In this document: piece by piece, positions 1-64,000 of the stretch | Numbering within the stretch: position 1 is the stretch's first letter | How the letters are laid out: each line of letters starts with the position of its first letter | Origin: Asaia lannensis NBRC 102526 | GTDB taxonomy: Bacteria; Pseudomonadota; Alphaproteobacteria; Acetobacterales; Acetobacteraceae | Assembly: GCF_024054035.1 (NCBI RefSeq) | Contig: NZ_JAMXQU010000009.1 | Coordinates: 1 to 64,000, forward strand | DNA length: 64,000 nucleotides | Reading direction: 5' to 3' | Program-made: the position numbers and the translations under genes | Notes under the pieces: model-generated | Database searches by the model: none | What the model saw: the letters and a program-made list of their open reading frames with translations, nothing else | What the model was told of the DNA's origin: nothing

Positions 1-99
1 GAGCGGCATGAGCGGCATGAGCGGCATGAGCGGCATGAGCGGCATGAGCGGCATGAGCGGCATGAGCGGCATGAGCGGCATGAGCGGCATGAGCGGCAT
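1..99 (+). repeat. 11 tandem copies of a 9-bp unit
   Basis: The unit GAGCGGCAT is repeated 11 times without a mismatch and runs off the left edge of the window. It is in frame with the copper oxidase and encodes a (Ser-Gly-Met)n tract. Met-rich tracts in CopA-type oxidases bind Cu(I). A perfect 9-bp array can change copy number without breaking the frame. Confidence 0.97.
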
Positions 100-682
100 G
101 GCACATGAGAGCGCGGATGGGTCAACCGTACCGTCCGTGCCAGCACGCCCGCAAGCGCTGCAGGTCGAGGATCCCGGCCCACCACCGCGCAATGTCGAAA
201 ACCAGAACGTGGCGATGCATCCGATCGACCGTCTTGCAGAGCCGGGCGACGGTCTGGATCACAACGGGCGCCGTGTCCTCGCCTATTCCATGCTGCGGGC
301 ATTGCGCCCTGCCCCGGATCTGCGTCCGCCAGGAAGGGAGATCGTTCTTCATCTCACGGGAAACATGCAGCGTTATATCTGGGGGTTCGATGCGAAGAAA
401 TTTTCGGAAGCGCCACCGATCCAGCTCAGGCTGAACGAGCGCGTCCGTATTACCCTGATCAATGACACGATGATGGAACATCCGATTCATCTGCACGGGT
501 TCTGGAGCGAACTGGAAAACGGCCAAGGCGATCTACGGCCGAACAAACATACACTTATTTCGCAACCCGGCTCGAAGCTGAGTTACCTCGTGACGGTCGA
601 TACGCCGGGAATGTGGGCGCTGCATTGCCACCTGATTTACCACATGCATCTCGGCATGTTCCGCACGGTGGTCGTATCATGA
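2..682 (+). CDS. copA: CopA-type multicopper oxidase, C-terminal part
   Basis: Only the C-terminal 226 residues are inside the window; the start is to the left. After the (SGM)n tract comes a spacer and then the last cupredoxin domain. It carries the two closing copper motifs of multicopper oxidases: HPIHLHG (about 479-499) and HCHLIYHMHLGM (623-658), which hold the type 1 and trinuclear copper ligands. Proteins of this kind are periplasmic, Tat-exported copper-resistance oxidases that convert Cu(I) to Cu(II). The stop codon overlaps the copB start (ATGA), so the two are translationally coupled. The assignment is secure for the domain; the CopA name rests on the Met-rich tract and the copB neighbour. 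Confidence 0.93.
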   Translation, partial: SGMSGMSGMSGMSGMSGMSGMSGMSGMSGMSGMAHESADGSTVPSVPARPQALQVEDPGPPPRNVENQNVAMHPIDRLAEPGDGLDHNGRRVLAYSMLRALRPAPDLRPPGREIVLHLTGNMQRYIWGFDAKKFSEAPPIQLRLNERVRITLINDTMMEHPIHLHGFWSELENGQGDLRPNKHTLISQPGSKLSYLVTVDTPGMWALHCHLIYHMHLGMFRTVVVS

Positions 683-1563
683 GCGTAAGACACGTGAAGA
701 CCGTATTGTTCATGAAGTCTGCGGGGGTGGCTGCGCTCGCAGGTGCGCTGGGCTGCGCGACACCCGGCCATGCCCAGACCGTTATGCACGGCACTACGGC
801 AATGGACGGCATGGATATGAGTGATATGAACGGCACAACGGAGCACAGCACGGCAGCGACGCCACCCATGAGCAGCGCGACCGCCGCCGCCTCCATGCCA
901 AGCTATATCGATGGCGTCATGCCTGTCATGGATCAGGGTATATGGGTCCATGGTCTGCTCGATGAGTTCGAGGGGCGGCTCGCCGGCAGGAATTCGAGCT
1001 TCCGCTGGGACGGCCAGGCCTGGGTTGGCGGCGACTATAACAGGCTCTGGTTACGCTCCGAGGGAACGGTTACCAGAGGGCGAATGGACGACGGCGATCA
1101 GGAGCTCCTCTACAGCCGATCGATCTCGACCTATTTCGATGTGCAGGGTGGCGTACGTGTCGATCTGGATAGCGGTCCGGCACGCAGCTGGGGAGCATTC
1201 GGCATACAGGGGCTAGCCCTTTACCAGTTCGAGCTTCAGGCTACGGGGTATGTCAGCGACCGTGGTCAGTTTGCAGGCCGTTTCGAAGGGTCATACGACA
1301 TACTCCTGACCAATCGTCTCATCTTGCAGCCTCAGGTGGAGCTCAATCTCTATTCAAAAGCTGACAAGGCCAGAGGAAACGGAGCGGGCCTTTCCGATAT
1401 CGATACGGGCCTGCGTCTGCGCTACGAGGTGTGGCGCAAGTTCGCACCCTATATTGCCCTCACCTATGACGGATACCTCCAGCAGGCCCGACGCTTTGCG
1501 CATCAGAGAGACGATAGCGCAGGGTCATTGCGGCTGACGATCGGCATACGAAGCTGGTTCTGA
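679..1563 (+). CDS. copB: CopB-type outer-membrane copper resistance protein
   Basis: 294 residues from the ATG that overlaps the copA stop. A signal peptide of about 32 residues ends at GHAQ. A short His/Met-rich stretch (MDGMDMSDM) follows, then the beta-barrel domain typical of CopB: the segment with WVHGLLDEFEG, and a C terminus ending in Phe (SWF) as expected for BAM-inserted barrels. The family sits in the outer membrane and helps bind or exclude copper alongside CopA. A longer reading from position 613 would run inside copA and is not needed. No copC, copD or sensor gene follows. Confidence 0.92.
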   Translation: MSVRHVKTVLFMKSAGVAALAGALGCATPGHAQTVMHGTTAMDGMDMSDMNGTTEHSTAATPPMSSATAAASMPSYIDGVMPVMDQGIWVHGLLDEFEGRLAGRNSSFRWDGQAWVGGDYNRLWLRSEGTVTRGRMDDGDQELLYSRSISTYFDVQGGVRVDLDSGPARSWGAFGIQGLALYQFELQATGYVSDRGQFAGRFEGSYDILLTNRLILQPQVELNLYSKADKARGNGAGLSDIDTGLRLRYEVWRKFAPYIALTYDGYLQQARRFAHQRDDSAGSLRLTIGIRSWF

Positions 1564-1900
1564 CCGAATCGCCGTTGCAAAGCGATGCAAGGAATCGGCT
1601 CAGGCTGCCGACTGGGCTATGGCGCCACGAAATATGGCTTCATCATCCGCTTTTTGGCGCTTGGATCCTGCGATCCGGTGCCAAACCCCTGACACGGCAG
1701 GCGTATAGTTGATATGTAAACGATAAATTCACGTTTCAGTCTCAAAATGTGAGTGTTGCCGCAAGAGCACACCTACCGAACCCACATCGTGAGCGCGCTG
1801 GAAGACATGCCAATTCGCTTGTCACGGTTTGAAATGTCGATAGGGAGTGCCTGTCAACTAGGGTGGTTCATCCCTATCGAAACGGAGAGATTGCGCGATC
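1564..1900. other. Intergenic region with a hairpin
   Basis: No convincing gene. A hairpin at 1654-1684 (outer arms TTGGC/GCCAA, inner GGATC/GATCC) could end the copAB transcript, but no T run follows. The rest, up to the porin start, is presumably its promoter and leader; no confident -35/-10 pair is visible. Confidence 0.4.
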
Positions 1901-3478
1901 ATGCCTGTCAAGAATGCCGGAAAGCGTGGGGCGCTCTGGGCGGCCGGAACCATTCTGGGGAGCTGCCTTCTCGCCTCGCCCGTCATGGCGCAAAGTCAGA
2001 GCCAGCAGGCGAGCCCGAGCGACCAGACAGCCGCCACTCTGGATCCGACGGTCAAGGAAATGGCAACGCAGAACCACGCCGGGAAAGGCGCAGACAACCC
2101 GCCAAGCCTCTTCGGCAGCCCGTACGATCGCAGCCAGCCTACTCTTGGTACGGTTCGGCATCCCTTTGTTCCCGTACCAGGAAACGAAGCCCTTTTTCCC
2201 GCCAGTTTCTCCGACTGGCTCAAGCAGCCCACAATGACGGGTGACTGGGGTGGCCTGCGTACGCGCCTGCAGAACATGGGTATCGTTCCGCAGGGGCACT
2301 ATCTTCAGGACAGTGCAGGCAACCCGACAGGCGGTCGTGCGCAGACAGTCCGCTACGCCCATGAAGTCGCGCTGGGCGTGGATATCAATTTCGCGCAGCT
2401 GACCGGCCATAATTACGGCATGTTCCATATGCTCCTTACCGAGCGCGCGGGTCTTGGCATCGGTCAGCAGCTTCCTGCACTGAACAGCCCACAGCAGATT
2501 TTCGGTTCGGGTGAGACAATACGCTTTACGCGCCTGTCGTGGGAAATGCAGTGGAACCGCTACGTCGATACTGAAATCGGCTGGATCAACACGGAAAACG
2601 ATTTTGCCCAGTCCACCATGCACTGGGGCATGAATCTCTACTGTCAGTTCGAAACGAACGCGATCTGCGGCATGCCGCAGGGTATCGCCAGCAACTCGGG
2701 CTACGGATATTATCCGACCGCCCATCCCGGTGCCTTCGTCAAACTGTACCCCTTCGGCGATGAGCGCATGCTGGTCTCGACCGGTATCTATAACGTCGAT
2801 CCCACGATTTCGAACACCGGCTATGCCTGGAAAATGTGGCTTCACGGTTCGACCGGTGCCTACATACCCGTGCAGCTGGGGTGGCATTTCGGTGGAACCG
2901 ACAGCAAGGGACGCCTGCCGACCAATATCAAGGTCGGCGGTTACTGGGATACGTCAGAAGTCAAGAACGTCTATGCCCAGCTCGGCGGGTTCGAACTTCC
3001 GACGAGCGTGCTTGGCAATCTGCCCATCGAAAAGGTTCGTGGCCGTTTCGGTGGCTGGTTCATGGCCGATCAGATGCTGCAGCGCGACAGAAGCGACCCG
3101 TCACGTTCGACCGTGGCATTCATGTCATTCACATGGGGCGACCCGCGTACGGCTATCGCACCCTACTATATCACCTGGGGTGTGGTGCGTAAGGGCACAT
3201 TCTGGAACCGTCCGAACGATACCATCAGCATCGGTGGCAAGTTCAACTTCGTGAACCCGAAGCTCGGTGCCTATGTCGGCGCTCTTCAGGCAACGCAGAC
3301 GCAGGATACCGGCCTGCTCAAGCCGAGCGGCGAACATTCGGGAGAAATCAACTATGGCTGGCGTCCGTCCCCATGGCTGACCATACGCCCGGGCCTGCAG
3401 TACATCTGGCATCCCGGCGGTACGAACCGCTACAAGAATGCCCTTCTTATCGATCTGGAAACCGGCGTCAGTTTCTGA
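1901..3478 (+). CDS. OprB-family carbohydrate-selective porin
   Basis: 525 residues. The signal peptide ends at ASPVMAQ. A Gln/Ser-rich linker follows, then the OprB signature near residue 106 (MTGDWGGLRTRL), which is typical of carbohydrate porins of pseudomonads and acetic acid bacteria. The protein ends in Phe (GVSF), the usual last residue of an outer-membrane barrel. These porins let sugars and polyols diffuse into the periplasm, where acetic acid bacteria oxidise them with membrane dehydrogenases. It stands alone and is followed by a strong terminator. Substrate cannot be told from sequence. Confidence 0.9.
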   Translation: MPVKNAGKRGALWAAGTILGSCLLASPVMAQSQSQQASPSDQTAATLDPTVKEMATQNHAGKGADNPPSLFGSPYDRSQPTLGTVRHPFVPVPGNEALFPASFSDWLKQPTMTGDWGGLRTRLQNMGIVPQGHYLQDSAGNPTGGRAQTVRYAHEVALGVDINFAQLTGHNYGMFHMLLTERAGLGIGQQLPALNSPQQIFGSGETIRFTRLSWEMQWNRYVDTEIGWINTENDFAQSTMHWGMNLYCQFETNAICGMPQGIASNSGYGYYPTAHPGAFVKLYPFGDERMLVSTGIYNVDPTISNTGYAWKMWLHGSTGAYIPVQLGWHFGGTDSKGRLPTNIKVGGYWDTSEVKNVYAQLGGFELPTSVLGNLPIEKVRGRFGGWFMADQMLQRDRSDPSRSTVAFMSFTWGDPRTAIAPYYITWGVVRKGTFWNRPNDTISIGGKFNFVNPKLGAYVGALQATQTQDTGLLKPSGEHSGEINYGWRPSPWLTIRPGLQYIWHPGGTNRYKNALLIDLETGVSF

Positions 3479-3501
3479 ACGCCCGTCATCGCAGCGATAC
3501 C

Positions 3502-3527
3502 AAACGCCCCTCTCAGGAGGGGCGTTT
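3502..3527 (+). terminator. Hairpin terminator after the OprB porin
   Basis: An 11-bp perfect stem (arm AAACGCCCCTC, 4-base loop) begins 24 bp after the porin stop. The stem ends in A/T pairs, so it provides its own short T tract. Confidence 0.85.
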
Positions 3528-3616
3528 GCCGTTTCCGGGGGCAGGAATTTACCCCAGCACTCTACCGTCATCAGAGGGTTTATCGACCGGAAAACCCTCG
3601 TGAGGCCGGGGCCAGG

Positions 3617-3634
3617 CTTTCATAAAACTATCAT
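3617..3634 (+). promoter_or_regulatory. Pho box upstream of pstS
   Basis: Two 7-base direct repeats, CTTTCAT and CTATCAT, separated by AAAA, match the PhoB box consensus CTGTCAT-N4-CTGTCAT. The box lies about 70 bp before the pstS start. A -10-like TATAAC follows at 3637-3642. PhoB would replace the -35 contact. Confidence 0.8.
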
Positions 3635-3705
3635 CTTATAACTGTATCTTCCTGTGTCGGGCACCGATAGAACGAGCCGTCATCACGATCTATCGAGGTC
3701 AAACA

Positions 3706-4713
3706 ATGCAGCTTTCCCGGATTTTTGGCGCTCTCTCCCTCTCCTTGGCTCTGAGCTGCGGCGTTTCGCATGCAGCAACGATCACAGGGGCCGGGTCGAG
3801 CTTCGCCGCGCCGATTTATGGCGCCTGGGGTGAAACCGCCCAGAAGGCAATCGGTACCTCGGTGAACTACCAGAGCGTCGGTTCGGGTGCCGGTCAGAAC
3901 CAGGCTATCGCCCGCACTGTCGATTTCGGCGCTTCGGACAAGCCTATGGACGCTGCCAAACTCGACAGCAACAAGCTCTATCAGTTCCCGACCGTCATGG
4001 GCGGTATCGTATTGATCGTGAATGTTCCTGGCATTGAGCCGGGCATGCTCAAGCTCGATGGCCCCACCATTGCGGGCCTTTATGACGGAACGATTTCCAG
4101 CTGGAACGACCCGCGTATTGCCGCGCTCAACCCCGGACTGAAGCTGCCCGATACCGACGTCGCACCAATCCATCGTGCCGATGCATCCGGCACAAGCTTT
4201 GTCTTCACGTCCTATCTCGCCAAGCTCTCGCCGAGCTGGAAGCAGAAATTCGGTGCAGGCACTTCCATAGCCTGGGCCGGAGGCGCCGGCGCGCGTGGAA
4301 ATGACGGCGTTGCTTCTGGCGTCAAGGAATCCGAAGGCGGTATCGGCTATGTCGAATATGCCTATGCCAGCCGCAACCATCTCAACATGGCGCAGCTTCG
4401 CGATCATGACGGTGCCTTCATCAAGCCCGATGCCGCCTCTTTCGCCGCTTCTGCAGCCCATGCAGACTGGGCTCATGCAGACCGATATGCCGTCGACCTG
4501 CTCGATATCGCCGGAGCCAATGCCTGGCCGATCATGAGTGCCACGTTCGTGCTCGTACCGACAGATCCGAAGGACGGCGCGCAGGGCAAGGCTGTGAAGG
4601 ATTTCTTCGGCTATGCACTCAAGAACGGTAATCCGGAAGCCGTGAAGCTCGACTACGTGCCCCTGCCGCAATCGGTCAAGGACGCGGTCATGAACGGCTG
4701 GCCCAAGAACTGA
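3706..4713 (+). CDS. pstS: Phosphate ABC transporter substrate-binding protein PstS
   Basis: 335 residues. A signal peptide ends at SHAA. The mature protein starts with the PstS hallmark TGAGSSF, which holds phosphate-binding backbone and side-chain contacts. Further binding segments are DFGASDKPM, the loop HRADASGTSF and the GGIGYVEY region. GAGG precedes the ATG. It delivers periplasmic phosphate to the PstCAB importer. None of pstC, pstA, pstB or phoU follows; a strong double terminator comes directly after the gene, so it is an orphan copy. The Pho box upstream points to induction by phosphate starvation. Confidence 0.95.
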   Translation: MQLSRIFGALSLSLALSCGVSHAATITGAGSSFAAPIYGAWGETAQKAIGTSVNYQSVGSGAGQNQAIARTVDFGASDKPMDAAKLDSNKLYQFPTVMGGIVLIVNVPGIEPGMLKLDGPTIAGLYDGTISSWNDPRIAALNPGLKLPDTDVAPIHRADASGTSFVFTSYLAKLSPSWKQKFGAGTSIAWAGGAGARGNDGVASGVKESEGGIGYVEYAYASRNHLNMAQLRDHDGAFIKPDAASFAASAAHADWAHADRYAVDLLDIAGANAWPIMSATFVLVPTDPKDGAQGKAVKDFFGYALKNGNPEAVKLDYVPLPQSVKDAVMNGWPKN

Positions 4714-4757
4714 ACGCACCCACCTGACCCGGACTGTCTTGCACAGTCCGGATCGAC

Positions 4758-4801
4758 AGGCGCGATGAGACGGCTCAAGCCGACTTCATCGCGCCTTTTT
4801 T
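4758..4801 (+). terminator. Rho-independent terminator of pstS
   Basis: An 11-bp stem (AGGCGCGATGA with its complement) has a smaller internal stem and is followed by a T run at 4795-4801. A second perfect hairpin (9-bp arm CCGGACTGT) lies just before it at 4729-4751. Confidence 0.93.
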
Positions 4802-5423
4802 GTCCTCAACACTCACTGGACCGGGATGCGGTCGCGTCCGACCCGGTCATACGGCGTTCTTGCCGAATGTCGTGGACAAGCGATCCCCGAACCGAATGCG
4901 CATCGTATCAGCGCGCCAGACGCCGCTATCTGGCCACGCCTGTTATCTGCACGACACGGCACGCCGCTGGGAGTCCGTACGTCGAAAACTCACATCGTCA
5001 GTCCCGTTATCGTTCCATTACTGTTCTTTAACAAAAAATATCATGTCACACGAAATTGTGAGATTTTTTTAAATTCGTCCCGTAATCGCGTGCCGGAAAC
5101 CGGTTTTGGCAGGCCTGGAGGGTCAGAATTACGTGCGCAATCTCCATCAATACGCCGCCATACGAGGGCACTCGAAGCGTTTTTGTACTGTACCTCGACC
5201 ATAAAAAGATAACGAAGGATGGTTATTTGTAACCAATACGTTGTCAAGCGCATTTGATGCAGATCAAACGACATTATGTACCAAGAAATCCCGTCTGTTC
5301 CAGTATTGACCTCGCTTCCTCCAGGCATAATCTTCGGGGTGTCGCGTGGATCCTGTCAGTTAAGAAGAGCCATAGATGTCCGACTGACAGGATTCACCGG
5401 CCTCAAGAATAAGGAGAAGTCAT
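4802..5423. other. Long leader or intergenic region
   Basis: No protein-like reading frame on either strand. The middle (5030-5080) is AT-rich with a T run. A perfect inverted repeat lies just before the small gene at 5424 (listed separately). This could be a long regulated leader; the transcription start is not identifiable. Confidence 0.4.
5350..5393 (+). repeat. Perfect inverted repeat before the small membrane protein
   Basis: The 11-base arms ATCCTGTCAGT (5350-5360) and ACTGACAGGAT (5383-5393) are exact complements across a 22-base loop. The repeat ends 30 bp before the start codon of the 57-residue gene, so it may be a leader hairpin or a regulator site. Confidence 0.85.
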
Positions 5424-5597
5424 ATGACGAGATGGTGGGGTCAGATACACGCACATCAGGAAATGACCGACATTCAGTCAGTTGGTATCAGTCTGGCGGT
5501 TACGTTCGGGGTCATTTGCGTTGCAGCGCTGACAATTCGCACGCTCCGAAAAAGAAAGCTGCGTCTTGCAAGCACGCAGACGCTTCCCTTCGCCTGA
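5424..5597 (+). CDS. Small single-pass membrane protein, unknown function
   Basis: 57 residues. The ATG is preceded by an excellent ribosome-binding site (AAGGAG at 5411-5416, 7 bp away). The peptide begins MTRWWGQIHAHQ, has one hydrophobic helix at about residues 19-40 (GISLAVTFGVICVAALTI), and then a positive patch RTLRKRK. That predicts one membrane span with the tail in the cytoplasm. Its stop lies only 6 bp from the stop of the convergent MFS gene. I recognise no family. The strong ribosome site, sensible topology and upstream hairpin support a real gene. Confidence 0.7.
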   Translation: MTRWWGQIHAHQEMTDIQSVGISLAVTFGVICVAALTIRTLRKRKLRLASTQTLPFA

Positions 5598-5603
5598 CCG
5601 TGG

Positions 5604-6791
5604 TCAAGGCATGCTGATGAGAGCATGCAGGCGAAGCATATAGGCGCCCAGCCCTGCGCATAGCAGGGCGATGGCCGCCAGAGGCAATGCCTCTATGGTC
5701 TCATGCGTCAGCAGGAGGCCTCCCAGCAGCCCGCCACAGGACACGGCAAGATTCCAGGCCGTTGTCGCCATAGCCTGCGCCGTGTCCATATACGATCCGG
5801 CTACATGGGTCATTACGCTCTGCGTAAGGGCCGCGAAACCACCGGTCGTGATACCCCAGAGTATAATTGCCGCATATACAGGGAGCGGGTGGCCAAGACT
5901 ACAAGTCATGATGAGGGCGGCAAGTATAAAAAGCAGGATACTTGTAAGGGTAAGCCGGGCCAGATAGCGGTCGATCAGGATACCAGTAATAAGAAGCCCG
6001 GCAACCGAACCGCCCCCAAAGATCAGAAGCAGCGCGTCGACGTGCTCAGCCATACCCGACGGTCCAAGCAACGGCTCGATATAAACATAAAGCAGGCTAT
6101 GTGCGGCGACGATCGTAAAGATCAGGGCGAGATTGGCAGCTACGCCCGGTCGGCGTAGCGCGCCAACTACACTGAAATGGCTTCCTTCGGCACTCCCCGG
6201 CGCGTCGGGCAGGTATTTGAGACACCACAGGACGAGCAGCGCTGAAAAGCCGGCAAGCCCGGCAAAGGCGCCGCGCCATCCTATGAGTTGCCCAAGCATT
6301 GCTGAAAGCGGCGCGCCGAGCACAAGAGCCAGGGTAACCCCCGATCCTGCAAGAGCTATGGCCCTACCTCGCTGCTCGACTGGGGCAAGACGTGTGGCAT
6401 AGCCCGCGAACATGGCCCATATGAGACCGCCGCAACATCCGGCCAGAAACCGCACAACAAGAGCAAGGGCCAGATTATCGATACAGGCATTGGCCCCGTT
6501 CACCACGACAAAACCCGTCAGACCGGCAAGCAGCAGCGGCTTGCGTCTTACCGCATGCGTAAATGCGGCCGATGGAAGAGCAGCCGAGAGCGCCCCCAAT
6601 GCGAAGGCTGTGATGAACTGCCCGCCTGCCGCCTGGGTTACATTCAGCCCGTCCGAAATGGCAGAGAGCAGACCAGCGGGCATGATTTCCGTGAGCAGGG
6701 TCACGAAGGCCGCAAGTGCCAGGAGTATCATGGCATGAAGCGGCAAACGGGGCTCCGGTGCCGTGATCGTATCCTGCACAGTCATGGTCAT
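5604..6791 (-). CDS. MFS transporter, AraJ/SotB-like exporter
   Basis: 395 residues with about 12 hydrophobic helices. The first span is followed by the EIMPAGLL segment characteristic of the drug/sugar efflux branch that includes AraJ, SotB and YdhP. An Arg-rich loop and the RFLAGCCGGLIWAMFAG segment match transmembrane helices 4-5 of that branch. It likely uses the proton gradient to export small molecules such as sugars or drugs. Substrate is unknown. It is transcribed alone towards the small membrane gene. Confidence 0.88.
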   Translation of the reverse strand: MTMTVQDTITAPEPRLPLHAMILLALAAFVTLLTEIMPAGLLSAISDGLNVTQAAGGQFITAFALGALSAALPSAAFTHAVRRKPLLLAGLTGFVVVNGANACIDNLALALVVRFLAGCCGGLIWAMFAGYATRLAPVEQRGRAIALAGSGVTLALVLGAPLSAMLGQLIGWRGAFAGLAGFSALLVLWCLKYLPDAPGSAEGSHFSVVGALRRPGVAANLALIFTIVAAHSLLYVYIEPLLGPSGMAEHVDALLLIFGGGSVAGLLITGILIDRYLARLTLTSILLFILAALIMTCSLGHPLPVYAAIILWGITTGGFAALTQSVMTHVAGSYMDTAQAMATTAWNLAVSCGGLLGGLLLTHETIEALPLAAIALLCAGLGAYMLRLHALISMP

Positions 6792-6969
6792 CTCTCCCTC
6801 GAGGCGTCCAGAGAGACGACCGGGCTCGCTTTACGTTGAAGCGAGCGCCGTAGCTTAAAATGCCAGACGCGCCAAGTCTGCCTTCACACATGGCTGGCCC
6901 GCGCTCACGCGATATCGGGATCGAACGGGCCATGATTATCGCGCCGGATCAGAGACGGACTTTCAATAC

Positions 6970-9228
6970 TCAGAATGCGGCAGTCAGACTGAGATTAAAG
7001 GACCGCCCGAGCCCCGCGAGCGGGGATAGGATATTGGTTTGCCTGTAATCGCCCAGCGATAAACCGCCAAGCGGCAGATAATACTTCTGGTTGAGCACGT
7101 TCTCGATGCTTGCATCGATCGTGAGCTTGCGCCAGCGATAGCTGCCACCGAGCCCCAGAAGCGCATAGCCGGGCGTTCGCGGTTCGTTGCGCAGCCAGTC
7201 GACAGTCGACTTCTTCTTGACGAGTGTGACATCCACCCTGCCTGTCCAGTTCTGCCACGTCTCGCGCAGGCCGATCGTGCCATTGATCGGCATCTGATGA
7301 TACAGACCCGAATGCGTGACCATATCCTGTCCACGGACCCAGTTGAAACTGGTCACCAGCCGCCCCTGTCCGAAGCGAGCATCATCCCATAGCCGATAGC
7401 GCGCATTGCCGTTCAGGCCGTAGCTCTGGGCATTATGATTGGCAAATTGCAGTTTTGACAGGCCGTTGCTGAACGAAGCCAGACGCACAACATTGATATA
7501 GCCTTCTGTGTAGGTATAGAAGGGCTGCAATCTTACCTCCCACCCCTCGCCTTTCGGATCGTGCCATGTGAGCGTCATGCTGGCCGTATTGGCAATTTCG
7601 GGGCGCAGGTTAAGATTGCCAACATAGCCGTTGCCATCGCCGAACCAGCCGATCATGCGCGTCGCCATCGTGCCCATGCCCCAGGCGTAGCGCTCGTAAA
7701 GATTGGGCGACCGTGTCTTGCGTGCGTAACCGCCCTCAAGCATCAGATCGTCGCGTATATGCCACCGCCCCGTGGCGGTGACGTCGAAATTCGTATCCGT
7801 CCGTCCGCGCGACGCCGCGTTGAATTTCCTGGCCGCCATGATATCGGCCATTTGCATCATGCCGGTCCAGGAATACGGTGCGACCTTGCCGGTATTCATC
7901 ATCACCAGATCGCTGCGCAAACCGAGCTGAGTGGAGAAACGCGATGTCCATTGCGCATTCCACTCGATATAATGGCCCAACCGGTCCCGGTGCCCGTTAT
8001 TGATATTATGGAATGTCCCGGGCCCCATCATCATGCTGCCCATCAGGGGCGGCCACCAGTCATTCAGGCCATTATGGTCGAAGCTGCTCCCTATCTTCAG
8101 ATTGTGACGTGTCGAGAGCGGCAAGGTCAGATCGATGGCATAGCCCGCCGTACGCGCATCGGTGTTCATCGGCATACCGGTCGTGGCACTATGGCCACCC
8201 TTGTCGTTCATCATGTTCATCACATGATCCACACGCTGCCAGAACCCGCGAACGTCCAGCGTCGCCCAGCCGTAATCGCCATGATATTTGCCGTTGACGA
8301 AGGTCGAGCGATTGTTGGTCATATCCATGTACTGGTTCGGAAATCCCTCATAGGGAATATCCTGCTGACCGAAAGTCAGCGCCAGAAGATGATTGTCTTT
8401 CTTCAGTCCGGCAGTCACGGCATGATTGAAAGAGAGATAACTGGTTGAGCGTACCTGCTTGCCATCGCCACCGGTATGATAGTTGCTGGCGTGACTGTAA
8501 GAGCCGGTATAGCGGAGGCTGAACAGGTCATTGGCCACCGTCACTGTTCCGGAGGCACCGGACCCGCCCCCGTTACTGCGATAATCGCCACGCACGTGGC
8601 CGGTCACCAGAATTTTGCCCGACTGGGCGAAAAGCGGGTCCTTGCGATCAACCTTTACTGTCCCTCCCGTGCTGTCACCACCAAGGCTGACAGGGGTGAC
8701 ACCTGCGATAGCCTCGGCGGAGGACACGCTATCGGGGTCGATATAGGACATGGCGGGATTCATGTGATTTGGGCAGGCTGAAGCGACCCGCATCCCATCG
8801 ACGATCGTCGCAACACGATCATCCGCCATCCCGTTCAGGACAGGCAGGGATGATACGCCACCGGCAGAATACTGCGTGTAGCCCAGCGCACCTTTGAGCA
8901 GCGACGCCGTATCCGGCGAATGGATTGCCGTGCGCCGTATACCCTGAACCTGCAGGTACTCCATGGGGGCATCGCTTTCCACAGAAGATGCAGGCGCTCC
9001 AGTCCGGTTGTCAGTGACGGCAGCCGGTGGCTGATCTGCCTGAGCAGAAGAGGATGTCTTGGCGCCGGTTGGTGTCCTTGCCGGAACAGGAATGATCGGC
9101 GATGACGCGGAGATGGCGTCGGCCCAGGCCGCATTGACGTTTGTAGCGACCAACAGAGCGAGCAGAGAAGTGCAGCCGAGCGCGATAGCCGCGCGGCGGT
9201 GCAACCTGCCTTCGATAGGCAGTGTCAT
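6970..9228 (-). CDS. TonB-dependent copper receptor (OprC-like)
   Basis: 752 residues from the ATG at 9228, whose signal peptide ends near NVNAAWA; a start at 9264 would add 12 residues. A plug domain includes the DGMRV and GGDSTGGTVKVD segments, then a 22-strand barrel ending in Phe. The protein is rich in Met and His. The plug carries CPNHM (8761-8775, about residues 152-156). This fits the CxxxM half of the CxxxM-HxM copper site known from Pseudomonas OprC. Such receptors import copper across the outer membrane using TonB. A DUF2946 gene lies 81 bp upstream on the same strand, a frequent pairing for this family. Confidence 0.87.
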   Translation of the reverse strand: MTLPIEGRLHRRAAIALGCTSLLALLVATNVNAAWADAISASSPIIPVPARTPTGAKTSSSAQADQPPAAVTDNRTGAPASSVESDAPMEYLQVQGIRRTAIHSPDTASLLKGALGYTQYSAGGVSSLPVLNGMADDRVATIVDGMRVASACPNHMNPAMSYIDPDSVSSAEAIAGVTPVSLGGDSTGGTVKVDRKDPLFAQSGKILVTGHVRGDYRSNGGGSGASGTVTVANDLFSLRYTGSYSHASNYHTGGDGKQVRSTSYLSFNHAVTAGLKKDNHLLALTFGQQDIPYEGFPNQYMDMTNNRSTFVNGKYHGDYGWATLDVRGFWQRVDHVMNMMNDKGGHSATTGMPMNTDARTAGYAIDLTLPLSTRHNLKIGSSFDHNGLNDWWPPLMGSMMMGPGTFHNINNGHRDRLGHYIEWNAQWTSRFSTQLGLRSDLVMMNTGKVAPYSWTGMMQMADIMAARKFNAASRGRTDTNFDVTATGRWHIRDDLMLEGGYARKTRSPNLYERYAWGMGTMATRMIGWFGDGNGYVGNLNLRPEIANTASMTLTWHDPKGEGWEVRLQPFYTYTEGYINVVRLASFSNGLSKLQFANHNAQSYGLNGNARYRLWDDARFGQGRLVTSFNWVRGQDMVTHSGLYHQMPINGTIGLRETWQNWTGRVDVTLVKKKSTVDWLRNEPRTPGYALLGLGGSYRWRKLTIDASIENVLNQKYYLPLGGLSLGDYRQTNILSPLAGLGRSFNLSLTAAF

Positions 9229-9309
9229 GTTCGAAATCCCGGAAAGCGGAAAGATACGACCCATGCCGCCAGTTCCTCCAGGGAACGACCAGACACATGG
9301 GAGGCGAAA

Positions 9310-9738
9310 TCAGACCGGGACTGGTGGAGGCCCCTGGGAAGGCGGGAGTACCCAGCGCAAACCGGGCGGCGCTCTGCCTTGCGGTAGAACGACAATCTCA
9401 CTGAGCCGGATCGACCTGAAAAACGCCGTGAAGCCAGTCACGCCCAGAATGAACATCGCGAGCTGGAGCAACGGGCACAGCGCGCAGGCATCGTCGCGAT
9501 GATGATGCGCTTTGGAGGCATGTTGTTGCCCCTGCCCCGTTGAAACCACGTCATGGTCGCACTGACTCATGTCGTCGGGCATGATCATGCCCATCGCCAG
9601 CATGGCAGGGACCGTCATGGCGGGGGCGATATCGACCCCGATGAGCCGTTCTATCTCGGCTCGGGGTGTTTCATCCGGTCGAGCTAGACTTTGCAGCCCC
9701 AGAGAGGCCACAAAGCCCGAGAGAACAATCATGGCCAT
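9310..9738 (-). CDS. DUF2946-family protein next to copper receptor
   Basis: 142 residues. A hydrophobic N terminus is followed by a Met-rich stretch (MLAMGMIMPDDMSQCDHD), a His cluster (KAHHHRDDACALCPLL) and a second hydrophobic segment. The H...CxxC layout fits DUF2946, small membrane-associated proteins often found beside TonB copper receptors. A role in copper handling is inference from context and metal-ligand content. Translation reads through into the receptor transcript (81 bp gap), so the two probably form an operon. Confidence 0.7.
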   Translation of the reverse strand: MAMIVLSGFVASLGLQSLARPDETPRAEIERLIGVDIAPAMTVPAMLAMGMIMPDDMSQCDHDVVSTGQGQQHASKAHHHRDDACALCPLLQLAMFILGVTGFTAFFRSIRLSEIVVLPQGRAPPGLRWVLPPSQGPPPVPV

Positions 9739-9743
9739 GACGA

Positions 9744-9769
9744 AACGCAGGAACGATTTTCCTGTCGTT
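9744..9769 (-). promoter_or_regulatory. Leader inverted repeat before the DUF2946/copper receptor operon
   Basis: CAGGAA (9748-9753) pairs with TTCCTG (9759-9764) around a 5-base loop; AACG/CGTT extend the stem beyond a one-base bulge. It sits 6-31 bp before the DUF2946 start, so it could hide the ribosome-binding region or act as an operator. Confidence 0.5.
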
Positions 9770-10010
9770 ACGACCCGGTCATGTTGTCCAGCCGTAAAAA
9801 TGGCTCTGCCCCTGTATCATCCGAGGTGTTCATTTCACCCGGTTCTTGGCGCAACGGGATACAGCGTCCAAACACGAGCGTCCAGCACAATAAAACCGGA
9901 CCTGAATACTCCCGGATTCCGCAATGACACGCATAACGGATCCTCTGCTATCCGTTTCGCTCTCGCAATACTGCCTGCACAATAAACAGAACCAGGGACG
10001 GACGCCGCAC

Positions 10011-11255
10011 TCACAGCGCGAACAAGGACTGACCGATGAACGTACCGTCCATTTTCCCGGGGCAGGCAAAAAGGCCACCCCCTATATGCGTGGTGTACTG
10101 GTTCATCATGTCGAATTTCGCCATTTTCTCGAAGATCCGGACAAAACCAGTCCGTGGATCCTGCTGCCAGCTCAGGAACAACAGGCCTGCATCCATCTCC
10201 ATGCCCTGACGCCATGGGGGCCAGCGTTCGGCGGTGTAGCTCAATCCGTTATCGTAGGAATAGGCACGACGCAGGATCTGGGCCCCTCCGTTTTCTTCAG
10301 GGGCGGCAAGACGCGCATGGGAGTTCTGGACGGTAACCGGATTACCGTCACGGTCTTTTTGCGTGAGCGTAAGGGGCTCGAATTCATCATGACCGCCGAT
10401 GGGGGCACCACTGTGCTTTTGTCGCCCCATCGTCTCTTCCTGAAAACTTACGGGCGTACGATCCCAGTGTTCGAGCGCAATACGGATAATACGCGCGACG
10501 AGATAACTACCGCTTTGCATCCATGGCTTATCGTCAGGCGCGGCCCAGATGAAACGATCGGCGCTGTTGGGGTCCTGTCCATCGGGATTGATCGTCCCAT
10601 CCTTGAAGCCCATCAGGTTTCGCGGTGTCTTACCCTTGCCGAAATTTGGCAGGAAGCCCGCCTGCGCCCAGCGCGGGGCGGCAACGTCATAGGCCAGACG
10701 GGTGAGAATACGCGAGGCATGGAGCGTGGTCTGAGGATCGTCTGCGCAACATTGCACGCACAGATCGCCACCGGTGCGGGCGGGTACGAGCTGATCTCCC
10801 GTAAAACGCGGCAGATCGGCCAGCGCGGCCGGCCGGTGGACAGCCAGTCCGAAACGGTCTTTTCCATCCTTGATAAACAGACCCGGCCCGAACCCTATCG
10901 TTACGGTGAGATTTCTGCTGCCAAGTCCATCTGTCTCATCTGAATCGACAAGGCCGGGCATGTCCTTGCCCGCCATGAGCCTGTCTGCCGCGACCGTCCA
11001 GGCGCGAAGCATCGCGACCAGAACCTCGCGTTTCTGCGTGGTCACGTCGAACGTGATGAAATAGACATGGGGCGGCTGGGGCGTGATGATACCGGGTTGA
11101 TGCGATGGCATGCCTGTTCCGGACGTACGCTCTCCCTTGCCGGCACCGAGCGCCGTTCCAGTTCCCTCCGTGACAGAAGAGAGGCTACTGAAGGCTGCGG
11201 AGCCTGCAAGGAAGCGGCGGCGGCGCAATGAAGACCATGATTTACCATCGGTCAT
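10011..11255 (-). CDS. Dye-decolorizing (DyP-type) haem peroxidase, Tat-exported
   Basis: 414 residues. The N terminus has a twin-arginine motif (RRRRFLAG) and a hydrophobic stretch, so export as a folded protein is expected. The DyP signature GFKDGT, with the catalytic Asp, and the HARLAAP segment, which supplies the haem-ligating His, are both present, followed by ILRRAYSYDNG. Overall it resembles EfeB/YcdB. However, no efeU or efeO iron-uptake partner is nearby. It is the last gene of a three-gene operon, overlapping the beta-propeller stop by 4 bp (ATGA). The substrate is unknown. Confidence 0.9.
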   Translation of the reverse strand: MTDGKSWSSLRRRRFLAGSAAFSSLSSVTEGTGTALGAGKGERTSGTGMPSHQPGIITPQPPHVYFITFDVTTQKREVLVAMLRAWTVAADRLMAGKDMPGLVDSDETDGLGSRNLTVTIGFGPGLFIKDGKDRFGLAVHRPAALADLPRFTGDQLVPARTGGDLCVQCCADDPQTTLHASRILTRLAYDVAAPRWAQAGFLPNFGKGKTPRNLMGFKDGTINPDGQDPNSADRFIWAAPDDKPWMQSGSYLVARIIRIALEHWDRTPVSFQEETMGRQKHSGAPIGGHDEFEPLTLTQKDRDGNPVTVQNSHARLAAPEENGGAQILRRAYSYDNGLSYTAERWPPWRQGMEMDAGLLFLSWQQDPRTGFVRIFEKMAKFDMMNQYTTHIGGGLFACPGKMDGTFIGQSLFAL

Positions 11256-12406
11256 GGCTGGCTCACATTCAGCGTGTTCATGTCGTCCTCGACATAATAG
11301 AAGCTTTTGCCGTCGGGGGTCATGGCCAGACCGAAGAGATCGCCATTACCCGGAGGTTGCTGGGCCTGATCGGCGTCGATCCACTGGGCGTAGATCTGTT
11401 TTCCGGCGGCCGGGTCGATCTCGACCACCTGCCCGTTGCGTCCATTCGCGACGAGCAGATGATGGCCAGGGACCCAGATCATGGCCAGTGGCCAGTTCAG
11501 CAGGCCGCCCTTGGTAATTACCCGTCCAACTGCATCGTTGAAGCGCGTAACCGGCGCCTCGCGCGTCAGGGCGTTATCGATCGCCGTGACCTCATTGTCG
11601 TAGCCGTCTGTCACATAGAGCGTACCATCGTCATCGAGTGCGAGCCCGGTCGGCCCGAACAGGAAATTGTCGCGATCGGCGCGGGCAGAGAAGCCGCTTG
11701 CCACAACGGTCTGCTTGTCGAGCACCGGCGGTCCGCCCGCGGGGATACGGAGTTCGAGACGCAAAACGGTCGCTTTTTGCAGAATAGGTGGATAATTGGT
11801 TTTCGGGTCCACGACGTTGGGCCCGGGCAGATCGAAACCGGTCATGGATATGAAAAGTGTCGCCTTGTCACCATGATCGACACTGGCAATATCCCCCCAG
11901 GGCGCATTGATAAGCGGCCCCTTCCAGGTGGTGACGAACTTGCCATTGGCGTCGAGCACGATCAGACAGCCATCGCCTTTCGTTGTGGTCGTACCATCCT
12001 TGCTGGGTGCACTCCCAACGATAATCCACCCCGATTTGAGAATAGCGAGCGCCGTCGTCAGTCCCACCCCGCCGGGGCAGGCCGCGAGATTGCCCGGCAA
12101 ATCGGCAAAAAGACGCGCATTGCCGCTGACGGGCGAATAGGCAACAATCGTCGTGCCTGTGCCCTGCAGATTGCTGATATTGTTGAAATTCGTGACAAGC
12201 ACTTCGGCCTTTTTCAGCACACCCATATCCTGCGGAACCACCACCACCGCATAGGGATTGAGATCGCCATTGCCGGGGCTGGTCGAAGCCAGGGTCGTAT
12301 GACGATGCAGGGTTTCAAGAAAGCCTTTCTGCGCGGCATGGGCATGAGGCAACGCCGAAGCAAGGGCGATAAACGCGAAAGCGGTAAACAACAGACGGGG
12401 CGACAT
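11252..12406 (-). CDS. Secreted NHL/SMP-30-like beta-propeller protein
   Basis: 384 residues from the ATG at 12406, which has GAGG upstream and a clean signal peptide ending at HAHAAQ. The rest is repeated four-stranded blades of the NHL/YVTN kind: the segments LFGPTGLALDDDGTLYVTDGYDNEVTAID-like, HLLVANGRNGQVVEID-like and LFGLAMTPDGKSFYYVED-like each carry the G-x-y-V/A pattern. Such periplasmic propellers bind ligands or act as lactonases. No catalytic metal site is evident. It lies between the porin (9 bp) and DyP genes (4-bp overlap), indicating a shared job, perhaps supplying or trapping the peroxidase substrate. Confidence 0.8.
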   Translation of the reverse strand: MSPRLLFTAFAFIALASALPHAHAAQKGFLETLHRHTTLASTSPGNGDLNPYAVVVVPQDMGVLKKAEVLVTNFNNISNLQGTGTTIVAYSPVSGNARLFADLPGNLAACPGGVGLTTALAILKSGWIIVGSAPSKDGTTTTKGDGCLIVLDANGKFVTTWKGPLINAPWGDIASVDHGDKATLFISMTGFDLPGPNVVDPKTNYPPILQKATVLRLELRIPAGGPPVLDKQTVVASGFSARADRDNFLFGPTGLALDDDGTLYVTDGYDNEVTAIDNALTREAPVTRFNDAVGRVITKGGLLNWPLAMIWVPGHHLLVANGRNGQVVEIDPAAGKQIYAQWIDADQAQQPPGNGDLFGLAMTPDGKSFYYVEDDMNTLNVSQP

Positions 12407-12414
12407 GTTTTTCC

Positions 12415-13923
12415 TCAAAGGGCAATATTGGTACGAAAGCCGAACACGAGTTCGTCTTTGAGCCGTCGATCCGGATGGGTTGGGTTGGGAATGCCGCCAC
12501 CGGGATTGAAGATGTACTGAAAATCGGGCTGCCACTGCATCCAGCCGGTAAACTGGTACTGGTAGGTCAGTTCGACATAGGTTTCGCCACCCTGCGCAGG
12601 CGAATAGGCCCCGGAGTAGCGCTTTACCGCGCGATTGTAATTGGCCAATGCGCCGCTCACATGCGTATAGCCCATGCCAACGCCGAAAGTATCGTCCGTG
12701 CGATAAGGCAGAGGATCATTGAATGTCAGGCCGAAATTCATGCTGAAATCGATTGGGACGCGATCCGATTGCGGCGCACCCATGGCACGGCCGAAAAGGC
12801 TGATCGTCCTGTTTGGATCGGTATGACTGCGCCAGATCATCTGATCCATCACAGCGTAGAAGCTGAACGCCCCACGATGGGCAAGCGCCGTACCGTTGCT
12901 TTCGGGAGAGGCCAGCGGAATGCCCGTATTATCCCAGAACTGGTCGGCAAATGGCTCGGAATCATACCAGCCGCCGATGCGGTACACATGGGAAAGCGGC
13001 TGCACCTCGTCGGGGGAAACCATGGCACCCAGTGCGGGGTAGACATACTGAAATTCGGCGATGGCCAGTACACCGCGATTGAGAGGAAAGCTCGTACCGG
13101 AGCGATTGGTCATCTGTGGATCGCCATCGCGGCTACGCGTCGGGCTACCGCTGTAAATGCCGCCAAGCAGATAGAGCGGCGTCGCGAGCCAGTATTTGCC
13201 ACCCACACCGAGCGCCGAAAGCGGATAGGCCGGCCCGCCTCCCGGCAGGTCGGCCGAAGGGAGCATGGGCCAGCCGAACATCGTGTTGGCGAAGACAAGC
13301 GCGTTCGCGCTGACCATATATTCCTGATCGAGGCTTTGCTGTCCGATCTTGATGTCCAGCTTCTGCTGGTCGAGGAATTTCTGGTCGTACCACAACTCCC
13401 ACAGACGCGTCGCCCGATCGGCCTCGATACCGCTCACCGTTTGCAGGGCCATGAGATTATCGGCGCTGTAATTTCGGCCGTGTATCTGTTCCATACTCAC
13501 ATTGAACGTGCCGCCATACCAGCCGACAGCACGCTGTGTATCGACCTGAAGAACAGCGACAGTGAGGCCGTTATATCCTGCGCCTCTATGGCTGCCACCA
13601 GTCGGATTGCCGAACACTTCGGAAGTTTCCTGAACGGCGAGAACGGCGCCGTATTTGCCGAGCTCCGGGCGCAATCCCCACATATTCCCGAGCAGGTTCG
13701 AACTGCGTCGCCAGTTGGAGAGAAAGCCGAAAACCCCTGAAGAGGCATCGTCCCCCGCTTCAGCCGCATTACCAAGATTGACCGGTGGCGGCACGGCAAG
13801 CGCCCGCCCCTGATCGCAAAGCGCGACAAGACCCAACAGCAGTACTGTCCTGCCAATACCCGAAGAAGATACGGGAAGCGGTTGCCCGCAAGGAACTCTG
13901 ACCATGATACGACGCGAATCCAT
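12415..13923 (-). CDS. OprB-family porin heading the DyP peroxidase operon
   Basis: 502 residues from ATG 13923; a GTG at 13944 is an alternative. A hydrophobic signal (TVLLLGLVALCDQGRALA) precedes the mature start. The layout (FLSNWRRSSNLLGNMWGLRPEL near the N terminus, then a long barrel with YVELTYQYQFTGWMQ and FNPGGG close to the C terminus) matches carbohydrate porins of the OprB group. The Phe normally last is replaced by NIAL. Only 8 bp separate it from the beta-propeller gene. The substrate of the porin is probably related to that of the peroxidase. Confidence 0.85.
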   Translation of the reverse strand: MDSRRIMVRVPCGQPLPVSSSGIGRTVLLLGLVALCDQGRALAVPPPVNLGNAAEAGDDASSGVFGFLSNWRRSSNLLGNMWGLRPELGKYGAVLAVQETSEVFGNPTGGSHRGAGYNGLTVAVLQVDTQRAVGWYGGTFNVSMEQIHGRNYSADNLMALQTVSGIEADRATRLWELWYDQKFLDQQKLDIKIGQQSLDQEYMVSANALVFANTMFGWPMLPSADLPGGGPAYPLSALGVGGKYWLATPLYLLGGIYSGSPTRSRDGDPQMTNRSGTSFPLNRGVLAIAEFQYVYPALGAMVSPDEVQPLSHVYRIGGWYDSEPFADQFWDNTGIPLASPESNGTALAHRGAFSFYAVMDQMIWRSHTDPNRTISLFGRAMGAPQSDRVPIDFSMNFGLTFNDPLPYRTDDTFGVGMGYTHVSGALANYNRAVKRYSGAYSPAQGGETYVELTYQYQFTGWMQWQPDFQYIFNPGGGIPNPTHPDRRLKDELVFGFRTNIAL

Positions 13924-14269
13924 GAGAGTGAGAATCGTTCGCACCTAATAGCAGCAATCTTTTGAAACGAGCCGTTAATAATTCAGCCCGAACTTCGCCG
14001 GGATATTTGATGGAGATTGATGCGTATTGATGAGAGGCATCTGTGCTTTCTGGCCGAACAATCGTCTGAGCAAGGCTTTCACTGCTGCAATCTTCGGTCG
14101 TTTTCCGGCGATACGCCGCCTCTTCCCAACCGGAATTCCACTGGACCGCTGACCCACTTTGTCATTGAAGCAGGCCATCATTTATCATTTGTTATAATAT
14201 ATCATTTTACACCACGCCTTACACTCCTTACCCCGTCACGGTCTCTTTCTTCGACTGCGGAACGATCGA
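13924..14269. other. Divergent promoter region
   Basis: This lies between the minus-strand porin operon and the plus-strand TonB receptor. The stretch 14175-14215 is AT-rich with repeated ATCATT words and a perfect TATAAT at 14193-14198, a likely -10 for the receptor; no good -35 is visible. No gene is seen. Confidence 0.5.
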
Positions 14270-16648
14270 TTGCCAAAACGCGCCCTGCTCATCGCCTCAC
14301 CGCTTTTATGTGCGCTCACTCTCGATCCCGTTGCTGCGCAGGCGGAAGAAAACCTTTCTGCAAGGAAGGAAACACGCACGCGCGAGGGCATGCACGGTTC
14401 AGGAACCGCAGTGCGTCCGCATGAGACCGTTACAGTACACAGGCAGAGAAGCAATGCAGACGGCTCTACCGGTACGACACCCGGTGGCGGCATGATGCCT
14501 GTGCAGCATGCCGCCCGTGCGACAAGCGGACTGACGCGCGACTTCATTGCCAAGCAGTCTGCCACACTCTCACCCCTTGCCATGATCGCCAGCCTTCCGG
14601 GTGTGATCTATTCCGGAAACGACCCGCTTGGAACGAATGACGAGCAGCAGGGCCTGTCGGTGCGTGGGCTCGACCAGACCGAGATCGGATATCTGTTCGA
14701 GAATATCCCCGCTGCGCCCCCTTTGTTCCTTGTGCCTTATGCCTCCGCCACGGCCGATAACGAAAATATCGCCTCGATCACGCTAACTCAGGGTGCCGCG
14801 GCAAACGATGCGCCGCTTTATAACGCGGTAGGTGGTGAATTATCGGTACGCATGCGCAAGCCATCGTCCCAGCCGGGCGGGTTTGTCAGCGGTTCGTGGG
14901 GCTCGTTCAACCTCAATCGCGAATTCCTGCGCCTCGATAGCGGTGAGATCGGACATAGCGGCGTCAAGGGTTTTGCCTCGTTCTCCTATCGTGGCGCCGA
15001 TCAATGGCGTGGATCGGGTACATCGAGACGATTTCACACCGATATGCGCCTGATGAAGGAATGGGGCAGAAAAAGCGCGGCCTCGCTCATTTTCTCCTTC
15101 AATCGCGAGCGTGGCATCTACCTGCGTCCACCAACCCTGGCGCAGTGGGAACAGTACGGCACGAACTTCAACTACACAGCTACGTACAGTCCGGGTGACA
15201 GCAATTACTACAGGTTTCAGGAAAATGCCCGTGCACAGAGCCTGATTTCTGCGCCTGTCACGCTTTCGCTCAACCACCACGTGACACTCGATCTGACGCC
15301 GTATTTCATCTACGTCTGGGGATATGACAGCTACGGAACGTCGCTGAGCCGCACGAACAGCTACTATGGCAACCGGCCTGCCGGAACCCTTCAGGTCCCG
15401 CCCGGGACCGGGTCGAGTTTTGCCGCAGTAGCGACAGACGTCTATCATCAGTCCCATCCGGGGCTGAACAGCGCGCTACATATCGAAAACGGTCATAATC
15501 GCCTGAGCCTTGGGTACTGGTATTCCTATTATGACTACTCAAGCTACTCCCGATATGTATTGCCCGATGCAGAAGGGGGCGTTTCGAGCCAATGGGGCGC
15601 CTACCCTATTCTGACCCAGGACGGCACGCCGCTTGCTTCCTACAACGCCCGTCTCATGCAGCAGGTCAATGCGCTCACGCTGAGTGACAGGTTGACCCTG
15701 CTCGATCGCAAGCTGGTTCTCTCCGCTGGCATTCGGGTCGTGATGGTTTCGCGCGCCGTCACCAATCTCCTGCCCGGAGCACATTACAAAAACGGTGCGA
15801 GCTATGTCGCCCCCCTGCCCCAGATTTCTGCTTCGTATCGCCTGACCGATCACGACCAGATCTATGCCAACGCCACAACGGGCTTTCGTGCACCTTCAGG
15901 CATTTCAAGCTATCAGGATCGTTTCAGCATGTCCTCGGGCCAGCAGACGCGCGTTGCTGCTTCGGATATACGTCCTGAATATTCTATCGGCGAAGAGATC
16001 GGCTACAGACATTACGGTCTGGCCAATCTATCCGTTGCTTTCTTCAACTATAATTTCACAAACAGACAGGTCACTACAACGACTGTTCTCAATGGCATCA
16101 TGACCACTGAGTCGATCAATGGCGGAGGCCAGACCGCACGGGGTGCGCAATTCGAAATCGGTCTCCGCCCATGGCATTTTTTCAGCCCCTATCTCTCGGG
16201 GCAGTATATTCATGCCAGTGTCGACAACAATCTCCAGTCGGGTGCGGACTATCTGCCGACCAAGGGGAAACGTCCGGTACGCACGCCCGAGTTTTCCGGG
16301 GCGCTTGGACTGACCTACGATGACGGCAGCTTTTTCGGGCAGTTCAATGGCCGTTACGTCGGAAGCACCTATTCCACATTCATGAACGACGAAAAAATAC
16401 CCGGCTTCGCAACAGCCAATCTCTCTCTCGGCTACCGACTGCATGCCGTGAAAGCCCTGACAACGCCTCAGATCCAGCTGAACCTGATCAATCTGGGCCG
16501 ATCCGGTTATCTCTCAGGAGTCAATGGAGTGTCGCTCAACCGCCTTCCGACACAAGGGGTTTACGGCACGACGATTGCGGGCAAGGCGCCAACCTATTTC
16601 GTGGGTGGTGGTTTCGCTGGCGTCTTCTCGATTTCTTCCGGGTTCTGA
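14270..16648 (+). CDS. TonB-dependent receptor
   Basis: 792 residues from a TTG start; the signal peptide ends near AAQAEEN. The plug domain has GLTRDFIAKQ, LSVRGL and ALYNAVGGELSV-like segments, followed by a 22-strand barrel ending in Phe (SSGF). It resembles the receptor at 37335 along its whole length: shared blocks include TRDFIAKQ, the YNFTNR strand and the TFMND..IPG loop. The ligand is not identifiable; no siderophore or vitamin gene is adjacent. The TTG start has no strong ribosome site, so the exact start is uncertain. Confidence 0.88.
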   Translation: MPKRALLIASPLLCALTLDPVAAQAEENLSARKETRTREGMHGSGTAVRPHETVTVHRQRSNADGSTGTTPGGGMMPVQHAARATSGLTRDFIAKQSATLSPLAMIASLPGVIYSGNDPLGTNDEQQGLSVRGLDQTEIGYLFENIPAAPPLFLVPYASATADNENIASITLTQGAAANDAPLYNAVGGELSVRMRKPSSQPGGFVSGSWGSFNLNREFLRLDSGEIGHSGVKGFASFSYRGADQWRGSGTSRRFHTDMRLMKEWGRKSAASLIFSFNRERGIYLRPPTLAQWEQYGTNFNYTATYSPGDSNYYRFQENARAQSLISAPVTLSLNHHVTLDLTPYFIYVWGYDSYGTSLSRTNSYYGNRPAGTLQVPPGTGSSFAAVATDVYHQSHPGLNSALHIENGHNRLSLGYWYSYYDYSSYSRYVLPDAEGGVSSQWGAYPILTQDGTPLASYNARLMQQVNALTLSDRLTLLDRKLVLSAGIRVVMVSRAVTNLLPGAHYKNGASYVAPLPQISASYRLTDHDQIYANATTGFRAPSGISSYQDRFSMSSGQQTRVAASDIRPEYSIGEEIGYRHYGLANLSVAFFNYNFTNRQVTTTTVLNGIMTTESINGGGQTARGAQFEIGLRPWHFFSPYLSGQYIHASVDNNLQSGADYLPTKGKRPVRTPEFSGALGLTYDDGSFFGQFNGRYVGSTYSTFMNDEKIPGFATANLSLGYRLHAVKALTTPQIQLNLINLGRSGYLSGVNGVSLNRLPTQGVYGTTIAGKAPTYFVGGGFAGVFSISSGF

Positions 16649-17060
16649 GAAGCCCCCCGCTCTCCTGACGCGCGCCCGATTTCGTCATCCGATCGTCCGC
16701 CGCCTGTTCGGATCGATCATGGAGGCATGGGGGATTTCCGACGAGGCTGAGGGGTGGAAATCAGGTGCCTTATAAGGGGAACGCTCCGCGATGTTCCCCG
16801 GTCGTACATTCCTGCATCGAGGCCTCAGACACGCGCCAACCTTCACACCACCCGATACGATATCGGAACGCGATATCATACTCGCAGGTGCAAAACTACC
16901 GGCGGAGGCAGGCAGACTACGACTTCAGCCCCCCCTTCGGCGGAGGTCATATCCTGCCACATCGATGACGCTGGACGGATGGACCGATGGGCAGGAAACG
17001 ACAAAACGCCGGGCATCGCTGCCCGGCGCTTCGTCAACTGGAGAGATACCGGAGGTGTGC
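16649..17060. other. Intergenic region between convergent genes
   Basis: No gene is supported. The receptor (plus) and porin (minus) converge here. The only clear element is the porin terminator at 17003-17028. Confidence 0.5.
17003..17028 (-). terminator. Terminator of the Pho-box porin
   Basis: The stem CGCCGGGC (17007-17014) and GCCCGGCG (17021-17028) is followed on the minus strand by TTTTGT. It lies 33 bp past the porin stop. Confidence 0.85.
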
Positions 17061-18815
17061 TTACTGGAAAGGCAGATAACGCAGCGACAGGAACACCATG
17101 TTGTCGTTCGTATGGGGTGTACCGCCAACACCACTGAACGATGAAACATAGGTGTAGGAATACTGCGCACCGACGCGCAGCGTGCCGTAATCGCCATGCA
17201 GATAAGTCCACCAGAAACCCGCCGTACCCTGCACCACACGATTGATGCTTGTCTGACAGGCGCTCGATGCCGCACCTTCGATATCGCAACCGCCCACATT
17301 ATAGAGCGGATTGCCATAACCGTAATGCTTGCCACCCGCGTTGAAGTAGGAGCGCGAACGAAGCATCTCCATGCCGCCATAGGCGTAAAGCTGAAGTGCC
17401 TTTGTGGCATTGCCATAGAGGCCGACAAGAACGTTCGCCGCAGGCATGGGCTTGACCTGCCCCTTGGAATCGATGGTCACGTCAGGAATATTGGACGTAC
17501 CGTAACGACCGATACCCGTCCCCACGAGGCCGGACGCCTGGAAGAACACCTTGTGCGACTTCTCGACCGGCAGGATGAGCCCACCGCCGCCACCGCCAGC
17601 CACCTTGGTGCTGCTTTGGCCCGTGCCGGTATAAGAAACGCGGCTATGCGCAAAACGGAGCAGCCCGGTCAGCTCGTAATGGCCCCAACCCGGATCGGCC
17701 GCGACCTTGCCGATGATATCGGGAGCCACATCCGTCGAGTAATTGGTCGACGGGTTGTTCACGTTCACGCCGGCATTCTGATAGGTGCCTGAAGTCGCCC
17801 CTGCGGGGAGATACTGACCACCTGATCCGGCAGCGATAACCTGCTGCGGGTTTTCAACCGAGATGCCGACATTGTAGCGGCTATGATCGAAGCCCTTGAC
17901 CAGGCGGATCTGGGTGTTTCGCGTCCAGTTGAAACCGGGAACATACTGCGCATCGATCGAGAGCGGCACCTGCTCGTCACGGGCGCGCATGCCATGGTTG
18001 AACATGGTGAGCAGCGACCAGTTCTGACCGCCAAGCAGGGTCAGGCTGTCAGCATCGTCGATCAGCTGACCGTAGAACACGCGCTCACGCAGCACATAGG
18101 AATTGGACTGACGTGAGTTGGACGAGGAACCTGCGCCCTGAAAATCGGTCTCGATATAGGCCTGGGCACGAAGGGCCTTTGTGATATCGCCCTCGACCAG
18201 TGCCGCCAGACGGCTCTGGCGCGCCGATTCATGATACTCGTTCATATGATAGTTCGGGCTGTTAGCGAACGGAATGGACCCGAAATTCGAGGAGATGTCG
18301 GACACGTTGTTGCGCGACCTGAACATGGTCGCAGCCTCGACATAGCCACCGAGCGTTATACGAATGCCACCGATCTGGATCTGACCGCGATGCAGCGGAC
18401 CATAAAGATCGGTCACGCGACCCGTGGGCGTTCCTGTCAACTGGCCGTAGGGTGTGGCGGCATTCACGGGGGGGAGGAGAACATTGCTGTTCGGGCCGGG
18501 AGCCGATGCCGTGGCAAAGCCGCCTGTCGCTGCCTGACCGGCACCATGTGCGGGCGCACCGCGATAACCGTTGCGTGCACCGTAAGGGTCGTTCTCCTCG
18601 GACTGACGCTGCTGCGCCAGCTGATCGTGGATACGCTTCATCTCACGCTGATGCTCACGCTTCATATCGGCGAGCTGCGACTGCATGGCCTTGATCTGCT
18701 TCTCCATCAGACTCATCTGATCGAGGCTGGCGGCACGCACCGGGGTCGCTACGGCCAGTGAGGCCAGAGACACCGATGCCAGCAACAAGCAACAGGCACG
18801 GGGGAGAGAGGTCAT
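17061..18815 (-). CDS. DcaP/OprP-like outer-membrane porin under a Pho box
   Basis: 584 residues. A signal peptide ends at TPVRAA. A coiled-coil segment follows at about residues 33-70 (MEKQIKAMQSQLADMKR), as in DcaP and OprO/OprP trimeric porins. The barrel begins near GGIRITLGGYVEAA and ends in Phe (LRYLPFQ has Phe next to last). The Pho box upstream argues for induction by phosphate limitation, so passage of phosphate or phosphorylated compounds is a reasonable inference. The DcaP-like barrel itself does not prove phosphate selectivity. It is a single-gene unit with its own terminator. Confidence 0.8.
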   Translation of the reverse strand: MTSLPRACCLLLASVSLASLAVATPVRAASLDQMSLMEKQIKAMQSQLADMKREHQREMKRIHDQLAQQRQSEENDPYGARNGYRGAPAHGAGQAATGGFATASAPGPNSNVLLPPVNAATPYGQLTGTPTGRVTDLYGPLHRGQIQIGGIRITLGGYVEAATMFRSRNNVSDISSNFGSIPFANSPNYHMNEYHESARQSRLAALVEGDITKALRAQAYIETDFQGAGSSSNSRQSNSYVLRERVFYGQLIDDADSLTLLGGQNWSLLTMFNHGMRARDEQVPLSIDAQYVPGFNWTRNTQIRLVKGFDHSRYNVGISVENPQQVIAAGSGGQYLPAGATSGTYQNAGVNVNNPSTNYSTDVAPDIIGKVAADPGWGHYELTGLLRFAHSRVSYTGTGQSSTKVAGGGGGGLILPVEKSHKVFFQASGLVGTGIGRYGTSNIPDVTIDSKGQVKPMPAANVLVGLYGNATKALQLYAYGGMEMLRSRSYFNAGGKHYGYGNPLYNVGGCDIEGAASSACQTSINRVVQGTAGFWWTYLHGDYGTLRVGAQYSYTYVSSFSGVGGTPHTNDNMVFLSLRYLPFQ

Positions 18816-18894
18816 GTCAGTTTCATCTTCCGATGCTGCGGTGGGTGTGAGCCTCCCTTACTGGCTGCGCTTTTCTCTCGCCTGCGAAGCTTTG

Positions 18895-18923
18895 ATGACT
18901 CCGACATGACACTTTTATGACAC
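18895..18923 (-). promoter_or_regulatory. Three-repeat Pho box of the porin
   Basis: On the plus strand ATGACTC (18895), ATGACAC (18906) and ATGACAC (18917) recur every 11 bp. Read on the minus strand they are two copies of GTGTCAT and one of GAGTCAT, matching PhoB half-sites (CTGTCAT). The spacer between the two perfect copies is AAAA. The distance to the start codon is about 80 bp. Confidence 0.9.
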
Positions 18924-19265
18924 GGCGCCTAACATACTGATTTATAATAGTTCTCAGAATGTGAACCTTGTCGTTGCATGAACGCTGTCTGACAAAGTAT
19001 GAGCAAATGTGGTTTTCGCGACACAGCTGCCCTCACAGGTCATGCCCGATCCATCGGCATCGGTCTGTCAGCCTGTGTCGGGGCAACACCCATTCATCGG
19101 ACGAATTCGCGCACAAGCCTGGTACATGACGTCGAGGCAGGCATTGTTGCGGCGTAGGCCGCATTGAGATGACGAAACAGATCCGTCTTATCCTTGGGCA
19201 TACGAGCGGCCCCGAGACCCTTGGCTCCATGCTCTCATGGCAACCCGGCGCCCGGAACTAATGAC

Positions 19266-19307
19266 CTGTTGCCATCACCCCTGCGGTACAGGGATCGATG
19301 GCAACAG
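19266..19307 (-). terminator. Hairpin after the SDR gene
   Basis: The 11-base arms CTGTTGCCATC and GATGGCAACAG are exact complements, with an inner CCCTG/CAGGG stem. It lies 18 bp beyond the SDR stop. There is no T run, so termination is likely but not certain. Confidence 0.6.
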
Positions 19308-19324
19308 AGAGATATCAGGGAAGA

Positions 19325-20104
19325 CTAAAGGATCGTGTAGCCACCATCGATCAGGAGGTCCGCGCCGTTGATCATCGCCGCACCGGAAGAGGCAAGGAAA
19401 ACCGCTGCGGCGGCGATTTCCTCAGGAATGGCGAAACGACCCGCCGGGATACGCTTGATGGCGGCTTCGCCTTTTTCACCGGCCCAGGCCTTCTTTCCCA
19501 GTTCGGTCAAGACAACCGTGGGGGAAATCGTGTTGACGGTGATCCCATATTTCCCCCATTCGGCAGCGAAGGTCTTGGACATGCCGATAACGCCGAATTT
19601 TGACGCACAATAGGCGACATGCTCTTCAATCGCGACCGTACCGGCCTGGGATGCGAGATTGATGATCCGCCCGCCCTTGCCTGCTCTGATCATCGCCTGA
19701 CCGACAGTCTGGGTAACAAGGAAGCTTCCCTTGAGATTAATGGCAATCGTCTTGTCCCAGTAATCGAGGGGCAAGGTTTCAGCCGATGCCAGGAACACCA
19801 CACCGGCACAGTTTACGAGAATATCGATCTGTCCGAACCGGGCCAGCACGTCAGACACCATGCCATGCACGGAATCAGGGCTGGATACGTCGCATGAAAA
19901 TGGCTTTGCTGCCTCACCGAGCTCTTTGGCTTTCGCTGCGGCATTGTCCTGATTGACATCGACAACGGCAACCTTGGCGCCCTTACGAACGAAGGCAGCC
20001 GCAATCGCCGCGCCGATACCGGATGCGCCGCCTGTGACAAGCGCCGTCTTACCCTTCAGGGAAAAATCGATATCGACATCCGCCGCTGAGAAATTCATGT
20101 TCAT
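19325..20104 (-). CDS. SDR-family NAD(P)-dependent dehydrogenase
   Basis: 259 residues with the full classical SDR set. These are the TGGASGIG nucleotide loop (about residue 24), the acidic end of strand 2 in VVDVN suggesting NAD+ preference, NCAG at about 97, a catalytic Ser in NLASQ, and YCASK. The sequence resembles the polyol/sugar-alcohol branch that includes GolD (D-threitol dehydrogenase) and gluconate 5-dehydrogenase. In acetic acid bacteria such cytosolic enzymes oxidise polyols or reduce ketoses. It is monocistronic; nothing nearby names the substrate. Confidence 0.9.
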   Translation of the reverse strand: MNMNFSAADVDIDFSLKGKTALVTGGASGIGAAIAAAFVRKGAKVAVVDVNQDNAAAKAKELGEAAKPFSCDVSSPDSVHGMVSDVLARFGQIDILVNCAGVVFLASAETLPLDYWDKTIAINLKGSFLVTQTVGQAMIRAGKGGRIINLASQAGTVAIEEHVAYCASKFGVIGMSKTFAAEWGKYGITVNTISPTVVLTELGKKAWAGEKGEAAIKRIPAGRFAIPEEIAAAAVFLASSGAAMINGADLLIDGGYTIL

Positions 20105-20679
20105 GATCAGTCCCTCTGTGATCTATCACATAAACCTTATGATAATTGTGCTGTGCGGGTAAGCGTATTCGAAACGCGATCACGGAGAGTTTAGTGTTGC
20201 ATGATAGTAAATAAACGCTGTCTCTCAATGTTTTGTAATAACCTGTCGACCGTTGATCGCCAGCTTTCCGGTTGCACTGAAACGAGTGTCCTCGCTGACA
20301 TGAATGATTTCATGAGGCCTTTGCGATGATCACTTCATCACAGGATCGGCGCATTTCTGGATAAATCCAGATCAATTGTTCTCATACCGTAATATTACAG
20401 CCTAGTTGGGCCGTATCACGAAAACAGACAAGCTCAGGTTAATTGCCGGCAAGGGCCTGTGTGCAAAAAGACGGATTACGATGGCAAGCACAATCAATTG
20501 ATATCGTCACAAATGCGTCGGCAAAGACTGTCCATGCCTGAAAATCCCAGACTGAACAGAAGGCAACAATATTTTGTAAAGACCGGGGTTATTGACAAAA
20601 CCATACGGTATTCGTCGTAATCTTTGCATATCCGTATCGTTCTCGTGTTTTCGCGGATAAGCAGACAGGTGTTAAGGAT
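20105..20679. other. Divergent promoter region of SDR and eut genes
   Basis: No gene is seen. It is AT-richer than its surroundings. It carries a good -35 for eutB (listed separately). No regulator gene for ethanolamine use lies next to it. Confidence 0.5.
20592..20621 (+). promoter_or_regulatory. Candidate promoter of the eut operon
   Basis: A perfect -35 (TTGACA, 20592-20597) and a 4/6 -10 (CGTAAT, 20616-20621) are separated by 18 bp. The eutB start is 58 bp further on. Confidence 0.55.
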
Positions 20680-22071
20680 TTGGCCTACAGCGCAACACTC
20701 GCCGGACAGCGTTTTGTCTTTCGGGATCTGAAGCATGTCATGGCTTGCGCGTCTCCCCTGCGTTCGGGAGATGCACTGGCTGGGCTCGCGGCCTCGAACG
20801 CGACGGAACGTGTGGCAGCCCGGCTGGCTCTCGCTGACCTGCCCCTTGGCCTTTTTCTCTCGGAATCCCTTATCCCTTACGAACAGGACGACGTCACACG
20901 TCTTATCGTGGACACGCATGATCCGAAGGCCTTTGCGCCGCTTGCCTCCATGACTGTCGGGGCTTTTCGGGACCGTCTTTTATCTCACGACGCAGATACT
21001 GTCTGGCTGGCATCGATCGCGCCGGGCGTAACGCCCGAAATGGCTGCAGCGGTCAGCAAGATCATGCGCAATCAGGATCTGATCGCGGTTTCACGCAAGA
21101 TCGAGGTCGTCACCCGCTTTCGCAATACCATCGGGCAGAAAGGCGTGCTGGCTTCGCGGCTGCAGCCCAATCACCCGACGGACGATCTGAAAGGCATCGC
21201 CATATCGACGCTCGATGGCCTTCTCTACGGATGTGGTGACGCTGTGATCGGCATCAACCCGGCCACGGATAATGTCGAAACAGGCAGGGCCTTGCTCGAC
21301 ATGCTCGATACGCTGCGCAGCGATTACGACATACCGACCCAGAGCTGCGTTCTGACTCACGTCACCAATACGATAGAAATCATCAATCGGGGCGGCCCGG
21401 TCGATCTGGTATTCCAGTCGATTGCGGGCACGCAGAAAGCCAATGAGGGGTTCGGCGTGACGCTCGATATCCTTTCCGAGGCCCATGATGCGGCCCAGAG
21501 CCTCCGACGCGGAACGATCGGCGATAATGTGATGTATTTCGAGACAGGTCAGGGTGCTGCCCTGTCGGCCGATGCGCATCACGGTGTCGATCAGCAGACA
21601 GTCGAAGCGCGGGCCTATGCAGTGGCACGCGCCTACAGACCGCTTCTGGTCAACACTGTGGTCGGCTTTATCGGCCCTGAATACCTTTATGACGGCAAAC
21701 AGATCATCCGCGCCGGGCTGGAAGATCATTTCTGCGCCAAGCTTCTTGGCGTGCCTATGGGCTGCGATGTCTGTTACACCAATCACGCGGAAGCCGATCA
21801 GGACGATATGGACGCCCTGATGCTCCTTCTTGGCACGGCGGGAGCGACTTTTCTCATCGGCGTCCCCGGCGCCGATGATGTGATGCTCAATTATCAGAGC
21901 CTTGCATTCAACGACATTCTCACGACGCGCTCGCTTCTGGGCCTGAAACCTGCCCCGGAATTCGCCCAGTGGCTGGAGCGTATGGGGCTTTACGACCAGG
22001 CCAGCGCGCGCGCGCTAACCCCGCCATTGGCGCAGACCAGACTGGCAACAATGATCGGATGGCAGTCGTGA
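20680..22071 (+). CDS. eutB: Ethanolamine ammonia-lyase large subunit
   Basis: 463 residues. The TTG start is chosen because AAGGA lies just before it and the N terminus then matches the family (short lead into the RSGDALAGLAA segment). EutB forms the TIM barrel that binds ethanolamine and, with EutC, adenosylcobalamin, and splits ethanolamine into acetaldehyde and ammonia. Conserved blocks seen are YGCGDAVIGINP, the QSCVLTHVTN region and FETGQGAALSADAHHG. The length is normal. The stop overlaps the start of eutC. No microcompartment shell genes are present, as in many Proteobacteria. Confidence 0.96.
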   Translation: MAYSATLAGQRFVFRDLKHVMACASPLRSGDALAGLAASNATERVAARLALADLPLGLFLSESLIPYEQDDVTRLIVDTHDPKAFAPLASMTVGAFRDRLLSHDADTVWLASIAPGVTPEMAAAVSKIMRNQDLIAVSRKIEVVTRFRNTIGQKGVLASRLQPNHPTDDLKGIAISTLDGLLYGCGDAVIGINPATDNVETGRALLDMLDTLRSDYDIPTQSCVLTHVTNTIEIINRGGPVDLVFQSIAGTQKANEGFGVTLDILSEAHDAAQSLRRGTIGDNVMYFETGQGAALSADAHHGVDQQTVEARAYAVARAYRPLLVNTVVGFIGPEYLYDGKQIIRAGLEDHFCAKLLGVPMGCDVCYTNHAEADQDDMDALMLLLGTAGATFLIGVPGADDVMLNYQSLAFNDILTTRSLLGLKPAPEFAQWLERMGLYDQASARALTPPLAQTRLATMIGWQS

Positions 22072-22889
22072 AGTCGCATGATCGCGCTAACCATGATATT
22101 GCGCCGTCGAGCCCGGTCGCCCCGAGCCCCTGGGACAGACTTCGTCAGGCCACCCGCGCCCGTGTCGGACTTGGCCGTACAGGCGATACGCAGATCACGC
22201 GAGATGTGCTGCGGTTTCAGGCAGCTCACGCGCGCGCGCGCGATGCTGTTCATGATCCGCTGGATATGGACGCAATCACTGAGGCCTTATCGCCAGAGCA
22301 GGCGCATATCGTGCGCAGTGCCGCGATGGATCGGGAAACCTATCTGAGACGTCCCGATCTCGGTCGACAATTATCGGATGAGAGTCGGAAGAGCCTCCCT
22401 CCAGGTGAGTGGGACCTTGCCTTCGTCATGGCTGACGGTTTGTCTGCCCGTGCGGTTGCAGCCCATGGACCGGCCTTATATCACGCCTGCCGGTCGCGGC
22501 TTTCCAACTGGCGCATTGCACCTCCCGTGATTGCGCTTCAGGGCCGTGTCGCAATCGGTGACGATATTGCCGTTGCACTGAATACGCGGATGGTTGCGGT
22601 GCTTATAGGTGAAAGACCCGGCCTGTCCGTTCCTGACAGTATGGGCGTGTATTTCACTTATGCCCCATATCGGGGCTGCCCCGACTCACGTCGCAACTGC
22701 CTGTCGAATATTCACGCCCACGGCCTGAGCATCGAGGAGGCCAGCAGTAAACTGACCTGGTTGATGCGCGAAGCATCCCGTCTCGGCCTGAGCGGTGTAG
22801 ACCTCAAGGAGCGTGCTCCGGATGGCGCTTTATCGACCACATCGCAAGCGCCTCTCCTCACTGACAAGCAACAAGAAGGAACGCCATGA
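22059..22889 (+). CDS. eutC: Ethanolamine ammonia-lyase small subunit
   Basis: 276 residues from ATG 22059; a GTG at 22068 overlapping the eutB stop is an alternative. The N terminus WDRLRQATRARVGLGRTGD and the C-terminal block MGVYFTYAPYRGCPDSRRNC are typical of EutC, which completes the cobalamin site. It overlaps eutB upstream and the permease downstream (ATGA), so the three are coupled. Confidence 0.95.
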   Translation: MAVVKSHDRANHDIAPSSPVAPSPWDRLRQATRARVGLGRTGDTQITRDVLRFQAAHARARDAVHDPLDMDAITEALSPEQAHIVRSAAMDRETYLRRPDLGRQLSDESRKSLPPGEWDLAFVMADGLSARAVAAHGPALYHACRSRLSNWRIAPPVIALQGRVAIGDDIAVALNTRMVAVLIGERPGLSVPDSMGVYFTYAPYRGCPDSRRNCLSNIHAHGLSIEEASSKLTWLMREASRLGLSGVDLKERAPDGALSTTSQAPLLTDKQQEGTP

Positions 22890-24247
22890 GCACGCCCCCC
22901 GCACAGCTGGACAAGAAACTCAGTGCTTTTCACCTGTGGGGTATCGCAGTCGGCCTCGTCATATCGGGCGAGTATTTCGGCTGGAGCTATGGCTGGGCCA
23001 CGGCTGGAACGCTCGGTTTCCTCGGGGCCACCGTTTTCGTTGCGATCATGTATACGGCGTTTATTTTCAGCTTTACCGAGCTCACCTGCGCCATCCCCCA
23101 TGCAGGCGGTCCATTCGCCTATGCAGAGCGGGCGCTGGGGCGTCTGGGAGGGACCGTCGCCGGTCTGGCCACGCTGGTCGAGTTCATTTTTGCGCCTCCT
23201 GCCATCGCACTCGCCATCGGTGCCTATCTCAACGTGCAGTTCCCGGGCCTACCTCCGAAAGCAGCCGCTACGGGTGCCTATCTCGTTTTCATGACGCTTA
23301 ATATCGTGGGGGTTCATATCGCCGCGACATTCGAGCTTTTCGTAACCATCGCCGCCATCGTCGAACTGCTCGTCTTCATGGCTGTCGTCGCGCCATCATT
23401 CTCCTGGGCGAATTTCACTATGGACGGATGGGGTTCTGCGCCGCATTTCGGCATGACGGCGCTCGGCGGCATGTTTGCCGCTATTCCCTTTGCGATCTGG
23501 TTTTTCCTTGCCATCGAGGGGGTTGCCATGGCCGCCGAGGAAGCACGCTCGCCCAGACGGTCCATCCCTCTGGCCTACATGGCGGGCGTTCTGACGCTCG
23601 TATCGCTTGCTTTCGGGGTCATGATTTTTGCTGGTGGTTCGGGAGACTGGAAAGCACTTGCCAATCTGAACGACCCGTTGCCGCAGGCGATGAAACGTGT
23701 CGTCGGTGCGGGTAGCCCTTGGCTATCGATGCTTGTCTGGCTCGGTCTGTTCGGCCTCGTCGCCTCGCTGCACGGCATTATCATGGGTTTCGGTCGTCAG
23801 ATCTTTGCGCTTGCCCGTGCCGGTATTCTGCCGGCGGCGCTGGGCAAGCTTCACCCGCGTTTTCATACACCCCACCTCGCCACGATCGCGGGGAGCGTTA
23901 TCGGCATTATCGCGATCTACGCCGATGATGTCATTTCGATCGGTGGGCAACCCCTGACTGCAACCCTCGTCACGCTGTCGGTCTTCGGGGCCCTGACGAT
24001 GTATGGCCTGAGCATGGTCAGCCTTTTCGCTCTTCGTCGGAAAGAGCCAGGACTGGAACGCAGCTACAGGGCACCGTTCTATCCCGTTCTACCAGCCATT
24101 GCGCTTTTCGGTGCCGCAGTCAGCCTCGTTGCGGTATCGTATTATAATTTTATATTGTTTCTGTTCTATCTGTGTTCGCTGTTCGTTATTGTATGTATTT
24201 GCAGTTATTCTGTAAAGTTTAATGGAGCAAATAATAAAAACCATTAA
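22886..24247 (+). CDS. eat: Ethanolamine permease (APC superfamily)
   Basis: 453 residues with about 12 membrane spans. The first helix region (GIAVGLVISGEYFGWSYGW) and the TELTCAIPHAGGPFAYAERALG segment are typical of the ethanolamine permease branch of APC amino-acid transporters. Coupling to eutBC supports the substrate. The last 40 or so codons are strikingly AT-rich and end in a polar tail (KFNGANNKNH), unlike the rest of the gene, which suggests a recombined 3' end. Confidence 0.92.
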   Translation: MSTPPAQLDKKLSAFHLWGIAVGLVISGEYFGWSYGWATAGTLGFLGATVFVAIMYTAFIFSFTELTCAIPHAGGPFAYAERALGRLGGTVAGLATLVEFIFAPPAIALAIGAYLNVQFPGLPPKAAATGAYLVFMTLNIVGVHIAATFELFVTIAAIVELLVFMAVVAPSFSWANFTMDGWGSAPHFGMTALGGMFAAIPFAIWFFLAIEGVAMAAEEARSPRRSIPLAYMAGVLTLVSLAFGVMIFAGGSGDWKALANLNDPLPQAMKRVVGAGSPWLSMLVWLGLFGLVASLHGIIMGFGRQIFALARAGILPAALGKLHPRFHTPHLATIAGSVIGIIAIYADDVISIGGQPLTATLVTLSVFGALTMYGLSMVSLFALRRKEPGLERSYRAPFYPVLPAIALFGAAVSLVAVSYYNFILFLFYLCSLFVIVCICSYSVKFNGANNKNH

Positions 24248-24262
24248 TTATGGAATAACAAT

Positions 24263-25765
24263 ATGGTCAAAGTGCCCAATCCAAAAACTTCCGCAAAAGC
24301 AGGTATTCTCGCGGGTGGGGCACTTCTGATACTTTGCAGTAATGCGTCGCACGCCGAGACACAGAATACCAGCGATGCCCAGAGCACCAGCAATACCCAG
24401 GCAGCCCAATCCAGACCGTCGCGTATGCAGGATATCCAGAACGGTACCGGTCCGGTGTCGGATTATCTGGGGTCGGCACCCGACCCCTATGCCGAAAGCG
24501 CCCCCCCGGCCCGGCATCAGGGCAATCTCTTCAAACCTGAAAAGGGACATCCCCCCGGATACTGGAACGGGCTCGAAGCGCATCTGACCGTCGAGGGCGG
24601 TATTGCCGGCAATCCATGGACAAAATCGGGACGAAACTTCGGCCAGTTTTATACGGATCGCGCCAATACGGTCACGCTGAACCAGATCATGGGATCTGTC
24701 TCCCATCCTGTCACGGCCATAGGCGCGGGTTACGGTCTGGGTTTTGTCGCCGAGGTCATGTACGGATCGGACGCACGCTTCGACCCGACTATCGGCATGG
24801 CGGACAAGGCACTTACCGGTCTGTACCAGTTTGCGCCCACACAGGCGCATATCGATCTGCATACACCCTGGATCGTGCCACGCGGTGTCGATTTTCAGTT
24901 GGGCCAGATCTACGGTCTGATGGGTGCGGAAGGCACACCTGCCATGGCGCGCCCGTTCTATACCTTCAATTACGCGTCCGACTATATCGTCCCTTTCGAG
25001 ACTGTAGGCATTCTTTCAACAACCCATCTGACCGGACATCTCGACTGGATAATGGGTATCGATGCCGGAAACTCCACGACGTTCGGCGGCGCTGGCAATA
25101 ACAGCCGTCCCAAAGGATATGTGGGTTTTGCTTTCGCCCATCTGATGCACGGAAAACTGGATGGTCATGCCATCGCGCATCTTGGGCCGCAGGGCAATAA
25201 CGGTTTGCCCAGAACGTCGCCCGATGGCTGGACGAGCGCTGGTATCGGCAAGGCCGCGAACGGGAAGATGCTCTATAACGGCGATATCCTGCTCACCTAT
25301 CATTTCAACGACAAACTGGCCGCGACGCTCAACGGCACCTATCTGCATGACGATATCACGCGCAACGACACCTATGGTGTCACGAGCTATCTGGCCTGGG
25401 ACATCAATCCATCGCTGCGGCTCAATCTGCGTGGAGAGATTTTCCGCGACAATACCGGCGCCATGATCGCCGCCTATGTCAGCACGACCTCGTATACCGA
25501 TATGCTGCGTAACGCGCCCTATCCCTATTACACGGCGCTCCCGACCACCTACGGTGCCCTTACCGCAGGCTTGACCTACACACCGGATTTCGTGAACCGC
25601 CATCTCAAGCTCGGCAAATTCGTGTTTCGACCCGAGATACGCCTCGACAAGTCTCTTAACGGCACAAAACCTTTCAACAGGGCTGCCACGGTCGAAGATC
25701 CCGTTGTTCGGAACGGCACTAGCAATATGCTCTGGTTCTCATGCGATGCAATCTGGACATTCTGA
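24263..25765 (+). CDS. BBP2-family outer-membrane beta-barrel porin
   Basis: 500 residues. The signal peptide ends at ASHAE; a long Ser/Asn/Gln linker follows, then a barrel with the BBP2 (OmpL-like, putative porin-2) pattern. It has an LTVEGGIAGNP opening strand, an FQLGQIYGLMGAEG block and an AIWTF ending with C-terminal Phe. It starts 15 bp after the permease and is therefore in the eut operon, which suggests it passes ethanolamine or its precursor across the outer membrane. That role is inference. Confidence 0.82.
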   Translation: MVKVPNPKTSAKAGILAGGALLILCSNASHAETQNTSDAQSTSNTQAAQSRPSRMQDIQNGTGPVSDYLGSAPDPYAESAPPARHQGNLFKPEKGHPPGYWNGLEAHLTVEGGIAGNPWTKSGRNFGQFYTDRANTVTLNQIMGSVSHPVTAIGAGYGLGFVAEVMYGSDARFDPTIGMADKALTGLYQFAPTQAHIDLHTPWIVPRGVDFQLGQIYGLMGAEGTPAMARPFYTFNYASDYIVPFETVGILSTTHLTGHLDWIMGIDAGNSTTFGGAGNNSRPKGYVGFAFAHLMHGKLDGHAIAHLGPQGNNGLPRTSPDGWTSAGIGKAANGKMLYNGDILLTYHFNDKLAATLNGTYLHDDITRNDTYGVTSYLAWDINPSLRLNLRGEIFRDNTGAMIAAYVSTTSYTDMLRNAPYPYYTALPTTYGALTAGLTYTPDFVNRHLKLGKFVFRPEIRLDKSLNGTKPFNRAATVEDPVVRNGTSNMLWFSCDAIWTF

Positions 25766-25802
25766 GCACGGTCGCACAGAAGCAGCCATAGTGATGGCAT
25801 GC

Positions 25803-25821
25803 CCTCCCCGATGCGGGGAGG
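25803..25821. terminator. Hairpin between convergent operons
   Basis: The arms CCTCCCCG and CGGGGAGG surround a 3-base loop, 38 bp past the porin stop and 57 bp before the ABC permease stop. There is no T run on either strand, so it may only block read-through weakly. Confidence 0.5.
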
Positions 25822-25877
25822 AACCGCCGTGAGTCAGATCGTTCACCCTGCTCTGCGGTTCGGGGAACCCCGTCGTT

Positions 25878-26810
25878 TCAGCGTTCTTCGCGAAAATAGG
25901 GCGTGCCCAGAGCGGCGGGCGCGGCCATAAGGCGGCGCATGCCAGGGAAGAGGAGCGCTGGCAGGATCATGAACAGGATCGTACCGAGATAAGGCGTCAT
26001 GTTCAGTACTGCGGGGGCAATGGGCCAGCCCTGCGCCTGACCGAAGAAACTCAGCGACATGACAAGGCCGAAAAGCAATGCTGACGCTGCGGCCAGAACG
26101 GGTCGATAACCGCAGAAAATCACAAGTGCCACGGCAATCCATCCACGACCCGCGATCATCCCTTCGGACCAGACCGGCATGACCGAGAGTGTCATATCTG
26201 CTCCGGCAAGCCCTGCCAGAATGCCGCCGGCGACAAGCGCGCCGAGGCGGAAACGTCTGACCGGGATACCGACGGCATCGGCCGCCGCAGGGTTTTCACC
26301 CACGGCGCGCAGGCTGAGTCCCAGTCGGGTGCGGAAAAGCACCACATGACACAGAAGCGGGACCAGGCCAAAGGCAAGGTAAACGAACGGGCTCTGCGAA
26401 AACAGCGGACCAATAACAGGAATGGAGACAAGACCGGGTATCGACCAGTTTCCGAAAACTACAGCGACCGGCAACCCTGCCACGGTATGCCCCAGCACGG
26501 CACTCAACCCAAGCCCCAGAAAGGTGAGTGCTACGCCGCAGAGGGTCTGGTTCGCCGCCCCGTTGACTGTCGCCAGACCCAGGACGAACGAGCCGAAACC
26601 TCCGACACCCATGGCCGCGAGAGCCCCGATCCAGGGAGACATCGATGCATCTGCGGCAAGGGCAGCAACCACAGCACCGAGCGCCATCAACCCTTCCACG
26701 CCCAGATTGATCACGCCTGAGCGCTCGGCGATGACCTCCCCCTGTGCGGCCAGGGCAAGAATGCTGCCATAAGCCAGAGCATGAAGGAAAAGCGGTATCC
26801 AGACGCTCAT
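25878..26810 (-). CDS. ABC transporter permease of BMP/nucleoside type (second subunit)
   Basis: 310 residues, about 8-10 membrane spans, with the opening VIAERSGVINLGVEGLMALGA that marks the NupQ/RnsD branch of the branched-chain-type permeases. It starts within the last codons of the upstream permease (4-bp overlap). With the other permease it forms the channel of a purine-nucleoside importer. It is the last gene of the minus-strand purine operon. Confidence 0.9.
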   Translation of the reverse strand: MSVWIPLFLHALAYGSILALAAQGEVIAERSGVINLGVEGLMALGAVVAALAADASMSPWIGALAAMGVGGFGSFVLGLATVNGAANQTLCGVALTFLGLGLSAVLGHTVAGLPVAVVFGNWSIPGLVSIPVIGPLFSQSPFVYLAFGLVPLLCHVVLFRTRLGLSLRAVGENPAAADAVGIPVRRFRLGALVAGGILAGLAGADMTLSVMPVWSEGMIAGRGWIAVALVIFCGYRPVLAAASALLFGLVMSLSFFGQAQGWPIAPAVLNMTPYLGTILFMILPALLFPGMRRLMAAPAALGTPYFREER

Positions 26811-27847
26811 TTTGCGGTCTCCAGCCGGACATAGGCGGACAACTCATCGCTGACTGCAATGGCGAAAACCAGAAGTCCGGTAATGGCCAGCACGGATGAG
26901 GCGCTGACCTGCAGGGTCTGCAGAACGATGCCTGTGTTCAGGATCACGGCCATCAGGAAAGCAGCCGGAATAAGGGCCAGAGCCGAATGGCGCGCAAGAA
27001 GGGCAACAACGATACCCAGATAGCCATAACCATGGGCAAGACCGCCCTGCAGGCGATGCACCGTACCGAGCACTTCCATCATACCGCCCAACCCGGCGAG
27101 TGCACCTGATGCAAGGAGCGCCACAAAAAGACGCGGTGCGACCGATATGCCAGCATAATGTGCGGCCTCGGGATTAGAGCCGCAAAGCCGCAATTCATAG
27201 CCGAACCGGCTGCGCCCGAGCGTCAGGCCGAGCGCAACAACCAGGGCGATCGCAAACGGGCCTCCCCAGTGCACGACACCGTAGATAACGGGAATCGCCA
27301 GTGCGATGCGCTGACTTGATACCTGCGCATCGGTCACATGATCGGCCCAGGGGCCGGTGACGAGATAATAGACCATGAACGATGCGATGAAGTTCAGTAG
27401 CAGGGTCGTGATGATCTCGCTGACGCCCAGCCAGGCGCGCCCGGCTGCCGGAACGGCACTCCAGAGTGCGCCTGCAACGAGACTGGCGAGGCCGGCAAGA
27501 GGCAGCGCCACAAAAGCCGGTAAGGGCAGAAAAAGCCCGACGGCTGCAGCAGCCGTGGCACCGGCCAGAAACTGTCCTTCCGCGCCGATGTTCCAGAGCC
27601 CTGCACGCAGGCCGAGCCAGACGGCGCCACCGGTCATCAGCAGGGGTGTCATGTAAAGCGCGAGATTTTCCAGACCGAATACCGTGCCGAATGTCGATGT
27701 TATGACAAGGCGAAGCACTTCACCCAGCGGCAGGCCGAGCATGATCAGCACGAAAGCCAGAACAAGACATACGAAGCAGAGTGCCAGAGCCCGCCCGGCA
27801 AGAATGCGGTGTGCGGGAACGACGGCGAGACGGATCCTGCGGCTCAT
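26807..27847 (-). CDS. ABC transporter permease of BMP/nucleoside type (first subunit)
   Basis: 346 residues, about 10 spans. The segments LWNIGAEGQFLAGA and ELRLCGSNPEAAHYAGI are the conserved coupling and core motifs of the NupP/RnsC permeases. It overlaps its neighbours by 4 bp on both sides, which points to a single polycistronic message with the ATPase and the second permease. Confidence 0.9.
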   Translation of the reverse strand: MSRRIRLAVVPAHRILAGRALALCFVCLVLAFVLIMLGLPLGEVLRLVITSTFGTVFGLENLALYMTPLLMTGGAVWLGLRAGLWNIGAEGQFLAGATAAAAVGLFLPLPAFVALPLAGLASLVAGALWSAVPAAGRAWLGVSEIITTLLLNFIASFMVYYLVTGPWADHVTDAQVSSQRIALAIPVIYGVVHWGGPFAIALVVALGLTLGRSRFGYELRLCGSNPEAAHYAGISVAPRLFVALLASGALAGLGGMMEVLGTVHRLQGGLAHGYGYLGIVVALLARHSALALIPAAFLMAVILNTGIVLQTLQVSASSVLAITGLLVFAIAVSDELSAYVRLETAK

Positions 27848-29424
27848 GAGGATTTCTCCCGGTTCTGTCCACTCATCAAGGCGCCGAGGCGTCCGCGGTC
27901 GAAATCACTGCGCTCGACAACCGTCATCAACTGACCGGCGCACAGGACGGCAATGCGATCACTGAGCGCCATCAGCTCGTCCAGATCCTCGGATACGAGC
28001 ACGACGGCGCGCCCCTCGTCGCGGATATCGGCCAACGCCTCGCGCATTGTCGCAATGGCGCCGATATCGAGGCCGCGACTGGGATAGCTTGCGATCAGGG
28101 CACGATGGGCAATCATGCGTTCGCGCGCCAGCACCATGCGCTGCTGGTTGCCCCCCGAAAGACCGCGTATCGGCGTCAGCGGATCAGCAACCGTAACCTG
28201 CGCCTGTTTCAGAAGAGACGTGGTGAAGGCCATGGCAGCCTGGGCGTGATAGGCAAAGCGCCCGCCAACCGGATGCGTTCTGAAAACACGCATGACCGCA
28301 TTATCGACCACACCGAGCGCGGGTGCGAGTGCCTTGTGCAACCGGTCTTCCGGGACATAACCGATCCCGGCTGCGCGAAACGCATCGGGAGAGCTGCCCT
28401 GCATCGCCTTGTCCCCTATGCGGACCTGTCCGGTTTCAGGGGGATGCAGTCCAGCCAGCATATCTGCCAGCTCGGATTGCCCGTTCCCCGTGACCCCGGC
28501 CACGCCGAGAATTTCGCCAGCCCGGATGTCCAGCGAGAGCGGATGAAGCCGCAGGCGACCCGACCGATCACGTGCGGTGACATTGTCCAGACTGATGACG
28601 CATTCCCGTGTCTCACGCGGCGCCTTGCGTGGATAGGCGCTTTTCTGCTCGACAGGGCGTCCGATCATCTCTGTCACAAGCGTCGCAGGGTCTGTCTTGT
28701 CTACACGGTGACTGCCAGCCACACGCCCATGACGCAGGACGGTGACACGATCGGCGAGCGCCATGATTTCGTCGAGCTTGTGACTGATCAGAATGACCGC
28801 CCCGCCGCCATCGCGAAACCGACGCAGCGCGGCATAAAGCTCGCCCACTTCAAGGGGGCTGAGCACGGCTGTCGGTTCATCGAGAATGAGCAGCCGCGCA
28901 CCGCGCGAGAGAACGCGCAGGATCTCCACGCGCTGCTGTTCGCCAGCAGTAAGACTGTCGATCGGCGCATCGGGGCGTATATCGAGGCCAAATCGCGTGG
29001 CTTCCTGCGTGGCCCGTTTAGCCAGCGCGCCGGCGCTCAGCCAACGACCGGTTTCTTTCCATCCCAGCGCAAGATTCTCGGCCACGGTAAAACGCGAAAC
29101 CAGCTTGAAATGCTGGTGTACCATGCCAATCCCGGCTGCGATTGCTGCCTCGGGACTGTCGAACCGCACGCCGTAACCATCGAGAATAAGCTCGCCTTCA
29201 TCCGGCTGATACAACCCGGTGACGATATTCATGAGGGTCGACTTGCCCGCGCCGTTCTCACCGAGCAGCGCATGGATCTCGCCGGGGTAGAAATCGATCG
29301 TGACATCCTTGTTCGCGATCACACCGGGGAAAAACTTCGCAATGGCGGAGAGTGTCAGAAGCGGCGGTGCGCCAGCTGGAAGTGCTTCCGGCCGTTCACC
29401 GGCGCCATGGAACAGATCAGACAA
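27844..29424 (-). CDS. Nucleoside-type ABC transporter ATPase (two ABC domains)
   Basis: 526 residues with two fused nucleotide-binding domains, as in NupO, RnsB and RbsA. The first has GENGAGKST (Walker A), LTAGEQQRVEI (signature) and LLILDEPTAVL (Walker B). In the second, Walker A is degenerate (GVTGNGQSEL) and the signature is LSGGNQQRMVLARE. Walker B is altered (ALIASYPSRGLD, no Asp-Glu pair), as is usual in this family. It energises import of the BMP-bound ligand, probably purine nucleosides. Confidence 0.92.
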   Translation of the reverse strand: MSDLFHGAGERPEALPAGAPPLLTLSAIAKFFPGVIANKDVTIDFYPGEIHALLGENGAGKSTLMNIVTGLYQPDEGELILDGYGVRFDSPEAAIAAGIGMVHQHFKLVSRFTVAENLALGWKETGRWLSAGALAKRATQEATRFGLDIRPDAPIDSLTAGEQQRVEILRVLSRGARLLILDEPTAVLSPLEVGELYAALRRFRDGGGAVILISHKLDEIMALADRVTVLRHGRVAGSHRVDKTDPATLVTEMIGRPVEQKSAYPRKAPRETRECVISLDNVTARDRSGRLRLHPLSLDIRAGEILGVAGVTGNGQSELADMLAGLHPPETGQVRIGDKAMQGSSPDAFRAAGIGYVPEDRLHKALAPALGVVDNAVMRVFRTHPVGGRFAYHAQAAMAFTTSLLKQAQVTVADPLTPIRGLSGGNQQRMVLARERMIAHRALIASYPSRGLDIGAIATMREALADIRDEGRAVVLVSEDLDELMALSDRIAVLCAGQLMTVVERSDFDRGRLGALMSGQNREKSS

Positions 29425-30514
29425 GCCCGGAAACCCCCTCGACCTGCCAGTTCCAATGGAAGATTTCCATATCCGTCATCGTCTGACCTGCTGCGACCCT
29501 GATCCGCCCGGCTGAATCCCTGATCGGCCCGGTAAAGGGCGACCAGCCGCCAAGCATACGGTCGCGCGCGGCATCGGCTTCCTGTCTTATACTCTGCGGA
29601 ACGCGTGCGCCCCATGCATCGCGGTCGACACCGTGACCGAGCTTGAGGAACGTACCCGAAGGACGCCAGCGCCCGGCAAGGCGCGCGGAAATGAGATCGC
29701 GATAATAATCGACGAAGTCCAGCACGACGGAGCTGACATAAGCGTCGGGGCCGAACTGACGCATGTCGGTATTCCACATGGCGGCCCAAACGCCACGCTG
29801 CTGCGCAACTCTGAGATAACCCGGATCGTCCATGATACCGCACAGGAAATCGCAACCGCTATCGATCAGTGCTGCCCCTGCCGAGGCGGCTGCCTGCGGG
29901 TCGAACCATGAATTGATCGAGATGACGCGCATCGTCGCCTGCGGATTGACCGAACGTGCACCGAGCAGGGTAGCGTTCGCACTGGCGATAACCGATGTGG
30001 TGGGAAAAGAGGCGACATAGCCAAGACGGCCTGTCTTGCTCAGACGTGCGGCTGCGATGCCGATGACATAGCTCGCATACCAGTGGGTGATGTAATACCA
30101 GCCGAGATTGCCTGTTACGTTATTGCCGTCGCACTCCATGAAGCCGACATCGGGCGCCTGATCGGCAACATCCTTGATGAAATCACCATAATCGGAGGTA
30201 GCGATAACCATCTGCGCGCCCTCGGCCACGAACTGGCGGAACAGGCGCGTCGCATCTGCCGAATAGGGAATGCTTTCCACATAAAGAGAACGCATACGCG
30301 GAAAATGCGCCTTGAGAGCACGTATCGCCTTGTCATGCATCTGCGACCAGCCACCATCGTTGATCGGGCTGGTATGGCCGAAACCTACAAGCAGATCCTG
30401 CTCGGCAATCGGCGCGAAACGCGTGGCCGCGCGCGCAAACGATGTAAGGGCAGCGCATCCCGCTGCGCCTAGCATGGCGCGACGGGTCAGCAACGGGGGT
30501 GTTTTCAGTGGCAT
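29417..30514 (-). CDS. BMP-family (BmpA/NupN-like) substrate-binding protein
   Basis: 365 residues. The N terminus carries a twin-arginine motif (LTRRAMLGAAG) and hydrophobic stretch ending at FARAA; there is no lipobox, so a soluble periplasmic protein is expected. The core has the BMP-type GFGHTSPINDGGWSQMHDKAI opening and the GVDRDAWG hinge region. BMP proteins bind purine nucleosides or related bases. It overlaps the ATPase (8 bp) and the GST-like gene (10 bp), so uptake and oxidation genes are in one operon. Confidence 0.9.
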   Translation of the reverse strand: MPLKTPPLLTRRAMLGAAGCAALTSFARAATRFAPIAEQDLLVGFGHTSPINDGGWSQMHDKAIRALKAHFPRMRSLYVESIPYSADATRLFRQFVAEGAQMVIATSDYGDFIKDVADQAPDVGFMECDGNNVTGNLGWYYITHWYASYVIGIAAARLSKTGRLGYVASFPTTSVIASANATLLGARSVNPQATMRVISINSWFDPQAAASAGAALIDSGCDFLCGIMDDPGYLRVAQQRGVWAAMWNTDMRQFGPDAYVSSVVLDFVDYYRDLISARLAGRWRPSGTFLKLGHGVDRDAWGARVPQSIRQEADAARDRMLGGWSPFTGPIRDSAGRIRVAAGQTMTDMEIFHWNWQVEGVSGLV

Positions 30515-31071
30515 GACGGAATTCCGGGCATCACGACAAATCCGGGCTGCTCGCGCATTTCACGGACGAAACGACGAAGCGCGGGATAAAGATCGAGCGC
30601 GATATCGAGATCGCGCGCCAGCCCGGCAATGGGAAAAACCACAATATCGATAGCGCCGATCCTCTCTCCGGAGAGCCATTTATTACCTGCCAGGAGCGTG
30701 TTGGCCAGATGGTCTTCCAGTTCACGATAAAGACAGGTCATGTCCTCTGTCTCCGGGCGCACAGGCATTGTTGCGGCGAATGCCGTGCGCCTGGCCACAG
30801 AAAACGCCTCCAGTCCCTCAATGGCCCAGTGCATTTGCGCGATCCTGTCCGGTCCGGGCCATGGAAGCGCGCCCGGGCACAGACGCGAGAGCTGCTGGAT
30901 ACATTCATAAAGGCCGACGCAACAGACGCCCTCGTCCTCATCGGTCAGGGTTGGCCCAAAGGTCTCGGCGCGTCGGTCCGTGGTCATGACGAGGGGAACA
31001 GAAGCCAGGGAAGCGGCCAGACGCACTGCATAGCTGCGCTCGTCGATCATCCATCCATGCAGGGTCAGCAT
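30505..31071 (-). CDS. GST-like protein (NdmE-like accessory subunit candidate)
   Basis: 188 residues from the ATG at 31071, which overlaps the Rieske stop; a longer reading from 31110 is possible. The N-terminal half gives a thioredoxin-like fold start (LTLHGWMIDERSYAVRLAASLASVPL) and the C-terminal half is helical with GAIDIVVFPIAGLARDLD, which corresponds to the conserved GST N-capping Asp region. The usual catalytic Tyr/Ser/Cys near residue 10 is not clearly present. In the caffeine system NdmE is a GST homologue with a structural role. The position beside a Rieske protein suggests the same here. Function is inference. Confidence 0.7.
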   Translation of the reverse strand: MLTLHGWMIDERSYAVRLAASLASVPLVMTTDRRAETFGPTLTDEDEGVCCVGLYECIQQLSRLCPGALPWPGPDRIAQMHWAIEGLEAFSVARRTAFAATMPVRPETEDMTCLYRELEDHLANTLLAGNKWLSGERIGAIDIVVFPIAGLARDLDIALDLYPALRRFVREMREQPGFVVMPGIPSCH

Positions 31072-31661
31072 ACGATTTCCTCGAGCGTATCGCGCAGATG
31101 TGTCAGCCATTGCGCTGCCTTCAGACGCGCGCTTTCATCGCTTACTGCCATATGAACCATGGTAATCCCGACCTGAGGCGTGTGAAGGGCCAACAGCCGA
31201 TCGGCAGACAGGCGCCACTGCCCTTCCTCAAGCACAAGGCTTGCTCTCGTTTCGTTTTCAGGCGCGCGTATGGCCAGGCTCCTGACGCCATACCAGTTGC
31301 CCTGGGCAGGTGCGATCGCCGCGCGCGCGCCACGATTGGCAAAATCGACCCATAGCATCCCGGCCTTCTCCACCACCTCGTAAACGCGGGTCCGGATCGT
31401 GGCAGGGGGATTGAGCGAGGGGTGAGCCGGTATGACCCGGCAATGCCCGTCACGATCGAACTGCCAGCCATGATACTGGCAGGTCAGACGGTCATTGCGC
31501 ATGAACCCGAGGCTCAGGCGCACACCGCGATGCGGGCAGCGATCCTCCCAGGCATGTGCAATCCCTTGCGCGTCGCGCCACAGAACGACCGGTTCGTCGT
31601 AGTGACGGGCCGGCATGATGTCGCCGTGCCGCAGATCTATCGAGAGCCCGACAGGGATCAT
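31065..31661 (-). CDS. Stand-alone Rieske [2Fe-2S] protein
   Basis: 198 residues. The Rieske cluster motifs are intact: CPH (C42, H44) and CQYHGW (C61, H64), spaced as in Rieske non-haem iron oxygenases. After the Rieske domain, about 90 residues follow that do not contain the N-x2-D-x2-H-x4-H iron site, so there is no catalytic domain. It should carry electrons to a partner. The likely partner is the Rieske-less catalytic subunit encoded divergently at 32013. It overlaps the acylphosphatase-like gene (ATGA) and the GST-like gene (7 bp). Confidence 0.88.
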   Translation of the reverse strand: MIPVGLSIDLRHGDIMPARHYDEPVVLWRDAQGIAHAWEDRCPHRGVRLSLGFMRNDRLTCQYHGWQFDRDGHCRVIPAHPSLNPPATIRTRVYEVVEKAGMLWVDFANRGARAAIAPAQGNWYGVRSLAIRAPENETRASLVLEEGQWRLSADRLLALHTPQVGITMVHMAVSDESARLKAAQWLTHLRDTLEEIVC

Positions 31662-31897
31662 GGCAAGCCCTCCTCATTCCAGTCCGTCACAAGACAGTTG
31701 GCCGGCCCGAGAACACAGGCCATGATGAACATATCGATCAGATCGCGCACGCCGTGCAGAAGAAAGACGATCCGACGACAGTCGAGATGAGCCGCGCTTA
31801 CCCTGATTGAAAGAAGCCGGGCACGGTTTTGCGCAAACAAGCGAAATGCTTCTGTATCGAAATGACCGCTCAGGTAGAGTGCCGTGCCTATTGTCAT
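31658..31897 (-). CDS. Acylphosphatase-fold protein lacking catalytic residues
   Basis: 79 residues from an ATG with a very strong ribosome site (GGAGGAAGGGAG). Secondary structure reads beta-alpha-beta-beta-alpha-beta: TALYLSGHF, TEAFRLFAQNRARLL, RVSAAHL, RRIVFLLHG, RDLIDMFIMACVLGP, CLVTDW. That is the acylphosphatase order and size, and the end (helix, Gly-Pro, strand to xxDW) fits well. The GxVQGVGFR loop with its catalytic Arg and the catalytic Asn are not visible, so enzymatic activity is doubtful. It is the first gene of the purine uptake and Rieske operon. The fold call is my inference. Confidence 0.6.
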   Translation of the reverse strand: MTIGTALYLSGHFDTEAFRLFAQNRARLLSIRVSAAHLDCRRIVFLLHGVRDLIDMFIMACVLGPANCLVTDWNEEGLP

Positions 31898-31950
31898 CGC
31901 TCCCTTCCTCCGCAGCCGGTTTGAGCATGATCCTGCCAGTAATAATTTTT

Positions 31951-31978
31951 TTGACAAGTGGAGAGCCACTATTAATGT
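31951..31978 (+). promoter_or_regulatory. Promoter of the oxygenase/deaminase operon with embedded inverted repeat
   Basis: A perfect -35 (TTGACA, 31951-31956) and a -10-like TAATGT (31973-31978) are 16 bp apart. Between them AGTGG and CCACT (31957-31970) form an inverted repeat, a possible operator. The start codon at 32013 follows by about 35 bp. The minus-strand operon starts within the same 115-bp gap. Confidence 0.55.
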
Positions 31979-32012
31979 TAACGATCATGCAACGTTGAGG
32001 AAACATGGCGCG

Positions 32013-32876
32013 ATGATCAGTGCTCCCCCTGCCGATGCCGTCTCGACCCGACAATGGTATCCGCTCGGCATGGTGGAAACGCTCACGACCGATGTCACTG
32101 AAACCCTGTTGCTGGACAGGCTGCTGCGTCTGCGCCGCACGGGCGATAACGAGGCACAGGTTACCGAAGGCAAGCGCGCCCTGCCCTGTGTTATACGCTA
32201 CGGCTATGTCTGGACGACGCTCGATCCGGATGAAATGTCCCGGAGCCATGTGCCGGTCATCGAAGAGGCGGACGAGCCTGACAGACGGCTCGTCTGCTGC
32301 GGCTCGATCACCGTTCATGCCTCGGGGCTGCGTGTGGTCGAGAACTTTCTCGACATGGCGCATTTTCCGTTCGTTCATACGGGGATTCTGGGAGCCGAGC
32401 CGCATACGGAGGTCGAACGCTATACGATCGAGACCCGTGAGGCAGGTCAGGAAATATGGGCAACCGATTGCCGCTTTTTTCAGCCACAGGGCGCGCTCTG
32501 TGCAGATGGCGGCCTTCTGACCGAGTACGTCTATCGCATCGCTGCGCCGTTCTCGACCCTGCTTTACAAAACGAACCCGAACACCCCCTCGCGCAAGGAC
32601 GTGATCGCCCTGTTCGTGCAGCCCATGACGCGCGCTATCTGCCGGGCTCACCCGGTCATGTTTCTGCTCGATGACGGTTCCGCCCTCGATGCCCTGGTCG
32701 AATTCCAGCAGATGATTTTCCTTCAGGATCGCAGCATTCTGGAAAACCAGCGGCCTGTTGCCATGCCCCTCGATGCGTCGACTGAGATACCCACCCTCGC
32801 CGACCGCTCTTCCATCGCCTATCGACGGTGGCTCAAGGCACAGGGGGTTACCTACGGCGCCGCACAAGGCGCCTGA
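32013..32876 (+). CDS. Rieske-less catalytic subunit of a Rieske-type oxygenase (NdmC-like)
   Basis: 287 residues from ATG 32013. It begins like a Rieske oxygenase alpha subunit (QWYPLGMVETL, residues 14-24) and rejoins the pattern at YGYVWTTLDP (63-72). The whole CxH...CxxH cluster segment between these is missing. The catalytic domain is intact: N111-x2-D114-x2-H117-x4-H122 provides the mononuclear iron ligands, and the late LVEFQQMIFLQD segment supplies the usual acidic ligand. Electron supply must come from a separate Rieske protein, as for NdmC in caffeine N7-demethylation. The downstream deaminases suggest a purine substrate. Confidence 0.85.
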   Translation: MISAPPADAVSTRQWYPLGMVETLTTDVTETLLLDRLLRLRRTGDNEAQVTEGKRALPCVIRYGYVWTTLDPDEMSRSHVPVIEEADEPDRRLVCCGSITVHASGLRVVENFLDMAHFPFVHTGILGAEPHTEVERYTIETREAGQEIWATDCRFFQPQGALCADGGLLTEYVYRIAAPFSTLLYKTNPNTPSRKDVIALFVQPMTRAICRAHPVMFLLDDGSALDALVEFQQMIFLQDRSILENQRPVAMPLDASTEIPTLADRSSIAYRRWLKAQGVTYGAAQGA

Positions 32877-32907
32877 TCAAGAACCCGGTACTATGACAGG
32901 AACAAAA

Positions 32908-33405
32908 ATGATCCATACGGCGTCGGATGACGATCTCGTTTTTCTTCGACATGCGTTTTCGGTAGCGGACCAGTCCCGCCTGGCGGGCGATCATCCTTTT
33001 GGAGCGATCCTGGTCGATGGCCAGGGCGAGATCGTCATGACCCAGGGTAATGGTTTCAGCAGCGAGGGCCATGACATGACGGCTCATGCAGAGCGTTTGC
33101 TGGCCAGCCGGGCAAGCAAGGCCTACAGCGCCAGTGCCCTGCGCGATTTCACCCTCTACAGTTCGGCAGAGCCTTGCGCCATGTGCGCGGGCGCCATTTA
33201 CTGGGCCGGTATAGGCCGTGTGGTTTACGGGCAGTCAGAGGCGCATCTCAAGGCCATGACCGGCAATCATCCGGAAAACCCGACACTGGATCTACCGTGC
33301 CGTCTCGTTTTCGCTGCAGGTCAGCGCGATACCGTCGTGATCGGCCCGTTGCTCGAGGAAGAAGCAGCCGATCTGCAACGCAGTTTCTGGGAAACGCATT
33401 CGTGA
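32908..33405 (+). CDS. CDA-fold nucleobase/nucleoside deaminase (GuaD-like)
   Basis: 165 residues from ATG 32908, chosen for the AGGA 7 bp upstream; ATG 32893 is possible. The zinc site is complete: HAER, with the His ligand and catalytic Glu, and SSAEPCAMCAGAIYWA, with the two Cys ligands of the PCxxC motif. The layout is that of bacterial guanine deaminases and TadA-like proteins; the AIYWAGIGRVVYG segment is close to Bacillus GuaD. Guanine to xanthine is the most likely reaction given the neighbours, but cytosine-type or modified-purine substrates cannot be excluded. Confidence 0.88.
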   Translation: MIHTASDDDLVFLRHAFSVADQSRLAGDHPFGAILVDGQGEIVMTQGNGFSSEGHDMTAHAERLLASRASKAYSASALRDFTLYSSAEPCAMCAGAIYWAGIGRVVYGQSEAHLKAMTGNHPENPTLDLPCRLVFAAGQRDTVVIGPLLEEEAADLQRSFWETHS

Positions 33406-33533
33406 CCGACCTCTGACTTTCATCGCCACCAGAATCTTCGCCCGCTCTCGAATTGCAAATGACGATCCGGATGTCCGCCCATCCGGAACAGGGCCATTGC
33501 GGAACGCCTCTTCATCTCGATACGGAGCCGTCC

Positions 33534-34895
33534 ATGTCTGCCCCTCGCACCTCACTGCTCATTACCGATGCCTTCCTCTATCTCGATCGTGGGCTGGAAA
33601 TCGCCAATGGCTGGATTTTCATAGAGAACGGACGTGTCGTCAGCCATGGCCCCATGACGACCACGCCACCCAAGGCTGAAACGCGCCTTTGCGCCAATGG
33701 CCGTATCGTGACGCCAGGCCTGGTCAATGCCCATCACCACATGTACCAGAACCTGACACGGTCCTACGCTCCTGTGGTCAACGGGACATTGTTCGAGTGG
33801 CTGAAGGGCCTATACCCGCTCTGGGCCACGCTGAATGAAGAGAGTGTCTATCTCTCTTCCTATGTCGCCATGATCGAACTGCTGCTTGGTGGCTGCACCA
33901 CTTCCATGGATCACCATTACGTGCACCCTCGTCCCAATCTGATCGACGCACAGATCAGGGCCGCCAGTGAGATCGGTTTCAGATTTCATGCGACGCGTGG
34001 CTCCATGACGCGCTCGGTCAAGGATGGCGGCCTGCCGCCGGATAGCGTGGTGCAGGATGAAGATACGATTCTGGAAGATAGCGAGCGGTTGATCCGGCGT
34101 TATCACGACCCGTCGCCGGGCGCGATGATACGCGTGGCGCTGGCGCCCTGTTCGCTGTTCAGCGTGTCAGAAACGATCATGAAAGAGAGCGCATCGATGG
34201 CAGAACGCCTCGATGTGCGTCTTCACACCCATCTTGCAGAAGACCACGACGAGGACCGCTACTGTCAGGAAGTTTATGGCTGCACCCCGACGGAATATTT
34301 CGAGCGCTCGGGCTGGGCGAGCGAGCGCTCCTGGGTTGCGCATTACATCTATCCTGCGACCGACGAAATCGATCGCCTCGCCCACAGAGGCGTTTGTGCA
34401 GCGCAATGCCCATGCTCGAACATGATGATCGGTGGCGGATCAGCCGATGCCATGGATTTGCGGCGTCGTGGCATGAAAGTCGGGCTGGGATGCGACGGTT
34501 CCGCCTCGACGGATCATGCTTCGCTCTGGCTGGAAGCGCGTATGGCCCTCCTCCTCGGGCGATATCGCAACGGACCGCACAGCATGACGGCACGCGATGC
34601 ACTGGACATGGCCACTCGTGGCGGGGCTGCCTGTCTGGGCCGGGAAGACGAAATCGGCCATCTGAGGCCAGGTGCCTGCGCCGATCTCGTGATCTGGCAG
34701 CTTCCTCCCTTCTCGCAGGCGGGCGCGCTCAGCGATCCTGTCGAGGCGCTCCTGCGCTGCGCACCCGCTACGGCCTGGACCACCGTCGTCAACGGGCGCA
34801 TTCTGGTGTCGGAGGGCGCACCCTGCCAGTCGGGTCTTGAAACCATCCTGCGCGCGCATGAGCACGCTGCACGCAGAATGCAAAAGCTCGATTGA
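33534..34895 (+). CDS. 8-oxoguanine-deaminase-type amidohydrolase
   Basis: 453 residues from ATG 33534 with GGAG upstream; an in-frame ATG at 33453 is less likely. It is an amidohydrolase-superfamily (COG0402) enzyme. The metal ligands are seen in VNAHHHM (N-terminal HxH), HTHLAED (third His region), AHYIYP and the late GCDGSAS Asp. The family includes 8-oxoguanine deaminase, which makes urate, along with isocytosine and cytosine deaminases; the MYQNLTRS and TTSMDHHYVHP stretches favour the 8-oxoguanine group. Beside a possible C8- or N7-acting oxygenase this would release urate-type products. Confidence 0.87.
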   Translation: MSAPRTSLLITDAFLYLDRGLEIANGWIFIENGRVVSHGPMTTTPPKAETRLCANGRIVTPGLVNAHHHMYQNLTRSYAPVVNGTLFEWLKGLYPLWATLNEESVYLSSYVAMIELLLGGCTTSMDHHYVHPRPNLIDAQIRAASEIGFRFHATRGSMTRSVKDGGLPPDSVVQDEDTILEDSERLIRRYHDPSPGAMIRVALAPCSLFSVSETIMKESASMAERLDVRLHTHLAEDHDEDRYCQEVYGCTPTEYFERSGWASERSWVAHYIYPATDEIDRLAHRGVCAAQCPCSNMMIGGGSADAMDLRRRGMKVGLGCDGSASTDHASLWLEARMALLLGRYRNGPHSMTARDALDMATRGGAACLGREDEIGHLRPGACADLVIWQLPPFSQAGALSDPVEALLRCAPATAWTTVVNGRILVSEGAPCQSGLETILRAHEHAARRMQKLD

Positions 34896-35237
34896 GGGTG
34901 CCTGTTCGGGCCGCTGGTCGGGCGTGAAGGCCCTTCGGGTCTGACACGACAAGTTATGGGAACCGGTCAGGGCGGTGTACGTCGTGACCGGTATCAACAT
35001 ACGAAATCTTCGCCCACATAGTAAGGGCACGCCCATGAACCTATCGCAAACAGACGATCGTGAAGACCAGCACTCCCACAAGCGACGACACGGGCTGAGA
35101 AGCGCACTGAAACACGCTCATGCATCTGTACGGAGACAGTCGCAGCCGATCCAGACACATTGCGAAACTGGTCTCGACAGAACAAGATCAGTAATGAGCC
35201 ATAATTCTTGTCTTTCAGTTCAGGATTCCGCATTCAG
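34896..35237. other. Intergenic region with inverted repeats
   Basis: Just after the amidohydrolase a small stem (GGGC/GCCC, 34918-34932) could end the transcript. ACCGGTCA (34962-34969) and TGACCGGT (34985-34992) form a perfect inverted repeat with a 15-base centre. A short open frame from 35035 is not protein-like. No gene is called. Confidence 0.45.
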
Positions 35238-36983
35238 ATGAGCCACGATACGCCTTTGATCGGTATCCTCGTCATAGGGCTGGGACTGGCCTTCATTCTG
35301 GGTACGATTGCCCAGCGCATACGGATTTCTCCCCTTGTCGGCTATCTGCTTGCAGGCATTGCCGTGGGGCCATTCACTCCGGGCTTCGTGGCCGACCAGC
35401 CTCTGGCTGCCGAGCTGTCTGAAATCGGCATCATTCTGCTCATGTTCGGCGTGGGGCTGCATTTCTCTCTGAAAGACCTGATTTCGGTCAAGGCAATTGC
35501 CGTGCCCGGTGCCCTGCTCCAGATCGTGGCATCGGTCTGTATCGGTGCAGCCGTCGCGTGGTCGCTCGGCATGTCTGCCGGCGCCTGCCTCATTTTCGGT
35601 ATCGCGCTGAGCGTGGCCAGTACGGTCGTCCTGTTGCGCACGCTACAGGAGCAGCGACTTATCGAGACCGAGCGAGGAAGGCTCTCCGTTGGCTGGCTGA
35701 TCATACAGGATCTGGTCACCGTGCTTGCCCTTGTCCTGTTGCCGATTTTTGCGCCTGTCATGACAGGGGGCGATCATGCAGCTATCAGCCTGTCCGGGCT
35801 TGGGCTTTCGATCGCCCTGACGATCGGCAAGGTGGCAGCGTTCATGGCGCTGATGCTTGTTGTCGGGCGTCGTGTCATACCGGCAATCCTGCATTATGTC
35901 GCCCATACGGGCTCGCGCGAGTTGTTCCGCCTGGCACTTCTCGCTCTGGCACTCGGTGTCGCCTTCATGGCGACGGAGTGGTTCGACGTCTCCTTCGCGC
36001 TGGGCGCTTTCGTTGCCGGAATGGTGCTGAGCGAGTCTGAACTCAGCCACCGTGCAGCCGCAGAAACACTCCCCCTGCGTGATGCCTTTGCGGTGCTGTT
36101 CTTCATCTCCGTCGGCATGCTGTTCAATCCGCTGGTTCTGATACGTCAGCCGCTTCCCCTGCTGATGACCTTTCTCGTTATTCTCGTTGGCACGCCGCTT
36201 GCGGTTATCGCCATTCTGAGACTTCTACGGCAGCCATGGAACACCACCCTGTTCATTGCCAGCGGTCTCGCACAGATCGGCGAGTTCTCGTTCATTCTCG
36301 CCGCGCTGGGTATCAAGATGAAGGTCCTCGATGGTCGGGCACAGGATCTCATCCTCGGTGCTTCCATCCTCTCGATCCTGATCAATCCGTTCATCCTGAT
36401 CGCGACACAACGTATCGAGGCATGGATTACCAGACACGCCCCCACACCCACCGCAATCGCAGGCGATGAGGCCGGAATTCTTCTGCCACCTCCCACGCCG
36501 ACACATTTCGAGGGTCATGCCGTGGTCGTGGGCTGCGGACGGGTCGGGCGACTGGTGGTCGAAGGGCTGGTCCAGAACGGGTGGCCGGTCCTTGTGGTCG
36601 AAACCGGGAAAATGGCCGACCCTTTTGCGGCACGCGACACGGTAGAACTCATGCTTGGCAATGCGGCTGAAGCCCGCACGATCAAGGCCATGAATCTCGA
36701 AAAGGCGCGTCTTCTGATGGTGGCCATCCCCGAGCCATTCGAGGCCGGACAGATCATTGCGCAGGCAAGGGCCGTCAATCCGGATATCATGATCGTTGCA
36801 CGCGCGCATTTCGATAGCGCGGTCGAGCATCTGAGAGAACTTGGGGCCAATCACGTTATCATGGGCGAGCGTGAAATGGCCCTGGCCATGCTCGCCATGG
36901 CCGTGACCGACCTTCCCTTCGACTCACGCCCGCCCCTGACCGACCCTGCGGCCGAGAATGGGCTGGATCCTGTTCCCGCCTGA
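35238..36983 (+). CDS. Kef-type K+/H+ antiporter (CPA2) with TrkA-N domain
   Basis: 581 residues from ATG 35238. About 12 membrane spans make up the Na+/H+-exchanger core, with LVGYLLAGIAVGP and LFFISVGMLFNP segments and the ion-site area in WFDVSFALGAFVAGMVLSES. A cytosolic RCK/TrkA-N domain begins near residue 430 with the nucleotide-binding GCGRVGRLVVEGL loop. The whole resembles E. coli YbaL. Such proteins export K+ or other cations under electrophilic or acid stress. It is transcribed alone. Confidence 0.92.
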   Translation: MSHDTPLIGILVIGLGLAFILGTIAQRIRISPLVGYLLAGIAVGPFTPGFVADQPLAAELSEIGIILLMFGVGLHFSLKDLISVKAIAVPGALLQIVASVCIGAAVAWSLGMSAGACLIFGIALSVASTVVLLRTLQEQRLIETERGRLSVGWLIIQDLVTVLALVLLPIFAPVMTGGDHAAISLSGLGLSIALTIGKVAAFMALMLVVGRRVIPAILHYVAHTGSRELFRLALLALALGVAFMATEWFDVSFALGAFVAGMVLSESELSHRAAAETLPLRDAFAVLFFISVGMLFNPLVLIRQPLPLLMTFLVILVGTPLAVIAILRLLRQPWNTTLFIASGLAQIGEFSFILAALGIKMKVLDGRAQDLILGASILSILINPFILIATQRIEAWITRHAPTPTAIAGDEAGILLPPPTPTHFEGHAVVVGCGRVGRLVVEGLVQNGWPVLVVETGKMADPFAARDTVELMLGNAAEARTIKAMNLEKARLLMVAIPEPFEAGQIIAQARAVNPDIMIVARAHFDSAVEHLRELGANHVIMGEREMALAMLAMAVTDLPFDSRPPLTDPAAENGLDPVPA

Positions 36984-37334
36984 ATCCGTCTGGCGGCATT
37001 GCCAGAACGGCAACATGTTCCGTTTGCCTGCCATTCTCCCGAACCGGGCGATCTGGCAGACAGCGCAGCAACAACGCAACCACAACGCAATCTTCTGCCC
37101 GCGCTGCGCACGGATAGCTTTGATCCGCCTGAAATGTGTCTAAATGTTTCGATTGTGGCTTTTCTGACATAGTAGACAGCTTCGAGTATTACGCCACCTC
37201 TATTTCACATCGCTGTCATATACTTACGATTAATAGAAAATCCGGTGGTGACAATCGTCCCCACGGTATCGAAACAACCGTTTTCGTGCGTTTCGTGCCC
37301 TCATTTATGTAACGTAATGATACGAAACCGGATT
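36984..37334. other. Promoter region of the second TonB receptor
   Basis: No gene. A single good PhoB half-site, CTGTCAT (37213-37219), has only weak flanking repeats, so it is not called as a Pho box. The 90 bp before the gene is AT-rich. Confidence 0.4.
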
Positions 37335-39866
37335 ATGGCTCGAAAGATCAACGCGATGTTTCCACGCACTGCGCTCCTGTTTGGCACGACGGCACTCGTC
37401 ACGCTGCTTGTTCAGCCCGGAGGAGCCTGCGCCGCCACGGCCAATGCAGGATCTGCAGCAAAACATGCAGGCCGATCCAATCATACAAACGCACCTTCCC
37501 GCCCTTCCCGCACGCAGGAAACAGCGCCCTCCATGCTCGGTGCGACATCTCCAACGGATGAGCGTATTGAAGTGACCGGCCATAATTACGGTGATGGAGT
37601 GACCAGAAGGGCTTTTGGCGGTGGCCTCATGACCCCTTCGGACAGCCCTAAATCGGTATCCGCCGTTACGCGTGATTTCATCGCCAAGCAGAATCCCGCA
37701 CTTAACCCCATGCAGCTGATCGCACTTCTGCCCGGTGCCAATGTTGCCGATACCGATCCGTTGGGCATGACCGGTGGCAACATGTCGGTGCGCGGCCTGA
37801 CAGAGTCCCAGATGGGCTTTACGCTCGAAGGCTTTCCCATCAACGATATCGGCAATTTCGCAGTCTATCCGCAGGAGATTGTCGATGCAGAGAACCTGAA
37901 AACCGTGCGTCTCGCGCAAGGGTCAGCCGATCTGGACAGCCCTCATATCAGTGCCTCCGGCGGCGTGGTCGACATGTATATGATCGACCCCAAGAACAAG
38001 ATGGGCGGTATGGTCGATGTGACCTACGGGTCGTTCAATTCGACACGTGGCTTTCTGCGCTTCGATACGGGCAGGATCGGAGCGACCAATCTGCGTTCCT
38101 ATTTTTCCTACTCGCAGGGGCGCGCCGACCATTGGCGCGGTCCCGGCTGGGACAACAAGAAACATGGCGAAATGAAAATCGTCAATGACTGGGGTGACGG
38201 CAATCGCGTCTCGCTTGCCGTGGTTGGCAACAACATCCAGAACAACGCCTATCCCAATGTAAGCAAGGCAAGCTGGAATAAATGGGGGACAGGCTTTACC
38301 AACCCCATAGGCGGCAGCGGTCTGACCGGTTCGGATCCGGTGAACACTGTCTACGAGGCCAATTACTACACACCGACAAAAGCCGGATCGGTGAATTACT
38401 ACAAGACGCGGCCCAATCCTTTTACCAACATCTACGCCTCCATGCCGTCCACCTTCAGACTGAACGACCACCTGGTCCTGACGGAAACACCCTATTTCTG
38501 GTACGGCTACGGTAATGGCGGCGGCGCCCAGTATCAGGATATGTCGAAATTCGTCTACGGTACGCAAACCTTGTCGGGCACCGTAAACGGCGCAGGTAAA
38601 GGCATGCAGGTGCTCTATAATCCTTCCCTTACCGAGACCTATCGTCCGGGCGCCACAACCAAACTGACCCTGACAACAGGCATCAACCGTCTGATGATCG
38701 GCTACTGGTTCGAATACGCCAAGCAGCGTCAGACTGCGCCGTACAGCTTCGTCGGAGCCGATGGCACGCCGCTGAGCCAGTGGGGAGATGAGAACAACGT
38801 CGTGCTGAGCAACGGGGCAAAGGCACAGTATCGCAACACACTTACACAGACGCAGGTGCATACGCCTTTTATTGGCGACAGCCTGTCTCTGCTTCATGAC
38901 AAGCTGACAATCGACGCTGGCCTGAAATACTCGATTGTAAAACGTTCCGGGACAAATTACCTGCCTGACGTGCGCAGCAAATATGTAACGACCGATTACA
39001 ATCAGGCACTCCCCACCGCTGCGATACGCTACAAGATCGACCGCCATAATCAGGTTTTCGTTTCGGTTTCGACCAATTTCCGCATGCCGCAGAACTACGC
39101 CCTGTATGACTCGGGCAGCTTCAACCAGAAGACAGGACTGTACTCAACACTCGCCAATCCGGAGCAGAAGGCTGAAATATCGATCTCGGAAGAGGCAGGG
39201 TGGCGTTATCAGGACGATATCATTTCCTCGTCCATCACCTACTTCCACTATAATTTCACCAACAGGCTCTATACGCAATCCATACAGGACCCGGTTTCCG
39301 GCGCGTTCTATTCGACCAACATCAACGCAGGTGGCATGCATTCCGATGGGTTCGATGCTGAAATCGGCACACGTCCCATTTATAATATTCGTCCCTATGT
39401 CTCTGTTGAGTATCTCCATGCGGTGACCGATAGCAATATTCCCGCAGGTTCGGGCACGGGGGCAGACTACGTACGTAGCGCGGGCAAAAAAGCACCGCAG
39501 GCCCCGGACTGGCAGGTGGGTTTCGGTCTCGATTACGACGATGGAACGCGCTTCGCCAACTTCAATCTGAAATATGTAGCGCGCCAGTATGCGACTTTCA
39601 TGAATGATCAGAGCATTCCTGGCTATGTGCGCATGAATATCGGCTTGGGCTACCGTCTGCCGAAAGTCAGTATTTTCAAAAGCCCGGTATTGCGCCTGAA
39701 CCTGCAGAATATCAGCGATAACCGCTATCTGAACTGGATCCAGTCGCCACAGGCAAACGCCAACCCGACAACGGGCGTATTCGGCAAGACGATTTCCGGC
39801 TCGGTTCCGACCTACAAGATTGCCTCTCCCTTTGCTGCGCTGGCAACATTGTCGAGTGAATTCTGA
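37335..39866 (+). CDS. TonB-dependent receptor (paralogue of 14270)
   Basis: 843 residues from ATG 37335 (ATG 37317 and 37356 are alternatives; no ribosome site decides). The signal peptide ends at ACAA. A plug domain (VTRDFIAKQNPALNPMQLI, MSVRGLTESQMGFTLEG) and a 22-strand barrel ending in Phe (LSSEF) follow. It is related to the receptor at 14270 throughout. The barrel shares YNFTNR, FMNDQSIPG and LNLQNIS blocks. The ligand is unknown. Confidence 0.88.
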   Translation: MARKINAMFPRTALLFGTTALVTLLVQPGGACAATANAGSAAKHAGRSNHTNAPSRPSRTQETAPSMLGATSPTDERIEVTGHNYGDGVTRRAFGGGLMTPSDSPKSVSAVTRDFIAKQNPALNPMQLIALLPGANVADTDPLGMTGGNMSVRGLTESQMGFTLEGFPINDIGNFAVYPQEIVDAENLKTVRLAQGSADLDSPHISASGGVVDMYMIDPKNKMGGMVDVTYGSFNSTRGFLRFDTGRIGATNLRSYFSYSQGRADHWRGPGWDNKKHGEMKIVNDWGDGNRVSLAVVGNNIQNNAYPNVSKASWNKWGTGFTNPIGGSGLTGSDPVNTVYEANYYTPTKAGSVNYYKTRPNPFTNIYASMPSTFRLNDHLVLTETPYFWYGYGNGGGAQYQDMSKFVYGTQTLSGTVNGAGKGMQVLYNPSLTETYRPGATTKLTLTTGINRLMIGYWFEYAKQRQTAPYSFVGADGTPLSQWGDENNVVLSNGAKAQYRNTLTQTQVHTPFIGDSLSLLHDKLTIDAGLKYSIVKRSGTNYLPDVRSKYVTTDYNQALPTAAIRYKIDRHNQVFVSVSTNFRMPQNYALYDSGSFNQKTGLYSTLANPEQKAEISISEEAGWRYQDDIISSSITYFHYNFTNRLYTQSIQDPVSGAFYSTNINAGGMHSDGFDAEIGTRPIYNIRPYVSVEYLHAVTDSNIPAGSGTGADYVRSAGKKAPQAPDWQVGFGLDYDDGTRFANFNLKYVARQYATFMNDQSIPGYVRMNIGLGYRLPKVSIFKSPVLRLNLQNISDNRYLNWIQSPQANANPTTGVFGKTISGSVPTYKIASPFAALATLSSEF

Positions 39867-40401
39867 CACGGGACGGGTCACCGCTCGTTTTGAACGGTGA
39901 CCCGCCCAACTCAATCGAGAACGCTCAATCCGGTTTCTCATAGTGCGGCCTGAGGCCGGGTCGATCGATAAGCAAACACAAGGAATGTCGATCAGCGTCC
40001 ATGTTTCAGACTGGGCTATTCACGTTTAGTTCTCGAAATTATCGTCAGATTATGCTATCAACCCTGTATAGTGATGCTGCTGCGCAGAACAGCGCGCCAT
40101 CTCTCCAGTAAGCGATCAAGCGATTCTCTCCCGATCTTCGCATCGGCGATAAATTGTCAACGAGCCCGCAAAGACGATACGCGTCCCCGGTTTTGCGCAT
40201 CTTCCCTGCGGGCCGAGAGGCTTTTTTCCCGGTCATCGCGACAACACCATCGGCCGTCAGAAGCCTCGATAAGCGAGATCTGGCGTTTACCGCCCCTTTC
40301 ATTCCCTACGGATCGATAAAGCAGCCTGAAAAGGACCGGTTTGACCAATCGGTTTTCGGTACAGGCTGCGCGCAATCCATTCATAATCAGGAGTACGCCT
40401 C
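39867..40401. other. Junction between chromosomal genes and phage-remnant cassette
   Basis: A perfect 10-bp stem (CGGGTCACCG / CGGTGACCCG, 39874-39904) just after the receptor is a probable terminator without T run. The rest holds no supported gene. CAGGAG at 40389-40394 belongs to the next gene. No attachment-site repeat could be recognised here. Confidence 0.5.
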
Positions 40402-40935
40402 ATGACATGGCGTCCCAGCGCCAATATCCTGCGTCCCGCACGCGAGCATTCGAGCCCGGGTTGCTATCCCGGCGTAAATTCCTGCACCAGCTTGCACTCC
40501 GACCTTGTCTGGCCCCCCAGTTCGCTCAACGGCGGTGGGGATTACAGTATCGATTTCGATGCCCTCCTGGCACCCGGCGAATATATCAGCGCATTCCGGT
40601 TCGATGCAGGAGCACTCAAACCCGCATGGACGAACCTCTTCGGGACAATCGTCACGGCCTGGTTCCGCTGGAGTGAACCCGGTCTGCAAACCGTGACCAT
40701 CTGCGCCGTCACAAGCCATAATGCCAACCATCAAGTCGTTGCACGCATCATGGTGATGGCCCGCCCCTCACTTTTCCCCGCCGAGCCCCCCCCTGCGCCG
40801 GGCAGCGTGATGGATCGGGTCACGGATGAAATGATGGATCGCTGGCTCATGTCACTGCCCACCGATCCCGATACGGCGGGGACGGGCTGGTACAACAATG
40901 CAGGCATTCCTACACGCCTCGGAGCGCTATCATGA
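40402..40935 (+). CDS. Phage fibre-tail adaptor-like protein
   Basis: 177 residues with CAGGAG upstream. The middle (YSIDFDALLAPGEYISAFRFDAG to ICAVTSHNANHQVVARIMVMA) is a beta-rich Ig-like domain of the kind annotated as fibre-tail adaptor in Acetobacteraceae prophages. It overlaps the next gene by 4 bp. No head or tail genes precede it, so it is an isolated piece of a tail module. The family call is from recollection of pattern and is moderate. Confidence 0.55.
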   Translation: MTWRPSANILRPAREHSSPGCYPGVNSCTSLHSDLVWPPSSLNGGGDYSIDFDALLAPGEYISAFRFDAGALKPAWTNLFGTIVTAWFRWSEPGLQTVTICAVTSHNANHQVVARIMVMARPSLFPAEPPPAPGSVMDRVTDEMMDRWLMSLPTDPDTAGTGWYNNAGIPTRLGALS

Positions 40936-41864
40936 AAAGATCAGACCGCCTGCGTTCCCTCGCCCTGACTGGGCTGCTTGTGACATCACTCATCACGCTG
41001 CAAACCGCAAGAAGTGCGCCCAGCTTCCGCCCGCCAAATGGCCTGGCCCCTGAGACTGCGATCGGCACGGAAAAGAACCCTGACGGGACTGCACGGGTTA
41101 GTTTGCAGACTCTCCAAAACCGTGTTGCGCAAAACAGTGCCGATATCGAGATACTTTCCACATCGAGCGTTGCAAAAACCGATCTGGACATGGCTCTCAA
41201 GCCTTATCTCATGGGCTCGACGGCGGCGGCACTCTTCGCCACGCCCGCACAGCTGGGCATGGCCGTTGAAGCGGAAGCCGACCGCGCAAAAGCGGCCGAA
41301 GCAACGCTCGACGCCACAGCGGCCGAGCTGAAAGCCTCGTCAGTTACGACAGATGGACTTGCTACCCGCCTCGCCGCCTATCTCACGGCGCGAGATGCCG
41401 ATGCGCGTTATGCAACGCCTGCAACGGTTACCGAAATGGTCACTAAAGAAACGTCGCGTGCAATGGCTGCTGAAGCCGGTCAGGAAGCGCGGATCGATGA
41501 TCTGCACGGGACCATGGCAACCAGATCGGAACTGAATACCGCAACTGCGCCCCTTCTTACCAAGGACGTTGCCACACAGACATATGCTTCCCGCGCAGCG
41601 GTCGACGCCAGCCTTGCGAACAAGCTTGACCGCGATGAGGCGGCGCGAAACTACCTCCCTGTACAGGGTGGCACTGTGACCGGCCCACTCAAGGGGGCCT
41701 ATTACAGCCCGGCCTGCTACAGCATCGAAAGCCTCAGGGCTCTCGTCCCTTCGAATGGCGTAGCGCTGGCCTGCTACTACGACGTCAACAATGCCTCGAA
41801 ACCCAATCTGGCTGTCTTCGCTCTCGGGGCGTGGCACTGGGTGGCCCTGGGTCCGGCAATGTGA
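40932..41864 (+). CDS. Coiled-coil tail-fibre-like protein with signal-like N terminus
   Basis: 310 residues. An N-terminal positive-plus-hydrophobic segment (RLRSLALTGLLVTSLITLQTARS) looks like a signal peptide. A long Ala/Thr/Glu-rich helical region with repeated (T)LD-A-A and YA-TPA units follows, then a compact C-terminal domain with PVQGGTVTGPLKG, a phrase common in tail-fibre ends, and two Cys (CYSIES, ACYYD). Either a phage fibre or a secreted trimeric adhesin fits. The signal-like start is odd for a phage fibre. Confidence 0.55.
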   Translation: MKRSDRLRSLALTGLLVTSLITLQTARSAPSFRPPNGLAPETAIGTEKNPDGTARVSLQTLQNRVAQNSADIEILSTSSVAKTDLDMALKPYLMGSTAAALFATPAQLGMAVEAEADRAKAAEATLDATAAELKASSVTTDGLATRLAAYLTARDADARYATPATVTEMVTKETSRAMAAEAGQEARIDDLHGTMATRSELNTATAPLLTKDVATQTYASRAAVDASLANKLDRDEAARNYLPVQGGTVTGPLKGAYYSPACYSIESLRALVPSNGVALACYYDVNNASKPNLAVFALGAWHWVALGPAM

Positions 41865-42091
41865 GCGGCTCGGATACATCGGTGTGGTGGTCTTTCTGCA
41901 CCCGCCCAGCACGGGCAGCTCGAACTCGGACAGCGAGAGCAAGGACAATCATGACAGAGGGAGAAATAGGCCCGACTGTGCCGGGATGTGCTCCCGTGTT
42001 TCATAAACATTGTGGCGCACGACACCGGCGGATCTCGCTTCACTGCTTCTCTGGGCTGCTCGAATATCAGCCCGGCGTGGGATGATCTGGC

Positions 42092-42388
42092 ATGTCAGAC
42101 GAGTTTCAACCGCAGCCATGGTGGGTGGCGGTTTTCGGCGGAGCGCTTTTCACGGTTCGCTGGCTGATCGGCTTCGGTGCAGCGGGCGCACGCCATACGA
42201 TAAACACTCAGAAAGAAGCCCTTGCGCGGCTCAATGCCCGTGTCGACAAACTGGAACAACGCGAAGAAGAGAATTTGCGTCTCATCGAAGAATTGAGACA
42301 ACAGAACACGCTTCTGCGTGAGGCACTCTGCCATTCCGGCATAGCTATCCCCTCAGCACACCCCGTTGAAAAGCACGCTCCAGCCTGA
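42092..42388 (+). CDS. Small membrane-anchored coiled-coil phage protein
   Basis: 98 residues: a Trp-rich hydrophobic start (PWWVAVFGGALFTVRWLIGFGAAG) is followed by a clear coiled coil (KEALARLNARVDKLEQREEENLRLIEELRQ without break). Its position just before the endolysin suggests a lysis-module membrane protein (holin- or spanin-like). No family is recognised. Confidence 0.6.
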   Translation: MSDEFQPQPWWVAVFGGALFTVRWLIGFGAAGARHTINTQKEALARLNARVDKLEQREEENLRLIEELRQQNTLLREALCHSGIAIPSAHPVEKHAPA

Positions 42389-42484
42389 CCGGACGAGCAA
42401 CCTTTACGAGCTGTGACCGGCTCGTTCTCCAGCGATCGGTAAACAAAGACAGAAATCCCAATCACCAATGGAAAGGAGCTTTCG

Positions 42485-43045
42485 ATGCGTGACTCGATCG
42501 GTATTGCGGCATCGCTTATCTGCCGTGATGATTTCGAGGGGTTCAAAGCTGCACCTTACCTCTGTCCTGCAGGTTACTGGACGATCGGTTACGGCAACCG
42601 CTTTATAGCCCCGAACCGACCGGTAACCCCACAAACAAGGCCCCTGACCAGAGCTGCGGCTCTGGACCTGCTTAGACGGACGTTGGTTCAGCTACGGGCC
42701 GATCTTGTATCCTGCGTTCATGTGCCGCTTGCGCCCCAGCAGGAAGGCGCCCTGCTCTCCTGGCAATTCAATATCGGCAACACGGCAATGCGCAATTCGA
42801 CGCTCATTCGCGTGCTCAACCTGGGCCAGCTCGAAGCTGCCGGGCGCGAATTGTTGCGCTGGGATAAAGCTACTGTGAGAGGCAAGCTGATTACACTGCC
42901 CGGCCTGAAAAAACGCAGACAGATTGAATACGCCGTATTCAATGGCCAATCCCCGCCCGATCAACCAGACCTGTTTACCTGCAATCAATCGGCTCGACTG
43001 ACGTCTGCCACCCCTTCTTGCGACAGGATCGGAACAGCCGTCTGA
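42485..43045 (+). CDS. Phage endolysin, T4-lysozyme-like (GH24)
   Basis: 186 residues; AAAGGAG lies 7 bp before the ATG. The GH24 catalytic pattern E-x8-C-x5-T is seen in FEGFKAAPYLCPAGYWTIGYG (Glu acid, Cys in place of Asp, Thr), followed by GALLSWQFNIGN, another family hallmark. It cuts the peptidoglycan glycan chain at the end of the lytic cycle. The C-terminal 40 residues (SPPDQPDLFTCNQSARLTS) are not conserved in the family. There is no signal peptide, so a holin would be needed. Confidence 0.88.
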   Translation: MRDSIGIAASLICRDDFEGFKAAPYLCPAGYWTIGYGNRFIAPNRPVTPQTRPLTRAAALDLLRRTLVQLRADLVSCVHVPLAPQQEGALLSWQFNIGNTAMRNSTLIRVLNLGQLEAAGRELLRWDKATVRGKLITLPGLKKRRQIEYAVFNGQSPPDQPDLFTCNQSARLTSATPSCDRIGTAV

Positions 43046-43302
43046 TTTGGATAAATCGTTGGTATACTTTACGCAAAACCGATTCGCCGCAGCATGGTAT
43101 AAAAACAACAATACATTGCGATTTTCAGAACAGATATTTTTCTATAACAGAGACATATAAATCAACCAGATCAAAAAAATTTATTTCCAAAGCAATAAAT
43201 TCCCAAGTTGAAGACTCCCCTCATATTAACGCTGTCGCTCATCGAAAAGTAGCTTCAACCTTTTCGCTTCGAGCCGAAGCCTGTTCCAGAAAGCCTGACT
43301 TT

Positions 43303-43542
43303 ATGAATTTCGACTGGCAAGCTCTCTTCGCCCAGATTCTTCCATTCATCCCGGCGGCCTATGTCGGCGATATCACCACGATAGGGACATTCCTCATTGC
43401 CCTTGCGGCAGTGATCGCGCGGTACTGGCCACGCCCGCCCGACGGGTCGAAATGGTTATTTCTTTACACCCTCGTCAACAGCATCGGCATGAACGGCAAA
43501 CATGCTGCGAATGCGGATGACACGAAAGGCGCTACCAAATGA
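43303..43542 (+). CDS. Small holin-like membrane protein
   Basis: 79 residues from ATG 43303. One hydrophobic helix (DITTIGTFLIALAAVIARYW) and a second weaker one (WLFLYTLVNSIGM) are joined by a Pro/Arg loop (PRPPDGSK). Size, position after the endolysin and the following lipoprotein suggest a lysis or superinfection role. It is preceded by a 250-bp AT-rich stretch with no gene. No family is recognised. Confidence 0.55.
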   Translation: MNFDWQALFAQILPFIPAAYVGDITTIGTFLIALAAVIARYWPRPPDGSKWLFLYTLVNSIGMNGKHAANADDTKGATK

Positions 43543-43870
43543 AACGACTTTTTGCCTTGTTCGCGCTGATCGGCTTTGTCGGCCTGACGGCGTGCTCCGG
43601 CGTGAGCCAGACCAATCTGCGCAAGGCCGGTTACGCCACCATTCAGGCGTACAACGCCACGGCGCCGCTCGCCCTCGCCCAGCAGCCGAGCGCAGACCCG
43701 CCAATCAAAACTGAGATCAAAAAACAGCCAGTGCCGATGCGATGAAGGTCATCACGCCACTCGGGACCGATCTTCAGTCATCCAATCCCCTTACCGCGCT
43801 TGAAGTATCAGCCGCGACAGCCGCCGTTGCCACGCTTCAGACCAAGATCGCGACGGAGACCTTGAAATGA
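43539..43870 (+). pseudogene. Phage lipoprotein split by a -1 frame change
   Basis: The first frame (43539-43745, 68 residues) has a signal peptide with lipobox LTACS and ends at PVPMR. The next frame (43742-43870) starts at an overlapping ATG and gives KVITPLGTDLQSSNPLTALE. Read in that -1 frame upstream, the sequence joins smoothly as KK(T)ASADAMKVITPLG, so both look like parts of one protein of about 110 residues. The switch lies at a run of six A (just before 43726). One missing A, or programmed slippage, would explain it. The first frame may still give a functional short lipoprotein. Confidence 0.6.
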
Positions 43871-44055
43871 ACGCAGCACTCATCGCCGCAATCGTGCAGG
43901 GCGTCGTTGCCGCTGTTGAGGAAGTGCCGAACATCATTCAGGTGATCGAGGACGCTATCGCTGCCAGCAAGTCCGGTGATGGCCCGACGACTGAGCAGAT
44001 CGCCGCTGCGCTCAAGCAGGCGCAGGCTACGGATGCAGCCATTCAGGCTTTGTGA
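43867..44055 (+). CDS. Small helical protein of the phage cassette
   Basis: 62 residues beginning MNAALIAAIVQGVVAAVEEVPNI and continuing as an Ala/Gln-rich helix. Its ATG overlaps the stop of the preceding frame (ATGA). It is conserved-looking but unassigned. Confidence 0.5.
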   Translation: MNAALIAAIVQGVVAAVEEVPNIIQVIEDAIAASKSGDGPTTEQIAAALKQAQATDAAIQAL

Positions 44056-44111
44056 GATCGAGAGCGGCCCGGCCAGGAAGTACCCCGTCCTAAACTGGGC
44101 CGCTCGTACGC

Positions 44112-44456
44112 TTATGCATCGCGCCCCGTCTTCATAACGCACGATGCGGAGTCGAGTAACGTAAAAATAACGTTTCGTGATTCCCGCTCGTTATGTGGCT
44201 TATGAGGTGGGTCCACATCCCCTTCCCGCCACGCCAATGAGTAGTCTGGCGCCTGGCGCACGGGCGCTCCCGGCCCCCTATGTGGCCACAGGTTCGAACG
44301 CTTCAGCTGCTCGGTGTTTTTCTGGGCCAGCGCATCGATCTCAGCCCCACTCATCTTCGCGTTGACGCGCCTCGGCTTGCCCCGATAGTCGAGCGAAATC
44401 GACATGCGGATGGCAAATGTCACGTCTTCCTCGGCGGCTCGGATCAGGTCTGTCAT
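44112..44456 (-). CDS. Hypothetical protein beside the attachment site
   Basis: 114 residues. The N-terminal half (EEDVTFAIRMSISLDYRGKPRRVNAKMSGAEIDALAQ) reads like a small domain with two strands and a helix; the C-terminal half is polar and less protein-like. It is the only minus-strand gene between the lysis cassette and the prophage. I do not recognise it. Confidence 0.45.
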   Translation of the reverse strand: MTDLIRAAEEDVTFAIRMSISLDYRGKPRRVNAKMSGAEIDALAQKNTEQLKRSNLWPHRGPGAPVRQAPDYSLAWREGDVDPPHKPHNERESRNVIFTLLDSASCVMKTGRDA

Positions 44457-44773
44457 AAGTTAGAACAGAACGCGAACATATGTAGGGAGTCAATTACAAG
44501 CAGGTCCGTGCGCGAATCGTCATGAGCGAGAACAAACCACGAACAAACTGCACGGATTTTGCACGGGTCGGGCTGGACGAACCTACACCGTAGTAGCTCG
44601 GTTTAGACCGGCATAGTGCGAGGGTAACGCCCTACAATCTTCAAAAAACGGCGGATTTCTGCGGGTGAGGATGGTGGGTGCGACAGGGATTGAACCTGTG
44701 ACCCCTGCCGTGTGAAGGCAAAGTGACAACGTGGTAAGTGGTTGTTATCGTTGCCACTTTCGCGGGTCTGTCG
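44457..44773. other. Left junction of the prophage
   Basis: Holds the tRNA-Val fragment (44672-44721) and no supported gene. The crossover lies within the fragment, so sequence left of it is host DNA and sequence right of it is prophage. Confidence 0.6.
44672..44721 (-). other. 3' fragment of tRNA-Val(CAC): prophage attachment site (attL)
   Basis: Read on the minus strand, the 50 bases hold an anticodon stem-loop (stem TTGCC/GGCAG, loop TTCACAC, anticodon CAC) and a T arm (ACAGG, TTCAATC, CCTGT). They continue with the acceptor strand CGCACCC, A, and an encoded CCA. The D arm and the 5' acceptor strand are absent, so this is not a functional tRNA. It lies 52 bp beyond the integrase stop, the expected place for an att site. 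The intact tRNA should be at the right end of the prophage, outside the window. Confidence 0.88.
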
Positions 44774-45910
44774 CTAAGTGGCCCCGATCTGGCCCGCATA
44801 GACGATATCGGGCCAGTCCGTGTTCTCAAGCCAGCGAATTACCGCCTCCCTGTGATGGTCCGGCATTTTCTTCGCGTAGCGCGTGACCATTGTAATCGTC
44901 TGCCATCCGCCATCCTCTTTCAGCTTCAGCAGATCCTTGTTAACGCAATAATGCCACGTCGCCCATGTGTGGCGCAGGCAGTGCGGGGTGAGGCTCGGAA
45001 CGAACACGCGCCGTTCCCTCGTCTCTCCCTTGGGTGTCCAGACCCGTTCGCGGCCCGGTAGTCCCGCACGCTTGCAGGCATAGGCCCAAGCGTTCTTGAT
45101 CTGGCCCCCGCCGTTCCGCCCGGTGTCATAATAGGCGTCTCCCATCACAAGCCCTTGCGACCCGCGCGCCGAACGTACAGGTCGGAACACGCGCCCCGAC
45201 CGATAAGGCAGACCGGCAAGCGCCAGAACGACCACGGGCGGCAAGTCTATGTGTCGTTCTGTTCCTTGCTTCTGCCAGACAACCGCACGCGCCGCAGGTA
45301 GATCCACGTCCGACCAATCGAGGTCCAGCGCCTCGGACATGCGCGCTCCGGTGCCGATCAGAAATACCAGCAACGGCCTGACGTGCGGCGCGGCTTCATT
45401 AACCAGATCGACCGCCTCGTCTGGTCGAATGAACAGCATTTTCGTCTGCGGAACGCGCGGCGGCTGAAATGCAGGCTTATCGCACCATCCACGCACGGCG
45501 GCGAATTCCAGAATGGCGCGCAATGGTGTCAGCACGCCTCTGATTTTCGTAGCGGGCGAGGCATTCGCCCCGTCCCTCAACAGCACCTTGCACGCCTCGT
45601 CCGCATCTCCCTGCCCGATCGAGGTCAGTTTCCTCTTTCCGAAATGCTTCAAGAGCCGTTCGACATGATTCAGCGTGGTCTCGCTGCGCTGCTCGGCCTC
45701 AAGATAGGCCGTTACAGCCGCTGCGAAGGTTACGACCGCGCGCTTGCCATAGACGCTTTCGGCCCAGAGTTCCGCCTCCCGCTTGGCCCGGTAAGCCTCT
45801 GCCTGCTTCGGGTCAGCCGTTCCAGTGCTCTCGTATAGGCTTTGTCCTCGGACGGTTCCGCGTATGTAGAGGTCTTTCCGTCCTTTTCGTGAGACGATCT
45901 TAAGGGGCAT
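44774..45910 (-). CDS. Phage integrase (tyrosine recombinase)
   Basis: 378 residues. An N-terminal arm-binding region (LYIRGTVRGQSLYESTGT), a SAM-like core-binding domain and a catalytic domain are present. Catalytic residues seen: Arg in GTGARMSEAL, HCLRH (His and Arg), the GGW position, with Trp in place of His, and Tyr in VTRYAKK. It integrates the phage into a tRNA gene; the target fragment lies directly downstream. The C terminus of the excisionase gene overlaps its first 180 bp. Confidence 0.94.
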   Translation of the reverse strand: MPLKIVSRKGRKDLYIRGTVRGQSLYESTGTADPKQAEAYRAKREAELWAESVYGKRAVVTFAAAVTAYLEAEQRSETTLNHVERLLKHFGKRKLTSIGQGDADEACKVLLRDGANASPATKIRGVLTPLRAILEFAAVRGWCDKPAFQPPRVPQTKMLFIRPDEAVDLVNEAAPHVRPLLVFLIGTGARMSEALDLDWSDVDLPAARAVVWQKQGTERHIDLPPVVVLALAGLPYRSGRVFRPVRSARGSQGLVMGDAYYDTGRNGGGQIKNAWAYACKRAGLPGRERVWTPKGETRERRVFVPSLTPHCLRHTWATWHYCVNKDLLKLKEDGGWQTITMVTRYAKKMPDHHREAVIRWLENTDWPDIVYAGQIGAT

Positions 45911-46107
45911 TCGAGGCTTTCGATCAGTGTCTTGATATCCTCGGGCCGGAACATGATCCGCGACCCGATGCGGCGGTGCGTTGGCGCGCCATTGTGCTGC
46001 GGCACGTCGCGCAGGTGGTGCAGGAGCTTTGTCCTGCCCACTATCCCGCGCAGATCGTTTGCAAGCACGTCGAGCATGGGACGCAAGCGCGGCATTCCCT
46101 CACCCAT
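45730..46107 (-). CDS. Excisionase-like helix-turn-helix protein
   Basis: 125 residues. The middle (TKLLHHLRDVPQHNGAPTHRRIGSRIMFRPEDIKTLI) is a MerR/AlpA-type winged helix with the usual wing-to-helix R.IGSRI.F ending. Its C-terminal 60 residues are encoded inside the integrase gene in another frame. It probably directs excision. A long overlap of this kind is compact but real-looking, as the frame stays open to its own stop. Confidence 0.7.
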   Translation of the reverse strand: MGEGMPRLRPMLDVLANDLRGIVGRTKLLHHLRDVPQHNGAPTHRRIGSRIMFRPEDIKTLIESLECPLRSSHEKDGKTSTYAEPSEDKAYTRALERLTRSRQRLTGPSGRRNSGPKASMASARS

Positions 46108-46459
46108 GCTTCGCCCTCTTCCAAATCTTAGAAATCACACCAGCCGATTCTTGCCGCCTCACTTCGTCCTCTCGGGCCAGTGCCTCTTTCAAGTCTGGAA
46201 AATCGAATTTCTTGCGGCTTTTTTGCAGCGTGTATCCATGTTGGGCCATGACCCATAGGAAAACGTCTCCCGTGTAGACCATTGAATCAACCCAATTCAT
46301 GCCGCTCATATAAGAGCCGTTATTTCGATCAACATTGGCCAGACGGGTTTTGTCCACGAATTTAAAGAGAGATTTCTGGTCATGGAAATCCCTTATCTCT
46401 CGCGGCAAATATTGCTGACTGTTCAACCATTTTTCGAAGGCGTCTTGGTTATCCATCAC
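46100..46459 (-). CDS. Phage hypothetical protein
   Basis: 119 residues: MMDNQDAFEKWLNSQQYLP..., with an aromatic central part (NWVDSMVYTGDVFLWVMAQHGY) and a basic tail. The ATG overlaps the stop of the upstream gene and its stop overlaps the excisionase start. The N-terminal FEKWLNSQ pattern is common in small early phage proteins of unknown function. Confidence 0.65.
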   Translation of the reverse strand: MMDNQDAFEKWLNSQQYLPREIRDFHDQKSLFKFVDKTRLANVDRNNGSYMSGMNWVDSMVYTGDVFLWVMAQHGYTLQKSRKKFDFPDLKEALAREDEVRRQESAGVISKIWKRAKHG

Positions 46460-46635
46460 CCCCGCCCTCCATCAAGCATCCGATCAATATCCCGCTCGAT
46501 CTCGGCCTGCGTGGTGCCCTTGGACACCCCTATGACCGCGTGATCTCGGACCAGTTCGGCCCCCGCCGCATAGCAGCGCACGACGATGTCGCGATAGGCA
46601 AACATCGTGCAGGTGCGTATCCTGACGTCAGTCAT
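46456..46635 (-). CDS. Phage hypothetical protein
   Basis: 59 residues from ATG 46635, chosen because it overlaps the upstream gene by 8 bp. It starts MTDVRIRTCTMFAYRDIVVRCYAAGAEL and ends in an acidic helix (AEIERDIDRML). No family is recognised. Confidence 0.55.
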   Translation of the reverse strand: MTDVRIRTCTMFAYRDIVVRCYAAGAELVRDHAVIGVSKGTTQAEIERDIDRMLDGGRG

Positions 46636-47188
46636 GCTCGCCTCCCACGCGGAGGGCTGCGGCACGAGCCGCGATCTTGCTTGCGAACACCCCAAATGTG
46701 TTCCGCATATCGCTGCTCTGCGGGTACATATCTGCAAAGCGCAGCGCCTCGTCTTTGAGGTACGATAGCGCCCCCTCCAACTCCTTCACCCTCGCCTCAA
46801 GCGCGGTGACGTTGGCGGGGCGGACGTAAAGCGGAACGTTGCGAGCAGGAATTGGGCTGATTGGCGTCTTATGCGCCAGAAAGGGATATCCCATTTCAAT
46901 GTCCAGGGTCACACCCCAGGCAAAAGGCTCCGTCCCCTCCGCATCCTCCCGGCGCCGCTCTGCCGCGCCTTGGGCCTCGGCTTCGAGGATAAACCCTTCA
47001 GCCATTGTCCTAGCTACGGACCAACAAACGTCGCAGGTGGCCTCGTGGAGATGAAATGTGAGAGAGTCAATCTGCGCCTCCCGCGTCCGAAACTCCGCCC
47101 TGCCCGCCAATCGCTGCTTCACCTTCGCTTGCATGGCGCGCGCATTACGAAGGAATTCCGCGCTCTCCGGCTTCTGTTCGTGGGTCAT
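46628..47188 (-). CDS. Phage hypothetical protein, helical
   Basis: 186 residues, with a charged helical N terminus, CDVCW (a possible metal knuckle half), and a helix in the C-terminal half (NVTALEARVKELEGALSYL). It belongs to the left early operon by 4-bp and 8-bp overlaps. Function unknown. Confidence 0.6.
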   Translation of the reverse strand: MTHEQKPESAEFLRNARAMQAKVKQRLAGRAEFRTREAQIDSLTFHLHEATCDVCWSVARTMAEGFILEAEAQGAAERRREDAEGTEPFAWGVTLDIEMGYPFLAHKTPISPIPARNVPLYVRPANVTALEARVKELEGALSYLKDEALRFADMYPQSSDMRNTFGVFASKIAARAAALRVGGEHD

Positions 47189-47649
47189 AGGCGATACTCC
47201 GGGACCAGAGAGCGGGCGACAAGCTTGCCGAGATCGGTCATGTGGAAATAGGTGTCGGCTTCGGTCGGGGCGATCTTGTTTGGCAGCATCAGGCCGCGCT
47301 CGGTCAGGGCGCAGAGCGTCGGATCATTGCGAGACGTGAAAAAGTAGGACCGATAGCCAGCTTTTACCGGATCGTCGTTCGCTCCATATGCGTGGAGGAG
47401 ACAGTGCGTTTCCTCGTCCGATAGGTCATCGGCCAGCGGGTGGCGCTCCGGGAGCTTCACATCAAAATGGCGAGCACGAACGGCGCGGATATCGATCAGG
47501 CGATATGTCCCGCCGCTGTCCGACAGATCATTCAGCGCTTGGACGCGCGCCTTGGCCGCCGTGGGAGCAAAGTAAGTCTGGCTGGGGTATCCGCCATACG
47601 TTACCTCCCAAGCCTTGCGGAGGCGAAATCCCTCGATTTTCTCACTCAT
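47185..47649 (-). CDS. Phage hypothetical protein
   Basis: 154 residues. The N terminus (RLRKAWEVTYGGYPSQTYFAPTAAKARVQAL) resembles small phage proteins that bind or modify host factors, but no family is certain. The C-terminal half has a winged-helix look (ALTERGLM...FHMTDLGKLVARSL). It overlaps both neighbours. Confidence 0.6.
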   Translation of the reverse strand: MSEKIEGFRLRKAWEVTYGGYPSQTYFAPTAAKARVQALNDLSDSGGTYRLIDIRAVRARHFDVKLPERHPLADDLSDEETHCLLHAYGANDDPVKAGYRSYFFTSRNDPTLCALTERGLMLPNKIAPTEADTYFHMTDLGKLVARSLVPEYRL

Positions 47650-47764
47650 CCCCGTCTCTCCCCTGCTTCTGTCCCTGAGCCGCTATCCGGTCGCGTATTG
47701 CATCCTGTGCCGCCTGCTCTCGTCTCAGGCGGTCCGCTATTTCCTCGTCGCCGGGGTCAGTCAT
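47642..47764 (-). CDS. Very small phage protein (40 aa)
   Basis: 40 residues, all charged helix (MTDPGDEEIADRLRREQAAQ...). Start and stop both overlap neighbouring genes by a few bases, so it fills the gap exactly in an operon of tightly coupled genes. Confidence 0.55.
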   Translation of the reverse strand: MTDPGDEEIADRLRREQAAQDAIRDRIAAQGQKQGRDGDE

Positions 47765-47957
47765 CGGCGGATTTCTCGATCTTTCTTGATGAGTAACGAA
47801 CCGTCACTTCTTGCATGGCTCTGAATTTGCGCTCACATGCATCGCAGTCGACTAGACCGTCGACGCCTTCAAGATTGAATTCCCAACTGGCCTCATGCTC
47901 ATGCCCGCAGTATGGGCAAACGATTTCATCTGTGCCGCTCGTATCGATCTCGCTCAT
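47757..47957 (-). CDS. Small zinc-ribbon protein
   Basis: 66 residues from ATG 47957. Two metal knuckles, CPYCGHEH and CDACERKF, sit 24 residues apart and should bind one zinc. Phage proteins of this type are mostly unassigned; some act on transcription. The start overlaps the upstream tiny ORF by 4 bp. Confidence 0.65.
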   Translation of the reverse strand: MSEIDTSGTDEIVCPYCGHEHEASWEFNLEGVDGLVDCDACERKFRAMQEVTVRYSSRKIEKSADD

Positions 47958-48031
47958 CGTCTCCACCTCCACCCGTGGCCGCTTCTCCCGTCCCGCCACC
48001 AAAGGGCAAGACGGCGCAGGAGGGCGCTCAT
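47954..48031 (-). CDS. Tiny basic ORF between coupled genes (25 aa)
   Basis: 25 residues, Trp/Arg-rich (MSALLRRLALWWRDGRSGHG...). Its ATG overlaps the upstream stop and its stop overlaps the next start, both as ATGA. The coupling favours translation, but it may only serve to pass ribosomes along. Confidence 0.35.
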   Translation of the reverse strand: MSALLRRLALWWRDGRSGHGWRWRR

Positions 48032-48666
48032 GCGGCCTCTTCCATGAAGCTTAGGGCCTCTGCTTTCTGGGCGGCTGCCTGCACAAGCCGCGCGTGATTG
48101 TCTGGAGAAGTATTCTCAAGTTTGGCCAATGCTGATTTGTAGGCATGTGCCCCGGTCTCGGCCTCAAGTGCCTCTATCGTCTCACAGGCGTTGAGTGCTT
48201 GGATCTTCTGGTCCACGAATTCGCCCGGCGTCATCCGGCGCGGTGCAGGCTGTTCTTCTTGCCGCACCTGTGTCGCAACCTTGAGCGGCTTGACGGTGTA
48301 GAGCTTCTTGCTGCCCTTCGTGACTTGCAGAGCCATAGGCATATCTTTTTCGAGGCCGCTCATATGGCTTATGCGGATGCCACCGACCATGATGCCGCCA
48401 AACTTGACGGCAGCGTCGCGAAAGAGCGTCATCGACTTGCCTACATAATCGGCCCCGTTCTTGCCCCATACGTTCACAAGAACGCGCCGCATAGACTTGC
48501 ACGGATAGAACGGCTTGCCATTGCATCCTTCATAGAAGATGGCGACCGGCTGGTCTGTGTTGCCCTCTTTAACAGCCTGAATCGTGACAGTGATCGGGCC
48601 GCCAAGCAGATCGTCGGCATTCAACTGATCCGACTTGGCAATTATGGTTTTCGATAGATCGACCAT
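48028..48666 (-). CDS. Recombination-module partner of the YqaJ exonuclease, unassigned
   Basis: 212 residues from ATG 48666, which shares a base with the exonuclease stop. The first 130 residues (SKTIIAKSDQLNADDLLGGP..., MRRVLVNVWGKNGADYVGKSMTLFRD) form a conserved domain; the rest is helical. It often sits where a RecT/Erf-like annealing protein or ssDNA-binding protein is expected next to YqaJ. That role is inferred from position; I see no RecT or Erf motif. Confidence 0.65.
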   Translation of the reverse strand: MVDLSKTIIAKSDQLNADDLLGGPITVTIQAVKEGNTDQPVAIFYEGCNGKPFYPCKSMRRVLVNVWGKNGADYVGKSMTLFRDAAVKFGGIMVGGIRISHMSGLEKDMPMALQVTKGSKKLYTVKPLKVATQVRQEEQPAPRRMTPGEFVDQKIQALNACETIEALEAETGAHAYKSALAKLENTSPDNHARLVQAAAQKAEALSFMEEAA

Positions 48667-49349
48667 TAGAGCATGATCTCCATTTCTTCGCGGCGTTCGG
48701 TGTCGAAAAACCGCGCCTTGTTTGACTTGATGGCGCTCTCGTATTCGGCGTGCTGGCTGCGGATCTCCGCCTCTGCCTCGCGTGCTGCATCGAGTAGAAC
48801 CGCCTGAAACTTCGGGTCTGGATAGACGCGCAAGACCATCATCTTCCCGCCGCCCATAGCCGGATAGCTGATGAAGTCGAGCCATTCGCGCCCCGTGACC
48901 ATTAAGCCCGTCTGGATCTGGGCCATGTATTCGCTCGGCACTTCCAGGCTGATAATCGTCTTGAGTTGCAGGCCGGACAGACGCGACTTGCATTCGATCA
49001 GGCCGTTATCGCCCACAAGGCCATCCGGCGAATATCCGATGATGATCCCGCCGAAATCCTCGGTGATGAATCCGACCTCCTCGACCGGCGCGATCTCCTG
49101 CGAGTATTTCAGCTTGGCTTCCATCTCATCTTCGTGCCCGCGTTCAAGCGTGCGGCTCGATATCGACGGATCGACCAGCCCGGTTATGCGCTGGGCCAGA
49201 AGGTCAGAGACAAGGCGGCGGGAGCTATCGTTCTTCGCCGCTTTGCCGGTGCCCGTGAGTAGCTTGCCGATCGTGCTAGCGGTGATGATGCCGCAACGCG
49301 CCTGCAACCACTCGTCCGAACCTTGCTCAAGGTCGCGATATATTTTCAC
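48666..49349 (-). CDS. YqaJ-like viral exonuclease (lambda Exo type)
   Basis: 227 residues with the YqaJ layout: EQGSDEWLQARCGIITAS at the N terminus, RGHEDEMEAK with a catalytic Glu, GYSPDGLVGDNGLIECKS carrying the PD-(D/E)xK metal site, and the closing helical YMAQIQTGLMVTG. It resects double-strand ends for single-strand annealing recombination during phage replication. Confidence 0.93.
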   Translation of the reverse strand: MKIYRDLEQGSDEWLQARCGIITASTIGKLLTGTGKAAKNDSSRRLVSDLLAQRITGLVDPSISSRTLERGHEDEMEAKLKYSQEIAPVEEVGFITEDFGGIIIGYSPDGLVGDNGLIECKSRLSGLQLKTIISLEVPSEYMAQIQTGLMVTGREWLDFISYPAMGGGKMMVLRVYPDPKFQAVLLDAAREAEAEIRSQHAEYESAIKSNKARFFDTERREEMEIML

Positions 49350-49684
49350 GCCCCCTCTCCCTTCGCCTTGGCAAGCGCGGCGGCGGCGCGGGTCAGAAGA
49401 TCGCGGTCCTCCGGGGTCATCGTGAAAATGTCATGCCCGAAGCGTTCGATCATCGCTTCCAGAGCCTCGGCCAGTTCCGGGGATTGGGCGATCAGGCGGG
49501 CGTTGTACTCGGACTGCTCGGAACTCCTCGCCCCAAAGCCAGTCGCCCACGCCACCACGCCTCGCGTAGGATTGCCGGGAAGCGGCCCGCAATCTGTTCT
49601 GGCTGCGATAACTGCGCACCCAAAATCATCATCCTCATACTCGCCCGATGTCCACCAAGGCCCCGGCGTCCATTTCCCGCTCAT
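49346..49684 (-). CDS. Conserved phage protein of unknown function
   Basis: 112 residues. WTPGPW near the start and SEYNARLIAQSPELAEALE in the middle are a very common combination in small phage proteins with no known role. It overlaps the exonuclease by 4 bp. Confidence 0.7.
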   Translation of the reverse strand: MSGKWTPGPWWTSGEYEDDDFGCAVIAARTDCGPLPGNPTRGVVAWATGFGARSSEQSEYNARLIAQSPELAEALEAMIERFGHDIFTMTPEDRDLLTRAAAALAKAKGEGA

Positions 49685-49890
49685 GAGCGTGTCTCCATTT
49701 TCGGAAAGCAGAGCGGCGCGGCGTCTGCCTTCACGCGCTCCCAGTCTCCGATTGTTCTTGCTTTGAGTGGCGTCATGTTATTTCTGAACGCCGGGTTATT
49801 CAGCCAGCGGATAGCCTGTTCTGCGCGTTCCATGCGTTGCGCGGCTCGCAGGTGTTCCAGTCTGGCTGCGCTTTGGTTGCCGGGCGTCAT
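49681..49890 (-). CDS. Small phage protein
   Basis: 69 residues, helical and basic (AARLEHLRAAQRMERAEQAIRWL). It is coupled on both sides by 4-bp overlaps. Unknown. Confidence 0.5.
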   Translation of the reverse strand: MTPGNQSAARLEHLRAAQRMERAEQAIRWLNNPAFRNNMTPLKARTIGDWERVKADAAPLCFPKMETRS

Positions 49891-50081
49891 CGTGCGGCCT
49901 CCTGCACGGCTTCGCGCAACTCCACGTTGCTCCGCATTTTCCAGAATACGCGGTCGGCTTCTTCCCTCATGCCGTCACGACGCAAGCGGCGCTCATGGTG
50001 CCCAAGCATCTCGTTCGTTGCCTGCAATTCCTGGCACACGTCCGCGAGCAAGGACGCATCGACTTGGCGCTGTTCCATCAC
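49887..50081 (-). CDS. Small phage protein
   Basis: 64 residues, charged helices (LLADVCQELQATNEMLGHHERRLRRDG). Coupled to both neighbours. Unknown. Confidence 0.5.
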   Translation of the reverse strand: MMEQRQVDASLLADVCQELQATNEMLGHHERRLRRDGMREEADRVFWKMRSNVELREAVQEAAR

Positions 50082-50344
50082 GCGGCCCTCTGCTCGGTGA
50101 CACCAAGCTCACGCAGATAGAACCGGCAATGCGGGATAAGCGCGTCCTCGAGCATAAGGAGCACGTCATCATGCTTGCTCGAGCGGCTGTTATTCGCAAC
50201 TTTCTCCATAGCCTCGAGCGCGGCCTGTAAATGCGTCTTTGCTGTCTCAAGGTTGTCGATATCCTCGGACATATCGGCGGACACGAACCCGAACGAGCGT
50301 TCGATATCGAGAATAGTCACGCCATCTGGTAAATTGGCTGCCAT
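50078..50344 (-). CDS. Small phage protein
   Basis: 88 residues from ATG 50344 with GGAGAAGTAAAG ahead of it. The body is helical (DIDNLETAKTHLQAALEAMEKVANN). An 81-bp gap holding a GC hairpin (CCCCGG/CCGGGG, 50395-50410) separates it from the antirepressor, so expression of the lower genes may be tuned there. Confidence 0.6.
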   Translation of the reverse strand: MAANLPDGVTILDIERSFGFVSADMSEDIDNLETAKTHLQAALEAMEKVANNSRSSKHDDVLLMLEDALIPHCRFYLRELGVTEQRAA

Positions 50345-50425
50345 CTTTACTTCTCCATTACTGGAAACACTGGCCGGTGATCCGGCTTGTTCGGCCCCGG
50401 CGTACCGGGGTCGCGTCAAGCGGGG

Positions 50426-51154
50426 TCAGTGCTGGGCCAGCCGCGCGTCGAGGCGCGTGACACCGCGCGGCGTGACATAGACGGTCTGTGTCGCCACTTC
50501 CTCGCCTGCCGTGTTCGTGAAGGTCGCGTATTTCATTTCGACGTAACCGGCATCGACGGCAGAGGCGTATGCCTTCCACTTCCCGCGAGCGTCTTTGAAT
50601 ATCCAGCCGACCTGACGCATCAGTTCGATACCCTTCTGCGAGCCGATCTTCAGTTCCTTGCCGACTTCGCGCAGGTTCGTGCGGCCCTTGGCGTTAACAA
50701 GGCGCTCGTGTGATTCAAGGGTGGGCTGCGCTGCTGCAAGCTGCGCTTTCTGGCGCTCGATTGTCGCCTGCATGACGATCAGGGCGCGGGCTGCCAGTTC
50801 TTCCGGCGTCTCGTCCGGCGCTGCGACCATGTAGCCGCCGCTCTTGCGGATCGCGGGCAGAACTTCACCGGCAACCCACTTCTGAAACGGGAGCGCTGCG
50901 GGTTTGTCTGAGCGGTTGAGGAAGAAGAACAGACCAGCCTCGGTAAGGAAGGTCATTTCCTGCTCACCGGAGGGGGTCACAACGGAAGTGACCCCCCTCC
51001 ATTCTTCAGGCACATGCTTTACGCGGGATGTGCCATTCCATGAATAGCCGAGGCTTTCGGCCACATCCTTTGCAAGCCAAACATTCTCGCCCGCAACCAT
51101 GACGGTGCGAACTTCTCTCTCAGCGAATACGAAGATTGTCGGATCGTTTGCCAT
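50426..51154 (-). CDS. BRO/ANT-type phage antirepressor
   Basis: 242 residues from ATG 51154 with GGGGAG upstream. The N-terminal Bro-N domain reads VRTVMVAGENVWLAKDVAESLGYS, EMTFLTEAGLFFFLNRSDKP, FQKWVAGEVLPAIRKSGGY. The C-terminal ANT-like domain contains NLREVGKELKIGSQKGIELMRQVGWI. Such proteins counter the CI-like repressor. It heads the left early transcript, just downstream of two copies of the putative repressor operator and of a terminator for the lysogenic genes. Confidence 0.88.
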   Translation of the reverse strand: MANDPTIFVFAEREVRTVMVAGENVWLAKDVAESLGYSWNGTSRVKHVPEEWRGVTSVVTPSGEQEMTFLTEAGLFFFLNRSDKPAALPFQKWVAGEVLPAIRKSGGYMVAAPDETPEELAARALIVMQATIERQKAQLAAAQPTLESHERLVNAKGRTNLREVGKELKIGSQKGIELMRQVGWIFKDARGKWKAYASAVDAGYVEMKYATFTNTAGEEVATQTVYVTPRGVTRLDARLAQH

Positions 51155-51182
51155 CTGGCTCCCCATCGGTTTGATGGGGTAC

Positions 51183-51197
51183 GTTTGCCACACAAAC
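51183..51197. promoter_or_regulatory. Putative repressor operator OL1
   Basis: GTTTGCCACACAAAC is a pseudo-palindrome; its complement GTTTGTGTGGCAAAC differs at one base from the right-hand sites. It lies 29-43 bp before the antirepressor start. Confidence 0.75.
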
Positions 51198-51217
51198 TTT
51201 AAGCCCGCAAGGGAAAT

Positions 51218-51232
51218 GTTCGTGCTGCAAAC
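51218..51232. promoter_or_regulatory. Putative repressor operator OL2
   Basis: GTTCGTGCTGCAAAC, two bases different from OR2, centred 35 bp from OL1. Confidence 0.65.
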
Positions 51233-51241
51233 TCTTTCGCA

Positions 51242-51270
51242 TAAAAAGAAACCCGGCTGGGCCGGGCTTC
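51242..51270 (-). terminator. Terminator of the lysogenic transcript
   Basis: The stem CCCGGC/GCCGGG with a 3-base loop is followed on the minus strand by TTTCTTTTTAT. It lies just beyond the DUF2283 gene and separates it from the antirepressor. Confidence 0.85.
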
Positions 51271-51285
51271 TCATGGTGCGTTCCG

Positions 51286-51561
51286 TCACACGTGATGCGA
51301 GATGGATGGCAGGCTTTCCATTACGGCGTCTTCAGGCAACCTGAGTCTTCCTGATATCAGATGCGCAAGGCCTTGGCGCCTTGAAGCCCAATCTTCTGCA
51401 TAATCGAGAATCGTCACGCCCACTGTAACATGATCTGCGATAGACTCTCTCCAAAGAAGATTGTCTTTGTCGGGGTGGGTGATGGCCTTCACCGGCTCAC
51501 CTAACGATAGGTAAAGGACGTCCGCCAAGTTGTCGTAGGAAGCTTGCAGATTACTCATCAT
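51286..51561 (-). CDS. DUF2283 (YuzE-like) protein
   Basis: 91 residues. The DUF2283 pattern is plain: YDNLADVLYLSLGEP near the start and DHVTVGVTILDYAEDW in the middle. It overlaps the nuclease-like gene by 11 bp. Members often sit beside small toxin-like proteins, so a partner or antitoxin role is plausible but not shown. Confidence 0.75.
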   Translation of the reverse strand: MMSNLQASYDNLADVLYLSLGEPVKAITHPDKDNLLWRESIADHVTVGVTILDYAEDWASRRQGLAHLISGRLRLPEDAVMESLPSISHHV

Positions 51562-51907
51562 TGCCCTCCTCCGATTCCGGCCATATCCGTGTTGTCCTCA
51601 CCTTATCACGGGAATAATGAGCCGTCTGGACAAAGTTCCCATCAGGACATCCAGTCTTCACCGATACTCTCATCGAATTGTCTGTTCCTGCTAGCATACA
51701 GGAGCCCGTCACGAGAACGCTATTCTGCTTTTTTGCATCCTGATGCACTGCAACGGGAAACTGGAGAGTATGAGATATATCATCCATGATAGCTTCTGGA
51801 TGTCTCTCTTGAATGTGCCTCCAAGTGTCCTCGACCATGAGAATCTCCCCCCTCACCCCCGGTGCAGGACACATAACTTTGAGGGCAATGGAACGAGGAT
51901 CGTCCAT
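51551..51907 (-). CDS. PBECR-like (BECR-fold) putative nuclease or toxin
   Basis: 118 residues with GAGGA upstream. The segment MVEDTWRHIQERHPEAIMDDISHTLQFPVAV has the HI..RHPE and helix-to-Pro/Val pattern of phage Barnase-EndoU-ColicinE5/D-RelE-like domains, followed by strands (NSVLVTGSC, MRVSVKTG, FVQTAHYS). If active it would cut RNA. It is paired with DUF2283 and lies in the repressor transcript. The family call is by pattern only. Confidence 0.6.
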   Translation of the reverse strand: MDDPRSIALKVMCPAPGVRGEILMVEDTWRHIQERHPEAIMDDISHTLQFPVAVHQDAKKQNSVLVTGSCMLAGTDNSMRVSVKTGCPDGNFVQTAHYSRDKVRTTRIWPESEEGNDE

Positions 51908-51908
51908 T

Positions 51909-52196
51909 TTATCTATCCTCGGACGACCCGGTGGGCAGTAGCTTTATTTCGCCAAAAGCGTTTTCGTATCCTTCGACTGTAATCTTAAGATTTCTAAGTA
52001 GAAGCTTCGCCGCCATGGGGTTCATGGTTACTGTTGCAAGAACCTCTGGGTTTGCATCTTCTTCGTATCGCGTATAACTTGCGTCTATTTTTGGCATCGT
52101 ATTTACGACAGTGAGAACGAAATCATGAGCAGTTACGCCTAGAATACCATAAGATAGGCGGTATACAGGCGAATTCGAGTTATTTTCTTCAGACAT
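51909..52196 (-). CDS. DUF3467-like protein
   Basis: 95 residues from ATG 52196, 6 bp after GAGGAG. The start (YRLSYGILGVTAHDFVLTVV) and the closing TVTMNPMAAKLLLRNLKITVEGYENAFGEI match DUF3467, whose members end in a helix of the form AKRLL..L...I..YE..FGEI. Role unknown. It stands one base before the nuclease-like gene. Confidence 0.7.
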   Translation of the reverse strand: MSEENNSNSPVYRLSYGILGVTAHDFVLTVVNTMPKIDASYTRYEEDANPEVLATVTMNPMAAKLLLRNLKITVEGYENAFGEIKLLPTGSSEDR

Positions 52197-52347
52197 ATTC
52201 ATCTCCTCAGTTTTGACTGTCTTGCTATAGCTCGGCATTTTTTGCGCTCAAACTCACCAAACCGCAATGTCCCCGCGCTTGAAATGTTCTCGTTCTGTTC
52301 TCATAATGCATAGCATGGCAAAAGCAGAACGACATGATCCGTTTCCC

Positions 52348-52728
52348 TCAGGCAGCACTCGCGTCACTGGCTTTTTCGGCCAAGCGTTCCGCGACAGAAG
52401 CCATGGCCGCTCGTTCTCCATCATTCATCGCTCTCCACATTCGCAAGAGCGACCGCTCATCGGCATCTTTGACCGTGTCGCGTGCGCTTTCGAGTTCCGA
52501 AACAGAAAGGCCGGTAAGGTAGTCGAGGGAAACACCGTAAAACTGGGCCAGATTGAAAGCCGCCTCAACGCTGATCCCAGTCTTCCCGCCTTCGGCGTTG
52601 GCGACATGCGACCGTGACACGTCTGCGGCTGCCGCAACATCGGCCTGGGTAAGTTTTCTACCCAGCTCGGCTGACTTGCGCAGGCGAATAGCTTGTAAGC
52701 GCTCGGCCATGATTTTGCGGTCAAACAT
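52348..52728 (-). CDS. CI-like phage repressor (XRE helix-turn-helix)
   Basis: 126 residues. The N-terminal XRE domain is clear: KLTQADVAAAADVSRSHVANAEGGKTGISVEAAFNLAQFYGVSLDYL. A short helical tail follows; there is no LexA-like peptidase domain, so inactivation by RecA cleavage is not expected, in keeping with an antirepressor-controlled switch. It reads leftwards away from the Cro-like gene across the operator region, and probably starts the transcript DUF3467, nuclease, DUF2283. Confidence 0.9.
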   Translation of the reverse strand: MFDRKIMAERLQAIRLRKSAELGRKLTQADVAAAADVSRSHVANAEGGKTGISVEAAFNLAQFYGVSLDYLTGLSVSELESARDTVKDADERSLLRMWRAMNDGERAAMASVAERLAEKASDASAA

Positions 52729-52761
52729 GAACTGATCTTAGCGCATTCTGTCCGCACATGG

Positions 52762-52776
52762 GTTTGCGTGGCAAAC
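52762..52776. promoter_or_regulatory. Putative repressor operator OR1
   Basis: GTTTGCGTGGCAAAC has perfect 6-base arms GTTTGC/GCAAAC around GTG. It lies between the divergent repressor and Cro-like genes. Confidence 0.85.
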
Positions 52777-52797
52777 AAAACGCTTGCGTCTGGTTGT

Positions 52798-52812
52798 GTT
52801 CGTGTGGCAAAC
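52798..52812. promoter_or_regulatory. Putative repressor operator OR2
   Basis: GTTCGTGTGGCAAAC, two bases different from OR1, 36 bp further right. It ends 7 bp before the Cro-like ATG, leaving no room for a ribosome site, so the gene may be leaderless. Confidence 0.75.
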
Positions 52813-52819
52813 CTTTTGC

Positions 52820-53020
52820 ATGACACCTAAAGAACTCATCGCCCTTGTGGGCGGCCCGAGCGCTCTTGCCAAAGTTTTGGGCGTCAAACACTCGACCCCG
52901 ATCCTCTGGAAAGAGATCCCCCCGCATCATTGCCCGAGCATTGAAGCGAATTTCGGCATCCCACGCGAAAAACTGCGGCCTGACCTGTTCGACCGCACCC
53001 ATGCAGGAGCCACCCAATGA
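52820..53020 (+). CDS. Cro-like (YdaS-type) regulator
   Basis: 66 residues from ATG 52820. MTPKELIALVGGPSALAKVLGV and ILWKEIPPHHCPSIEANFGIPREKLRPDLF are typical of YdaS-type Cro proteins: a helix-turn-helix with the Trp-x-x-x-x-I-P-x-x turn. It opens the right early operon and overlaps the next gene (ATGA). Confidence 0.85.
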   Translation: MTPKELIALVGGPSALAKVLGVKHSTPILWKEIPPHHCPSIEANFGIPREKLRPDLFDRTHAGATQ

Positions 53021-53148
53021 ACGAAACCCGACGAATTGCCCTCGGGAATGCGAAGCCGGTTGCGGCCCCATACTCCCTCTTCGGCACGGTCTCCGCGCTC
53101 GACCTGCAAAGCATCGCCAAGCGCATCGCAAGAAAGGGCGGGAAATGA
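53017..53148 (+). CDS. Small early phage protein (43 aa)
   Basis: 43 residues (MNETRRIALGNAKPVAAPYSLFGTVSALDLQ..., basic end KRIARKGGK). Coupled on both sides by 4-bp overlaps. Unknown. Confidence 0.6.
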   Translation: MNETRRIALGNAKPVAAPYSLFGTVSALDLQSIAKRIARKGGK

Positions 53149-53663
53149 GCGACACGAAGAAATGCGCGTATTGCAAAGCCACTTTTTTTCGCCCTCCGGG
53201 AGTTCGTCTCTCTAAGTGGATCCCCCGCCGCTTTTGTAGCGTAGCTTGCGGCGTACACTCTGGCGGTTCTGTCATCAGCAAGCGAACCTCCCAAAAGAGA
53301 GCGGCTGATCTGGCAAAAATCGACCCGAAGTATGCCAACTATTCCCTTGAGGACGTCATTCGCGATTGCGGCGGGATTGACGCGATTGCTGCGCACTGTG
53401 GAATGCCCAGACACGCGATCAGATATTGGCATCGGGTGCCGGACAAGCGTCGATATGCGATCCGCGACCTGTCCGGGGCACCGCTGGCAGTTATCGATCG
53501 CGTTACGAGGTCCAGCGCCAGCACAGTTCCGCCCGAAAACAAGCCGAAGATTACGCGCATTGATCCCCTTCCTGCCGGATCGCCCGAAACCTGGGGCGAA
53601 ATGATGCCGGGCATCTCGTGGGCCGACGCGCGGCGAAATATCGCGCAGATGGGGACGCGCTGA
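53145..53663 (+). CDS. Zinc-finger phage protein with HTH-like segment
   Basis: 172 residues from ATG 53145. The N terminus has CAYC and CSVAC knuckles 22 residues apart. The middle (YSLEDVIRDCGGIDAIAAHCGMPRHAIRYWHRVPDKRRYAI) is YdaS-like and could bind DNA. The C terminus (TWGEMMPGISWADARRNIAQMG) is typical of Acetobacteraceae phages. A regulator of the right operon is plausible. Confidence 0.65.
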   Translation: MSDTKKCAYCKATFFRPPGVRLSKWIPRRFCSVACGVHSGGSVISKRTSQKRAADLAKIDPKYANYSLEDVIRDCGGIDAIAAHCGMPRHAIRYWHRVPDKRRYAIRDLSGAPLAVIDRVTRSSASTVPPENKPKITRIDPLPAGSPETWGEMMPGISWADARRNIAQMGTR

Positions 53664-53685
53664 CATGAACGAAGCCCCCTGACCA

Positions 53686-53901
53686 TCAAATGACGACCAC
53701 GACCCCCACCGCAGCCGCAAACTGCTCGACCAGACGTTGCCGCGTCTGGCTGGCAGCGTGCGGGTGCAGCACCGACCAGAGCCGAGCCTGTCGCAGGATA
53801 TCGAGCGCGATCACGGGCGTTGTCATGCCCTGTGTTCGCCCTCGTTCGTCCGCGTCGATCAGCGGTCGGTCGTATGCGTGGGTGGTGGTGTCGTCGTCCA
53901 T
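53686..53901 (-). CDS. Possible minus-strand ORF inside the right operon
   Basis: 71 residues (MDDDTTTHAYDRPLIDADERGRTQG... AASQTRQRLVEQFAAAVGVV). Composition is protein-like and the gap between plus-strand genes here (286 bp) is otherwise empty, but it runs against the operon and has no ribosome site. Confidence 0.35.
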   Translation of the reverse strand: MDDDTTTHAYDRPLIDADERGRTQGMTTPVIALDILRQARLWSVLHPHAASQTRQRLVEQFAAAVGVVVVI

Positions 53902-53949
53902 GAAAGCCTCAAGAACTGTGGATCTGCTTCACAGTGATTGGAGCAAGAC

Positions 53950-54366
53950 ATGTTCAAAATGACGGAAATCTTTTCCGCCACGGCAGAAAGTTCGTTTCGC
54001 TTTACGCCCGAATCCGTGGCCAATTATTGCTCGGGTCTGATGCGCGAAATGGTCGAAAGCGATCACGACGCAACGCCCCGCAAACAAAAATTCCACCGTG
54101 CAGCCAGAGATACCGGGCTCACGGACGGACAAGTCAAACGGCTGTTTTACGGCGAGTGGTCGGCAATCCCGGCCCACGTCTTTCTAGCCGTCCAATCTGC
54201 CTATCGGCACCACCTCGACCGCGCCAGACGACAGGCCGAACACCAGGCCGCGCTGTACCGCGATCTATCCGAAAGATGGGACAATGAATGCGTTGGTTCA
54301 TCCACCGGCAAGCCGCAGAAATCCAATGGCTTGCCTGCATCCTTCTACGCGCCGCGCTCTGTCTGA
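53950..54366 (+). CDS. Phage hypothetical protein
   Basis: 138 residues from ATG 53950 with TTGGAG upstream. It is helical, with a central KFHRAARDTGLTDGQVKRLFYGEWSAIPAHVFLAVQ segment that looks like a helix-turn-helix. Unknown function. Confidence 0.6.
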   Translation: MFKMTEIFSATAESSFRFTPESVANYCSGLMREMVESDHDATPRKQKFHRAARDTGLTDGQVKRLFYGEWSAIPAHVFLAVQSAYRHHLDRARRQAEHQAALYRDLSERWDNECVGSSTGKPQKSNGLPASFYAPRSV

Positions 54367-54440
54367 AATGGGCCTCGGATCGCCTGAACCGTCTCGCCCT
54401 CGGGCTGATGGCTTGGGCAGATCGGAACGCCAGCCGGTAA
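54288..54440 (+). CDS. Possible nested 50-aa hydrophobic peptide
   Basis: The frame from ATG 54288 gives MRWFIHRQAAEIQWLACILL and continues with LKWASDRLNRLALGLMAWAD, an amphipathic membrane-like helix. It overlaps the end of the previous gene and ends at a TAA in AAGG context just before the next HTH gene. It could be a small membrane protein or only a coupling frame. Confidence 0.35.
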   Translation: MRWFIHRQAAEIQWLACILLRAALCLKWASDRLNRLALGLMAWADRNASR

Positions 54441-54670
54441 GGCGAAATCATATCGACGAAATCGACGTGTTCGGGATTGTAAACAACGCTGTGTACCGCG
54501 CTGGCAGCCAGACTGCTTTTGCCCGGCAAGCCGGAGTGAGCAAGCAGGCGCTCAATAATCAGATCCACTCGCGCGATGACCGCAACTTCACAGAAGAAGT
54601 CCTTGCCGCCGCTGGCCTGCGCCGCGTCGTGACCGTGCATTATGAATTTATCGAGGAAGCCCGCGCATGA
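54368..54670 (+). CDS. YdaS-like helix-turn-helix regulator
   Basis: 100 residues if started at ATG 54368; the conserved part begins only at IDEIDVFGIV (about residue 29). A shorter protein from GTG 54467 or an unusual start near 54452 is possible. AVYRAGSQTAFARQAGVSKQALNNQI is a clear helix-turn-helix, followed by a C-terminal GLRRVVTVHYEFI strand. It may regulate later genes. Confidence 0.6.
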   Translation: MGLGSPEPSRPRADGLGRSERQPVRRNHIDEIDVFGIVNNAVYRAGSQTAFARQAGVSKQALNNQIHSRDDRNFTEEVLAAAGLRRVVTVHYEFIEEARA

Positions 54671-55002
54671 GCGATTCAGATATGACAGGCCACAACAGCG
54701 GCATGTTTTTCGACCCTAACGAAGCCGCTGCCAGCCGTGCGCGACAGGCTGCCGATCCTGATTCTAACGTGGGCGGGATTGCCGTGGATCGCCTCCGTTC
54801 CGTGATCGAAAGAGTCGAGAGGCTCGAAGAAGAGCGCAAGGCGCTTGCAGGCGATATCAAGGATATCTTCAGCGAAGCCCGTTCGGCAGGCTTCGACGTT
54901 CCCACCCTGAAAAATATCATCAAGCTCCGCAAGAAAGAGCCGAACGAGATCGAGGAGCAGGAAACGCTTCTTGATATTTACAGACGTGCGCTGGGGATGT
55001 GA
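54667..55002 (+). CDS. Phage-encoded GapR/DUF2312 protein
   Basis: 111 residues. The C-terminal 75 residues are a complete DUF2312 domain (LRSVIERVERLEEERKALAG, IKDIFSEARSAGFDVPTLKNII, EEQETLLDIYRRALG). Cellular GapR binds overtwisted AT-rich DNA ahead of replication and transcription in alphaproteobacteria. A phage copy could aid replication of phage DNA or capture host topology control. The 35-residue N-terminal extension is phage-specific. Confidence 0.88.
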   Translation: MSDSDMTGHNSGMFFDPNEAAASRARQAADPDSNVGGIAVDRLRSVIERVERLEEERKALAGDIKDIFSEARSAGFDVPTLKNIIKLRKKEPNEIEEQETLLDIYRRALGM

Positions 55003-55005
55003 GCC

Positions 55006-55338
55006 ATGGGTAAAGCCTCACGCGACAAGGGCGCCAGGGTAGAGCGAAAGATCGTCACCCTGCACACAGAAGCGGGGGTTCGTGCTGAGCGCGTCCCCCT
55101 CTCTGGCGCAATGAAATTCCGCAACACGGCAAGTACAGATGTGGACGTGTACGCACGCGGCCCCGATGGAGCGCCGTTCGTGTGCGAAGTGAAGGCTCGC
55201 GCCAATGGCGAAGGATTTGCCACGCTCGAACGCTGGCTTGGGCAAGCAGACGCGCTCTTTCTCGTGCGCGACCGGCAATCACCCATGGTGGTGCTTCCGT
55301 GGGACCGCTGGCTTGAGATGCTGGGGGGGAAGTCATGA
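55006..55338 (+). CDS. Hjc-like Holliday-junction resolvase (PD-(D/E)xK)
   Basis: 110 residues. KGARVERKIVTLHTEAGVRAERVPLSG at the start, DVDVY with the metal-binding Asp, and CEVKAR with the Glu-x-Lys pair form the nuclease site; the end (ADALFLVRDRQSPMVVLPWDRWLEM) is typical of archaeal-type resolvases carried by phages. It would resolve branched DNA before packaging. Confidence 0.75.
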   Translation: MGKASRDKGARVERKIVTLHTEAGVRAERVPLSGAMKFRNTASTDVDVYARGPDGAPFVCEVKARANGEGFATLERWLGQADALFLVRDRQSPMVVLPWDRWLEMLGGKS

Positions 55339-56513
55339 GCATTGCAAGGCGATGGACAAAATGGTGGTGGCAGGACTGGCAGCGCGATCCAGCATTGCGG
55401 ATGTGCTCCCCGGCTGCACGCGGTATATGGATGGACCTCCTTGCAATCATGTTCGATGCAGAGCCATGCGGTCATTTGCTAGTTAACGGTCGCCAGCCGA
55501 CCGAAAGACAACTCGCAGCCGTGTGTGGCGCGAGTGTGGATGAACTGACCTCTTGCCTCTCAGAACTTGAGGAAGCGGGTGCATTCAGCAGGGCGGAAAA
55601 TGGCGTAATCTTCAATCGACGCATGGTCAGGGATAAGGCCATTTCCGATGAGGCTTCAGCAAATGGGAGTGAGGGAGGTAATCCATTTTTGCGGCGCGGA
55701 TCGGTTCCAAAATCCGACCGGGTCCGCCCGTATCGCAAATCAGATAGCCCAGAGAAGACAAAGCGCATTATCGCCCGCAGCAATGGAAAATGCTTCTGGT
55801 GCGGAGTAAAGCTGCGCCTGTCGGGGCAAGCTGGACCGGACTATTGCCACATCGATCACCTGAAGCCGGTTTGCGACGGTGGGTCGAATGATGAATCCAA
55901 CCTCGTGGCAGCCTGCGCAGCGTGCAATCACGCTAGGGCGCGGAAGGACTGGTCTCATCCTTCCGACCCCTACTTAGGGGTTAGTGTCGGATCATTCCGA
56001 CAGGACGGAAAAGCAAGTTCCGACCTTAAACACCAAGAAGCAGAAGCAGAAGCAGAAGCATATACCCCTATAGTCCCCACGGGGGACGAGCCGACGCTGG
56101 ATCTCGAAACGGAAGATCGAAAGACCGGATGCGAGACCGAGGGGCCAGCCAGGGACTTCGATGAATTCTGGACGGCCTACCCTCGCAAGGAGGGCAAGGC
56201 ATCGGCTCGACGCGCCTACGACAAGGCCCGAAAGAAGATCGGCCATGCCGCCATCATGCAGGCGATTGCGTCATGGCCGTTCGACGAGAATGTGCGGAAC
56301 GGGCAGGACTACCGGCCGCATCCTGCTTCATGGCTCAACGGCGAGCGGTGGAACGACGAGAGTGTCGTGCAGTCTGGGGCCCGACCGATCGCGCCGCAGT
56401 ATCCGGCCGAAGTCGAGGCAGCGCACAAGGCGGCAAAGCGCGAATGGGCAAGGAATGGCTTCCAAGGGGCGCCGCCCATGATCGAGGATTTCGCAGAGAA
56501 GGCACGGGCATGA
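55335..56513 (+). CDS. Phage replication protein with internal HNH domain
   Basis: 392 residues. N-terminal 100 residues: winged-helix initiator-like domain (RGIWMDLLAIMFDAEPCGHLLVNG, ERQLAAVCGASVDELTSCL). Residues about 140-205: an HNH module with CxxC (153-156), DH (174-175), N189 and CxxCN (194-198). A Glu/Ala-rich linker follows. C-terminal part: FDEFWTAYPRKEGKASARRAYDKA, as in DnaT/Rep-like phage proteins, where the C terminus recruits helicase. The HNH module looks inserted between two halves of a replication protein. DnaB follows two genes later. Confidence 0.75.
   Translation: MSIARRWTKWWWQDWQRDPALRMCSPAARGIWMDLLAIMFDAEPCGHLLVNGRQPTERQLAAVCGASVDELTSCLSELEEAGAFSRAENGVIFNRRMVRDKAISDEASANGSEGGNPFLRRGSVPKSDRVRPYRKSDSPEKTKRIIARSNGKCFWCGVKLRLSGQAGPDYCHIDHLKPVCDGGSNDESNLVAACAACNHARARKDWSHPSDPYLGVSVGSFRQDGKASSDLKHQEAEAEAEAYTPIVPTGDEPTLDLETEDRKTGCETEGPARDFDEFWTAYPRKEGKASARRAYDKARKKIGHAAIMQAIASWPFDENVRNGQDYRPHPASWLNGERWNDESVVQSGARPIAPQYPAEVEAAHKAAKREWARNGFQGAPPMIEDFAEKARA
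56036..56059 (+). repeat. Four tandem AGAAGC hexamers
   Basis: Perfect hexamer repeats encode the (Glu-Ala)n linker between the HNH and C-terminal parts of the replication protein; copy number could vary freely. Confidence 0.9.
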
Positions 56514-56689
56514 TCCAGCACATAGCCGATCCGTTCTTCGTGAACCGGCAACGCATGAATAGCACGTTTGCGGATGCGATCGTGCAAGGCGGACTGACAC
56601 GCGACGAGATCGAGGCAGAAATCGAGGCGACCACGAACGCCCTTCGCTACATTGCAGAGCTGCAATTCGGGAGGAATGACCGTGAGTGA
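56510..56689 (+). CDS. Small phage protein (59 aa)
   Basis: 59 residues, MIQHIADPFFVNRQRMNSTFADAIVQGG then an acidic helix (RDEIEAEIEATTNALRYIAEL). It overlaps the replication gene by 4 bp and the helicase start by 8 bp. It may be a small helicase-loader partner by position only. Confidence 0.55.
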   Translation: MIQHIADPFFVNRQRMNSTFADAIVQGGLTRDEIEAEIEATTNALRYIAELQFGRNDRE

Positions 56690-58169
56690 ATCCATTTTCC
56701 TCACCCCCAAGCGGTCCTTGGACACGTTCGAGGCTGAGTGTTCGCTTGTCGCAGGGATTTTGCTCAACAGCGGATCGCTCGATCTGGTCGATGACCTCCT
56801 GACGCCCGAGGCGTTCACGTCCGAAGCGTTGGGGGAAATCTACCGCATCGCCCGCGACCGCATCCAGTCGGGCAAGGCGTGCGACTTCATCACGATCCGG
56901 GGCGAAGCCCAGACAAACCCCAAGACGGCCGATTTCTGGAAGGCGTCGGCCCCGCAGCTCGCGACGGCCTTCGTCGGCAAGCCGGTCATGCGGGGATATG
57001 CCCGATCCATCGCAGACACCTACCTCCTTCGCCAACTCCGCGAGGAAGCGGAAAACCTGACGCTCGATGTGCTGCATTCCGGCGACAAGACCGGGGCCAT
57101 GCTGATCGAGGAATTGCAAGGGCGGCTTGAGAGCCTTTCACTGACCGGAGACGTTGAACGTCCTTCCAAGACCTCCGCGACCGCCGTGGACGCCCTCCTA
57201 GAGGCCACAGAATGCGCGTGGAAGGCAGGGGAAGCCCTTTCGGGTATCGATACCGGGTACGAGGGGTTAAACGGCCTCCTGAGCGGCCTGAAGCCGGGAG
57301 GCATGTATGTCATCGCTGCGCGTCCTGGCGTCGGCAAGTCATCCCTCATGCTCGGACTTGCGATGCGAGCTGCCCAACGTGCCGGCCGGGGGCTGATATG
57401 GTCCGGCGAAATGTCGGCCGAGGAACTGATGAGCAAGGCAATCGCGGGCAAGGTGGGGATGCCGGTTGACGTGATCGCTACTGGCCATTGGAAATTCCCC
57501 GATGGCGAAAGGCGCGCGGTATCACGCGAGGACATGGGCCGGATTGTGTCGGCCGGAATGCAGGCGCGGGATATTCCGCTCATGGTCGATGACCGGGAAG
57601 GCGCGACGGTTCAGCAGGTATTGACCAGGGCCCGGCGCATGAAGCGGCAAAAGGAGGGGCTTGCATTCATCGCGCTGGACTACCTGCAACTCATGGAAGC
57701 CAGCGCGGCCGTGAAGCGATCCGGCAATCGAACGGCCGAAGTCACCGAGATCAGCCGAGATGTGGCACGCATGGCGAGGGAACTGAACGTCCCTGTCATC
57801 GCCCTGTCGCAGCTCAACCGGCAATCAGAGAACCGCGAGGACCGCCGCCCTTCCCTTTCCGATATCCGCGACAGTGGCGCGATCGAGCAGGACGCCCGAT
57901 GTGTGATGGCGCTCTACCGTGAGGAAATGGCGTTGCGGCTGCGGCTTGGCGAGGATGGCGAGGTCAGCCGGAACAACGGCGAGAGTGACGCGGCGTATCA
58001 GAAGCGGGCGGCCGAAGTCCTCGAACGTCTGCGGAAGGTGACAGGCACGGCCGAAGTAATCGTGCTCAAGAACCGAGGCGGCCGGACCGGGATTGTCGAG
58101 ATGCAGTTTGACGGCCCCTCGACGTGGTTCCGTGGATCGGATGAGCGCCAGAACAGCGAGGCTTGGTGA
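56682..58169 (+). CDS. Replicative DNA helicase, DnaB family
   Basis: 495 residues from GTG 56682, chosen because GGAGGA lies 6 bp before it; ATG 56676 would sit too close. An N-terminal DnaB domain (AECSLVAGILLNSGSLDLVDDLLTPEAF) and the RecA-like core follow: ARPGVGKSS (Walker A), LAFIALDYLQLM (Walker B) and SQLNRQSENREDRRPSLSDIRDSGAIEQDA (motifs H3/H4). It unwinds DNA at the phage fork. Confidence 0.94.
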   Translation: MSESIFLTPKRSLDTFEAECSLVAGILLNSGSLDLVDDLLTPEAFTSEALGEIYRIARDRIQSGKACDFITIRGEAQTNPKTADFWKASAPQLATAFVGKPVMRGYARSIADTYLLRQLREEAENLTLDVLHSGDKTGAMLIEELQGRLESLSLTGDVERPSKTSATAVDALLEATECAWKAGEALSGIDTGYEGLNGLLSGLKPGGMYVIAARPGVGKSSLMLGLAMRAAQRAGRGLIWSGEMSAEELMSKAIAGKVGMPVDVIATGHWKFPDGERRAVSREDMGRIVSAGMQARDIPLMVDDREGATVQQVLTRARRMKRQKEGLAFIALDYLQLMEASAAVKRSGNRTAEVTEISRDVARMARELNVPVIALSQLNRQSENREDRRPSLSDIRDSGAIEQDARCVMALYREEMALRLRLGEDGEVSRNNGESDAAYQKRAAEVLERLRKVTGTAEVIVLKNRGGRTGIVEMQFDGPSTWFRGSDERQNSEAW

Positions 58170-58435
58170 TGGAAGAACCCATGAAAAACCCAGCAAAACC
58201 GAGCGATTTCGGTACAAACAGGACTCGGGGTGTGGTAGGATCGGGCATGAGCGAAGATGACGAAATCGGCATTGTTGCCGGGGCGCTTTGGTTGGCTTCC
58301 CTTGTGGCGGGAATACTCGCTGTTTGGCTGAACTCTGGTGGAGCGGGTGGGGTAATGTCGCTGGTGACGGTTTGGTTTGCTGTCCCGGCCTTCGTTGCCG
58401 TCGTTGCGTTCATCATGCGGATTTCGACGCAATGA
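58169..58435 (+). CDS. Small two-span membrane protein
   Basis: 88 residues; start at ATG overlapping the helicase stop, or at 58247 (MSEDDEIGI). Two hydrophobic helices (IVAGALWLASLVAGILAVWL and VMSLVTVWFAVPAFVAVVAFIM). Unknown role, one of three small membrane proteins before terminase. Confidence 0.5.
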   Translation: MEEPMKNPAKPSDFGTNRTRGVVGSGMSEDDEIGIVAGALWLASLVAGILAVWLNSGGAGGVMSLVTVWFAVPAFVAVVAFIMRISTQ

Positions 58436-58620
58436 GCGAAACGAGAAAAGCCGCAATCGTTGCGGGTGTTTGCTGGGCGCTATCCCTCCCGCTGATCGAG
58501 GCAGCCGCCTACTGCGACACTGGCATTGCATCGAACATGTTCGGATGGGGCGCGATTTGGGTTTTTTCCATGGGCGTATTCGCTGCGGCGACAGCGATGG
58601 TTTTGGGGAATGACGCATGA
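58432..58620 (+). CDS. Small two-span membrane protein
   Basis: 62 residues: AAIVAGVCWALSLPLIEAAAY and AIWVFSMGVFAAATAMVL form two spans. Coupled to neighbours by 4-bp overlaps. Confidence 0.5.
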   Translation: MSETRKAAIVAGVCWALSLPLIEAAAYCDTGIASNMFGWGAIWVFSMGVFAAATAMVLGNDA

Positions 58621-58919
58621 GCGAAACGACGAAACGGGCGATCCCGACCGACCTCATGGACACCGGCAAGCGATGGGCCGACCGAGTGGACGCAACGCAC
58701 CTCATCGCCAAGCCTGTGCCGTATCACGTCGCCAGAGCCAATTTGCGGCCCGCTGAGGGCGGTGCAAAGGACGAGACGACAAACTCACCGGAGGAAATTG
58801 GAACGGCCTGTACGGGGCGGAAAATAGGCCCTGTGACGGCGGAGGAAAGTTACTGCCTGAGAGGCTTAGGCATGTCTGATAATGCGCGGGGTGGATTTGG
58901 CGGGAGTGTGAAACAATGA
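58617..58919 (+). CDS. Phage hypothetical protein
   Basis: 100 residues, soluble and polar (IPTDLMDTGKRWADRVDATHLIAKPVPYHVA). No family recognised. 4-bp overlaps on both sides. Confidence 0.5.
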   Translation: MSETTKRAIPTDLMDTGKRWADRVDATHLIAKPVPYHVARANLRPAEGGAKDETTNSPEEIGTACTGRKIGPVTAEESYCLRGLGMSDNARGGFGGSVKQ

Positions 58920-59113
58920 GACCAGCCGTTGCCCTATATGCAATCCTTATCCTCGGGTTCGCTATCCTCTGGGGATACTACGCCTACAGTGCGTTTGCAG
59001 CTCATCATACCCACACTGGGTGGTTGTCTTTGGTTGCGGCTTTGCTGTTGGCGTTCGCTGGAACCTGGGCGGCTGTTGCGGTTTTTCGCGCTTCTGGCGG
59101 GGAGTGGGTTTGA
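58916..59113 (+). CDS. Small two-span membrane protein
   Basis: 65 residues, nearly all membrane (LYAILILGFAILWGYYAYSAFAAHH and WLSLVAALLLAFAGTWAAVAV). Its stop shares a base with the next ATG. Confidence 0.5.
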   Translation: MRPAVALYAILILGFAILWGYYAYSAFAAHHTHTGWLSLVAALLLAFAGTWAAVAVFRASGGEWV

Positions 59114-59418
59114 TGGCGGACGCGGTTTCTAACGCAGGAAAACCGCGGGGAAGGCCGTTCAAGCCCGGCAACAACGCGAACCCAGCAGGACGCCCCAAAG
59201 GCACGCGCAACAAGCTCTCCGAGAACTTCGTTGCAGCCCTTTACGCTGACTTCGAAGAGCACGGCATTCGGGCCATTCAAGAAATGCGGGCCGAGAAGCC
59301 GGGCGATTACGTCAAGGTTGTCGCGAGCCTAATACCGGCACAGTTCCAGCAGGTCGATGAGGATGGCAAGGTGCAGACGCTCGGCGTGATCGCCCTGCCC
59401 GTCAAGGGCTCGAAGTGA
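59113..59418 (+). CDS. DUF5681-type protein, probable terminase small subunit
   Basis: 101 residues. The opening KPRGRPFKPGNNANPAGRPKGTRNKLSENFVAALYADF is the DUF5681 signature found directly before large terminase genes. It should bind the packaging site. It overlaps the large terminase by 4 bp. Confidence 0.8.
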   Translation: MADAVSNAGKPRGRPFKPGNNANPAGRPKGTRNKLSENFVAALYADFEEHGIRAIQEMRAEKPGDYVKVVASLIPAQFQQVDEDGKVQTLGVIALPVKGSK

Positions 59419-60779
59419 CGAACGTCGTCTGGTCGCCAACTGATCGACAACAGGTCTTTCTTGCAGCCGAGGAAGAGGAAGTTCTTTACGGTGGTGCGGC
59501 TGGTGGCGGAAAGACAGACGCGTTCATAGTGGACGCTCTCGGACTATGGCAGAGCGCCCCACTGGTTCCTCGCTACAAGGCCCTGATCCTTCGCCGGTCC
59601 TATCAGCAGTTGCGCGAGGTGATCGACCGTGCGCGGGCGCTGTATCCGTCCATTCAGGGATTGGATGGCGTGACGTGGAACGAGCAGAAGCACGAGTTCC
59701 GGTTCCCGTCTGGCGCCAAGGTCATCATGGGCTACGCCGAACGCGACGCCGATGTGTTCCAGTTCCAGGGCGAGGAATTCCAGTGGATCGGCGTCGAGGA
59801 ATTAACACAGTACCCGTCCGATTTCGTCTGGACATACTTACGCTCGCGACTGCGAGGCACGAACCTCAAGCGGCTGATGCGGGCAAACTGCAATCCGGGA
59901 GGCAGCGGATCGAAATGGGTGCAACAATACTGGTCCATCCCTGACGATGGGCGGGACACCTGCTCGGCCTCATCGGTCGAGATCGAGGGACAGACGATCA
60001 CCACACGGCGACGCTTTATCGGCGCTCGCGTAACTGACAATCCGTACATAGACCTTGAATACCGGGCAAATCTGGCAACCATGCCGGAAATGCAACGCCG
60101 GGCTCTACTCGATGGAAGGTGGGATGTGCTCGACGTTCCGGGGGCGATTTACAAGGCCGAAATGGACGCCATCAAAGGCGGAGAGCAGCCTCGCTTGTGC
60201 CGCGTGCCATACGATCCATCGGTGCCGGTGTACGTCGCCTGGGATCTGGGCATTGCCGACAGCATGGCGCTCTGGTGCGCCCAGATCGTCGGGCGTGAAA
60301 TCCACCTGATTGACTATTACGAGGCCAGTGGCGAGGCCATCTCGCATTATTGCCAGTGGCTCGACGGGCGCGGCTACCGGTATGCGGAGGATCTGTTTCC
60401 GCACGACGCCAGAGCGCGTGAACTGGGAACCGGCAAGACCCGCGAGGAAATCGCCCGAGCCAATGGGCGTAAGGTGCGGATCGTGCCTCAGATCGGCGTG
60501 GATGACGGAATTAACGCTGTTCGTCTGTTCCTTGCCCGGTGCTGGTTCGATGAAACGAAGTGCAAGCGCGGTGTTGAGTGCCTGACCAATTACCGACGCG
60601 AATGGAATGACAAGCTGGCGCAGTTCAAGGCCAGCCCGGTTCATGACTGGGCTTCGCATGGCTCGGATGCCTTCCGATATCTTGCGGTCGGTCTGCGAGA
60701 GCGGACGAAAATAGCTCCCCCTAAAGCCCCTCGCGCCTCGCCTGTTATCGGCGGCCCTTCTGGCTGGGCGGCGCTCTGA
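59415..60779 (+). CDS. Phage terminase large subunit
   Basis: 454 residues. The ATPase part has GGAAGGGKTDA (Walker A) and FQWIGVEELTQYP (Walker B with catalytic Glu). The C-terminal nuclease part has YVAWDLGIADSMALW, IDYYEA and HDWASHGSDAFRYL, carrying the RNase-H-like acidic residues. It packages DNA into the prohead through the portal. Confidence 0.95.
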   Translation: MTNVVWSPTDRQQVFLAAEEEEVLYGGAAGGGKTDAFIVDALGLWQSAPLVPRYKALILRRSYQQLREVIDRARALYPSIQGLDGVTWNEQKHEFRFPSGAKVIMGYAERDADVFQFQGEEFQWIGVEELTQYPSDFVWTYLRSRLRGTNLKRLMRANCNPGGSGSKWVQQYWSIPDDGRDTCSASSVEIEGQTITTRRRFIGARVTDNPYIDLEYRANLATMPEMQRRALLDGRWDVLDVPGAIYKAEMDAIKGGEQPRLCRVPYDPSVPVYVAWDLGIADSMALWCAQIVGREIHLIDYYEASGEAISHYCQWLDGRGYRYAEDLFPHDARARELGTGKTREEIARANGRKVRIVPQIGVDDGINAVRLFLARCWFDETKCKRGVECLTNYRREWNDKLAQFKASPVHDWASHGSDAFRYLAVGLRERTKIAPPKAPRASPVIGGPSGWAAL

Positions 60780-60821
60780 TTTTTCTGTACCAGAGAATAT
60801 GCATTATGCTATAACTCATGC

Positions 60822-63029
60822 ATGGAAGAAAGAGCGGACGACATCCTAGCGGAAGTCAAAGATCGGTTTCAGGCGGCGGAGGCTTTCGAAGCCGACTGGC
60901 GTGCGCATGCCCTCGATGACTTGCGGTTCTTCCATGCCGATTCATACAATCATTACCAGTGGGACAGTGCCGTCTATCAGGCGCGTTCGGGCACGTTCGG
61001 CGGCTCCCCTCGCCCATGCCTGACGATCAACAAGACGGCGCAGCATGTCTTGCAGGTCGAGAACGACGCCCGACAGTCTCAGATGGGCATCAAGGTCAAC
61101 GCGACCGGATTTGGCTCAACCGCCAAGGCTGCGGACGTGATCGAGGGCATTATCCGGCACATCGAGTACCAGTCCAACGCCCAGCAGAACGCCTATATGT
61201 GCGCCATCCAAGGGCAGGTCAGGCAGGGCATGGGCTGGTTCCATATCGTGACCGACTATGTCCACGGGGCCGACACGTTCGACCAGGATTTCTACATCAA
61301 GAGCGTGCCTGACCCCCGTGCCGTCTATTCCGATCCGAACACGCAGGAGCCCGACCACAGCGACATGCAGTGGGCCATGATCGTTGAGGAAATGCCCAAG
61401 CCCGAGTTCGAGCGGCTTTACCCCGGACACAAGGATACATCAGGCGCCCCGATCGCTATCGCCGGCAGTACAGACTATCGCGGACAGGAAGCGGGCAAGG
61501 ACGTTGTGCGCGTAATCCGATATTACCGGCGCAGCGAACGGAAAGACACGCTCTGGGCCGTTCCTGTCCCGCAGCAGAATGGCCCGCCGTCGATCCAGAT
61601 TATGCGTCAAAGCGTCATGTCGGATGAGGCAGTCGAGTATTGCCGCTCGATGCACGCTCAAAGCCGCCCGATCACGCGCCCTCACGTCGAGTTCTTTCTG
61701 ATTGCCGGGGATGAAATCGTATCGAGCGGCGACACTGTGTTCACGCACATTCCGCTTGTGCCGGTTGTGGGCATGGAGAGCGTGATTGATGGCAAGCTGG
61801 ATCGTTCCGGCCTTGTGCGCGCCCTGCTCGATCCGCAAAGAATGTATAATTACAGCGCGTCGGCATCGGTCGAGAGCGTTGCGCTCCAGACGAAATCGCC
61901 ATGGCTAGTCGATGAGCGCGCGATCGAGGGTTACGAAAACCAGTGGGCGAACGCGAATGTCTCGAACGCCGCATATCTGCCGTACCGATCAACCGATCCT
62001 GACGATGGAACAACACCAATCGCGCCACCCCAGCGCCTCGACCCAGCAACCGGGTCGACCGGTCATATCGGTCTCATGCAGGCTTCCGACGCCCAGATGC
62101 AGATGGTTACAGGGCAATATCAGGCGGAGATGGGCGCACCAAGCAACGAGAAATCAGGCCGCGCCATCAATGAACGGCAGCGCCAGTCCGACACTGCGAA
62201 TTACCACTATACCGACAATCAGGGCATGGCGCTCCGACTTGCCGGGCGCATCCTGATCGACGCCATCCCTTACGTTTACGACACCCAGCGGGCCGTGCAG
62301 GTGATGGGCGCAGACGGCACGCAGACGAGCGCAGTGGTCGATCCGCAGGCACAGCAGGCGGCGCAAGTGGTGCTCCCTCCCGGTCAACAGGTGCAGCCGG
62401 GCATGACATTCGAGCAGCAAGCCGCAATCGAGGGCGCGATTATTGCGATCAATCCGACCGTTGGCAGATATGACGTCGAGGCAGATGTCGGGCCCGCTTT
62501 TGCAACGCGTCGCCAAGACACGTTCAACAGCCTGATGCAGGTCTTGCAGGCAAATCCGGCCATCATGGAAAAGATCGGTGATCTGTTCTTCAAGGCGGCT
62601 GATTTCCCGCTTGCTGACGAAATTGCTGACCGACTGAAGCCAACCTCTGACGATCCTCGCCTTGGGCAGGCACAGCAGCAGATCCAGCAGATGCAGGAGC
62701 AGATCGGGCAGCTTATGCAGCAGCTCAAGGACAAACAGGCTGAGCAACAGCATACGGTCGTGAAGGACGCTATGGCGGCGGATACGAACCAGTACAAGGC
62801 CGAGACGGACCGCATGGCCGCCATTGGATCGACCGACCCCGAGGCGCTGCGTGTTCTCGTCCATCAGCTCGTTTTCGAAGCACTGGGCCATGGCACTCCA
62901 CAACATCAGGAAGCCCCGGCGACGATACCGGATGGTCCAGCGCATGAACTGCCGCGTATCCCCTCGGCAAATCCCCCTGGCGGCGTGATCCACGCACCTA
63001 ACCCCATCAATGGAGCCGTTGACGTATGA
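60822..63029 (+). CDS. Portal protein, P22-like
   Basis: 735 residues, typical of the long P22-type portals. EADWRAHALDDLRFFHADSYNHYQWD and NDARQSQMGIKVNATGFGS are family segments; the C-terminal third has a Gln-rich coiled coil (LGQAQQQIQQMQEQIGQLMQQLKDK). It forms the dodecameric DNA gate at a capsid vertex. A 42-bp gap after terminase has no further gene. Confidence 0.9.
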   Translation: MEERADDILAEVKDRFQAAEAFEADWRAHALDDLRFFHADSYNHYQWDSAVYQARSGTFGGSPRPCLTINKTAQHVLQVENDARQSQMGIKVNATGFGSTAKAADVIEGIIRHIEYQSNAQQNAYMCAIQGQVRQGMGWFHIVTDYVHGADTFDQDFYIKSVPDPRAVYSDPNTQEPDHSDMQWAMIVEEMPKPEFERLYPGHKDTSGAPIAIAGSTDYRGQEAGKDVVRVIRYYRRSERKDTLWAVPVPQQNGPPSIQIMRQSVMSDEAVEYCRSMHAQSRPITRPHVEFFLIAGDEIVSSGDTVFTHIPLVPVVGMESVIDGKLDRSGLVRALLDPQRMYNYSASASVESVALQTKSPWLVDERAIEGYENQWANANVSNAAYLPYRSTDPDDGTTPIAPPQRLDPATGSTGHIGLMQASDAQMQMVTGQYQAEMGAPSNEKSGRAINERQRQSDTANYHYTDNQGMALRLAGRILIDAIPYVYDTQRAVQVMGADGTQTSAVVDPQAQQAAQVVLPPGQQVQPGMTFEQQAAIEGAIIAINPTVGRYDVEADVGPAFATRRQDTFNSLMQVLQANPAIMEKIGDLFFKAADFPLADEIADRLKPTSDDPRLGQAQQQIQQMQEQIGQLMQQLKDKQAEQQHTVVKDAMAADTNQYKAETDRMAAIGSTDPEALRVLVHQLVFEALGHGTPQHQEAPATIPDGPAHELPRIPSANPPGGVIHAPNPINGAVDV

Positions 63030-63316
63030 TGCAAGCATTTAACAGGATTAGTTCGCCCCACCCCGAAGTAGATGTAGGGTCATGTCTGCCACCTAATGAG
63101 AGTATCATTGGCGTGCTTCGCGATATCTATAAGCTGCATTCCGAAATCAGCGAGCGTACATCGCTTCTATGTTCATCGCTTACGGGTCCCATGCCAACGA
63201 CCAACGCTCCAGTTACAGACGGCACCTATCTACTGGGGACCCTGAAAGGCCTTCGCGACGAAATGCGAGAGACGCAGCGGCAGGTTTGTCACCTTCATGA
63301 GGAGTTGGTCGGATGA
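63026..63316 (+). CDS. Small head-module protein
   Basis: 96 residues with a helical C terminus (LLGTLKGLRDEMRETQRQVCHLHEEL). It overlaps portal (4 bp) and the next gene (4 bp). Unknown role. Confidence 0.55.
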   Translation: MMQAFNRISSPHPEVDVGSCLPPNESIIGVLRDIYKLHSEISERTSLLCSSLTGPMPTTNAPVTDGTYLLGTLKGLRDEMRETQRQVCHLHEELVG

Positions 63317-64000
63317 GCGAGGCCATTCAAGCCCCTGCCGAGGAAACCAACATCCTGACCGGCATCGATTTCGGTAGCGACCAGCCAGAGGGACAGGCGC
63401 AAGCGCCTTCGCCCGAAGCGCCGCGCCACGAGCCTGGAACGCCGGGAACCGAAGCCGAGCAGGAAGCTCAGCAGGTCGAGCGCAAGACGGAAGAGCCTGC
63501 GTGGTTCTCTCGTCGCATCGGCGCAATCACAGCCAAGCGACGGGAAGCCGAGGAACGGGCCGCGCAGGCTGAACAGGAGTTGGCAGAATATCGCCGGGCT
63601 CTTGCCGCAGCTCGTGGCGAGGAAGAGTCGCGCCAGCCGGAAATGACGCCTGACCAGATACGTCAGCAGGAACGCGAAAGCATTGCTACGCAGGAAGCCC
63701 AGCGGCGGGACGTTGAAGACTTTGGTGCCGCAACCGTGAAGGTTGCAGACGCACTGGCTGCACTCCATGGCCGCGAGGCGATCACTGCGGCTACACAATC
63801 GCTTATCGAACGATCCGGGCTGGATTTCGCTGATCGTGGCCATCAGCAGATCATCCGCGATATTTCAGAATTGCCCAATGCTGGCCAGGTGTATTATGCT
63901 CTGGCCAACGATCCAGACGCGGCAAGCGCGCTGCTCGATGCTCCCGAGCGCAGACAGTACGCCATGTTGCAGAAGTTCGCTGACGGGCTGACCAAGGCCG
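63313..64000 (+). CDS. Probable scaffolding protein, N-terminal part
   Basis: 229 residues are visible; the gene runs off the right edge. It is Glu/Gln/Ala-rich with a Pro-rich start (SPEAPRHEPGTPG) and a long coiled coil (ERAAQAEQELAEYRRALAAA). Position after the portal and this composition fit a capsid scaffolding protein; the coat gene is expected next. Confidence 0.7.
   Translation, partial: MSEAIQAPAEETNILTGIDFGSDQPEGQAQAPSPEAPRHEPGTPGTEAEQEAQQVERKTEEPAWFSRRIGAITAKRREAEERAAQAEQELAEYRRALAAARGEEESRQPEMTPDQIRQQERESIATQEAQRRDVEDFGAATVKVADALAALHGREAITAATQSLIERSGLDFADRGHQQIIRDISELPNAGQVYYALANDPDAASALLDAPERRQYAMLQKFADGLTKA

Follow-up and report, generated by a model that had tools for sequence, protein, structure and literature searches.

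The window analysed here, a stretch of 64,000 nucleotides of Asaia DNA, contains a locus whose separate proteins may together make up a single Rieske-type mono-oxygenase, for which the most likely reading, held tentatively, is N7-demethylation of methylated guanines into the purine pathway. Action near N7 or C8 of a purine is plausible, and within that range N7-demethylation is favoured over C8 hydroxylation. The module appears related, though more loosely, to the caffeine demethylase complex and is not NdmCDE as described: its Rieske domain is unfused, and a VanB/PDR-type reductase did not turn up in the Asaia genome.

Components of the proposed split oxygenase

Sequence comparison established the parts of the putative enzyme, their clade and gene partners, and how far they are conserved or degenerate. 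For this comparison the best 80 of at least 539 confirmed relatives were kept from a genome scan; these are mostly rhizobia and acetic acid bacteria. The catalytic subunit (32013–32876, + strand) starts at ATG 32013, has 287 amino acids, and gave a Pfam VanA_C match and no Rieske match in a scan of the longer, 330-residue reading frame beginning at GTG 31884. The motif N111-x2-D114-x2-H117-x4-H122 and residue D239 are invariant in an alignment of 12 sequences; H117, H122 and D239 are presumably the iron ligands, after Rieske oxygenase structures. In hhalign comparisons with the Rieske protein and with full-length oxygenases, the subunit keeps the start (a vestigial WYPLG) and the end of a Rieske domain, from which the cluster-binding segment is gone. 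NdmA and NdmB are among its best solved relatives, and its NdmC type is assigned by clade (see below). The invariant motif, the missing Pfam Rieske match and the hhalign gap bear out the first-pass annotation, which had described an N-x2-D-x2-H-x4-H iron site in a subunit devoid of the Rieske cluster.

A free Rieske [2Fe-2S] protein of 198 amino acids is encoded at 31065–31661 (− strand). It matches Pfam Rieske with 77 bits and, as first noticed, contains CPH and CQYHGW and no iron site. Its AF2 model (pLDDT 92) matches, as a whole, whole Rieske oxygenases in Foldseek (TMq up to 0.79), while the hhalign match to full-length oxygenases (99.9%) extends over the Rieske domain only; the structure alignment comprised 50 of the 80 loci. 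The C-terminal domain is read as a reduced catalytic domain without an iron site. The length is 198–245 residues in 79 of the best 80 loci, the remaining protein (L056) having 321 residues with a doubtful start, and none is of reductase-fusion length; the earlier description of a Rieske domain free of any reductase is correct for Asaia.

The GST-like (NdmE-type) protein (30505–31071, − strand) has GST_C as its sole Pfam model above cut-off and an AF2 model with the whole GST fold (pLDDT 92; structure alignment from 47 of the 80 loci). Its frame is readable from 31110, but comparison with A. siamensis makes ATG 31071 the likelier start, from which the frame overlaps the Rieske gene by 7 nt, in keeping with the overlap first reported. 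The protein is without the NPxGxLPxL loop and its conserved Pro, which most of the relatives shown possess and which we take to be the GSH site of a GST; because this loop is missing, the protein more likely serves as a scaffold than as a catalyst.

These three parts, all confirmed, had been annotated as a three-part oxygenase. The count is too low, because a fourth conserved protein exists, a product of 79 amino acids resembling acylphosphatase (31658–31897, − strand) that was absent from that account and whose gene overlaps the start of the Rieske gene by 4 nt. An HMM built from 67 copies outside the Acetobacteraceae matches the window copy (E value 1.9e-17), and the gene is present in 71 of the best 80 loci, 67 of the 71 being the training copies themselves. 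The window protein has no Pfam match; the Paracoccus copy scores 30.1 bits with Pfam Acylphosphatase (cut-off 22.5) and does not keep the Arg and Asn positions that we assume to be the catalytic residues of acylphosphatase.

Co-occurrence and gene partners

The catalytic, Rieske and GST-like genes occur together in all 80 of the best loci (from the at least 539 relatives) and in the 17 of 17 Acetobacteraceae loci fetched, which bears out co-occurrence in relatives, a check named at first pass. The proteins share 58–72% identity with those of three other Asaia, and third-position changes prevail in all three genes; this pattern, together with the co-occurrence, argues that the triad is not due to chance. 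A first impression that the Rieske gene was absent from two Acetobacteraceae loci and fused in one of the 80 was abandoned, re-examination favouring separate Rieske proteins. No Rieske or GST gene was found inside 9 kb around the catalytic gene of a Roseicitreum plasmid (L044), nor with that of a Lichenihabitans stretch (L149) whose record begins with a cut. On the Rhizobium, Shinella and Agrobacterium plasmids inspected, the module genes are contiguous and run in one direction; therefore the divergence put forward as a difference from Ndm, although present in Asaia, is not a defining one. The region between the divergent gene groups (31898–32012) is, from its position, the presumed promoter region. 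Riboswitch control was rejected, since no Rfam family reached its gathering score in the window and the one match within 28500–35200 was at chance level.

The importer is encoded on the − strand by genes for a BMP/PnrA-type substrate-binding protein (29417–30514; Pfam Bmp), an ABC transporter ATPase (27844–29424; two stretches matching Pfam ABC_tran) and two permeases (26807–27847 and 25878–26810; Pfam BPD_transp_2). On the + strand lie a small zinc deaminase of the guanine/guanosine/cytosine deaminase-TadA superfamily (32890–33405; Pfam dCMP_cyt_deam_1), whose best solved relatives are CMP/dCMP deaminases and then the guanine deaminase 1wkq, and an amidohydrolase of the 8-oxoguanine deaminase family, PCSxFS type (33453–34895). 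These profile matches uphold the proposed purine setting, with a BMP/PnrA-type importer, two deaminases and hydrolases. A Bmp relative is present in 70 of the best 80 loci and 10 have no importer; in three modules of the latter kind (L059, L075, L085) the neighbours gave no hint of the substrate.

The amidohydrolase scores 563.6 bits with NF006055 (NCBIfam equivalog cut-off 532) and belongs, in the subfamily tree, to a subfamily apart from the higher-scoring 8-oxoguanine deaminases. It looks like an enzyme of the predicted 8-oxoguanine deaminase type, although a family name is no proof of substrate, and such relatives also deaminate isocytosine and guanine according to the available part of PMC6186785. 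NdmH converts N2,N2-dimethylguanine to xanthine, and dimethylguanine is the preferred substrate of the NdmH enzymes of the same cluster (PMC13054789). The NdmH signature, CQxxN with Q/W/W/Y, was found in a hydrolase of 30 of the best 80 loci, while the Asaia hydrolase carries PCSLFS instead. GuaD is encoded in 25 of the 80 and the 8-oxoguanine deaminase type in 17, GuaD without the latter in 15; at least one of the three types is present in 62, leaving 18 without a recognised hydrolase. In Paracoccus, an 8-oxoguanine deaminase type also adjoins the module.

Relation to known purine oxygenases

Trees were built from 35 of the 80 loci; the first had 57 rows, of which three that were long or doubtful were omitted from the second. 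The Rieske-less catalytic subunits form a clade apart from HpxD and NdmA/B (support 100/99). Also in this clade are the subunits from two clusters that carry frmA/fghA and NdmA/B-like genes; we read these clusters as caffeine-type, and they represent NdmC in the trees, the CBB5 sequence itself lying outside. Among 84 positions of the catalytic part conserved at 90% or more in the split group, 66 are identical in the two caffeine-type sequences; the three HpxD-type sequences all share 35 of the 84, and at least five of the seven NdmA/B-type sequences share 27. Furthermore, 16 diagnostic residues set the split-group subunits apart from HpxD. The tree places the fused group inside the split group, but a tree holding the split group together is not rejected (AU p 0.062); thus fusion after the split is only favoured, the base of the split clade not being settled by the tree.

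In the available text of PMC4408171, NdmCDE is described as the 7-methylxanthine N7-demethylase and as a unique case among Rieske oxygenases, being split and in obligatory need of a GST-like protein. Like NdmCDE of Pseudomonas putida CBB5, the Asaia module has a Rieske-less catalytic subunit, of the same clade as judged via the two caffeine-type clusters, a Rieske domain on another protein and a GST-like partner. Unlike NdmCDE, it has a free Rieske protein with no reductase encoded nearby and an additional acylphosphatase-like protein, and its locus contains guanine-analogue hydrolases and a BMP importer but no formaldehyde genes. The resemblance to NdmC, NdmD and NdmE first proposed consequently holds for the NdmC clade, the N-terminal part of NdmD and the NdmE counterpart, but not for the reductase fusion. 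The split form extends beyond NdmCDE to the best 80 relatives, without reductase fusion and mostly with the extra small protein. This opens the unassigned ndmCDE-like clusters to functional tests, ties Rieske chemistry to the newly described hydrolases of modified guanines, and gives an instance from nature in which the two cofactor sites of an oxygenase came to lie on two degenerate paralogues. HpxDE of Klebsiella and Pantoea, a molybdenum-independent xanthine hydroxylase, is similar in its Rieske oxygenase chemistry on purines, but HpxD, unlike the Asaia module, is full-length with its own Rieske domain, an adjoining PDR reductase and a separate clade. NdmA and NdmB, the N1 and N3 methylxanthine demethylases, are full length, and NdmA/B-like sequences fall in a clade apart. 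Among the literature matches listed, none described the Asaia locus, most subscription journals lying outside the search, and none joined "8-oxoguanine deaminase" with "Rieske"; look-ups on cytokinin degradation and on bacterial 7-methylguanine breakdown gave no result.

Proposed reaction and competing readings

We infer one complex, its electron path and its substrate as follows. The Rieske protein and the catalytic subunit look like complementary halves of a full-length oxygenase, one having lost the iron site and the other the cluster. The free Rieske protein would receive electrons from a reductase and hand them on to the mononuclear iron in the NdmC-type subunit; the GST-like and the acylphosphatase-like protein would be scaffolds without catalytic function. 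Guanine-type purines would enter by the BMP importer, the oxygenase would remove their N7 methyl group with release of formaldehyde, companion hydrolases would remove the 2-amino (or 2-dimethylamino) group, and the resulting xanthine or urate would join the ordinary purine pathway.

N7-demethylation is favoured by the constancy of the triad in the surveyed loci, by the clade shared with caffeine-type subunits (NdmCDE being an N7-demethylase in the available text of PMC4408171), by the 66 of 84 conserved positions shared with those subunits, against fewer shared with HpxD or NdmA/B types, and by hydrolase partners that vary between NdmH, GuaD and 8-oxoguanine deaminase while the oxygenase is constant. 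XDH is above cut-off in the Asaia genome, in 15 of 18 module-bearing Acetobacteraceae genomes and in 48 of 50 genomes taken from the best 80 loci, up to eight acetic acid bacteria possibly being in both sets; therefore a step upstream of xanthine would not be redundant, and simple replacement of XDH was rejected as a role. FrmA is above cut-off in the Asaia genome and in 17 of the 18. Against this reading, and unlike in caffeine clusters, FghA has no relative and FrmA none above 28% identity among matches that cover more than 60% of the reference in the 97 neighbourhoods, the genome gave no VanB/PDR-type reductase, and some of the best loci have no recognised hydrolase (18) or importer (10). 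No Rieske or GST gene was found near the catalytic genes of L044 (within 9 kb) and of the cut L149, and the likeness to N7-demethylases is in part mere common descent. A wider version, which we regard as unlikely taken whole, is a four-subunit oxygenase of complementary degenerate halves and two pseudo-enzyme scaffolds, N7-demethylating guanines of the RNA-cap type with exchangeable hydrolases, NdmCDE being a derived fused offshoot. If true, its substrates would be such as 7-methylguanine and N2,N2,7-trimethylguanine, as in RNA caps, and together with GuaD, NdmH and 8-oxoguanine deaminase it would form a dedicated catabolic pathway in rhizobia, acetic acid bacteria and related bacteria.

In the window, as in 17 of the best 80 loci, the hydrolase looks like an 8-oxoguanine deaminase, which suggests C8 oxidation in place of N7-demethylation. 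In the main rival, which we judge rather unlikely, guanine would be hydroxylated to 8-oxoguanine and the neighbouring deaminase would yield urate, a molybdenum-free bypass of xanthine. All 18 module-bearing genomes, chosen by matches of at least 44% identity, have such a deaminase above cut-off, versus 12 of 38 drawn from the other 231 Acetobacteraceae genomes (Fisher p 4e-7, kinship ignored); one adjoins the module in Paracoccus too. The window-type clade was found in 15 of 18 versus 1 of 38 (p 7e-10; in 8 of these 15 it lies apart from the module) in a tree of 39 chosen matches, genomes without a row being counted as lacking and one above-cut-off match (G242) being left out. Asaia can probably use urate, since its genome encodes OHCU decarboxylase; the search for urate oxidation covered PuuD alone. 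However, 30 of the best loci have the NdmH type instead, with its preference for dimethylguanine (PMC13054789), and 15 have GuaD without the 8-oxoguanine deaminase type; XDH and guanine deaminase would already yield urate, and the deaminase family name and its other substrates (PMC6186785, available part) count here as well. A tie between remote window-type deaminases and formaldehyde genes was not used, being seen only in G060 among nine deaminase neighbourhoods, in which no gene except the deaminase was common to most.

Hydroxylation of xanthine or hypoxanthine at C8, by a molybdenum-independent HpxDE analogue in pieces, is improbable. HpxD is distantly related, PMC7373994 in its available part attributes to hpxDE the oxidation of hypoxanthine and xanthine, and GuaD and NdmH both give xanthine; but XDH is widespread in the same genomes, that of Asaia also encodes a 62% relative of HpxD elsewhere, and the clade with its 16 diagnostic residues is separate. 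Demethylation of plant methylxanthines, such as 7-methylxanthine from caffeine or theobromine, would be the ordinary NdmC function, and it agrees with the NdmC kinship and with a Komagataeibacter plasmid from kombucha on which two such modules adjoin two NdmA/B-like oxygenases. We hold it, too, to be hardly probable, as none of the four Rieske-domain matches of the Asaia genome is NdmA/B-like, the closest being the HpxD relative, and the partners are guanine-analogue hydrolases and not frm genes. That the genes are mere neighbours forming no single enzyme, or a module in decay, might be suggested by the loss of part of the likely active site in the GST, by the Paracoccus small protein without acylphosphatase residues and by L044 without partner genes. 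It is nevertheless very improbable, given that third-position changes prevail in all three genes, that the triad is complete in every one of the best 80 loci and that the losses of the two main proteins complement each other.

Gene organization and co-occurrence

Two gene groups diverge from one short intergenic region of the window. The minus-strand group encodes a small protein of 79 amino acids (31658-31897), the Rieske protein (31065-31661) and a GST-like protein (30505-31071); it also includes the four genes of a BMP-type importer (25878-30514). The plus-strand group begins with the Rieske-less catalytic subunit (32013-32876) and continues with a small zinc deaminase (32890-33405). Its third member, at 33453-34895, is an amidohydrolase which belongs to the 8-oxoguanine deaminase family and scores 563.6 bits against a cut-off of 532. 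The first-pass annotation had described divergent genes beside an importer and two deaminases, and the same arrangement was read here. The catalytic subunit has 71-72% identity to its counterparts in Asaia bogorensis and A. siamensis.

A single scan of genome contigs yielded at least 539 confirmed relatives, the best 80 of which were taken as named loci. The catalytic, Rieske and GST genes occur together in 80/80 of these best relatives, and the importer is also present in 70. All three genes are likewise found in 17/17 fetched loci of the window's own family, so that the co-occurrence check set beforehand was borne out. There are two counterexamples. On a Roseicitreum plasmid (L044) no partner lies within 9 kb of the catalytic gene, and the other, a Lichenihabitans stretch (L149), is cut at the start of its record.

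Probable division of one oxygenase between two subunits

In the catalytic subunit, the match to oxygenases of the NdmA, NdmB and SxtT types is limited to the catalytic domain; in the Rieske protein it covers the Rieske domain. The results from hhalign profile comparisons show that both subunits have the same Rieske-domain start and the strand after it (probability 91.7%, E value 7.7e-07). The cluster-binding segment is missing from the catalytic subunit, also in comparison with full-length oxygenases, in agreement with the earlier observation that this subunit lacks the Rieske cluster. The predicted model of the Rieske protein (pLDDT 92) aligns to whole Rieske oxygenases with a TM-score of up to 0.79, normalised to its own length. 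This exceeds what a Rieske domain alone could give, and the C-terminal half is therefore best read as a putative reduced catalytic domain; we infer this from the model, because the aligned ranges were not displayed and the sequence profiles match the Rieske domain only. The two subunits look like degenerate copies of one ancestral enzyme, with the cofactors divided between them.

The GST-like and small proteins are likely scaffolds. The model of the former has a GST fold (pLDDT 92); the window copy, like those of A. siamensis and Gluconobacter cerinus, lacks the conserved-Pro loop that is present in most relatives among the 24 of 48 alignment rows viewed. An HMM of the small protein matches 71 of the 80 named loci (best 80 of at least 539 relatives), 9/17 own-family loci and L148, a Komagataeibacter plasmid locus. 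It was built from 67 of the 71 matching loci, with L048-L051 and the window outside the training set, and the window copy scored an E value of 1.9e-17. The Paracoccus copy exceeds the Pfam Acylphosphatase cut-off and two others fall just under it, while the window and R. tumorigenes copies gave no match to this family. The Paracoccus copy does not retain the Arg and Asn of the acylphosphatase catalytic site. In contrast to NdmCDE, split-type loci have a free Rieske protein, and the small protein HMM found no match in the five fused clusters checked (L042, L043, L145, L146, L147).

In a 57-row tree the Rieske-less clade stands apart from HpxD-type and NdmA/B-type oxygenases (support 100/99). 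A second tree, with three of these rows dropped, places the fused NdmCDE-type subunits in a single group (100/95) inside the split forms, yet a tree with the split forms constrained together was not rejected (AU p 0.062), so that a split first and a later fusion is the favoured order, though not shown. Of the 84 positions that the split group conserves, both caffeine-type NdmC sequences share 66 and the HpxD types 35. Such a difference is what common descent would lead one to expect, and it would also fit a conserved N7-directed chemistry.

Hydrolase partners, genome background and proposed function

The amidohydrolases of the named loci were typed by motif, some loci having two types; the NdmH signature was that given in PMC13054789. 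Among these best 80 of at least 539 relatives, 30 loci carry an NdmH type, 25 a GuaD type, 17 an 8-oxoguanine deaminase type and 18 none of these. The Q-W-W-Y spacing is also found in all 30 NdmH-type loci. NCBIfam models confirm GuaD in L035 and 8-oxoguanine deaminase in L039, L060 and L066; the NdmH-type L036 falls below the 8-oxoguanine deaminase cut-off. Within the family, 8-oxoguanine deaminase exceeds its cut-off in 18/18 module-bearing versus 12/38 other genomes (Fisher 4e-7, kinship ignored), and the window-type deaminase clade occurs in 15/18 versus 1/38 (Fisher 7e-10, kinship ignored), remote from the module in 8 of the 15. One family genome (L212, 5479-9536) has a second GSH-dependent formaldehyde dehydrogenase near this deaminase. 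In eight loci (L055, L056, L057, L063, L066, L067, L070, L094), a further amidohydrolase with the motif SPHxPYSC adjoins the module near 10800-12300; the L066 copy scores best, below cut-off, on the N-ethylammeline chlorohydrolase model.

XDH is over cut-off in the own genome, in 15/18 module-bearing versus 17/38 other family genomes (Fisher p 0.009), and in 48/50 genomes of the named loci. OHCU decarboxylase was found in 24/24 genomes, and FrmA is over cut-off in 21/25, the own genome included. Urate oxidase, searched as the PuuD type only, is absent from the own genome and present in 4/24 overall. A full-length HpxD relative (62%; G000:C11, L157:6800-7894) adjoins a LysR regulator in the own genome, with XDH elsewhere. 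Three genomes of one genus (G054 with L033, G180 with L034, and G131) have no XDH match at all; each has, less than 2 kb from OHCU decarboxylase, a Rieske oxygenase (60% to HpxD for the L033 and L034 copies), a possible molybdenum-free route of xanthine oxidation.

A constant oxygenase, interchangeable guanine-analogue hydrolases and genomes already oxidising xanthine together suggest that the oxygenase would prepare the substrate of the neighbouring hydrolase, and its kinship to NdmC points to N7 as a plausible site of action. We tentatively favour, at somewhat under even odds, N7-demethylation of methylated guanines. 7-Methylguanine would yield guanine for GuaD, N2,N2,7-trimethylguanine would yield dimethylguanine for NdmH, and 7-methyl-8-oxoguanine would yield 8-oxoguanine. 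Hydroxylation of guanine at C8 by the split oxygenase would account more directly for the window's own deaminase; it leaves the 30 NdmH loci unexplained, however, and we consider it rather unlikely.

Electron donor and related systems

Of the split-type clusters among the loci examined, just two include a PDR reductase gene, one in Paracoccus alcaliphilus and the other on a kombucha plasmid of Komagataeibacter nataicola; none was found in the 80 named loci (best 80 of at least 539 relatives). The own genome also yielded no PDR reductase, the best match being a flavohaemoglobin-like ORF. Its two Fer2 matches are in a short ferredoxin-size ORF and directly upstream of XdhB, the latter therefore read as XdhA.

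PMC4408171 reports NdmCDE and homologous clusters of unknown function in 18 further organisms, so kin of the split system had already been noticed. PMC7373994 links xanthine-sensing riboswitches to HpxD/HpxE-like dioxygenases and 8-hydroxyguanine/guanine deaminase-like genes. No description of a free-Rieske form with a fourth protein was found in the literature searched, the original NdmCDE paper being outside its scope. As in ndmCDE-like clusters, a dioxygenase resembling isopenicillin N synthase (53-55% to a P. putida Tik1 protein) adjoins the importer in L055, L057 and L058 (near 7500-8520). Two split modules lie together with two NdmA/B-like oxygenases, a PDR/VanB reductase and the acylphosphatase-like small protein on the K. 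nataicola plasmid pKNA08 (L148, 6932-18997). This locus resembles a caffeine demethylase cluster of the split type, carried by a strain from tea fermentation.
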